From: an uncultured Methylococcaceae bacterium
GTDB lineage: Bacteria > Pseudomonadota > Gammaproteobacteria > Methylococcales > Methylomonadaceae
Length of the DNA: 37,025 nucleotides
Assembly: GCA_903934035.1 (NCBI GenBank)
Contig: CAIZMK010000130.1
Span: 1-37,025, forward strand
Direction of reading: 5' to 3'
Shown: positions 1-37,025 of the stretch, in pieces
Position numbering within the stretch: position 1 is the first letter of the stretch
How the letters are laid out: every line of letters begins with the position of its first letter
Notes under the pieces: model-generated
Seen by the model: the letters and a program-made list of their open reading frames with translations, nothing else
Told to the model about the DNA's origin: nothing
Databases searched by the model: none
Program-made: the position numbers and the translations under genes

Positions 1-190
1 AACTAGTGATCCCTGCAGGGTAGCCATAGCAAGGGCTGTATAGAATTCAAAAGCTATTCCTTTGTAAGGGCGACCGATTCGCCCCGTACATTCGTTAGTT
101 AAAACGTGGCGAATTTGTCGCCCCTACAAAGGAATAGCTTTTGAATTCTATACAGCCCTTGCTATGGCTACCCTGCAGGGATCACTAGTT
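1..190. repeat. Near-perfect long inverted repeat (MITE-like palindrome)
   Basis: Positions 1-70 are the reverse complement of 121-190 with a single mismatch. Pairing continues inward (71-83 with 108-120) with two mismatches, leaving a loop of about 24 bases. The arms contain SpeI-, SbfI- and EcoRI-like hexamers. The inner part carries a GCGAAT/ATTCGC motif also seen at 22164-22179, which suggests a native mobile palindrome rather than vector sequence. No ORF is inside. It lies just downstream of the phosphatase gene stop (minus strand), so its transcript could fold as a very stable hairpin. The true left border may lie outside the window. Confidence 0.85.
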
Positions 191-206
191 GTGTAGATAC
201 CTATGC
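189..206. repeat. 18-bp direct repeat, copy 1 (other copy 6108-6125)
   Basis: The 18 bases starting TTGTGTAGATACC occur identically at 189-206 and 6108-6125. Both copies lie at the edge of a palindromic element. They may be conserved border sequence of one repeat family. Confidence 0.7.
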
Positions 207-238
207 CCTACTTACAATCTACATAAAAAACTCAGCGC

Positions 239-676
239 CTAAAGCTTTTTTAGCCACTGGTTTACGCCTAGGTCAATCAGTCTTAGTACAGATTCAAAAA
301 CGATACTATCTCTTTGGTAAGGATCGGGAATATCAAAATCACCCCATTCACCCAATCTAAAAACTTTGCCTTTTGCGCTAGGTTGTTTGGCTTCAATAGC
401 CTGTTTGTGAGCTGACTCCATGACTAAAATAATATCGGCTTTACGAATCATATCTTCGTTTAACTGATCGGCTCGATGTCCAGAAATATCGATTCCTTTC
501 TCTATCATCAGTTGCTTTGCCTTGTTGTCGGCTGGATGCCCAACTAAAGCACCGATTCCTGCCGAACTCACTTGATAAACATTAGGCTTAGTGCTGAGTG
601 TCGATTTAAGTAGTGCCTCTGCCATAGGGCTACGGCAGATATTACCTACACACACTATGAGTATGTTATTAAACAA
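239..676 (-). CDS. wzb: Low-molecular-weight protein-tyrosine phosphatase (Wzb/Etp-like)
   Basis: A 145-residue cytoplasmic phosphatase. The N-terminus carries the CX5R catalytic loop (Cys9 to Arg15, CVGNICR) followed by SPMAE, and the general-acid DPY motif is at Asp118-Pro119. In polysaccharide systems such enzymes dephosphorylate the tyrosine kinase Wzc that controls chain polymerisation and export. The start is a TTG at 676; it is supported because MFNNIL matches the N-terminus of E. coli Wzb. It is the last gene of a minus-strand cluster, 33 bp after the lipocalin-like gene. No Wzc-like kinase is visible in this window, so the partner must lie elsewhere. Family assignment is secure; the specific substrate is inferred. 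Confidence 0.9.
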   Translation of the reverse strand: MFNNILIVCVGNICRSPMAEALLKSTLSTKPNVYQVSSAGIGALVGHPADNKAKQLMIEKGIDISGHRADQLNEDMIRKADIILVMESAHKQAIEAKQPSAKGKVFRLGEWGDFDIPDPYQRDSIVFESVLRLIDLGVNQWLKKL

Positions 677-709
677 AAGTGATCCTTTAATTGTTGTGTA
701 TTACCTAAG

Positions 710-1801
710 TCAATTTTTAGTATTTGAATAACCATTTAACTCCATAAATCCTAAGCCGGTATGGCTGCCGCTCACTTTAATCGCGCCTTCCCAGTACACA
801 TTATAGCTAGTCAAGCTGGCATCGAATTCACTGTCGTTAATAATGCTGTGAGTTGTTAAGGCCATATTTTTACTGGGAATGGTTATTTTCCAGGCTACAG
901 GGTAATCAATGTCTGTTTTAGTGCTATGCCAGTGCTGACCTTGAGTCAATGTAAAGTCATTGCTGCTAAGTATTTCGGTGTTGCCATCCTTGGTATAACT
1001 GCCGGTATAAAGTATGGACTGATTGGTCTTGTCGCGTAATTGGTAAATCATTAAATCAGCTTGATTATCTAGCTGTAGGCTAAACCAATCCCAAGATAAT
1101 TGCGTTGTTGAAAAATCCCCCCATTGATGATCAAACCAAGCAAGGCCTGTGACAGCTTCGCTTTGACCATTAATATTTAGGGTTCCAGTAATAGCCATAC
1201 GCGTTCGTGAATAATAATAACTACTGCCGGCAGTCCCTAAGGAAATCACGCCGTCTTTGCCATGAAATACGGGGGCTTGCGTGCTGTTTAAGTCGAGTTT
1301 AAAGCTAAAGTCTGGTGTTGAGGCTATTAGTTGATCAATGCCGTTACCACCGGCGATACTCCAATGATCGGTAGTAAAATCAAAATGATTAACCGTGCCT
1401 ACTGATAAATTGCCAGCGGTACTGCGTTGATCTATGTAATGGTGCCCAGATTGATGATCGGTTAATGAAACATGATTAACCATCTGACTCATGCCACTAT
1501 TAATAAGAAACAGGCTGTCATGAAAACTGTATTTTTTTCCTGAAGCCGTTAGCAAATGACCGTTGTAATACCACCATTCCATTTTATAAGCATGAGGGGC
1601 ATCATCTTCTGGTAAAGAAATTAAGAGATTGCTTGCTGCCTTTGCTTCAAACCATAACGGCGTTTTTTTTTCTTTAAAGAACTGGTAATAACTGGCAGTC
1701 GCCATCATTAGCAATACACTAATGGTCATTAGGCTATGCCTGTTGACTCTAATGAAGTCGATTGGCTTTTTATGTTTAAGGTGGGCAGGCTTTATGTTCA
1801 T
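710..1801 (-). CDS. CrtC/AttH lipocalin-like domain protein, membrane anchored
   Basis: A 363-residue protein with one hydrophobic segment near residues 23-40, probably an uncleaved signal anchor, followed by a periplasmic domain. The EWWYYNGHL motif at 75-83 and the later FDHQWGDF motif are typical of the carotenoid 1,2-hydratase (CrtC)/AttH family of paired lipocalin-like folds. CrtC hydrates carotenoids, but most family members are uncharacterised and many sit beside FtsX-type ABC transporters. Here it sits between a WecA-family transferase (3-bp gap) and a Wzb-like phosphatase, so a role with lipid-linked or envelope material is possible. No carotenoid gene is in the window, so I do not assign hydratase activity. 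The start is ATG at 1801. Confidence 0.75.
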   Translation of the reverse strand: MNIKPAHLKHKKPIDFIRVNRHSLMTISVLLMMATASYYQFFKEKKTPLWFEAKAASNLLISLPEDDAPHAYKMEWWYYNGHLLTASGKKYSFHDSLFLINSGMSQMVNHVSLTDHQSGHHYIDQRSTAGNLSVGTVNHFDFTTDHWSIAGGNGIDQLIASTPDFSFKLDLNSTQAPVFHGKDGVISLGTAGSSYYYSRTRMAITGTLNINGQSEAVTGLAWFDHQWGDFSTTQLSWDWFSLQLDNQADLMIYQLRDKTNQSILYTGSYTKDGNTEILSSNDFTLTQGQHWHSTKTDIDYPVAWKITIPSKNMALTTHSIINDSEFDASLTSYNVYWEGAIKVSGSHTGLGFMELNGYSNTKN

Positions 1802-1804
1802 TAA

Positions 1805-3061
1805 TCAAGATTTTTTATAAGACTTATAAAATCTGGACTGATTGAACTCTTCTATTTCTTTAGCACTTGCTTGATATCGTCTATCACTCAAAATACGTCG
1901 CTGCTTGAGTCTACGCTTAACAATCAATATTAATGATGACGGATTGTGTGTGCGGCGATTAGTCTGGATTCTGCGCTTAATGCCTATATTGCTATTTAAA
2001 TAGCGCGCGACTTTTAGCATTTTCCAAGCATGGCTAAGATTATAGTGATAGCTAATAAACACGAGCATAAACAAACTAAACATTAACCATTCGGGCGCAT
2101 TGAAAACAAGGTCTAGTGCAAGGCCTGTTAAGCCCAATAATAACGAAAATGTTAGAATTAGGCCTAGAGTGACATGGCGCCCAAAGCCAGCGATGGGTAA
2201 TAAGTGGTGTAAGTGCTCTCTGTCAGGAGAAAAAACTGAGCGGCCTTGTTTTATGCGTAGCGACATAATGGTCACGGTATCTAACAGGGGACTTGCTATT
2301 AGCCATAATGCCGTCACAGGATTAATAATTTTATGAACGCCTTGTGATGCAGAAATAATGACTACGCTAATGGTAAATCCCAGCATCATGCTACCCGCAT
2401 CACCTAGAAAAACCTTAGCTGTTTTTTGTCCAAATGCTTTGAGGTTAAATACTAAAAAAGCACTGGTAGCCGCTGCAAGTAGAGAGCAAAGCAATAAAAG
2501 ATTGCTGTAATTAGTGGTAATAAATAGGGCGCATAAGATAAAAAAAATAATCAGTGAAGTGCCGCCCGCTAAACCATCAATACCATCTATCATATTAAAG
2601 GCATTGATGCCTCCTAAAATGGCAAACACCGTAAAGGGTATGGAAAATAGGCCTAGTTGTATTTCACCTAGGCCGAATAAATTGCCTAGGCTAGTAATTT
2701 CAATGCCGCCCCATTTGATCATGATTAATATGGCCACTATTTCGGCAAAAAAGCGTAATTTAAGATCCAAATTTTTGAAATCATCAATCAATCCCGTGGC
2801 AATAATAAGGCTGATAGCTGTCAAAAAACCCATGTTAATAGTAGTCAGCTTACTTTCGGTCAAAATAAAAAAAAACATACATAGATAGATGGCTAAGCCA
2901 CCGATTAAAGGTATATCACCGTTATGTTTTTTTCTGGTGTTGGGTTTATCAGTCAGGCCTATTTTTAGGGCAATTGGCCTTAACAACAGTAGCCATGCGA
3001 CTGTCATGAAAAAAGCACTGCTCATTAGTAAGGCAAATGCTGGCTGCTCGAGCTCGGTCAT
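1805..3061 (-). CDS. WecA/MraY-family undecaprenyl-phosphate sugar-1-phosphate transferase
   Basis: A 418-residue polytopic inner-membrane protein. It would transfer a HexNAc-1-phosphate (often GlcNAc-1-P) from a UDP-sugar to undecaprenyl phosphate, the first step of O-antigen or exopolysaccharide assembly. Visible family motifs are HNGDIPLIGG (46-55), the Asp pair at 93-94 in a DDF context, NMIDGIDG (156-163), FLGDAG around Asp221, and HLHHLL (283-288) in the last cytoplasmic loop. The C-terminal tail after about residue 350 is basic and longer than in E. coli WecA (367 residues). It is the first gene of the minus-strand cluster, 3 bp before the lipocalin-like gene. It could supply the lipid-linked primer for the ABC-dependent polysaccharide made from the right end of the window; that link is inference. 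Confidence 0.85.
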   Translation of the reverse strand: MTELEQPAFALLMSSAFFMTVAWLLLLRPIALKIGLTDKPNTRKKHNGDIPLIGGLAIYLCMFFFILTESKLTTINMGFLTAISLIIATGLIDDFKNLDLKLRFFAEIVAILIMIKWGGIEITSLGNLFGLGEIQLGLFSIPFTVFAILGGINAFNMIDGIDGLAGGTSLIIFFILCALFITTNYSNLLLLCSLLAAATSAFLVFNLKAFGQKTAKVFLGDAGSMMLGFTISVVIISASQGVHKIINPVTALWLIASPLLDTVTIMSLRIKQGRSVFSPDREHLHHLLPIAGFGRHVTLGLILTFSLLLGLTGLALDLVFNAPEWLMFSLFMLVFISYHYNLSHAWKMLKVARYLNSNIGIKRRIQTNRRTHNPSSLILIVKRRLKQRRILSDRRYQASAKEIEEFNQSRFYKSYKKS

Positions 3062-3211
3062 AGTGAGGTCCCATTGCTTTTAAATCAGTCCATAGTAAGA
3101 AAAATCAGCTTAATAAGTAGAGCTGATCGTGACATTAGCGACCTGTGATGCGAAGTTAATGATATTTGTTTTTATAAAGCATAAATGGTGTTAATTCTCG
3201 TAGGCTGGAAT

Positions 3212-3276
3212 CCGATTCAGATTCGTAGGCCGGAATAAGGCTTTATGAGCGTAAGCGAGTAAAGCGTTTCCGGCAT
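3212..3276. repeat. 65-bp GTAGGCCGGAATAAG repeat, copy 1
   Basis: Copy 1 of a 65-bp repeat. It is identical to 3384-3448 except for one base (AAGGCTT against AAGACTT). The core from GTAGGCCGG to TTTCCGGCAT recurs at 10713-10764, where it forms one arm of a palindrome. The 5' and 3' ends are partly complementary (GCCGGAA/TTCCGGC), so a transcript would fold. It resembles REP/BIME-type intergenic repeats. Confidence 0.85.
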
Positions 3277-3383
3277 TTGCAGCGATTCTGTGTCAAAAAC
3301 TTACATCTACATTTGCTTATTGACTCCTTATGATCTCCAGTATTGGGTGCAATGCGGCTATCGCCAATTGCACCCTGCAGACT

Positions 3384-3448
3384 CCGATTCAGATTCGTAG
3401 GCCGGAATAAGACTTTATGAGCGTAAGCGAGTAAAGCGTTTCCGGCAT
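3384..3448. repeat. 65-bp GTAGGCCGGAATAAG repeat, copy 2
   Basis: Second copy, same orientation, 172 bp after the first, with a single substitution. The near identity suggests recent duplication or active spread. Confidence 0.85.
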
Positions 3449-4196
3449 TGGCAACTTAATTTGGATGTTAATGTACTTTGTTTGTTCCGGGTTTGTCAAG
3501 AAACTATTTAATGCGCTTGTCATTGCAGATTGAATTAATGACACAGGTTTATGTGCGTTCTGCTATAGCTTGTCTGGTTTATGTGGCTATTGTCAGCGGC
3601 ATGATAATTTCTGTCAATAGTAGTAATACCTATGCGCTTAAGATTAATGAATAATGGCTATGTAGAATGTCGTGAGTAAAGTGTGGGTAGTCTTTAGTAA
3701 TTACAGGAAATGAGTAAGGGGATGCGATGACGGTTATAACTGAGACGCTAAATGTTTTTCCTTTGACGTCGGCTCTTTTTATGTGGTCACAAATAAATTT
3801 TTTGTAGGCCATGGCTTATATTTACTATGTCCTTAGATCTTTTAGCTGTACAAAAAAACTTATTGTGTCAACAAGCTACACTCGTATGTCTGCAATAAAA
3901 CCTTCAGGGTTTACCTCGGCAACTTTTTAGACGGCGCTAAATAGTTTTGGGTTTTCAATGAAACCTGCAAGGCGTGCAGGAAAATATTTAAGGTGGGCAA
4001 TAAAATATTTATATTGACAGATAAGATATCAAAGGCGTAACTTATGAACTAGATTATTGGGTTAGTAACGACCGATATTCTTGTAAAAAGTCACAGTAAA
4101 CAGCAGCAAACCTCTAGCAGCGATAAGGAAATATTCTACACGTCTACTGATATAGCAATATTTCACACTTAAACCATTCGGAGTTTACTTAAGACT

Positions 4197-4898
4197 ATGA
4201 GCGCAAATATCTTTTTTCCAAGAACCGAAGATGCACAGATCGTTTGGCTATCTCATTATAATTTAAAGTTGCCTATCAACGGCCCTATCTGCGGCATCAG
4301 TGCCGAAGAAATTGCTAGCACCCAGTTGGATGTTGCCTACTGGATTTGGCTATTGCAATATTGGCATCCTGCATTACAGCGAGATGCTAAGGATGCAACG
4401 GCACACAAGCAACTGATGGTGGCTGGAGTGGGTTATGGTGGTGCTAATATTACACATCCGTTACCTTCTCCATTTCCGAATTCACCATCGATACCTGAGC
4501 CTGGCATGCAAAAACGCTTATCCAGTCAGATCATTCGCATTAAAGCCAGTGCTAACTATACCGATGTTATTGGTCATGAATTAGGTATCATCGCTACAAC
4601 GAATACTGTGGAGCATTTAATTCCTGATCCTACTGTTTATGTCGAGCTGGGAGAGAGCGGTAGTCGTGTACGTATCGACTTTAAAAAATACCGACATGAT
4701 GGTATTTGGATAGAAGGCCGAATTAATAGTGGCAATTGGGAATTTCTCGCTGTAGACACGGTAAAACCCTATTATGACGAGCGCCCCTTGGCAAATGGCA
4801 ACACCCATGAAACTCGTGAATATCGGTTGCGTTGGTGGGATAAAAGTGTCGCGCATGGCGAGTGGAGTGCGGTGCAGCAAGTGGTAATTGGGGTTTAA
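4197..4898 (+). CDS. Conserved-type hypothetical protein, helical N-domain plus C-terminal beta domain
   Basis: A 233-residue protein that I cannot assign a function. Residues 1-75 look helical and Trp-rich. A Gly/Pro-rich linker follows at about 76-104. A middle motif, NYTDVIGHELGI (120-131), resembles a recurrent motif I recall from families of bacterial hypothetical proteins. The C-terminal part (about 143-233) alternates beta strands and ends in a fibronectin-III-like GEWSAVQQVVIG segment. There is no signal peptide, no membrane helix and no catalytic motif. It stands alone between two repeat-rich intergenic regions. A GGAG is present, but about 14 bases before the ATG, so translation signals are weak. 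An adhesin-like or structural role is possible; confidence in any function is low. Confidence 0.7.
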   Translation: MSANIFFPRTEDAQIVWLSHYNLKLPINGPICGISAEEIASTQLDVAYWIWLLQYWHPALQRDAKDATAHKQLMVAGVGYGGANITHPLPSPFPNSPSIPEPGMQKRLSSQIIRIKASANYTDVIGHELGIIATTNTVEHLIPDPTVYVELGESGSRVRIDFKKYRHDGIWIEGRINSGNWEFLAVDTVKPYYDERPLANGNTHETREYRLRWWDKSVAHGEWSAVQQVVIGV

Positions 4899-5353
4899 GT
4901 TTAAACAGTTAATAACTTAAATAGAGTGCTTTTGTGGGAGTGGTTTGAGCTGCGAAGTTACTGAAAAAGTCGTTCTCACAAAAGGTTGTTCGGCTATCAG
5001 CTTAATAAGAGGCACCACGATTTTGTCGGGTTAGGCTATCGCTATCCCGACCTAAACCTTAAGACGAGTCACAGTGTAAGGCTTAACTTTATAGTGTACC
5101 GTCTTTAGTTGCTAGCCGTTTATTATGTCTAATATGTTGAATTGTTGTGTTTATATGGCTTCTGTTTGATTGCTGATTAAAAGTTTGTTTTTAAATACCA
5201 AGGTATGGCCCAGTGCTTTAAAGTCTTAGTGGCTTACTCAATAGCATTTGTTTAACCACAATAATTGTAACAATTAATTCATTTGACATTAGTGTGGTTA
5301 TTGCATTACCCTACGATCCATGTGATTTTTTATTTTGAACTTAAAGGTGCGTT
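4899..5353. promoter_or_regulatory. Intergenic region with two hairpins and a candidate promoter for the cytochrome gene
   Basis: An imperfect palindrome spans 4929-4984 (arms CTTTTGTGGGAG and TTCTCACAAAAG). A second hairpin has GTCGGG/CCCGAC arms around 5025-5051. Upstream of the cytochrome gene a TTGACA hexamer is at 5283-5288, but no good -10 follows at 17 bp (TACCCT at 18 bp), so the promoter is only a candidate. An AAAGGTG ribosome binding site is at 5343-5349. No gene is seen. Confidence 0.35.
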
Positions 5354-5701
5354 ATGAAGTTAGGTCAGTCATTTGGTTTAAAAGTTCTTTTTATCTTATT
5401 GCTTAGTAGTTTTTGCTATTCTGCCTATGCAGAAGTAGATGCTGATGCGGCAAAAGCTTTAGCTAAACAAAACAATTGCTTCCGCTGTCATGGTGTTGAT
5501 AAAGATAAAGATGGCCCTTCATTTATTAAGAGTGCGGCTAAATTTAAAGCAGATCCTAAGGCAACAGAAAAACTATTGCATCATTTAACCTCAGGTGAGA
5601 CAGCTAAATTTCCTGATGGTCATGAAGAAGCTCACATGATTTTGAAGGTGGATGATGCTAAAGAAATTAATAATCTAATCGCTTGGATACTTTCACAGTA
5701 A
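5354..5701 (+). CDS. Periplasmic class I cytochrome c, monoheme
   Basis: A 115-residue protein with a signal peptide of about 26 residues (cleavage after AYA) and one heme-binding CFRCH motif at Cys42-His46. Met95 (HMILK) is the likely distal heme ligand. The mature form, about 89 residues, fits small soluble cytochromes c such as c-551/c-552, which shuttle electrons in the periplasm. It begins with a clear AAAGGTG ribosome binding site. It lies 691 bp before the decaheme gene, so it may be a separate transcript, but its closeness suggests it feeds or drains the decaheme conduit. Family assignment is firm; the redox partner is inferred. Confidence 0.9.
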   Translation: MKLGQSFGLKVLFILLLSSFCYSAYAEVDADAAKALAKQNNCFRCHGVDKDKDGPSFIKSAAKFKADPKATEKLLHHLTSGETAKFPDGHEEAHMILKVDDAKEINNLIAWILSQ

Positions 5702-5867
5702 TACCAATTAATTTGTATATTAAGGCTGGCAACTTAAGTAGAGATAGTCGCTAGTTTTAGCTCTTCGCCTTTAATCGGTTTCCATGAGATCTCTATCTAA
5801 AAGTGAATAATTTTATTCGTTAGATTGATTTTAGATGAATTTAGTTTTGTAGGGTGAATAAGCGCCA

Positions 5868-5974
5868 GAGACTGTGAATGTATTCTTTTTATTTCCCCTC
5901 TTTAGTAAAAAGGGGCTAGGGGGGGGTATTAAAAATAATCATAAAATATCAGTAACTTATGGCGAAAAAATCCC
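5868..5974. repeat. Left half of a MITE-like element (relative of 11963-12133)
   Basis: This stretch begins with a GAGACTGTGAATGTATTC end, followed by a CCCCTCTTTA/AAAGGGG hairpin and an AT-rich middle. It aligns with the left part of the element at 11963-12133 through the AAAATCCCC segment. The right half and right terminal repeat are missing; sequence of another palindrome follows directly. Confidence 0.65.
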
Positions 5975-6059
5975 CGTAGGGGTGTATTGCATACGCCCAA
6001 CATCGAAAGTAAATGTTATAGAGCTTATTTTATAAGGGCGTATGCAATACGCCCCTACG
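5975..6059. repeat. Palindromic element, 24-bp arms
   Basis: Arms 5975-5998 and 6036-6059 are complementary over 24 bases with one G:T mismatch (CGTAGGGGTGTATTGCATAC in the left arm). The loop is 37 bases. It abuts the half-element at 5868-5974. Confidence 0.85.
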
Positions 6060-6107
6060 ATCTTCACCACAATGTTATCGTTCGCGCGTGGTAATGCTAA
6101 CAATTAT

Positions 6108-6125
6108 TTGTGTAGATACCTATGC
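6108..6125. repeat. 18-bp direct repeat, copy 2 (other copy 189-206)
   Basis: Identical to 189-206, about 5.9 kb apart and in the same orientation. Sequence flanking the two copies differs on both sides. Confidence 0.7.
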
Positions 6126-6392
6126 TACCGACCCGAGGCAAAACCGAGGAGCGCAGATTGAGCTGCAATCGAGCCGCCTTTTCTTTGGATGCTTTCTAAA
6201 GGCTGCGCAAAAGAAAGTATCTCGCCTTCGGGTGCGATAACCCGATTAACACATCGTCGCGATAGCGACCTCATTATGTGTGTTTTATTAAACCGCTGAA
6301 TGGCGACTGCGTAACATCAGCTTAAATTTTATTAAATCACCCTGCTTCGTTGCTTGATGCGTGAGGCTTAAATCTGTTCAGTCGAGTATTTT

Positions 6393-7355
6393 ATGACGAT
6401 ATTTATAAACATTATTTTGCTTTGTGGTTTTCTTATGACCTCGGCGTATGCTGAAAACGTTCAGCCTGCTGTCGGAGTTACATCCGCAAAATCACCCGCG
6501 CAGATGATAGACAGAGATTCTGAATGTACTCGCTGTCATGATGAAAATGAAACCAAACCGATACTGTCTATTTATCAGACTGCGCATGGTAATAAAGCCG
6601 ATGCTCGCACGCCTTCTTGCCAGTCTTGTCATGGCGAAAGTGTCAAGCATTTGACCAGTAAGACGGATGCTCCTGATGTGATTTTTGGTGTTAAAAAAGG
6701 TGTTTATACGCCTAATAAAGCACAAGATCAGAATGTGGCTTGTTTATCTTGTCATGAAAAAGATCCTAAGCGCACGCATTGGCAAGGTGGTGCTCATCAG
6801 GCGGCTGATTTAGCCTGTACCTCATGCCATGTTGTGCACTCGGCCCATGACAAAGTACGTGAGAAACCCACTCAAGCCTTAGTTTGCTTTACTTGTCATC
6901 AAGATCAAAAAGCGCAGGCGAATAAGTTTTCTCACCATCCGATTCCTGAAGGAAAAATTGCCTGTTCTGATTGCCATAATCCACATGGTTCGGCAGGACC
7001 GAAGTTACTAGTTAAAAATACGGTGACCGAAACCTGCTATACCTGCCATGCCGAAAAACGCGGGCCCTTTTTGTGGGAGCATCAGCCGGTCAGCGAAGAT
7101 TGTACTAACTGTCATACGCCACATGGCTCTAACATCACGCCGTTGCTTAAATCGCGTCCACCGTTTATGTGTGATGAATGTCACGATGGTCCTCATGCCA
7201 GTAAAAGTCCTGTAGCTGGTAATGCCGCAGGTTATCAAGGAGGCTTAGCCAGCACGTCCAACCCAAGTTCGAGTTATACCGGCAGAGCTTGTATGAATTG
7301 CCATAGCATGGTGCATGGTTCTAATGATCCAGCTGGCGCACTTTTACAACGTTAA
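6393..7355 (+). CDS. Decaheme c-type cytochrome, DmsE/MtrA family
   Basis: A 320-residue periplasmic protein with a signal peptide cut after AYA (residue 20). There are ten CXXCH motifs from Cys45 to His304 (CTRCH, CQSCH, CLSCH, CTSCH, CFTCH, CSDCH, CYTCH, CTNCH, CDECH, CMNCH), with extra His residues as distal ligands. Length, heme number and the HGSNDPAG ending fit the DmsE/MtrA/PioA group, which forms a heme wire plugged into an outer-membrane barrel. The barrel gene follows after 19 bp, supporting a conduit that moves electrons between periplasm and cell surface. No outer-surface MtrC/OmcA-type decaheme lipoprotein is encoded here. The direction of electron flow cannot be told from sequence. 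Confidence 0.92.
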   Translation: MTIFINIILLCGFLMTSAYAENVQPAVGVTSAKSPAQMIDRDSECTRCHDENETKPILSIYQTAHGNKADARTPSCQSCHGESVKHLTSKTDAPDVIFGVKKGVYTPNKAQDQNVACLSCHEKDPKRTHWQGGAHQAADLACTSCHVVHSAHDKVREKPTQALVCFTCHQDQKAQANKFSHHPIPEGKIACSDCHNPHGSAGPKLLVKNTVTETCYTCHAEKRGPFLWEHQPVSEDCTNCHTPHGSNITPLLKSRPPFMCDECHDGPHASKSPVAGNAAGYQGGLASTSNPSSSYTGRACMNCHSMVHGSNDPAGALLQR

Positions 7356-7374
7356 ACTAATAACGGAGATAGTC

Positions 7375-9825
7375 ATGAATACTCGTAATGAAAAAATGAA
7401 TATCAGTATCTTAGGGTTAGCGGTGCAGTGTGCATTGATGACGGCTGTCGCCTTGCCACTGAATGTTGGTGCTGATGATGACGTGGATGCTTTAAAGCGT
7501 CCAACTAACTCGGTAGAGTTCGGCTCTTTATATTCCAGTCAAAACTCGGCTCGGTTTGGTCAATATAATGGCTTGAATGATGGTGGCTTTTATGGTCTAG
7601 GTAGCTTTGATGTGCGCGGTGGAGAGGGTTATGACGACAGTAAAAATAGCGCTTTGCGCTGGAATTTGAACGGTAGCAATCTCGGCACGACTTCCAGAAC
7701 AGTGGATGGCTCGGTTAGTGATCAGGGTAAATGGAAAGTAAATCTAGGTTACGACGAACTGCAGCATAACATCACGAATACCTATCAAACTCCGCTACAA
7801 GGCAGCGTAGGTGGTAATAACTTCACCTTGCCTTCAAATTTTGGACCTATTGGCACAACGGCTGTTCCAAACACACGCTCGCTGAATTCAACTCAATTGG
7901 GTGCTTTTAATACTGAAAAAGAGTCTGTTAGTCGTAAAAATGGCTCGATAAGCACTGCTTATACTTTCAATGAAAGCTTAAGTGCGCAAATTGATTACAA
8001 CCATTTAGATCAGTCGGGTGCAAAACTAATTGGTACTGGTTCGATGGGCGGTATAAACGTAGGGACTGGAATTGGGAGTGCTGGTTATAAAGGTACTAAC
8101 GAAGCCGTAAATATCCTAATGAATCCTACTCGTTATCAGACCGATAATGTCAATGCGGCTTTGAATTGGAGAGGTGATAAAGGTCATCTAACTGGCGGTT
8201 ATTATGGTTCGATTTTTCATGATGATTATAATAGTCTGAGCTGGCAAAGTGCGGTAGTGACTCCGGGTACAGGAGGTTGTGCAGGTGCCAATTGTTATAC
8301 CAATAATACGATGAGTACTGCGCCTAGCAATAGCTTGCATCAGGCCAATTTAACAGGCGGTTATAATTTCACGCCAACCACCAAGTTGGCGGGTGGTTTT
8401 TCTTACGGTTATAACCAGCAAAATTCGGCTTTTGCTCCCACTAACATAGCGCAAGTTAACGGTACTTACGCCAATATGATGTGGGGAGCTGGTTTGCCGG
8501 GTGCGTCGTTGAATGGCGTGGTTGAAACAACTCATGGTGATTTAAAACTGACCAATCAAAGCATCAAAGATCTAACCTTAACGGCTGGGTTTAAGTTTAA
8601 TGAGCGCGATAATCGCACTGACTCTTCAATATATCAATTTAAAGCCATTAACGATGCGCTTGCTACAAACGTTAGCAATGTTCCTGTGGCAACTACAAAT
8701 TATACCGGTGTGAATACCCCGTATAGCAACAGCAAAACTCAGTATGAGGCATCGGCGGCATATCGACTGACTAAAGCCCAAAATATCAATCTGGCTTATG
8801 ATCATGAGAGTGTCAGGCGTTGGTGTGATAGTGTGGCGATAGGCGCAGCTCAATGTGTAGCTAGCCCTGCCAGCGAAGAGGATAAAATAGGCCTGACTTA
8901 TCGGTTGAAAGCGAGAGATGATGTCAATTTTAATGCGGGTTACACCTATGCAAATCGCCGCGCAGACGTATCGAACTTCCAAGCTAATGCTGGCAATTAC
9001 GGTATTACTAGCCTAGTTACTTCAACCGCTACTGGCTCTGCTGACTCTGGCTTTAATGCAGGTAACTTCCTTGGTTACGCCGCTTTTCCTTACGCGAATC
9101 GTAATCAAAATTTGGGTAAAGCCGGTGTTAATTGGCAGGTTACTCAAAAATTGGATTTGGGTCTGAATGGCCGTTACACCTACGATAGTTATGATGCGGC
9201 ACTGGGTGTGCAGAATGGACATACAGCGGGTGTTAATGTTGATGCAACCTATAACTATGCTGAAAATAGTAGCGTTTCCGCTTATTGGAATTGGCAGAAC
9301 GGACAACGCAATATGCGTAGTGGTATTGGTGGTGCTAATGGTAATACCAGTGCCGCTGTAGTGGGTGCAGCTTCTCAAACAGTAGCACCTACTAATTTAT
9401 GGAATAACCAGCTTGAAGATAACAGCAATACTGTGGGTCTGTTGACTCGGCGTACTGGTTTACTGAGTGGCAAACTTGATCTTATTGGCGATTTATCTTA
9501 TGCACGGGATACCACGGGCTATTCAACCCAAGTGCTTTATACACCTAGTACCAATATCGCCTGTGGTAGTGCGGCTTCTTTGACTTGCGGATCCTTGCCA
9601 CCTATTGCAAATGAAATAATTAGTATGAAACTGACGGGGCATTACAAGGTTCATAAAAATGGCAAGCTTGCTTTGACTTATATGTATCAAAAGTTAAATA
9701 GCAATGACTATTATTATTACGGGCAGCAGTTTTCTACTACGCCATCCACGCTTATGCCCACCAATTTACAGATGCAAAGTTACGCCGTTAATGTCGTCGC
9801 TCTGTCTTATAACTACAGCTTTTAG
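7375..9825 (+). CDS. MtrB/PioB-family decaheme-associated outer-membrane beta-barrel
   Basis: The best start is ATG 7375, behind a GGAG ribosome binding site, giving 816 residues; an upstream in-frame ATG at 7315 overlaps the cytochrome gene. A signal peptide ends near Ala33 (NVGA). The mature start has RPTNSVEFG and ARFGQYNGL, typical of MtrB/PioB N-termini. The rest is alternating beta strands rich in Gly, Asn and Tyr, ending in YNYSF with the terminal Phe expected for BAM-inserted porins. The family sheathes an MtrA-type decaheme cytochrome in the outer membrane. The CXXC pair near the N-terminus of Shewanella MtrB is not present. It is cotranscribed with the decaheme gene and the next gene (9-bp gap). 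Confidence 0.9.
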   Translation: MNTRNEKMNISILGLAVQCALMTAVALPLNVGADDDVDALKRPTNSVEFGSLYSSQNSARFGQYNGLNDGGFYGLGSFDVRGGEGYDDSKNSALRWNLNGSNLGTTSRTVDGSVSDQGKWKVNLGYDELQHNITNTYQTPLQGSVGGNNFTLPSNFGPIGTTAVPNTRSLNSTQLGAFNTEKESVSRKNGSISTAYTFNESLSAQIDYNHLDQSGAKLIGTGSMGGINVGTGIGSAGYKGTNEAVNILMNPTRYQTDNVNAALNWRGDKGHLTGGYYGSIFHDDYNSLSWQSAVVTPGTGGCAGANCYTNNTMSTAPSNSLHQANLTGGYNFTPTTKLAGGFSYGYNQQNSAFAPTNIAQVNGTYANMMWGAGLPGASLNGVVETTHGDLKLTNQSIKDLTLTAGFKFNERDNRTDSSIYQFKAINDALATNVSNVPVATTNYTGVNTPYSNSKTQYEASAAYRLTKAQNINLAYDHESVRRWCDSVAIGAAQCVASPASEEDKIGLTYRLKARDDVNFNAGYTYANRRADVSNFQANAGNYGITSLVTSTATGSADSGFNAGNFLGYAAFPYANRNQNLGKAGVNWQVTQKLDLGLNGRYTYDSYDAALGVQNGHTAGVNVDATYNYAENSSVSAYWNWQNGQRNMRSGIGGANGNTSAAVVGAASQTVAPTNLWNNQLEDNSNTVGLLTRRTGLLSGKLDLIGDLSYARDTTGYSTQVLYTPSTNIACGSAASLTCGSLPPIANEIISMKLTGHYKVHKNGKLALTYMYQKLNSNDYYYYGQQFSTTPSTLMPTNLQMQSYAVNVVALSYNYSF

Positions 9826-9834
9826 GATTTAAAA

Positions 9835-10560
9835 ATGATAGAACCGAATGATACTGTAACGCTAGGCAAGCTGTCTTTAACTTACCGGGTGTTGTTTACC
9901 GGGTATTTATTGGTCGTGGGTTTGGGCTTATGCATGGCAGGCGTGCAGATTATGCTTACCCATGGTATGGCTGATGGTAAGCCGGGTTTGTCTATGAATG
10001 ATATTGTCTATAGTTATTATGGTAATCGTTCTGGCTCAAAACTTGAGGCTGCGCTGACTGGAAAAATGAAAGATAAAGCGCCTGCCGAGGTTAATTTTAC
10101 TTTAATTAAATGGGCGCGTGATGGCGCACCGGATGCTGAGTGGGGCAAGATTGCACCTTTGCTTGAAAAGAACTGTGGCACTTGTCATGATTCTGAGTCT
10201 GGTTTACCCGAAGTTACTAAGCAGGAGGTAGCAAAAACCTTAGCGGAAGTCGATCATGGTGCTAGCATTGCCACTCTGACACGCGTTTCTCATATCCATT
10301 TATTTGGCATTAGTTTTATATTCTTGTTTGTTGGTTGGATATTCGGTATGGCCGAGTTTAACCAACGCTGGAAACTTATCTTAATATCAACCCCCTTTGC
10401 TTTCTTAGTGTTGGATGTTGCCTCTTGGTGGCTGACCAAATTTTGGCCTAGCTGCGCTTGGATTACCATGGTCGGTGGTATTGGTTATAGTGTGGCTGCT
10501 ATGGTGATGTTTGCTACCTCTTTTGCGCAAATGTGGTTGCCACGATGGACCGAGAAATAA
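9835..10560 (+). CDS. Inner-membrane protein with four helices and one c-type heme
   Basis: A 241-residue protein. One membrane helix (about 17-41) is followed by a periplasmic domain of about 110 residues carrying a single CGTCH heme site (Cys114-His118), then three more helices (about 152-176, 180-205 and 210-235). An HIHLFG motif at the start of helix 2 could supply membrane-embedded ligands. I do not recognise a named family. Its place 9 bp behind the MtrB-like gene suggests it is the inner-membrane end of the same electron chain, taking the role that the tetraheme CymA has in Shewanella. A quinol-oxidising or quinone-reducing function is inference. Orientation of the heme domain to the periplasm is expected for c-type maturation. 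Confidence 0.8.
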   Translation: MIEPNDTVTLGKLSLTYRVLFTGYLLVVGLGLCMAGVQIMLTHGMADGKPGLSMNDIVYSYYGNRSGSKLEAALTGKMKDKAPAEVNFTLIKWARDGAPDAEWGKIAPLLEKNCGTCHDSESGLPEVTKQEVAKTLAEVDHGASIATLTRVSHIHLFGISFIFLFVGWIFGMAEFNQRWKLILISTPFAFLVLDVASWWLTKFWPSCAWITMVGGIGYSVAAMVMFATSFAQMWLPRWTEK

Positions 10561-11049
10561 AAGACAGTAGCCTAGATTCCTAAAGACGGACGGGTCGCGA
10601 CCTGTCCCTACAATGCTTGATAGTTCTTATGGTTCTCACATTCCGTGTTACTGCTCACAGTTAAGCGTTTGTAGGGGCGCTTTTTTCCTGTACTTAACTG
10701 TGGATAGTATCTGTAGGCCGGAATAAGGCTTTTTGAGCGTAAGCGAGTAAAGCGTTTCCGGCATCGGTATGGCTCCTTTGCCGGAAACGCCACCATGCGC
10801 TGCGCTTGGGTGGTCTTATTCCGGCCTACCAATGCTTTGTCTCTGGGCAGTGACGCTTGGCGTGGTAACGATAAAATCTCCACTCAATGCCGGCCGGGGT
10901 TTAGATACTTGGATAACTTCGACACGTGAGTAATGGGGTTATAAAACCCGTCACGCTTTGTGCGGCAAATCCTTATCTGTGTGGGTTGACGCTCCGCCTA
11001 GCAACGACAAGAGCTTCAACTTTCGAACAAATATAACCCTTGCACTTAA
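10561..11049. other. Intergenic region with REP-like palindrome
   Basis: It contains a short GGTCGCGACC hairpin near 10585-10605, then the 10713-10829 palindrome, then sequence without recognisable features up to the methyltransferase gene. A 91-codon minus-strand frame at 10608-10883 lies over the repeats and is not called a gene. Confidence 0.6.
10713..10829. repeat. GTAGGCCGGAATAAG palindrome, full form
   Basis: The left half (10713-10764) matches the repeats at 3212 and 3384. The right half (10780-10829) is its partial inverted copy: GTAGGCCGGAATAAG pairs with CTTATTCCGGCCTAC, and GCGTTTCCGGC with GCCGGAAACGC. This shows that the two copies near 3.2-3.4 kb are single arms of a two-armed BIME-like element. 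Confidence 0.85.
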
Positions 11050-11829
11050 ATGGAATCTAACCTTATGGCTTTACCTCCGCTGACAAAACGTGAACAAGTT
11101 CGAGAATCTGCTTTTAGCTTGGTTTGGTCCGAGCAATTGAATGATGCTTTTAAGAACATCGCTCCTTATTACGACCGTGGCAATCAAGTGGCCAGTTTAG
11201 GCTGCTGGAATTGGTTTTTACGTTGCTTTATGTCGATGATTGAATTGCAGCCTAAACAACGTGTACTTGATGTCTGTGCAGGAACCAATGCCATTGGTAT
11301 TGCCTTACTTAAACGTGAACCTAGCTTGGAAATTCATGCAATAGATCGTAGTACTGATATGCAAGAAGTCGGTCGCCAACGTGCAGAGGCTTTGGGTTTT
11401 CATATCAATAGTGTGATCTCCGATGTTCATGCCCTGCCTTTTCCAGATAATCATTTTGATGTAGTTACTTTACAGTTTGCCTCACGTCACTTAAAAATCG
11501 CCCACATGTTTGCTGAAATTAATCGCGTGCTTAAACCAGGTGGGCATTTTTATCATTGTGATATGTTAAGACCGAGCAATCGTGTCGTAGAAAAAGTGTA
11601 TTACGCTTATCTGCGTTTATGTCTGAGCGGCACTGGTTTGCTGTTTCGTAGTAGCCCTGCTGCCTATAATTTGATTCAGTATTTTATAAACGCTTTGGAA
11701 ATTTTTTATTCTACCGAAGAGCTTTCTATTTTGCTTGAAGAGCAAGGCTATTGTGAAGTTACGGCAAAAGCCATATTTTCTGGGATGTTAGGTTGTCATA
11801 GTGCGCGTAAGCCATTAGCTGAGGCTTGA
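11050..11829 (+). CDS. UbiE/COQ5-type class I SAM-dependent methyltransferase
   Basis: A 259-residue soluble enzyme with a Rossmann methyltransferase core: motif I LDVCAGTNAIG (73-83), an acidic residue at Asp99 binding the SAM ribose, SDVHALPFPDNHFD (124-137) and LKPGG (motif III). The ALPFPDNHFD stretch resembles UbiE, the C-methyltransferase of ubiquinone/menaquinone synthesis, but the N-terminus (to residue 65) and C-terminus differ enough that it could act on another substrate. ATG 11050 is chosen; ATG 11065 is an alternative, and neither has a strong ribosome binding site. It stands alone, 490 bp after the electron-transfer operon. A link with quinone modification is speculative. Confidence 0.75.
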   Translation: MESNLMALPPLTKREQVRESAFSLVWSEQLNDAFKNIAPYYDRGNQVASLGCWNWFLRCFMSMIELQPKQRVLDVCAGTNAIGIALLKREPSLEIHAIDRSTDMQEVGRQRAEALGFHINSVISDVHALPFPDNHFDVVTLQFASRHLKIAHMFAEINRVLKPGGHFYHCDMLRPSNRVVEKVYYAYLRLCLSGTGLLFRSSPAAYNLIQYFINALEIFYSTEELSILLEEQGYCEVTAKAIFSGMLGCHSARKPLAEA

Positions 11830-11866
11830 TGCTTATTGCTTAGCTTATTCAATCAAGTTACCGTAG

Positions 11867-11897
11867 GTTGGGTTAACGGCTCTATCGTTAACCCAAC
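11867..11897. repeat. GTTGGGTTAACG hairpin repeat, copy 1
   Basis: Perfect 12-bp arms (11867-11878 with 11886-11897) around a 7-base loop. A close copy lies at 26977-27007, and related GTTGGGTTGC half sites are at about 11914 and 12220. There is no U tract, so it is classed as a repeat and not as a terminator. Confidence 0.8.
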
Positions 11898-11962
11898 ATA
11901 GAGCCCTTGTCATGTTGGGTTGCGAAAAGTCTCTAGGCTCCGATTGCTGGGATTCCGCTATC

Positions 11963-12133
11963 GAGACTGTAAAAGTATTCTTTTTATTCCCCTCTTTAGC
12001 AAAGAGGGGTTAGGGGAGATTTGATCTATTAAAAAATTATTATTAAATATTAATAACCTATGACTTAATAAAATCCCCCTCGATCCCCCTTTTACAAAGG
12101 GGGAAGCTAAATTCATAATACTTTCACAGCCTC
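11963..12133. mobile_element. MITE-like element with 20-bp terminal inverted repeats
   Basis: Terminal inverted repeats at 11963-11982 (GAGACTGTAAAAGTATTC start) and 12114-12133 match at about 17 of 20 positions. Inside are two hairpins, CCCCTCTTT/AAAGAGGGG and CCCCCTTTTAC/AAAGGGGG, around an AT-rich centre. It is 171 bp long and non-coding. A half copy sits at 5868-5974. No transposase gene is in the window, so mobility would be in trans. Confidence 0.65.
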
Positions 12134-12274
12134 TGTCGCTACATCCCAGTCTACATTGTGCGTAGGCTGGGATGAGGTACGAATCCCAGTATTTAGAACC
12201 TCAAGGTGTACTTGTCAATGTTGGGTTGCAAAAAGCCGCAGCCCAAGCTACTCCCCCTGAGGCTTTGAAAGCCA

Positions 12275-13669
12275 CTAAAGTGCAGACATCAACAATCGTG
12301 CGGTTGCTATGGCGGCTTTGACTGTTTCTGGTGCTGTGCCGCCAATATGCTTGCGTGCTGCGACGGAGCCTTCTAGTGTTAGAAATTCAAACACATCTTC
12401 GCTGATAAGTGCTGAAAATTCTTGTAGCTCTGTTAATGAAAGTTCAGATAAATCACGTTGGCTATCAATACCTAAGCGGACTGCCAGGCCCACCACTTCA
12501 TGAGCATCACGAAAGGCCATGCCTTTACGTACTAGATAATCAGCAAGATCGGTTGCGGTAGCAAAGCCGCGTTTAGCCGAGTTATACATATTTTGTTTCT
12601 TAGCACCGATATGAGGAACCATGTCGGCATAGGCGCGTAGGCAGTTAATCAAAGTGTCTGCAGTATCAAATAAGGGCTCTTTATCTTCTTGATTGTCTTT
12701 GTTGTAGGCAAGTGGCTGGCTTTTCATTAGCATTAGCAATGACATTAAATGCCCGGTAACGCGGCCTGATTTGCCTCTAACGAGTTCAGGTACGTCAGGG
12801 TTTTTCTTTTGCGGCATAATTGATGAGCCGGTACAGAACGCATCAGGCATGTCGATAAAATCAAATTGAGCGCTAGACCATAAGATCAGTTCTTCTGAAA
12901 AGCGTGATAAGTGCATCATGATTAAACTGCCAACAGATGCAAATTCTATGGCAAAGTCCCGATCACTGACTGAATCTAGTGAATTAGCAGAAGGACGACT
13001 AAATCCCAGAAGTTCAGCGGTTATGTGGCGATCGATGGGGTAACTAGTGCCTGCTAGTGCTGCTGCGCCTAAAGGCATAATGTTGACGCGTTTTTTGCAG
13101 TCTTGCAGTCTATCTTGATCGCGAACCAACATTTCAAACCAAGCCATCAAATGATGGCCAAAGGTGATCGGTTGGGCAACTTGCAAATGAGTAAAGCCGG
13201 GCATGATGGTATCAGTATGCTGTTCTGCCAAATTTAGAATGGCGTTTTGTAAGCGCGTGAGTTGATGGCTAATCTGTTCAATTTCACTGCGTAGATAAAG
13301 ACGTATGTCGGTAGCTACTTGGTCGTTACGAGAGCGTCCAGTATGTAATCTCTTTCCTGCGATACCAATTAAGTTAGTTAGTCTCGCTTCGATGTTCATG
13401 TGGACATCTTCTTGCTGGATAGACCAGATGAACTCACCGTTATTGATTTCATCACTAATCTGATTAAGTCCAGCAATAATAGCCTCACAGTCTTCTTTAG
13501 ATATTATGTTACAACGCATCAGCATTGTGGCATGAGCGATGGAGCCTTGGATGTCTTGAGTAGCCATGCGTTGGTCAAAATCGACAGAAGCGGTAAAAAC
13601 TTCAACAAAAGCATCGGTTGCCTCTGCAAAACGGGCGCTAGAGAGTTTTTCAGAATTAACTGTGGTCAT
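12275..13669 (-). CDS. argH: Argininosuccinate lyase
   Basis: A 464-residue cytosolic enzyme that cleaves argininosuccinate to arginine and fumarate, the last step of arginine synthesis. It belongs to the fumarase/aspartase superfamily. Signatures are HTGRSRND (109-116), THLQ with the catalytic His161 region, and the flexible loop [11 protein letters not shown] (281-291) carrying the catalytic serine. The usual N-terminal WGGRF is SSARF here. ATG 13669 is preferred because it aligns with family N-termini; an in-frame ATG at 13726 would add 19 hydrophobic residues unlike the family. It is divergent from carA. Pairing with carA makes metabolic sense, since carbamoyl phosphate feeds arginine synthesis. 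Confidence 0.95.
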
Positions 13670-13846
13670 GGTCGTGGTTATGAGGATTAACTTAAAAGAA
13701 GCGAAATTATACAGATAAACACTCATTTATGAATTTAAAAAAGCTTAGTTGTAGATAAAATACAGTGATTGCACATGACTAATTTCTAAAATTGTTAATG
13801 ACCAGCTCGGCATAATTTTGTATAGTGAGCTAGTTTTTATTCTTAT

Positions 13847-13877
13847 AACGGAACGATGTTTTAGGATTCGTTCCGTT
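13847..13877 (+). promoter_or_regulatory. Perfect hairpin in the carA leader (possible attenuator)
   Basis: Arms AACGGAACGA (13847-13856) and TCGTTCCGTT (13868-13877) pair perfectly around an 11-base loop, followed by a U-rich TTGTATATTT. It ends 10 bases before the carA ribosome binding site. A TATAGT hexamer at 13821-13826 could be a -10. The hairpin could be a weak terminator/attenuator or an operator dyad; sequence alone does not decide. Confidence 0.5.
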
Positions 13878-13899
13878 TTGTATATTTGAGGTGAAGTGT

Positions 13900-15024
13900 T
13901 TGGCTAAGTCTGCATGTTTGGTTTTAGAAGATGGAACGGTATTTAACGGTGTATCTATTGGTGCGGATGGATGTTCTGTAGGAGAGGTGGTTTTCAATAC
14001 TGCTATGACTGGCTACCAAGAAATTCTCAGCGACCCCTCTTACTGTAAGCAAATTGTGACCTTAACTTATCCACATGTAGGCAATGTTGGAACTAATAGC
14101 GAAGATGATGAGTCTGCTGGCGTATTTGTCAGTGGTTTGGTTATCAGAGATTTACCGTTATTGGCAAGTAACTGGCGTAATGAAAAAACCCTGCAAGAAT
14201 ACTTATTAGATAATAACGTTGTCGCTATTGCCGATATTGATACTCGAAAACTGACGCGTTTATTACGTGACAAGGGCGCGCAGCGCGGCTGTATTATGGC
14301 GGGTGATAGTGTTTGTCCTGATACTGCAAAAGCAGCCATTGAAGGTTTCGCTGGTTTGAAAGGCATGGATTTGGCTAAAGAAGTCACAGTCTCTGAGAAT
14401 TATGAATGGACTGAAAATATCTGGGATCTACAAAACGGCTATACCCAAGCTGAGAACCTGATTAAGCATGTGGTTGCTTACGACTTTGGTATTAAAAGAA
14501 ATATTTTAAGATTACTGGTTAATCGAGGTTGCCGCGTTACTGTAGTGCCTGCAATGACTTCAGCTGAAGCCGTATTAGCGATGAATCCTGATGGTGTGTT
14601 TTTATCAAATGGTCCTGGTGATCCTGAACCTTGTACTTATGCCATCGAAGCGATTAAAACTATATTAGCCAACAAAACCCCTGTTTTTGGTATTTGTTTG
14701 GGTCATCAACTATTGGCATTAGCCAGTGGTGCACAAACTGAAAAAATGAAATTCGGTCATCACGGTGCGAATCATCCTGTTCAAGAGATTTCTACTGGAC
14801 GAGTTATGATTAGTAGTCAAAATCATGGTTTTGCAGTTAATGAGGCAAGCTTGCCGAGTAATCTGATCGCTACTTATCGCTCCTTATTTGATGGCAGTTT
14901 ACAAGGCATTAAGCGTATTGATTGCCCTGCCTTTAGCTTTCAAGGTCATCCTGAGGGTAATCCGGGGCCGCATGATGTTGAAGCCTTGTTTGATGAATTT
15001 ATTGATATGATGTCAACGAGTTAG
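13900..15024 (+). CDS. carA: Carbamoyl-phosphate synthase small subunit (glutaminase)
   Basis: It releases ammonia from glutamine for the CarB subunit. The N-terminal CarA domain ([26 protein letters not shown]) is followed by a class I glutamine amidotransferase domain. There the nucleophile is in GICLGHQ (Cys266 from this start), and the HPEGN motif supplies the catalytic His and Glu. TTG 13900 is preferred because GAGGTGA at 13888-13894 is then a well-spaced ribosome binding site and [12 protein letters not shown] fits the family. GTG 13891 (377 residues) is the alternative but has no upstream site. It is 109 bp before carB and is preceded by a hairpin leader. Confidence 0.95.
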
Positions 15025-15133
15025 ATCTGCTTAGCTTTGCGCCGCTTGAGACTAACATCCTCGCTAAAATTTTTAGGTTAAGTCAGCTTACCTAACTCAT
15101 GAAAGAATTAACATAGAGCAATACTTAAAGACT

Positions 15134-18100
15134 ATGCCAAAAAGAACCGACATAAAATCGATATTATTATTGGGCGCAGGCCCTATTGTTATTGGTCAGG
15201 CCTGTGAGTTTGATTACTCAGGTACTCAAGCTTGTAAAGCGTTACGTGAAGAGGGTTACCGAGTTATTTTGGTTAATTCAAATCCAGCTACCATTATGAC
15301 TGATCCCGATATGGCCGATGCTATTTATATCGAGCCTATTGATTGGCAAACTGTTGAAAAAATTATTGCTAAAGAGCGCCCAGATGCGGTGTTGCCAACT
15401 ATGGGCGGTCAAACTGCTTTAAATTGTGCACTTGATCTTGATAAACATGGCGTATTAGCTAAATATAATGTCGAGATGATCGGAGCGACAAAAGAAGCCA
15501 TTAATAAAGCTGAAGATCGCCAGTTGTTTAATGAAGCGATGCACCGTATTGGTTATGAAGTCGCTAAATCAAAAACAGCTCATAGCATGGAAGAAGCTTT
15601 AGCTGCGCAAAAGGAGGTTGGCTATCCAACGGTCATACGTCCATCTTTTACAATGGGTGGTAGTGGCGGTGGCATTGCTTATAACAAAGAAGAATTTGTT
15701 GAGATTTGTGAGCGTGGTTTGTATCTATCGCCTACCAATGAGTTGCTGATTGAAGAATCTGTATTGGGCTGGAAAGAATATGAAATGGAAGTGGTGCGGG
15801 ATTCTAAGGATAACTGCATTATTGTCTGCTCAATTGAGAATTTTGACCCGATGGGTGTGCATACTGGTGATTCAATTACCGTCGCACCAGCACAAACTTT
15901 GACCGATAAAGAATATCAAATTCTGCGTAATGTATCTTTGGCAGTATTGCGTGAGATTGGCGTAGATACTGGCGGATCGAATGTTCAGGTCGCTATTAAT
16001 CCGGCTGATGGTCGTATGATAGTTATCGAAATGAATCCGCGTGTTTCGCGTTCATCAGCTTTGGCGTCTAAAGCGACGGGTTTTCCTATCGCTAAAGTCG
16101 CTGCAAAGTTGGCGGTAGGTTATACCTTAGATGAACTGAAGAATGAGATTACTGGTGGCGCGACGCCCGCATCTTTTGAGCCTACTATTGATTATGTAGT
16201 CACTAAAGTGCCACGTTTTACTTTTGAAAAGTTTCCGCAAGCCGATGATCGCTTAACCACGCAAATGAAATCTGTGGGTGAAGTGATGGCTATTGGCCGT
16301 ACTTTTCAGGAGTCATTGCAGAAAGCTTTGCGTGGCTTAGAAATAGGTATCAGCGGTCTTGATGAAATAGTTGATTTGAGTGCAGATGATGCAAGCGATA
16401 AGATGCAAAGGGAAATGCGTCATCCAGGACCTGATCGTTTGTTATATGTGGCTGATGCCTTCCGGAGCGGCATGACGCTAACGGAGGTTCATGATGCTTC
16501 TAAAATTGATCCATGGTTTTTAGCGCAAATTGAAGATCTTATTATTACTGAGCAGTCATTAGCAACTAAAACCTTATCTACATTGAAGGATGGCGAACTT
16601 TATAAACTAAAGCGCAAAGGCTTTTCAGATTTACGAATAGCTAAGTTACTGGATGCTTCAGAAATTGAAGTACGTAATGTGCGCCATAAACAAAACATTC
16701 GTCCAGTCTACAAACGTATCGATTCTTGCGCGGCTGAATTTTCATCTGATACCGCTTATTTGTATTCTACCTATGAAGAAGAATGTGAGGCGAGGGTTTC
16801 AGATAAAGAAAAAATTATAATTCTCGGTGGCGGTCCTAATCGAATTGGTCAAGGTATCGAATTTGATTACTGCTGTGTACATGCCGCCTTGGCATTGCGT
16901 GAAGATGGTTACGAAACTATCATGATTAATTGTAATCCTGAGACAGTTTCTACTGATTTCGACACCTCTGATCGTTTATATTTTGAGTCTTTAACGCTGG
17001 AAGATGTGTTAGAAATTGTTCATATTGAAAAACCTAAAGGGGTTATTGTTCAATATGGTGGGCAAACGCCTTTGAAACTGGCTCGTGCTTTAGAAGCTGC
17101 AGGTGTGCCAATTATTGGCACATCGCCAGATTCTATTGATTTGGCTGAAGATCGTGAGCGATTCCAAAAATTATTAGAAAGATTGGGTTTAAAACAGCCG
17201 CCTAATGGTACGGCTCGATCAGTTGATCAAGCCATTATTGCGGCAAAAGAGCTGGGCTATCCCTTGGTCGTTAGGCCTTCTTATGTGCTTGGCGGTCGTG
17301 GTATGGAAATCGTCTTCACTGAAGAAGGTTTGCAGCGCTATATGAAAGAGGCTGTCAGTGTTTCAAACGATGCGCCCGTATTGTTAGATCGTTTTCTCGA
17401 TGATGCAGTAGAAATGGATGTAGATGCTATTTATGATGGTGAACGTGTATTGATTGGCGGTTTGATGGAGCATATCGAACAAGCGGGCGTGCATTCAGGT
17501 GATTCAGCTTGCTCATTGCCGCCTTATGAATTAGCTGAGCATCTACAAGATAAGTTGCGTGACCAAGTCGCTAAAATGGCTGAAGCCTTGGGTGTAAGAG
17601 GCTTGATGAATACTCAATTTGCCATTCAGGGTGAGGAAATTTATGTATTAGAAGTGAATCCTCGTGCTTCTCGCACCGCGCCTTTTGTATCGAAAGCGAC
17701 AGGCTATCCCTTGGCTAAAATTGCTGCTCGCGTCATGGTTGGGCAAACATTGACTCAACAGGGCATTATGGAAGAACGTATTCCTGATTACTATTCAGTA
17801 AAAGAGGCTGTATTTCCCTTTGTTAAATTCCCTGGTGTTGATCCTTTATTGGGTCCTGAAATGAAGTCAACGGGTGAAGTAATGGGTATAGGTAAAACTT
17901 TTGGAGAGGCTTTCGCCAAATCACAGCGCGCAGCTGGCGTAAGATTAAACGATAGTGGAAAAGTTTTAATGAGTATCCGTGATGCCGATAAAGCAAAAGC
18001 GCCTGATGTTGCTAGGATGCTAGTCGAAAAGAAATATGAAATTGTTGCGACTAGCGGTACTGCAAGATTTCTTCGTGAAGCAGGGATTCCGTGTGAAGTT

Positions 18101-18352
18101 GTTAACAAGGTTAATGAAGGTCGTCCTAATACGGTTGATATGATTAAAAATGATCAAATACAGTTGATTATTAATACCACAGAAGGAAAGAAGGCGATTT
18201 CAGATTCTTTTACTATGCGTAGAGAGGCTTTGCAACATCGGGTTACTTATTACACCACTATGGCAGGTGCAAAGGCTGCTTGTTACGCATTGGGAGAGTT
18301 GGACGCTGGAGATGTTTCCTGTTTACAGGACTTACATAAAAGTTTGATTTAA
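15134..18352 (+). CDS. carB: Carbamoyl-phosphate synthase large subunit
   Basis: A 1072-residue subunit (E. coli CarB is 1073) that makes carbamoyl phosphate from bicarbonate, ammonia and two ATP for pyrimidine and arginine synthesis. The two homologous ATP-grasp halves are seen: the N-half starts [13 protein letters not shown] and has MGGSGGG; the C-half starts [14 protein letters not shown] near residue 560 and has VLGGRG. The last 140 residues form the MGS-like allosteric domain that binds UMP and ornithine in E. coli. No frameshift is present. It follows carA, with greA 59 bp downstream. Confidence 0.97.
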
Positions 18353-18411
18353 AGATATAGATATAGAAGATTGCATCTTTAGTCTTAATAAATAATTAAT
18401 GGAATTTAAAC

Positions 18412-18888
18412 ATGAATAAAGTACCTCTCACTGTCAAAGGTGCAGAAAAATTACGCGCAGAATTAGAAGAGTTAAAATCAGTGGTGCGTCCGCGTATTAT
18501 TGCTTCTATCGCCACAGCGCGTGAACACGGTGATTTAAAAGAAAATGCTGAGTACCATGCTGCAAAAGAACAACAAAGCTTTGCTGAGGGTCGTATTGCT
18601 GAAATTGAGGGCAAGCTATCTAATGCACAAATTATTGATATCACTAAAGTTGACGCAAATGGAAAAGTGGTATTTGGTGCAACGGTAGAAATAGAAGATA
18701 TTGAGTCTGAAAAAAGAGTGACTTATCAAATTGTCGGTGAGGATGAGGCGAGTATAAAAGAAGGTCGCATCTCAATTGGTTCACCTATTGCTCGGGCGTT
18801 AATCGGAAAAGAAATTGAAGATGTTGTGACGGTGAAAACACCCGGTGGCAATGTCGATTATGAAATTATTTCGATTAAATATATTTGA
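18412..18888 (+). CDS. greA: Transcription elongation factor GreA
   Basis: A 158-residue factor, the standard length, that inserts its coiled coil into the RNA polymerase secondary channel and triggers cleavage of backtracked RNA. The acidic tip residues Asp41 and Glu44 are in [10 protein letters not shown]; the C-terminal FKBP-like domain (about 80-158) ends with [13 protein letters not shown]. The ATG has AT-rich upstream sequence with GGAA as ribosome binding site. The carAB-greA order is common in Gammaproteobacteria. Confidence 0.97.
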
Positions 18889-18893
18889 TCAAT

Positions 18894-18932
18894 TTAAAGC
18901 GAAGGTTATATTAGCTATCTCATTCGCTTTAA
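18894..18932 (+). terminator. Hairpin behind greA, probable terminator
   Basis: TTAAAGCGAA (18894-18903) pairs perfectly with TTCGCTTTAA (18923-18932), followed by a short TTTAGTTA. It lies 5 bp after the greA stop. The U run is short, so termination strength is uncertain. Confidence 0.5.
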
Positions 18933-19051
18933 TTTAGTTAAGAACTTAGGTGGGACAGCTTGAGGGTAAGCAAAAGGCTAAGACTAGATGGTTCGCAAAT
19001 TAAGGTACGACAAATGTGATGCTTAACTCTCTGCCTTTAGCCCTTTTAAGT

Positions 19052-19318
19052 CTATTTTTTTGGATTTAATCGGTAGATAACGACGACTTGGCCGATGCTT
19101 TGAATAATCTCTGCGCCAGTATTGTTATGTATTTGTTCGCTGATGAGTTTACGACTATCGCGTTCTGCACGTATTTTAACTTTAATGAGTTCGTGGTGAT
19201 CAAGTGCTAGCTCAATTTCTGCTAGTACAGGAGCTGTTAGGCCTGATTGCCCAATAGTTACTATTGGCTTTAAAGTATGAGCGTCGGCTCTTAGTTTTTT
19301 CTTATCTGTAGGGTTCAC
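19052..19318 (-). CDS. yhbY: Ribosome assembly RNA-binding protein YhbY (CRM domain)
   Basis: An 88-residue single-domain CRM protein associated with pre-50S particles. [15 protein letters not shown] near the N-terminus, with the GxxG-type loop, and HHELIKVKI in the middle match E. coli YhbY (97 residues). The start is GTG 19318; an ATG at 19322 is out of frame. It is transcribed divergently from rlmE, 45 bp away, and convergently with greA, the arrangement found in many Gammaproteobacteria. Confidence 0.92.
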
Positions 19319-19363
19319 GCATTATTCCTGAATCAAAAATCACTTTATACTATACAACAGATT

Positions 19364-19981
19364 ATGGCCCGAAGTAAAAGTAGTAGCCGTTGGATGCAAG
19401 AACATTTTGAAGATGAATATGTCAAAATGGCACAAATACAAGGTTATCGTTCGCGTGCTGTTTTTAAATTAAAAGAGATCCAAGAAAAAGATCAGCTTAT
19501 TAAGCCGGGTATGAATGTCATCGATTTGGGAGCCGCTCCTGGTGGCTGGTCTCAAATGGCAAGGGAGTTAATGGGTAAAAAAGATAAGCTAATTGCTTTA
19601 GATATTTTGCCTATGGAATCTATAGAGGGCGTAGATTTTATACAAGGCGATTTTCGAGAAGAGGATGTTTTAAATGGTCTTTATGAGATTTTAAATCAGG
19701 CTCCAGTGAGTTTGGTCATGTCTGATATGGCGCCGAACATGAGTGGTAATAAAGCGGTGGATCAGCCGCGTGCTATTTATTTAGCGGAGTTAGCTTTAGA
19801 TACCGCAAAAACAGTGTTATCAAAGAACGGTAGTTTTTTGGTCAAATTATTTCATGGCGAGGGCTTTGAAATATACTACCAAGAAGTTCAGCGTCATTTT
19901 ACAAAAGTTATTATTAGAAAGCCAAAGGCCTCAAGGCCACGAAGTAATGAAGTTTATATTTTGGCTAAGGGCTTTAAATGA
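19364..19981 (+). CDS. rlmE: 23S rRNA (uridine-2552-2'-O)-methyltransferase
   Basis: A 205-residue enzyme (also called RrmJ/FtsJ) that methylates the 2'-OH of U2552 in the A loop of 23S rRNA, a late step of large-subunit maturation. The SAM-binding [11 protein letters not shown] motif is present, and the catalytic K-D-K-E tetrad is Lys35, Asp121, Lys161 and Glu196. A TATACT hexamer at 19346-19351 is only 12 bases before the ATG and could be a -10, giving a very short leader. The next gene is ftsH, as in E. coli. Confidence 0.96.
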
Positions 19982-20063
19982 AATTTAATGCCCCTATTTC
20001 TACAAAGATTTAAAATTGCTAGTAAGTTCTAAATAAATAACCAAAGTCAGGAGAGTCAAGTCC

Positions 20064-20072
20064 TGATATAAT
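20064..20072 (+). promoter_or_regulatory. Extended -10 promoter element for ftsH
   Basis: TGATATAAT is a perfect extended -10 (TGnTATAAT), 45 bp before the ftsH start. The -35 position has no good match, as is allowed with extended -10 promoters. It lies on the right arm of a TCAGGA/TCCTGA hairpin (20047-20066), which might occlude it or serve as an operator. Confidence 0.5.
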
Positions 20073-20116
20073 CAGCCAGTTTTTTTACCGAGAGCCATTT
20101 GGGTTAGGGTGTGTTT

Positions 20117-22045
20117 GTGAGTGATATGATAAAAAATATAGTCTTGTGGGTGGTCGTCGCTGTGGTGCTGATGTCCCTTTTTAATAATTTCGGTCCACAA
20201 GGCGAACGCGCTGATTCATCGTTATCTTATTCTCAATTTATTGAGTCGGTGAAAGCAGGACAAGTTCAGCAGGTAATAATTGACGAGCATATAGTTAAAG
20301 GCAAGATGCAAGGTGGTCAATTATTTAGAGTTTATGCGCCTACAGATGGTCATTTAGTTGATGATTTATTGGCTAATAAGGTTGATATAAAGGCCGTTCC
20401 CCCAGAGCAACCATCTATGTTAATGCAACTATTGGTTTCTTTTGGACCGATGTTGTTATTAATTGCAGTTTGGGTTTTCTTCATGCGTCAAATGCAAGGT
20501 GGTGGTGCAGGTGGTCGTGGCGCAATGGGCTTTGGTAAAAGTAAAGCCCGCATGTTGGAAGAAGATCAGATCAAAGTAACGTTTGCTGATGTTGCAGGCT
20601 GTGACGAAGCTAAAGAAGAAGTTGTTGAGATGGTAGATTTTCTTAGAGATCCTGCCAAGTATCAAAAATTAGGCGGTAAGATTCCAAGAGGCGCTTTAAT
20701 GATAGGCCCTCCTGGTACAGGTAAAACCTTGCTAGCTAGAGCTATTGCTGGTGAAGCTAAAGTACCTTTCTTTACTATCTCAGGTTCAGATTTCGTAGAA
20801 ATGTTTGTTGGTGTCGGTGCTTCTCGTGTCAGAGATATGTTTGAGCAAGCTAAAAAACATGCACCTTGCATTATTTTTATAGACGAAATTGATGCGGTAG
20901 GTCGTCAGCGTGGCGCTGGTTTAGGTGGTGGTAACGATGAGCGCGAACAAACATTGAACCAATTATTGGTAGAAATGGATGGTTTTGAAGGCAACGAAGG
21001 AATCATCGTCATTGCTGCAACTAATCGTCCTGATGTTTTAGATAAAGCTTTATTACGCCCAGGTCGTTTTGATCGCCAAGTTACAGTAGGCTTGCCAGAT
21101 GTTCGTGGTCGTGAGCAAATTCTCGACGTACACATGAAAAAAGTGCCTGTTGCTGATGATGTTGAAGTTAAATATATCGCTCAAGGAACACCAGGCTTCT
21201 CGGGAGCTGATTTAGCTAATCTTATTAATGAAGCGGCTTTGTTCGCGGCTAGAATGAATAAGCGTGTCGTTAATATGTCTGATTTGGAAAAAGCCAAAGA
21301 CAAACTCATTATGGGTGCAGAAAGACACACCATGGTCATGGATGAGAAAGAGAAAAGGATGACGGCTTATCATGAGGCAGGGCACGCCATTGTTGGTAAG
21401 TTAGTGCCTGAGCATGATCCAGTTTATAAAGTTAGTATTATGCCTAGAGGACGTGCTTTAGGTGTCACTATGTTCTTACCTGAAAGAGACCAATATAGTG
21501 CTAGTAAACAAAAACTAGATAGTATGATTTCTAGTTTATACGGTGGTCGAATTGCCGAGGAAGTGGTTTTTGGTTGGGAACAAGTTAGTACGGGTGCTTC
21601 TAATGACATTGAGAGAGCGACTGAATTAGCTAGAAATATGGTGACTAAATGGGGCTTGTCTCAACGTTTAGGTCCATTATCTTATAGTGAAGAAGAGGGA
21701 GAGGTTTTCCTCGGTCGTTCAGTAACACAACATAAAACAGTTGCTGAAGAAACATCTCATACCATAGATGAAGAAATACGTTCATTTATTGATCGTAACT
21801 ATGAGAGAGCAGAGCGCTTGCTCAAAGAAAATATTGATATCTTGCACGCAATGGCTGAAGCATTAATGAAATATGAGACTATCGATAAGTTTCAAATTGA
21901 AGATTTAATGGCTCGTAAGCCAGTAAGAGATCCTCAAGGTTGGGATGATAAGCCTCCTCGTGGTGATGTTAAAGTCGATGAGATTAAAGGTTTGGACCTT
22001 AAAAAAGAAGAAAAAACCATTGGTCAAACTGCAGAGCAAGGTTAA
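20117..22045 (+). CDS. ftsH: ATP-dependent zinc metalloprotease FtsH
   Basis: Membrane-anchored AAA+ protease of about 642 residues that degrades misfolded membrane proteins and, in E. coli, LpxC and sigma-32. Two N-terminal helices flank a periplasmic loop. The Walker A is GPPGTGKT (197-204), the Walker B is IIFIDEID, and the second region of homology has [18 protein letters not shown]. The zinc site is HEAGH (419-423) with a later Asp in [13 protein letters not shown] 20117 is chosen because TAGGG lies 7 bases upstream and the protein then begins MSDMIKN; GTG 20111 and ATG 20126 are alternatives. It is followed by a strong terminator. Confidence 0.97.
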
Positions 22046-22065
22046 CTAAGAAAAATCGAAAACTA

Positions 22066-22095
22066 AAGGGGAAGCACTCGCTTCTCCTTTTTTTT
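22066..22095 (+). terminator. Rho-independent terminator behind ftsH
   Basis: GGGGAAGC (22068-22075) pairs with GCTTCTCC (22080-22087), one pair being G:U, with a 4-base loop and a run of eight T. It ends the ftsH transcript, so glmM is transcribed separately. Confidence 0.9.
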
Positions 22096-22158
22096 GTCTT
22101 CAGTATTTTAGGTTATCAAATTAAGACAGAGCAGTAAAAATGATATGTCGTTCTCTAT

Positions 22159-22225
22159 GTAGAGGCGAATTTATTCGCCCTGTATCGCAGGTCATTGGAT
22201 TGTTGGGTATTTTGACGCCGCTACA
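22159..22225. repeat. Degenerate palindromic repeat in the ftsH-glmM gap
   Basis: GTAGAGGCG at the left and CGCCGCTAC at the right form imperfect ends, and GGCGAAT (22164-22170) pairs with ATTCGCC (22173-22179). The motif resembles the centre of the inverted repeat at 1-190. It occupies the place where folP is usually found. Confidence 0.55.
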
Positions 22226-22314
22226 GATAATGCTATTGTTTTGTTCAGTCTTAACTTGGTAGTCGTTTTTAGATCAGAAAATAATATATTTTTCAGATAG
22301 TGAGTAATAACATC

Positions 22315-23655
22315 ATGGCAAGAAAGTATTTTGGAACAGATGGAATTAGAGGTAAGGTGGGAGAGCCGCCTATTACAGCGGACTTTTTATTAAAATTAGG
22401 CTGGGCAGCTGGGCAGGTTTTTTCTAATGAAGGTCATAACTTCGTATTAGTGGGTAAGGATACGCGTATATCAGGCTATATGTTTGAATCTGCCTTAGAA
22501 TCAGGACTGACCGCGGCGGGTGTAGATATACATTTATTGGGCCCCATGCCTACTCCTGGAATTGCCTATTTGACACGCACTTTAAGAGCCAGTGCAGGTA
22601 TAGTGATTAGTGCTTCACACAATCCTTATTATGATAATGGTGTAAAGTTTTTTTCGGTACAAGGCACTAAATTGCCGGATGATATAGAAGAGAAAATCGA
22701 GCAATATATTGATGCGCCGATGACTACAGTCGATTCTTCAAAGTTAGGTAAAGCAAGGCGCTTAAACGATGCGGCAGGTCGTTATATTGAATTTTGTAAG
22801 GCCAGTATTCCTACTAGGCTGGAATTTAGTGGCATGAAGATTGTTGTGGATTGCGCGCATGGCGCAACCTATCATATTGCCCCGCATGTATTAAGAGAGC
22901 TAGGTGCGGACGTTATTGTCATAGGAGCTGAGCCAAATGGCCTCAACATCAATGAAGGTTGCGGTGCCACTAAACCCGATAAGTTAGTTGCTTCAGTTCT
23001 CGAGAACAAAGCTGATTTCGGTATTGCACTGGATGGTGATGGTGATCGATTGGTCATGGTTGATCACAAGGGTGAAGTAGTTGATGGCGATGAGCTCATC
23101 TATATTATTGCAAAATCCAGGCAAGATGCAGGCAAAATGTCAGGACCGGTAGTCGGGACTTTAATGACCAATTTAGGTATGGAATATGGTCTGAAGACTT
23201 TAGGGCTTGAACTTCTCAGGGCTAAAGTCGGTGATCGATACGTGTTAGAAATGCTCAGTGAGCATAATGGCATATTGGGCGGAGAAAACTCTGGGCATAT
23301 TATCTGTTTAGATAGGACTACAACAGGTGATGGAATTATCGCAGCTTTACAGGTCATGGCAGAAATGCATGATAGTGGACGTACACTTAATGAGCTGAAG
23401 TCAGGTATGCAAAAATACCCTCAGGTTTTAGTTAATGTTAAAACAGCAAAAAAAATGACTTCAGAGGCTGAAGCCATGATTCAAAAGGCTGTAAAGTCCG
23501 TTGAAGCTAAATTAGGTGATAAGGGTCGAGTGTTGTTAAGAGCCTCAGGAACAGAGCCTTTAATTCGAGTGATGGTTGAGGGAGAGGATGCTAGTGTCGT
23601 TGAAAATTTCGCTCAGCAATTGGCTGAAGAAGTTAAGAAAGCAATAGGTGCTTGA
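22315..23655 (+). CDS. glmM: Phosphoglucosamine mutase
   Basis: It converts glucosamine-6-phosphate to glucosamine-1-phosphate, the precursor of UDP-GlcNAc for peptidoglycan and LPS. It has the alpha-D-phosphohexomutase fold. FGTDGIRG is near the N-terminus, the phosphoserine loop ISASHNP has Ser101, the Mg site is DGDGDR, and the sugar-binding GGENSGH and the phosphate-binding [12 protein letters not shown] near the C-terminus are intact. ATG 22315 gives the normal 446 residues ([10 protein letters not shown]); GTG 22300 would add five residues. It is followed by tpiA and secG. Confidence 0.96.
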
Positions 23656-23706
23656 ATTGAAGGCTATTAGCCTATATGATACTCGGTTTGTTTCTATATG
23701 TAGGTA

Positions 23707-24459
23707 ATGTTGATGCGTCGGTCTCTAGTTGTCGGTAATTGGAAAATGAATGGAACTCGTGCTAGTGCAGAGTTGCTAGCAAAAGGCATTATTGCCGGAT
23801 TAGGGGCGGATATTGCAGATATCGCTGTTTGTGTACCCTATGTATATATCCCTTATATTGCAGATTTGGTTAAAGATAGCCGATTAGCATTAGGATCACA
23901 GAATATTGCTGATCAAGCTTCAGGCGCTTATACCGGTGAAATTTCTGCATCTATGTTGAAAGAACTTAATTGTCAGTATGCTCTAGTTGGGCATTCAGAA
24001 AGACGTTCTTACTACGGCGATACTAACGAATCAGTAGCGGCACGCTTTAGTCAAGCCCAAGCGCAAGGAATTATTCCTGTTTTATGCGTAGGCGAAACTC
24101 TCGAGCAACGCGAGCAAGATCAAACTTTTGCAGTGATTGATGAGCAACTCGATGCGGTTATTAACTTAGCAGGCATCGCAGCTTTTAATAACGCAGTGAT
24201 TGCTTATGAGCCAGTTTGGGCGATAGGCACAGGAAAAACAGCAACTGATGAGCAAGCGCAGGAAGTGCATTGCTATATTCGTAAATATATTGCTGCTAAA
24301 GATCAAGTTATTGCCGATAAAATACAAATTTTATACGGTGGTAGCGCTAAGCCAGATAATGCAAAGGGTCTGTTTGCTATGCCTGATATAGATGGCGGTT
24401 TAATAGGTGGGGCTTCGTTGGATGCGGAATCCTTTTTAAAGATTTATCATTCAGTTTAA
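23707..24459 (+). CDS. tpiA: Triosephosphate isomerase
   Basis: A 250-residue TIM barrel that interconverts dihydroxyacetone phosphate and glyceraldehyde-3-phosphate. The substrate lysine is in GNWKMNG, the electrophilic His in GHSERR, the catalytic Glu in AYEPVWAIGTGKTAT, and the phosphate loop in YGGS and GGLIGGASL. Start ATG 23707 is taken; ATG 23713 is equally possible. It is 15 bp before secG, in the glmM-tpiA-secG order known from Pseudomonas. Confidence 0.97.
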   Translation: MLMRRSLVVGNWKMNGTRASAELLAKGIIAGLGADIADIAVCVPYVYIPYIADLVKDSRLALGSQNIADQASGAYTGEISASMLKELNCQYALVGHSERRSYYGDTNESVAARFSQAQAQGIIPVLCVGETLEQREQDQTFAVIDEQLDAVINLAGIAAFNNAVIAYEPVWAIGTGKTATDEQAQEVHCYIRKYIAAKDQVIADKIQILYGGSAKPDNAKGLFAMPDIDGGLIGGASLDAESFLKIYHSV

Positions 24460-24474
24460 AGTGGTTAAATTCCC

Positions 24475-24816
24475 ATGTATCAGGTAATAATTGTTATTCA
24501 TGTGTTGCTAGGCTTAAGTATTATTGGCTTAATTTTAATGCAACAAAGTAAAGGTGCTGATGCTGGTTCAGCCTTTGGCACTGGTTCAGCCGGTTCTGTT
24601 TTTGGTGCTCAAGGTGCAGCGTCTTTCTTGTCAAGAACAACAGCCATTATGGCAGCCTTGTTTTTTGTAACTAGCCTAGGTCTTGCGGTTATTAATGGAC
24701 ATAAAGGTGCAGCGGTCGATTTAATGAGTCAGCCGGAAGTTCAGCAAGATAGCACGACTAATCCTGCTGCTAACGTAAAGTCAGAAGAAGTACCCTCAAT
24801 TACTGAAACTAAGTAG
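24475..24816 (+). CDS. secG: Protein translocase subunit SecG
   Basis: A 113-residue inner-membrane protein that assists SecYE-SecA translocation. Two helices (about 3-20 and 53-73) flank the typical Gly/Ala-rich cytoplasmic loop (QQSKGADAGSAFG, GSVFGAQGAASFL). The tail after 75 is polar. It is closely spaced behind tpiA and probably in the same transcript. The hairpin at 24822-24860 follows. Confidence 0.95.
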   Translation: MYQVIIVIHVLLGLSIIGLILMQQSKGADAGSAFGTGSAGSVFGAQGAASFLSRTTAIMAALFFVTSLGLAVINGHKGAAVDLMSQPEVQQDSTTNPAANVKSEEVPSITETK

Positions 24817-24821
24817 TTCAG

Positions 24822-24860
24822 TTAATGCAGGTAGTAACCTCTCGTTATTATCTGCATTAA
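24822..24860 (+). terminator. Long hairpin between secG and tRNA-Leu
   Basis: A 17-bp stem (24822-24838 with 24844-24860, two G:U pairs) closes a CTCTC loop, starting 6 bp after the secG stop. Only TTTAAATAG follows, so it may be a terminator or an RNA-processing site that frees the tRNA from the secG transcript. Confidence 0.55.
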
Positions 24861-24886
24861 TTTAAATAGTAGATTAGATAAGATAC

Positions 24887-24971
24887 GCCGATGTGGTGAA
24901 ATTGGTAGACACGCCATCTTGAGGGGGTGGTGACGAAAGTTGTGCCGGTTCAAATCCGGCCATCGGCACCA
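24887..24971 (+). tRNA. leuU: tRNA-Leu (anticodon GAG)
   Basis: 85 bases including an encoded CCA. The acceptor arms GCCGATG (24887-24893) and CATCGGC (24961-24967) pair fully, the T arm has GGTTCAAATCC, and a long variable arm marks a class II tRNA. The anticodon loop TTGAGGG places GAG at 24921-24923, reading CUC/CUU leucine codons. The location after secG is the same as E. coli leuU. Confidence 0.95.
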
Positions 24972-25004
24972 ATCAGGCATCCAGTTAGGTGCAAATAAGT
25001 ACGC

Positions 25005-25037
25005 AAACCTGCAAGCTATCTGGCTTGGCGGGTTTTT
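25005..25037 (+). terminator. Rho-independent terminator behind tRNA-Leu
   Basis: AACCTGCAAGC pairs with GCTTGGCGGGTT with one bulge, followed by TTTTTT. It closes the secG-tRNA unit. Confidence 0.8.
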
Positions 25038-25268
25038 TATTGTTCAACGAAATGTGACGAAATCAGGGGTGTCCACATAAAAGTGTGTCCTTATTCGTGT
25101 CCTTTGCAATGGCGGAAATTGTCAGTCTAGTGGATTATTCATGGTCATCTGGTTGTATGTAACCAAAATGAATGGTCATGTTTTAAAAAAAGCGTCATAA
25201 ATTTGTAATGTTAATGTAATATATTGATAGTGGTTCATGCTCAATAATACTTAAAATGAATACCAACC

Positions 25269-25280
25269 AACCAATTGGTT
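25269..25280. promoter_or_regulatory. Perfect 12-bp palindrome before the nucleotidyltransferase gene
   Basis: AACCAATTGGTT is a perfect dyad 36 bp upstream of the first start codon. Toxin-antitoxin-type operons often repress themselves at such sites; the role here is inferred. Confidence 0.3.
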
Positions 25281-25315
25281 TTGTTTTAAAGCTTTTTGAT
25301 GGCCTTACGTAAAGC

Positions 25316-25660
25316 ATGAATAAAACCTCAGCTATAGTTAATATTAAGTGGTTAAAAATCATGCGCTTGCCAGCTAATTATCAAACAACCATCACAGAAA
25401 CAGCCATACAAATATTTGGCGAAAAAGCGACGGTGTGTCTGTTTGGTTCAAGATTAGATGACAATGCCAAGGGAGGTGATGTGGATTTGTTAATAAAGTT
25501 GAAGTCACCTACTGCGAATAAAGCCGTACTCGGTGGGCGCTATAATGCTCAGTTGCAAATGAAGTTAGGCATGCAGAAATTTGATGTCATCGTAATTGAT
25601 CCTTCAACTGCACTTGAGCAGATACACAAAAATGCCCTTTCTAAGGGGATGATGTTATGA
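25316..25660 (+). CDS. Minimal nucleotidyltransferase (MntA/antitoxin-like)
   Basis: Up to 114 residues; ATG 25361 would give 99 or so and a family-like N-terminus (MRLPANY). The pol-beta nucleotidyltransferase signature is seen as FGSRLDDNAKGGDVDLLI, with Gly-Ser and the two metal-binding aspartates of DVD. Such small enzymes often pair with a HEPN protein, and some AMPylate that toxin to neutralise it (MntA/HepT). Here the stop overlaps the start of a 34-codon frame by ATGA, which is the usual coupling to a partner, but the partner is far too short. A decayed toxin-antitoxin pair next to a tRNA is the most likely reading. Confidence 0.75.
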   Translation: MNKTSAIVNIKWLKIMRLPANYQTTITETAIQIFGEKATVCLFGSRLDDNAKGGDVDLLIKLKSPTANKAVLGGRYNAQLQMKLGMQKFDVIVIDPSTALEQIHKNALSKGMML

Positions 25661-25761
25661 GCGATAGAGGTGCTCACGCTTATCTTGCTGCAAGACAGGA
25701 GCATCTCCGGCGTGAGGTGATTAAAAATCTTCACTTACAAAGATTAGTTTCACCACAATAA
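25657..25761 (+). pseudogene. 34-codon frame coupled to the nucleotidyltransferase, probable partner remnant
   Basis: Starts at the ATG overlapping the nucleotidyltransferase stop (ATGA) and ends at TAA 25759-25761. The peptide begins MSDRGAHAYLAARQEH and is charged and helical. Its length is much below HEPN or DUF86 partners (about 110-150 residues). It may be a truncated partner gene or a genuine micro-ORF. Confidence 0.4.
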
Positions 25762-25798
25762 TATTTACTAAATTAAACTCTTTAAAGAAATATAAAAT

Positions 25799-26920
25799 AT
25801 GACGACTAAAGTTGCGCTTATAACCGGTATTACCGGACAAGATGGATCTTATTTAGCTGAGTTCTTGTTGGCTAAAGGATACGAAGTACATGGCATTAAA
25901 CGCCGTACATCTTCATTTAATACCCAACGTATCGATCATATTTACCAAGACAATCACGTAGCTAATGCCAAGCTTAAGTTACATTATGGTGACTTAACCG
26001 ATACCTCAAACATTAATCGTATATTGCAAGAAGTGCAGCCTGATGAGGTTTATAACTTAGGCGCACAATCGCATGTGGCCGTCAGTTTTGAAGCCCCTGA
26101 ATATACGGCAGATGTTGATGCAACGGGCGCTTTACGTATTTTAGAAGGCATACGCTTTTTAGGTTTAGAGAAAAAAACCCGCTTTTACCAAGCCAGTACT
26201 TCTGAATTATATGGTTTGGTGCAAGAAACACCGCAAACAGAAACCACACCTTTTTACCCGCGTTCACCTTATGCAGTAGCCAAGCTGTATGCTTATTGGA
26301 TTACCGTTAATTACCGTGAAGCTTATGGTCTGTATGCCTGTAACGGTATTTTGTTTAATCATGAATCACCGCGTCGTGGCGAAACCTTTGTAACCCGCAA
26401 AATTACCCGTGGTATGGCTAACATTGCTCAAGGTCTTGAAGACTGTTTGTTTATGGGTAATATTGATGCCCTGCGCGATTGGGGTCATGCTAAAGATTAT
26501 GTAGAAATGCAATGGCTGATGTTGCAACAAGAAACGCCCGATGATTTCGTCATAGCCACTGGCGTTCAATACAGTGTGCGTGAATTTATTAATAAAACCG
26601 TTGCACAACTAGGAATAGAATTGGCTTGGGAAGGCGAGGCAGTAGATGAAATAGGTCGAGTCGCGTCTATTACTGGCGATAAAGCGCCAGGACTTAAAGT
26701 AGGCGATGTCATCGTTAAAATTGATCCACGTTATTTTCGCCCAACTGAAGTAGAAACCTTGCTGGGCAACCCTGCTAAAGCTAAAGAGAAGTTAGGTTGG
26801 ACGCCTAAAATCACCCTAGATGAAATGATCGAAGAAATGGTTGCTTATGATCTTGACCAAGCAAAACAGCATGCTTTATTAAAAAACAATGGCTTTAATG
26901 TTGTTGTTGGACGGGAATAA
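25799..26920 (+). CDS. gmd: GDP-mannose 4,6-dehydratase
   Basis: A 373-residue extended short-chain dehydrogenase that makes GDP-4-keto-6-deoxymannose, the precursor of D-rhamnose, L-fucose and related sugars. The NADP-binding [10 protein letters not shown] is at the N-terminus, followed by the family motif [12 protein letters not shown]. The catalytic set is STSELYG with Tyr158 and Lys162 (YAVAK). [17 protein letters not shown] is a Gmd hallmark. The length matches E. coli Gmd (373). It opens the polysaccharide cluster. A second Gmd-like gene at 30154 may reduce or otherwise process the product. Confidence 0.96.
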
Positions 26921-26929
26921 CGAGACTTT

Positions 26930-27007
26930 GTTGGGTTGCCAAAAGAGGCAGCCCAACCTACGTAACTCTAATGTAGGTTGGGCTAACGGTTCTATCGTTA
27001 ACCCAAC
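26930..27007. repeat. GTTGGGTT hairpin pair, copy 2
   Basis: Two adjacent hairpins: GTTGGGTTGCC/GGCAGCCCAAC (26930-26940 with 26947-26957) and GTTGGGCTAACG/CGTTAACCCAAC (26977-26988 with 26996-27007, one G:T). The second matches 11867-11897. It fills the gap between gmd and the next glycosyltransferase. Confidence 0.8.
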
Positions 27008-27031
27008 TTAGCTTTAAATCTATCATTATTT

Positions 27032-28180
27032 ATGAAAGTAATTTTATCAATTGATCCTGTCCGCTTTCCTTTGACGGGCATCGGTAGGTATACGTACGAG
27101 TTGGCAAAGCACTTAAAAGAAATTGCTGAAGTAGAAGAGTTAAAGTTTTTATCGGGTTATCGCTTTGCTCAGTTACCTGAGCCTAGGCAAGCAAAAGCAA
27201 CTAATGAAGTGACTTCAAATAGGTTGCGTCAAGCCGTGCTTAAAAACCCATTAACTAGAGAGCTTTATAGTTTAGTTTCACCGTTGTTAAAGCAGCATGC
27301 TTTGCGTGGCTATACGGATCATGTTTATCATGGGCCTAATTTTTATTTGCCACCCTTTGCTGGGCCATCGGTTTGTACTTTTCATGACTTGTCGATATTT
27401 ACATGGGCGCATTGCCACCCACCTGAGCGTGTCAAATATATGCGTAAAGAAATTGCTGCTACGCTAAAACACGCAGACATGTTGATTACTGATACAGAGA
27501 CAACACGCCAAGAAGTTGCGGCTTATTTTAGTTGGCCCTTAGATAAAATACGTGCTGTGCCTTTAGCATGTTCTGGTGATTTTAGGCCCAGAAATGAAGC
27601 TGCGTTAAGTACAGTATTAACCAAGCATGGTTTAGCCATGCAAGGCTACAGCTTATATGTGGGCACCATAGAGCCACGCAAGAATTTAGAAGTCTTATTA
27701 GATGCTTATGCGCTGTTACCGCAAGCCCTTAGGCAACAATGGCCTTTGATATTAATAGGGTATCAGGGTTGGCGTAGCGAGCACTTGCATGAGCGGATTA
27801 AAGCAGCCGCTTCAGAAGGCTGGGCACGTTATTTAGGTTTTGTTGAAGCAGATGAGTTACCGTTAATTTATGCCGGTGCGCGTGTATTTGTATTTCCATC
27901 GCTTTATGAAGGTTTTGGTTTGCCAGTGCTTGAAGCTATGGCATCAGGTATTCCGGTGATCTGTTCTAATGCCTCAACTTTGCCAGAAGTAGCAGGCGAT
28001 GCGGCAGCGATGTGCGAACCACAAGACGTTGATGCTTTAAGTGAATCGATTAGCCGGGCGCTGCAAGACCAAAGCTGGCGTGAACTAGCGGTAAAGAAAG
28101 GTTTGCTGCAAGCTTCTAAATTCAGCTGGCAACGCTGTGCAAAAGAGACTGCTGCCGTTTATAAAGAGGTGCTTGCTTGA
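27032..28180 (+). CDS. GT4-family glycosyltransferase (WbpY-like)
   Basis: A 382-residue GT-B enzyme. The N-terminal acceptor domain starts VILSIDPVRFPLTGIGRYTYEL, split here as motifs PVRFPLTGIGRYT and YHGPNFYLPP. The C-terminal donor domain has GTIEPRKN, then the EX7E motif in EGFGLPVLE. The PLTGIGRYTYEL opening resembles the A-band D-rhamnosyltransferases WbpX/WbpY of Pseudomonas aeruginosa, which use GDP-D-rhamnose. With gmd upstream and Wzm/Wzt downstream, a GDP-linked 6-deoxyhexose or mannose donor is likely. Acceptor and linkage cannot be told. The next gene starts inside its stop codon. Confidence 0.88.
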   Translation: MKVILSIDPVRFPLTGIGRYTYELAKHLKEIAEVEELKFLSGYRFAQLPEPRQAKATNEVTSNRLRQAVLKNPLTRELYSLVSPLLKQHALRGYTDHVYHGPNFYLPPFAGPSVCTFHDLSIFTWAHCHPPERVKYMRKEIAATLKHADMLITDTETTRQEVAAYFSWPLDKIRAVPLACSGDFRPRNEAALSTVLTKHGLAMQGYSLYVGTIEPRKNLEVLLDAYALLPQALRQQWPLILIGYQGWRSEHLHERIKAAASEGWARYLGFVEADELPLIYAGARVFVFPSLYEGFGLPVLEAMASGIPVICSNASTLPEVAGDAAAMCEPQDVDALSESISRALQDQSWRELAVKKGLLQASKFSWQRCAKETAAVYKEVLA

Positions 28181-29310
28181 ATCAAAAGCCCATCAGAGTC
28201 TTACATTTTTATAGGACCTCTTTTCCAGATACCATGGGTGGTATTGAGCAGGTTATCAATCAAATTGCCAGAGGCTGCGTTAACTTAGGTATTCAGGTCG
28301 ATGTATTGTCACTGACAGCCAATAAAGATATTAGAACGATTGAGATAGATGGTTATTTAGCCCATCGAGCACGCTTAGATTTTCAGATTGCTTCAACAGG
28401 TTTTTCTATTTCTGCCTTTTGGCGGTTTTATCAATTGGCTAAACAAGCCGATATTATTCATTACCATTATCCGTGGCCGTTTATGGATGTGGTGCATTTT
28501 GCAATGCGAGTTTGTAAACCGACGGTGGTGACTTATCACTCTGATATTATTCGTCAAGTGCATTTAAATAAGCTTTATCGGCCATTGAAACAAAAGTTTT
28601 TGAAAAGCATGAGTCGTATAGTGGCAACATCTCCTAATTATGTGGCGACTAGTAAGGTACTCGCTAAGTTTAAAGATAGCGTTAAGGTGATTCCAATTGG
28701 ACTAGATAAATCCACCTATCCCGAGGTGGAGTCCGAACGATTAGAGTTCTGGAGAGAAAAAGTAGGGGGCAAATTCTTTTTGTTTGTAGGGTTGATTCGT
28801 TATTATAAAGGCCTGCATATTCTACTTGAGGCCGCGCAAGGTACCGATTACCCGATTGTAATAGTAGGGGCAGGGCCGATTGAATCAGAATTGAAAGCGC
28901 AAGCAGCATACTTAGGCTTGAGTAATATTCACTTTCTGGGTTATCAGTCTGATGAAGATAAAGTTGCGTTGTTAACTTTAAGTTATGCGGTAGTTTTTCC
29001 CTCGCATTTGCGCTCTGAGGCTTTTGGTGTTTCTTTGCTTGAAGGGGCGATGTACGGCAAACCAATGATCTCTAGTGAAATTGGTACCGGTACTACGTAT
29101 ATTAATATTGCCGATGAAACTGGCTTGGTAGTCCCACCTAGTGACCCACTGGCACTAAGACAAGCCATGACCTATTTGTGGGAACATCCAGAGCAGGCGG
29201 AAGAAATGGGACAACGTGCTGAATTGCGATATAAAGATTTTTTTACTGCTGATCGTATGGTTAAGTCGTATGTTGATTTATATCAAGAATTGCAAGATGG
29301 AATTAAATAA
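28177..29310 (+). CDS. GT4-family glycosyltransferase (WbpZ-like)
   Basis: A 377-residue GT-B enzyme starting at TTG 28177, which overlaps the preceding stop (TTGA), a sign of translational coupling. The opening IRVLHFYRTSFPDTMGGIEQ resembles WbpZ, the transferase that begins A-band polysaccharide on the lipid-linked GlcNAc. The donor domain has FVGLIRYYKGLH and the EX7E region SEAFGVSLLEGAMYGKP. If the similarity holds, it would use a primer made by a WecA-type enzyme such as the one at 1805-3061. Substrate is inferred. Confidence 0.86.
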   Translation: MNQKPIRVLHFYRTSFPDTMGGIEQVINQIARGCVNLGIQVDVLSLTANKDIRTIEIDGYLAHRARLDFQIASTGFSISAFWRFYQLAKQADIIHYHYPWPFMDVVHFAMRVCKPTVVTYHSDIIRQVHLNKLYRPLKQKFLKSMSRIVATSPNYVATSKVLAKFKDSVKVIPIGLDKSTYPEVESERLEFWREKVGGKFFLFVGLIRYYKGLHILLEAAQGTDYPIVIVGAGPIESELKAQAAYLGLSNIHFLGYQSDEDKVALLTLSYAVVFPSHLRSEAFGVSLLEGAMYGKPMISSEIGTGTTYINIADETGLVVPPSDPLALRQAMTYLWEHPEQAEEMGQRAELRYKDFFTADRMVKSYVDLYQELQDGIK

Positions 29311-29391
29311 TAGATAAACAGTTGTAAAGTTAATAAATGCTTAAGATAAATCATTTATAACGAGAAATAATTACTACTTTAAAGGTAAATC

Positions 29392-30111
29392 ATGAATACT
29401 AAACTCCTAATTATTACTACCGTAGCATGCCTTAATTTAGTAGCTTGCGGAGAAGAGTCAGAGCCAATTAGTGCGCCCGCACCTATTGTAGAAGTATATA
29501 ATGGCTACAATGCAAGCCTTGCGCAAGGCATTCAGTTTTCAGAAAAACCCGATTATCCGGCATTTATAAAGTCCGTTTCGGGTATGTCGGGATTTGAACC
29601 GATAGGGCGCTGGACCGAGGGAGAGCATGTTGACTTTACCTTTATTCAAAATTTACCAGCCAAGTTTACTTTAGAGCTTGATATGGCTCCTGCTTTTGGT
29701 CCTGAAGTAGGCAAAACTATAACGATACAAGTGGGTAGTTGGACTGATAAATTTGTTTCTAGTGATAAGCCTAAAAAAATTAACTTCAATATTGAGACAA
29801 CGATACCAACTGACAGCATTAAATTTACAATTCCAGAGCCAACAAGCCCATTAGATTTAGGCGTAAGTGAAGATGCAAGAAAAGTGGGCATAATGTTTAA
29901 GCGCTTAAGCATTCTTTCTGATGCTATGGTAACGATGATTCCAGCAGTGACTACTGCGCCAGTTATTGAGCCAACACCAGTGCCCGCTACAGAAGAACCA
30001 ACGACGGATATATCAACAAAACCTGCTGTTGAAAAATCTACTCAGATAAAAAAGCCTCTTGACCGAAAGAAAAGCGTTAAGACCACGCCTGATTCTGCGT
30101 TAGCAAAGTGA
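29392..30111 (+). CDS. Lipoprotein with a solitary DUF7024-like domain
   Basis: A 239-residue protein with a type II signal peptide (lipobox LVAC, Cys19), so lipid-anchored in the periplasm. Residues about 50-180 show GFEPIGRWTEGEHVDF, LPAKFTLELDMAPAFGPEVGK and the ending PTSPLDLGVSEDARKVG. These fit the small beta domain often fused to the C-terminus of polytopic membrane glycosyl- or phosphoglycerol-transferases (DUF7024 in my recollection). Here it stands alone, followed by a Thr/Pro-rich then Lys-rich tail. The ribosome binding site is AAAGG. It lies between a glycosyltransferase and a nucleotide-sugar gene, so binding or modifying the polysaccharide in the periplasm is possible. Confidence 0.7.
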   Translation: MNTKLLIITTVACLNLVACGEESEPISAPAPIVEVYNGYNASLAQGIQFSEKPDYPAFIKSVSGMSGFEPIGRWTEGEHVDFTFIQNLPAKFTLELDMAPAFGPEVGKTITIQVGSWTDKFVSSDKPKKINFNIETTIPTDSIKFTIPEPTSPLDLGVSEDARKVGIMFKRLSILSDAMVTMIPAVTTAPVIEPTPVPATEEPTTDISTKPAVEKSTQIKKPLDRKKSVKTTPDSALAK

Positions 30112-30153
30112 GGATGCTAGGTTGTTTACTCCAATTTATCTAACTAAATACCA

Positions 30154-31119
30154 ATGACAAAAACAGCACTCATTACCGGAATAGGCGGCCAAGATGGCGC
30201 CTACCTTGCGCAACTATTGCTTACTAAAGGCTATGCTGTTTTTGGTACCTCACGTGATGCGGGTGCTTCAAGTTTTAGCTCGCTGGTACACTTGGGTATT
30301 ATTGAGCAGATTAAGCTTTTGTCGATGGCTCCGCATGATTTTAAAAGCACGCTAACGGTGATATCAAAAGTCCAGCCAGATGAAATCTATCATCTGGCTG
30401 GACAAACCTCGGTGGGTTTGTCATTTGAGCAACCCTCAGAAACGATTGAGAGCATTACCATTGGGACACTTAATGTTCTTGAGGCGTTGCGATTTTTAAA
30501 ATTACCGGCAAAGTTTTATCACGCAAGTTCCAGTGAATGTTTTGGCGACACCCAAGCTTTGCCTGCCGATGAACAAACGCCTTTTAATCCAGTAAGTCCT
30601 TATGCAGTGGCAAAAGCATCAGCGTATTGGTTGGTTAGAAATTATCGAGATGCACATAATATGTTTGCAGTAAATGGCATTTTGTTTAATCACGAATCAG
30701 CGCTGCGACCGGAGCGGTTTGTCACTCAAAAAGTAGTACGAGCCGCTTACAGAATTGCACAAGGATCAACAGAAAAACTAACCTTGGGTGCATTATGTAT
30801 CTCCCGTGATTGGGGTTGGGCGCCAGAGTATGTAGAAGCTATGTGGTTGATGCTGCAAATTGAGCAAGCCGATGATTTTGTTATTGCTACAGGCCAAACC
30901 AATTCACTTCAAGATTTTGTTGCCCAGGTTTTTGCCTGTTTTGGATTGGACTGGACCCAACATGTATTACATGATGATCAATTGATGCGCCCAAATGAAA
31001 TAGCTTGGAGCCAAGGCAATCCTCAAAGAGCCAAACAACTATTAGGATGGCAAGCCACAAAGAATATGAATGATGTGATCAAGATACTTTGCGCGCATAC
31101 GCCAAAAGCAGCCAAATAA
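30154..31119 (+). CDS. GDP-mannose 4,6-dehydratase-like nucleotide-sugar enzyme (second copy)
   Basis: A 321-residue extended SDR protein. ITGIGGQDGAYL binds NAD(P), and the catalytic motif is SSSECFG with Tyr150 and Lys154 (YAVAK). It shares with Gmd the NHESxxRxExFVTxK and RDWGxxxEYVExMWLMLQ segments, but it is 52 residues shorter, lacks the [11 protein letters not shown] loop and has SALRPERF where Gmd has SPRRGETF. By context it could be the 4-keto reductase giving GDP-D-rhamnose (Rmd role), but by sequence it is nearer to Gmd than to P. aeruginosa Rmd. Its stop overlaps the wzm start (TAATG). Confidence 0.8.
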   Translation: MTKTALITGIGGQDGAYLAQLLLTKGYAVFGTSRDAGASSFSSLVHLGIIEQIKLLSMAPHDFKSTLTVISKVQPDEIYHLAGQTSVGLSFEQPSETIESITIGTLNVLEALRFLKLPAKFYHASSSECFGDTQALPADEQTPFNPVSPYAVAKASAYWLVRNYRDAHNMFAVNGILFNHESALRPERFVTQKVVRAAYRIAQGSTEKLTLGALCISRDWGWAPEYVEAMWLMLQIEQADDFVIATGQTNSLQDFVAQVFACFGLDWTQHVLHDDQLMRPNEIAWSQGNPQRAKQLLGWQATKNMNDVIKILCAHTPKAAK

Positions 31120-31943
31120 TGAGCAGATATCATTCAGCAACCCCTGTTGCCATGCTGGGTAGTCTTTTTAGACATCGCGAACTGCTATGGGAATTGGTCA
31201 AACGGGACTTTATAGGTCGTTACAAAGGCTCGCTATTAGGCGTTGTCTGGTCTTTATTTAATCCCTTATTGATGCTAGCCATTTATACAGTCGTTTTTAG
31301 TGTGGCTTTTAAAGCGAAATGGGGCGGCACTGGCGAAGAAAGTAAAGTAGCCTTTGCCATCGTACTTTTTTCCGGCATGATCATTCACAGTTTTTTTGCT
31401 GAGTGCATCAACCGCTCACCAAATCTGATTATTAGCCACCCTCAATACGTTAAAAAGGTAATATTCCCACTTGAAATTTTACCTTGGATGGCAATGTTTT
31501 CAGCCCTATTACATTTTCTCGTTAGCTTTAGTGTGCTCTTGGTTTTTTGTTTACTGGCCGGAGTAACTATTCATATCGGTGTATTATTAACGCCCGTTAT
31601 TCTTTTTCCCTTGTTTTTGATGATATTGGGGTTTTCATGGGCTTTTGCATCGCTGGGTGTTTATTTACGTGACTTGTCTCAAGTTATCGGCATGGTGACT
31701 ACCGTTGCTCTTTTTATGGCGCCTATTTTTTATCCTATTGATGCACTCCCAGAGGATTATAGGGCTTTCTTGTTATGGAATCCGATTACCTTACCCGTGA
31801 TTCAGCTCCGTGACCTGATGCTTTGGGGAAAACCCATCTTATGGGAGCAATGGGCAGCCAGCTTAATAATCGGGCTGTTGATTTGCCAGACAGGTTACTG
31901 GTGGTTTCAAAAATCACGCAGGGGATTTTCCGATGTCCTCTAA
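31119..31943 (+). CDS. wzm: ABC-2 type polysaccharide exporter, permease subunit
   Basis: A 274-residue inner-membrane protein with about six helices. The amphipathic start (RHRELLWELVKRDFIGRYKG) and LLGVVWSLFNPL are typical of Wzm/TagG/KpsM permeases. With Wzt it flips a complete lipid-linked polysaccharide to the periplasm. ATG 31119 is chosen since it overlaps the preceding stop; an upstream in-frame ATG at 31089 would overlap that gene by 31 bp. The 3' end overlaps wzt by 11 bp. Confidence 0.93.
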   Translation: MSRYHSATPVAMLGSLFRHRELLWELVKRDFIGRYKGSLLGVVWSLFNPLLMLAIYTVVFSVAFKAKWGGTGEESKVAFAIVLFSGMIIHSFFAECINRSPNLIISHPQYVKKVIFPLEILPWMAMFSALLHFLVSFSVLLVFCLLAGVTIHIGVLLTPVILFPLFLMILGFSWAFASLGVYLRDLSQVIGMVTTVALFMAPIFYPIDALPEDYRAFLLWNPITLPVIQLRDLMLWGKPILWEQWAASLIIGLLICQTGYWWFQKSRRGFSDVL

Positions 31944-33387
31944 AGAAATTGTCATTGATGTGCGTAATGTCAGCAAGCGTTACGAAATCTACAATAAGCC
32001 AAGTGACCGCTTAAAGCAGCTGATATTGCCTAATGTGCAGCAAGCGGTCAATCGTACCGGTGTTGCGCTGAAAATAGCAAAGCATCGCCCCCGCCCCCAT
32101 TATTTTCGTGAATTCTGGGCATTAAACGATATTTCGTTTCAGGTAAAACGTGGTGAAACTTTCGGTATTATCGGTCGTAACGGCAGTGGTAAAAGCACCT
32201 TGTTGCAAATCCTCGCCGGGACTTTAGCCCAAACCAGTGGCGAAGCAACCGTCAATGGCCGCATTGCCGCGCTATTAGAATTGGGCAGTGGCTTTGATCC
32301 GGAGTTTACCGGACGCGAAAACGTCTTTTTAAACGGGCGTATATTAGGCCTTACCCAAAAAGAAATCGAAGCCCGCTACGACCAGATAGTCGACTTTGCA
32401 GATATTGGTGAATTTATCGATCAGCCAGTTAAAACTTATTCCAGTGGCATGTTTGTCCGCCTGGCTTTTGCTGTGCAGGCGCATATTGACGCCTCTATCG
32501 TCATCATTGATGAAGCATTGGCCGTTGGCGATGTGTTTTTTCGGCAAAAATGTTATGCCCGACTTGAGCAAATACGAAATTCAGGCGCAGCAATACTTTT
32601 AGTTTCTCACTCAATGGGCGATATTGAGCAATACTGTAGTCGTGCGATTCTTCTTGATCATGGAAAAGTGATTCGCATAGGAACTTCGGCAGAAGCAATT
32701 AAAGAATATTATTTGCTTGAACAATCCAGTCGACTTTCAACTATAGTTGCAGATAGGAGCGCAGAGCCAGAGCTGAAAAAAAGTAGTGATGAAACTACTG
32801 TATTGTTTCCGGCAAAGGCATCACTTCCCCTCGATCGAGTATCTCAAGTTAATGCATTTAATGCTCGCTGTCTGCGTGTCGCATTGACCGATATCAATGG
32901 TGATCCTAAAAGAAACTTTCGTGTTGGCGAGACTGCGATATTCTATCACGAGCATTGCTTTGGAGATCATAGCGCTATTCCTGTGGGCGGAGTGATCATT
33001 CATACAGAAAAAGGTACTATTCTTTACGGAAAGAGTTCAATTCAAACTAGAATGACTGGCGAGAAAACTGCTGCACCAAACGCTATTGTCCGATTTGAGC
33101 ATCAGATCGTTCTTTCTATTGCTCCTGGAGAATATACCTTTGATATTGGAATGTCAGCTATCAGCAAAAAAATACTAGAAGACTTAGATCAATTGACTCA
33201 TGAAGAAATTGACACTTTTAAAATACTACTAGTGCAGGCTACGGGTGTAGCGTCGTTTTCAATTTTAGCTGCCGGCACTGGACTGGCACCTTTTCATGGC
33301 TTGATCGATCTAGCCACAACGATTCGTGCTTCTATTTCTGCTGAAAATCCGGAAAAACCCGAATATTGTGGAGAGCTCAAGTTATGA
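31933..33387 (+). CDS. wzt: Polysaccharide ABC exporter ATPase with C-terminal carbohydrate-binding domain
   Basis: A 484-residue protein. The nucleotide-binding domain (1-about 255) has Walker A GRNGSGKST (Lys87), signature YSSGM, and Walker B IVIIDEALAVGD (Asp193-Glu194). The rest (about 310-470) is a beta-rich domain (RVALTDINGDPKRNFRVGE, SIAPGEYTFDIGM) of the Wzt C-terminal type, which in E. coli O8/O9a binds the modified non-reducing end of the chain and is needed for export. Its presence predicts that this polysaccharide carries a terminal cap. The stop overlaps the next gene by ATGA. Confidence 0.94.
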   Translation: MSSKEIVIDVRNVSKRYEIYNKPSDRLKQLILPNVQQAVNRTGVALKIAKHRPRPHYFREFWALNDISFQVKRGETFGIIGRNGSGKSTLLQILAGTLAQTSGEATVNGRIAALLELGSGFDPEFTGRENVFLNGRILGLTQKEIEARYDQIVDFADIGEFIDQPVKTYSSGMFVRLAFAVQAHIDASIVIIDEALAVGDVFFRQKCYARLEQIRNSGAAILLVSHSMGDIEQYCSRAILLDHGKVIRIGTSAEAIKEYYLLEQSSRLSTIVADRSAEPELKKSSDETTVLFPAKASLPLDRVSQVNAFNARCLRVALTDINGDPKRNFRVGETAIFYHEHCFGDHSAIPVGGVIIHTEKGTILYGKSSIQTRMTGEKTAAPNAIVRFEHQIVLSIAPGEYTFDIGMSAISKKILEDLDQLTHEEIDTFKILLVQATGVASFSILAAGTGLAPFHGLIDLATTIRASISAENPEKPEYCGELKL

Positions 33388-35540
33388 CGATTAATCTTGG
33401 TGCTGAAAATCACCTGAAATTTAGTACGCCGACAAGCCTAAAACCGCAAGTAATCAATTATCAAGTCAATGATATTTGTAATGCTCGTTGCGTGATGTGT
33501 AATGTATGGATGCGTCAGGTCGCGATTCAACAAACGCCTGATAGTTTTAGTTTACTTTTATCAGATGAGTACTTTAGTGAGGTTCGGCATCTTGGCATTA
33601 CAGGAGGCGAACCCACGCTACGACCTGACCTTGAACAATTTTATGAAAATGCACTCAAGGTACTACCAAATTTGCAACATGGACATTTCATTACCAACGG
33701 ATTTAGTCAGGCTAGGGCATTAGAAGCTTATTGTAAGGTAAAGGCAGTATATGCTGCGCGAGGAGCTTCATTTGCCGGTATGGTGTCCATTGATGGAGTT
33801 GGCAATGTACACAACTTAATTCGAGGTCGTCAAAATGCCTTTGTGCATGCATCAGTTACCCTATTTGCACTTCGTGAAGCAGGAATACCTGTAATTGCAT
33901 GCTGCACTATCGTCAAAGAAAATGTCTATGCACTTCATGATCTGCTCGATTGGGCTAAATTACATGGTATCGAATTGCGTTTCAGAATGGCCGAGTTCAT
34001 CGATCGTTTATATGTTGATCAAAGCAACACACATATTCGAGCATTTGAACCTCATGAAGTTAAGCATCTAGTTGCTTTTTTTCATTATCTCATCCATTTT
34101 TACGAAACAAAAAGCGAGATTTGCAGAACTTATGAGTCAATACTTTCTCTGTTGACCGGCGGTGTACGCTTAACAGGCTGCCCTTATCAAAGCTCACAAG
34201 CTATAAGTATTGATTGTGAGGGTAGGTTTTCTCACTGTTCACCGAAAGGCATACCTCATTCATTAGGTTCCATGCCTGGACTGGAAGTCCTGAAGTTTGA
34301 ACCAGATCGTAAAAAGCTACTTGAAAAACATTGTTCACAATGTATACACGATTATCATTTCGACTGGTCACCAAATGAATCAATGAAGCGTGCAAGCAAC
34401 GCTTTGTCTAATCAACAACTTTATGGTGAACCAGTCGACCTTGCAGTTATTCAAGAATCTGATTACTGGGCTATTGAGCCAGGCAGATTAAATCATATCC
34501 TCTTGATTGGCTGGTATGGAACAGAAACAGCTGGCGACATTGCTATTCTTGCGGGAGTTATAGGCAAATATGCAAAAAACCACCCCAATGCACGTTTCAC
34601 ATTACTGAGTCTGTTTCCCCATTACACGGCTATTACGATCAACGACCTTCCTGCCAATTTGCTATCGCATATCAAGGTGTTCGACTACGCCAGTGAAGAT
34701 GCAAAACTGGCCGCCGACGTGGCCGATGCTTTGGTGATGGCCGGCGGCCCATTAATGGATATTCCACAGACTGCGATGATTGCATCATTGTTTTTTCGAT
34801 TTGCAGAGCGAGCCAGACCCAGGATAATAGAAGGTTGTGGTATTGGTCCTCTTAACATCGAGCAGTACCGTGATAATGTCATAGCAATCGCGAGATTAGC
34901 GACAGAGATAACTGTGAGAGATCACGATAGTGCGAAACGCTTACGGCAATGGGACATTAAAAAACCAATCGAAGTGCAGCCAGATCCTGCACGCGATTAT
35001 ATTCGGAGTCTCGGAATAGCTTGGAATGGGTTAAGCAGTGAAATCATTACTTGTTTCCTGCGTGAACTCACCTCCGAGTATCCCCAAGCGACAACACAAG
35101 AAGCCGCTGAAAAAGTTCTGATCGATTTTTTGCAACAGCTCTTGGAAACTTATCCACAAGCGCGTATTGAATTGCTAGCCATGCACTACTTCCCTATTGG
35201 GAATGATGATCGTCTATTTGCTCGGAAAATAGCGGCCAAGATTGGAAATAAACGTCTTATAGTTCCTATGGAGCCACTGTCACCCAGGGAGTTGATTGAG
35301 CGAATGGCATGTTCGGCGTTTTGTATTGCTATGCGCTTTCATTCAGTGGTTTTTGCACATACCATAGGTGCGCCATTTATCGCGATAGATTACACGGCTG
35401 GTGGCAAAATTGCTGGATTTTTGAGCGATATGGGTGAAGAAAAGCGATGCTTTGATTTCCAGAAAATTAAATTACTAACCTCTGATATGATCAAAGAATT
35501 GGTTGAAGACGCTATGAAATCAGTGAGCAAAGTGGAATGA
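33384..35540 (+). CDS. Radical SAM (SPASM-like) - polysaccharide pyruvyltransferase fusion
   Basis: ATG 33384 overlaps the wzt stop (ATGA), giving 718 residues; a start at 33366 is possible but less likely. The N-domain has the [4Fe-4S] motif CNARCVMC (Cys32, 36, 39), GGEPT (74-78), and a later Cys set (266, 278, 285, 317, 320) like a SPASM/twitch auxiliary cluster site. From about 371 the C-domain has IGWYGTETAGDIAIL, MAGGPLMD, EGCGIGPLN and AMRFHSVVFAHTIGAP (Arg651, His653), the pattern of the CsaB/WcaK pyruvyltransferase family. That family adds ketal-linked pyruvate from PEP to sugars. The fusion may modify the polysaccharide twice or make a pyruvylated cap. The radical SAM substrate is unknown. 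Confidence 0.88.
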   Translation: MTINLGAENHLKFSTPTSLKPQVINYQVNDICNARCVMCNVWMRQVAIQQTPDSFSLLLSDEYFSEVRHLGITGGEPTLRPDLEQFYENALKVLPNLQHGHFITNGFSQARALEAYCKVKAVYAARGASFAGMVSIDGVGNVHNLIRGRQNAFVHASVTLFALREAGIPVIACCTIVKENVYALHDLLDWAKLHGIELRFRMAEFIDRLYVDQSNTHIRAFEPHEVKHLVAFFHYLIHFYETKSEICRTYESILSLLTGGVRLTGCPYQSSQAISIDCEGRFSHCSPKGIPHSLGSMPGLEVLKFEPDRKKLLEKHCSQCIHDYHFDWSPNESMKRASNALSNQQLYGEPVDLAVIQESDYWAIEPGRLNHILLIGWYGTETAGDIAILAGVIGKYAKNHPNARFTLLSLFPHYTAITINDLPANLLSHIKVFDYASEDAKLAADVADALVMAGGPLMDIPQTAMIASLFFRFAERARPRIIEGCGIGPLNIEQYRDNVIAIARLATEITVRDHDSAKRLRQWDIKKPIEVQPDPARDYIRSLGIAWNGLSSEIITCFLRELTSEYPQATTQEAAEKVLIDFLQQLLETYPQARIELLAMHYFPIGNDDRLFARKIAAKIGNKRLIVPMEPLSPRELIERMACSAFCIAMRFHSVVFAHTIGAPFIAIDYTAGGKIAGFLSDMGEEKRCFDFQKIKLLTSDMIKELVEDAMKSVSKVE

Positions 35541-37025
35541 AATCAATTTCAGTAACACATGTAAGTACCTATAACGCACGAGGTGGAGCAGGAATAGCCT
35601 CTACACGTCTGCATCTGGCGCTTCGTGCCAGTGGTGCAAAATCAAACCATTTGGTACGCTTCAAGACGGGAAGTGATCCTTATACATATATTGCTGATGT
35701 GGCAGATTTTGATAACACAGATGATGCGATAATTGCACGAATGATCCAGACTGAATCTATCGATAAGCGTCGTACACCAATTAGTAATACCTTATTTACA
35801 CTTAGTTATCCTGGTATTGATCTCACAAAACATCCTGTTTTAGCTCGTAGCGATGTGATTAATCTGCACTGGATATCTTCGTTTCAGTCCATCGAGTCGA
35901 TCGGGTCACTTCTTTCAACTGGTATTCCAGTCGTCTGGACATTGCATGATCAACATGCTTTCACCGGAGGATGTCACTACGCAGCGGGTTGTTTGGGCTA
36001 TATGCAAGATTGTTCCGGCTGTCCTCAACTTGCTGTTGACCCTTACGGCCTTGCGCCAAAACGTCTCAAAGATCGAATTGATCTTTTTTCAGCTTCACAT
36101 CGACCTGTAATAGTCACGCCAAGCGAATGGATGCATCAGTGCGCCTTGAGTAGTCAGGTGTTCCGTAACGCGGAAATTGTTACTATCCCCAACTCTGTTC
36201 CGATTGAACGATTTTATCCGGGAATACGCAGCGAAGCCCGTCGTATATTAGGTATCAATGACGTTGCTACTTGTATTCTTTTTGGTGCAGAAAATCACCA
36301 AGAAAAAAGAAAAGGTTTTGCCGACCTGTTGACAGCATTACAAATGCGTCTTGCAGATCCAATCACTGCGGCAGCACTTAAGCAAGTGACCATTCTATGT
36401 TTTGGAGAGCCGTCTGAAGATCTTTCCCTTACCGGTTTACGCATAGTCTCACTGGGTAAAGTTGATGATGAGGGCTTGCTTAGGCAAGCCTATGTAGCTG
36501 CAGATCTTTTCGTGCTTCCTTCGCACGAAGATAATCTCCCAAACACTGTATTGGAATCACTAGCCTGTGGCACACCTATACTTGCTTGCAATGTTGGAGG
36601 GATTTCTGAAGCAGTTCGACATGGTGAGACAGGATGGCTTGTACCCAAAGAGAACAGCGAAGCATTGGGACTGGCATTGGTGGATTTATTGAAACATCCT
36701 GAGCGTTTGCAAGAATGGTCTGCAGCGGCACGAAGAGATGCAGTAGAAAAATTTTCACCCACGGTACAATCACAACGATATTTAAATTTGTACGACGACT
36801 TACTTCCACGAAGTCTTGCTTTACGAAGCAATGATCATGCAAACTATAATAATGGGAAGCCTTCTATAAATATTTTTCGATCAGATTTCTTCGATAGTAT
36901 ATTTCATTCTGTCTCGAGCGAAACTGTGCTTTCGGCTTATGTAAGTCTAGTAAGAGCGCATGAGATAGCCGAGATTGATCGCAGCTCACGTGGTGAGCAA
37001 ATAGACATTTTGTCTAAGCAACTCA
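35537..37025 (+). CDS. GT4-family glycosyltransferase, WcaC-like, cut by the window end
   Basis: Starts at ATG 35537, overlapping the previous stop (ATGA). The frame stays open to the end, 496 codons. The N-domain has HVSTYNARGGAGIASTRLH and the Cys-rich loop TGGCHYAAGC with DCSGCPQL, hallmarks of WcaC-type colanic-acid and related glycosyltransferases. The donor domain has GAENHQEKRKGF and the EX7E region HEDNLPNTVLE. A normal GT4 would end near residue 430; here about 65 more residues run to the edge (SINIFRSDFFDSIF, SSETVLSAYVSL, heptad-like end), so a second domain probably follows. It probably adds a sugar to the exported chain. Confidence 0.85.
   Translation, partial: MKSISVTHVSTYNARGGAGIASTRLHLALRASGAKSNHLVRFKTGSDPYTYIADVADFDNTDDAIIARMIQTESIDKRRTPISNTLFTLSYPGIDLTKHPVLARSDVINLHWISSFQSIESIGSLLSTGIPVVWTLHDQHAFTGGCHYAAGCLGYMQDCSGCPQLAVDPYGLAPKRLKDRIDLFSASHRPVIVTPSEWMHQCALSSQVFRNAEIVTIPNSVPIERFYPGIRSEARRILGINDVATCILFGAENHQEKRKGFADLLTALQMRLADPITAAALKQVTILCFGEPSEDLSLTGLRIVSLGKVDDEGLLRQAYVAADLFVLPSHEDNLPNTVLESLACGTPILACNVGGISEAVRHGETGWLVPKENSEALGLALVDLLKHPERLQEWSAAARRDAVEKFSPTVQSQRYLNLYDDLLPRSLALRSNDHANYNNGKPSINIFRSDFFDSIFHSVSSETVLSAYVSLVRAHEIAEIDRSSRGEQIDILSKQL

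What the first reader, a model, noticed from the sequence alone, without database searches (positions are those of the whole stretch)
33384..35540. Radical SAM/SPASM-like domain fused to a polysaccharide pyruvyltransferase
One uninterrupted 718-residue frame carries CNARCVMC, GGEPT and a second Cys cluster, then a complete CsaB/WcaK-like domain with the MRFHS motif. Each family is known, but I know of no characterised enzyme joining them. It sits inside an ABC-dependent polysaccharide operon, coupled by ATGA to wzt and to a glycosyltransferase. A two-step modification of a sugar (radical epimerisation, dehydrogenation or deoxygenation, then ketal pyruvylation) is a testable idea.
Basis: partly seen in the sequence, partly recalled or inferred. 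Interest (0 to 1): 0.78.

Follow-up and report, generated by a model that had tools for sequence, protein, structure and literature searches.

The report
Radical SAM–pyruvyltransferase fusion enzyme
A single bacterial protein joins a radical-chemistry enzyme to one that decorates surface sugars with pyruvate; the same rare fusion occurs in unrelated bacteria, so it is real, but what it makes has not been tested.

Summary
Window 33384-35540 is one open 718-codon frame with PF04055 (residues 28-181) and PF04230 (384-670), both above cut-off, overlapping wzt and a GT4 gene by ATGA. It is not an assembly error: three further full fusions were found, two in Chloroflexota and one in another Pseudomonadota class. 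The four form one clade in both half-trees with the same branching, so the domains probably joined once. An exporter gene, Wzt or Wzx, precedes the fusion in 4 of 4; a related GT4 gene follows in 3 of 4. Correction: the second Cys group is a four-Cys twitch pattern, not SPASM. Close standalone relatives of the radical half lie near glycosyltransferases in 10 of 16 loci, but in 5 of 16 beside an exported-looking protein. Best reading: a glycan-tailoring enzyme, radical oxidation or epimerisation of a sugar plus ketal pyruvylation. Domains, ligands and folds are supported; substrates and reactions are inferred. Five searches of an open-licence paper library found no paper naming both families. 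New variant of known kinds, rare, moderately interesting.

The parts
33384..35540 (+). Fusion gene, 718 aa: N-terminal radical SAM plus twitch, C-terminal polysaccharide pyruvyltransferase
   Evidence: full-length relatives
33465..33926 (+). Radical SAM core matched by PF04055 (residues 28-181); CxxxCxxC = C32, C36, C39; GGEP at 74-77
   Evidence: model pLDDT about 89 to 98 by ten-residue block between residues 51 and 200
34179..34343 (+). Twitch-type auxiliary cluster region, C266, C285, C317, C320
   Evidence: all four invariant in the 17 radical SAM rows of A4 and in 4 of 4 fusions; aligned with BtrN in the mixed profile A5
34533..35393 (+). Polysaccharide pyruvyltransferase domain matched by PF04230 (residues 384-670); R651, H653, K675 aligned to PEP-site residues of Pvg1p
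   Evidence: fold matches
31933..33387 (+). wzt, ABC transporter ATPase with Wzt_C domain, overlaps the fusion by ATGA
31089..31943 (+). wzm, ABC-2 membrane protein
35537..37025 (+). GT4 glycosyltransferase, runs off the contig end; related to the GT4 beside two other fusions
30154..31119 (+). GDP-mannose 4,6-dehydratase family protein, below the gmd cut-off; an RMD-like reductase is a guess
25799..26920 (+). GDP-mannose 4,6-dehydratase family protein
27032..29310 (+). two GT4 glycosyltransferases (27032-28180 and 28177-29310)

Best explanation
A bifunctional glycan-tailoring enzyme of the cytoplasm. Step 1 (inferred): the N-terminal half binds a [4Fe-4S] cluster through C32, C36 and C39, cleaves SAM, and the 5'-deoxyadenosyl radical takes a hydrogen from a carbinol carbon of a sugar in the lipid-linked or growing glycan. 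A second cluster held by four Cys (C266, C285, C317, C320) passes the electron. The likeliest net result is dehydrogenation to a keto-sugar, with epimerisation close behind. Step 2 (inferred): the C-terminal half takes PEP and adds a pyruvate ketal to the same glycan, before export by Wzm/Wzt here or Wzx elsewhere. Supported by sequence or model: both domains, their ligand residues, both folds, one origin of the fusion, polysaccharide gene surroundings. Not shown: substrates, products, order of steps, that both act on one molecule.
Against: No substrate is known for any relative of the N-half. In 5 of the 16 closest standalone loci (L103, L104, L107, L114, L116, part of one subclade of 6) the neighbour is a conserved, exported-looking protein with SpaA-like domains in the three scanned, and no glycosyltransferase was seen near by; that fits a protein target. 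A twitch profile of the four fusions alone found no radical SAM structure in the PDB, so the BtrN match rests on the mixed profile, and the twitch part of the model is low in confidence. Standalone radical SAM and pyruvyltransferase genes were not found side by side: 0 of 38 radical SAM loci and 0 of 7 pyruvyltransferase loci. Pvg1p is not among the 50 fold matches listed for the C-half.
Confidence: 0.45

Rival explanations
1. The halves act apart: the C-half pyruvylates the glycan, while the radical half modifies something else, such as a protein or peptide, a sugar nucleotide precursor or a lipid carrier, and the fusion serves co-expression.
For: The nearest solved structure is the peptide maturase SkfB. 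In 5 of the 16 closest standalone loci the neighbour is a conserved exported-looking protein, 38 to 86% identical between loci. The closest standalone genes have no pyruvyltransferase nearby. PMC6231123 warns that function is hard to predict from similarity networks in this subfamily (passages).
Against: Both halves share one tree order and one origin. The fused form has invariant residues in the radical half (R208, H322, D323, Y324 and others) that are absent from 36 of 36 other rows. Pfam found no further domain in the window protein. No such exported protein was seen beside the four fusions.
Confidence: 0.3
2. Chain-terminating cap enzyme: the fusion caps the finished chain with a modified, pyruvylated sugar that the C-terminal module of Wzt reads before export, as WbdD does with methyl-phosphate in E. 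coli O9a (WbdD recalled).
For: In both ABC-type loci the fusion lies directly downstream of a wzt with a Wzt_C domain. Terminal residues read by Wzt modules, and terminal pyruvate by WbbZ, are described in PMC10629545 and PMC11231755 (passages).
Against: Two of four fusions lie beside a Wzx-like flippase. The Wzt_C parts of the window and of L016 are not similar (best E 6.8). In K. pneumoniae O1 the terminal pyruvate is not needed for export (passages). A coiled-coil ruler was not looked for.
Confidence: 0.15
3. The radical half is a decayed or regulatory domain and only the pyruvyltransferase works.
For: The window copy scores weakest for PF04055 of the four fusions (36.3 bits against 58.4, 52.5 and 65.8).
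Against: All three core Cys, the GGEP motif and all four auxiliary Cys are kept in 4 of 4 fusions, and the barrel model is confident.
Confidence: 0.06
4. Assembly artefact joining two genes.
For: The assembly is in 295 contigs and the window is a whole contig.
Against: Three further full fusions in other genomes, one frame without stops, one origin in both trees.
Confidence: 0.01

Closest known systems
CsaB / Pvg1p / WbbZ ketal pyruvyltransferases (PF04230, TIGR03609)
   Same: C-half covers the Pfam model almost end to end. R651, H653, K675 match PEP-site residues of Pvg1p named in PMC10435577 (passages; alignment).
   Different: TIGR03609 scores 96.8 bits, below its cut-off of 213.1. As recalled, the characterised enzymes are not joined to a radical SAM half.
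BtrN, twitch radical SAM dehydrogenase
   Different: The fusion-only twitch profile does not find it; SkfB and BlsE are closer in fold; substrate unknown.
BlsE, cytosylglucuronate decarboxylase, radical SAM on a sugar acid
   Different: TIGR04466 25.8 bits against a cut-off of 400.
Standalone Chloroflexota radical SAM-twitch proteins (unnamed)
   Same: Group with the fusion N-halves, support 98/95 (midpoint root); same Cys set, one shortened row aside.
   Different: No pyruvyltransferase half; lack R201, R208, H322, D323, Y324; two kinds of neighbourhood.

Membership tests
Radical SAM superfamily (PF04055) | CxxxCxxC cluster motif and profile match above cut-off | tested here: met
   36.3 bits against 29.5; C32, C36, C39 in 40 of 40 rows; barrel model
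SPASM domain | seven Cys for two auxiliary clusters (definition from PMC6231123 passages) | tested here: not met
   past the core, the Cys conserved in the 4 fusions are C266, C285, C317 and C320
Twitch domain, BtrN type | four Cys holding one auxiliary cluster | tested here: inconclusive
   Cys pattern present and aligned with BtrN in the mixed profile; not found with the fusion-only profile; low model confidence there
Polysaccharide pyruvyltransferase (PF04230) | profile match above cut-off over the whole domain | tested here: met
   89.6 bits against 25.3, profile 3-278 of 280
Ketal pyruvyltransferase, PEP site | R, H and K of the PEP site (R337, H339, K361 of Pvg1p, passages) | tested here: met
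   R651, H653, K675 aligned in a weak match, E 0.0069; invariant in 4 of 4 fusions
Ketal pyruvyltransferase, PEP site | two further Arg (R148, R207 of CsaB, passages) | tested here: inconclusive
   R512 and R560 are invariant in 8 rows and probable counterparts, but CsaB itself was not aligned
CsaB equivalog (TIGR03609) | score above 213.1 bits | tested here: not met
   96.8 bits
Named radical SAM equivalogs in NCBIfam | score above the curated cut-off | tested here: not met
   best radical SAM score 53.9 against 306.05; the other three fusions are below every cut-off shown. One search shows 25 of 36 families, one search shows 25 of 31 for L102 and all for L003 and L016 at E 1e-8
Pyruvate ketal on the glycan | product | not testable with these tools
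   needs NMR or mass spectrometry

The most novel reading that the evidence does not exclude
The founding member of a new enzyme family: a single-chain, two-step sugar maturase in which a radical SAM-twitch half oxidises or inverts a sugar in a nascent surface glycan and the fused half locks that sugar as a pyruvate ketal, spread by lateral transfer between phyla, often with its partner glycosyltransferase. It would mean radical chemistry on a lipid-linked or polymeric glycan.
Probability: 0.36. Interest if true: 0.78.

Novelty: new variant of a known kind. Interest (0 to 1): 0.5.

Why it matters
Radical SAM genes lie near glycosyltransferases in several of the loci read here (Pfam-confirmed in 10 of 16 close relatives) without a known job. 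A physical fusion to a pyruvyltransferase, kept as one unit across two phyla, ties one such radical enzyme to a glycan step and gives a defined test: look for an altered, pyruvylated sugar that vanishes when C36 or H653 is changed. It also extends the partner list of pyruvyltransferase domains, which here include a flippase and a chain of glycosyltransferase domains.

Tried and rejected
Assembly error: rejected, three independent copies. Separate adjacent genes as an independent test of coupling: looked for in windows of up to about 20 kb and not found, 0 of 38 radical SAM loci and 0 of 7 pyruvyltransferase loci; several contigs are short, and the profiles used were built from three fusions, so distant members can be missed. 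Plasmids: no match. Phages: 2 records, radical half only, 25-26% identity. Viral contigs: no fusion; one search gave one radical-half match. A shared cap read by Wzt: the Wzt_C parts are not similar. Full-length AlphaFold with two sequences: mean pLDDT 52.8, so a second job on the N-half was run. Fusion-only twitch profile against the PDB: three chance-level hits, none radical SAM. Pvg1p 5ax7 is absent from the 50 rows, BtrN from the 50 rows. A 607-aa frame in G046 was checked as a possible fusion: radical SAM match only, no pyruvyltransferase match. Paper searches naming both families: 0 papers in each (looser terms) listed 12 of 55, none on the subject by title. A 2019 survey of chain-termination chemistry (Mann and others, cited) is not held, so it could already mention such a fusion. 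The scan of the gene run gave 20 promoter-like sites against 26.9 in shuffles, and 17 terminator-like against 10.2; nothing was built on it.

Full report
WHAT IS THERE. The frame at 33384-35540 (+) encodes 718 residues without a stop; the other five frames of the stretch hold 36 to 57 stops. Pfam finds PF04055 at 28-181 and PF04230 at 384-670, both above the curated cut-offs. The gene overlaps wzt upstream and a GT4 gene downstream by ATGA. The window is the whole of contig C130 of its genome, so the downstream GT4 gene is cut by the contig end. The genome also holds a PF02461 protein (methane or ammonia monooxygenase subunit A family), which suggests a methanotroph or an ammonia oxidiser.

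IT IS NOT AN ARTEFACT. A scan of named genomes gave a full-length relative in a Chloroflexi MAG contig (L003, 819 aa, about 29% identity). Each has both Pfam domains above cut-off.

HOW RARE. Genomes with a full fusion, out of all examined in each call and counting the query genome where it was in the set: 1 of 61, 2 of 398, 1 of 350, 1 of 78, 1 of 311, 2 of 298, 1 of 20, 1 of 274 and 1 of 154. The samples overlap, E-value limits ran from 1e-3 to 1e-80, and in the larger searches only the first two, three or seven candidates of a genome were scored, so a copy could be missed. The other listed matches were judged half-length from the query range and frame length; long frames were checked (G483 and G1101; G046). 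All full hits are the same four genomes. Pseudomonadota and Chloroflexota were sampled, plus one genome reached through L004; other phyla were covered only by the pattern scan, which reaches close relatives.

ONE ORIGIN. In a tree of 40 radical SAM domains the four fusion N-halves are one clade (support 99/98). In a tree of 11 pyruvyltransferase domains the four C-halves are one clade (89/84, below the program's own star level). Both give the order (L003,(window,(L016,L102))). The simplest reading is one joining event followed by joint inheritance. The order puts a Chloroflexota copy (L102) next to a Pseudomonadota copy (L016), which suggests transfer between phyla. Caveats: few rows in the C-half tree, midpoint rooting, and L003 at least is a MAG, so contigs may be misbinned.

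SURROUNDINGS. Window: GDP-mannose dehydratase family gene, two GT4 genes, a DUF7024 protein, a second dehydratase family gene, wzm, wzt, fusion, GT4. L016: Wzm, Wzt with Wzt_C, fusion, methyltransferase, GT4, epimerase. L102: Wzx-like, fusion, GT4, GT2. L003: WecG-like, Wzx-like, fusion, GT4. An exporter gene therefore comes just before the fusion in 4 of 4. The GT4 proteins of the window, L016 and L102 are alike, 32 to 34% over 422 to 436 columns, E 2.4e-50 to 2.4e-72. Their best match to any of the five control GT4 proteins was 3.7e-17 over 101 columns, and 1e-8 to the window's other GT4 over 308; but two control GT4 proteins of one locus match each other at 3.6e-66, so such likeness is not unique. 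In L016 one gene lies between fusion and GT4. The GT4 of L003 is a fragment and did not match.

STANDALONE RELATIVES. The 16 rows that group with the fusion N-halves (98/95) come from Chloroflexota genomes and have no pyruvyltransferase match in their windows. Ten of the 16 windows have a Pfam-confirmed glycosyltransferase, in most next to the radical SAM gene (L106; L105, L108, L109, L110, L111, L112, L113, L117; L115). The other six form one subclade (L103, L104, L107, L114, L116, L118). Of these, L107 has an epimerase-family gene and L116 a hexapeptide transferase near by. In five of the six the neighbour is a protein of 873 to 1011 aa, 38 to 86% identical between loci, with an exported-looking start and SpaA-like domains in the three scanned. 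That points to a protein target, or to a surface layer, for this subclade, and is the strongest result against a purely glycan reading.

FUSION-SPECIFIC RESIDUES. G71, R201, R208, F233, H322, D323 and Y324 are the same in 4 of 4 fusions and in 0 of 16 close and 0 of 20 other rows. For the last three, 5, 8 and 10 of 40 rows have a gap there. R201 depends on the alignment: in the profile alignment two other rows also have R there. H322-D323-Y324 follows the last auxiliary Cys. With four fusions this is a lead, not a statistic.

MECHANISM. Established knowledge: radical SAM enzymes cut SAM to a 5'-deoxyadenosyl radical; PF04230 enzymes move pyruvate from PEP to sugars as ketals. Inference here: the radical half acts on a carbinol carbon of the sugar and the other half ketalises the same glycan before export. 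I rank dehydrogenation first because the four-Cys set resembles the fully ligated cluster of BtrN, then epimerisation. If the glycan carries 6-deoxyhexoses, as two GDP-mannose dehydratase family genes suggest, a 4,6-ketal is impossible on those residues, and a 2,3- or 3,4-ketal or another residue would be the acceptor. A chain-terminating cap read by Wzt was considered; two Wzx loci and dissimilar Wzt_C parts speak against it as a general role.

PRIOR KNOWLEDGE. Five library searches pairing radical SAM with pyruvyltransferase terms found no paper. The library holds open-licence papers only. I read passages, not whole papers, of PMC10435577, PMC10629545, PMC6231123 and PMC11231755. A 2019 survey of chain-termination chemistry was not held.

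VERDICT. Real, rare in the samples searched, most simply of one origin, and not found described in the searches made. Both parts belong to known superfamilies, so it is a new variant of known kinds. Interest is moderate because the chemistry is a reasoned guess.

Noticed in passing
L105, L106, L108-L113, L115, L117, e.g. L106:8796-9893: Standalone radical SAM-twitch proteins of about 360-415 aa near glycosyltransferase genes in Chloroflexota; the one scanned reaches no NCBIfam cut-off shown.
   Followed up: partly
L103:1653-5512, L104:5892-9796, L107:3463-7389, L114:5698-9785, L116:2791-6840: A radical SAM-twitch gene followed by a conserved exported-looking protein of 873-1011 aa with SpaA-like domains (three scanned); possibly a maturase and its target.
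   Followed up: partly
L063:8223-11267: A pyruvyltransferase domain fused to a flippase domain (PF13440) in one 1014-aa frame, Chloroflexota.
   Followed up: partly
L121:3961-10548: A 2195-aa frame with a pyruvyltransferase domain among several glycosyltransferase domains.
   Followed up: partly
window 6393-9825: Multihaem cytochrome gene followed by an MtrB/PioB porin gene, an extracellular electron transfer type pair, in a genome that also has a PF02461 monooxygenase subunit.
   Followed up: no
window 29392-30111: A DUF7024 protein with a lipoprotein-like start inside the polysaccharide gene run.
   Followed up: no
L119:8413-9993: A pyruvyltransferase with a long N-terminal extension in another family of the window's order; nearest outside row to the fusion C-halves but on a very long branch.
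   Followed up: no
window 30370-30403: A 14-pair stem followed by a T-run on the minus strand inside the gene at 30154-31119.
   Followed up: no
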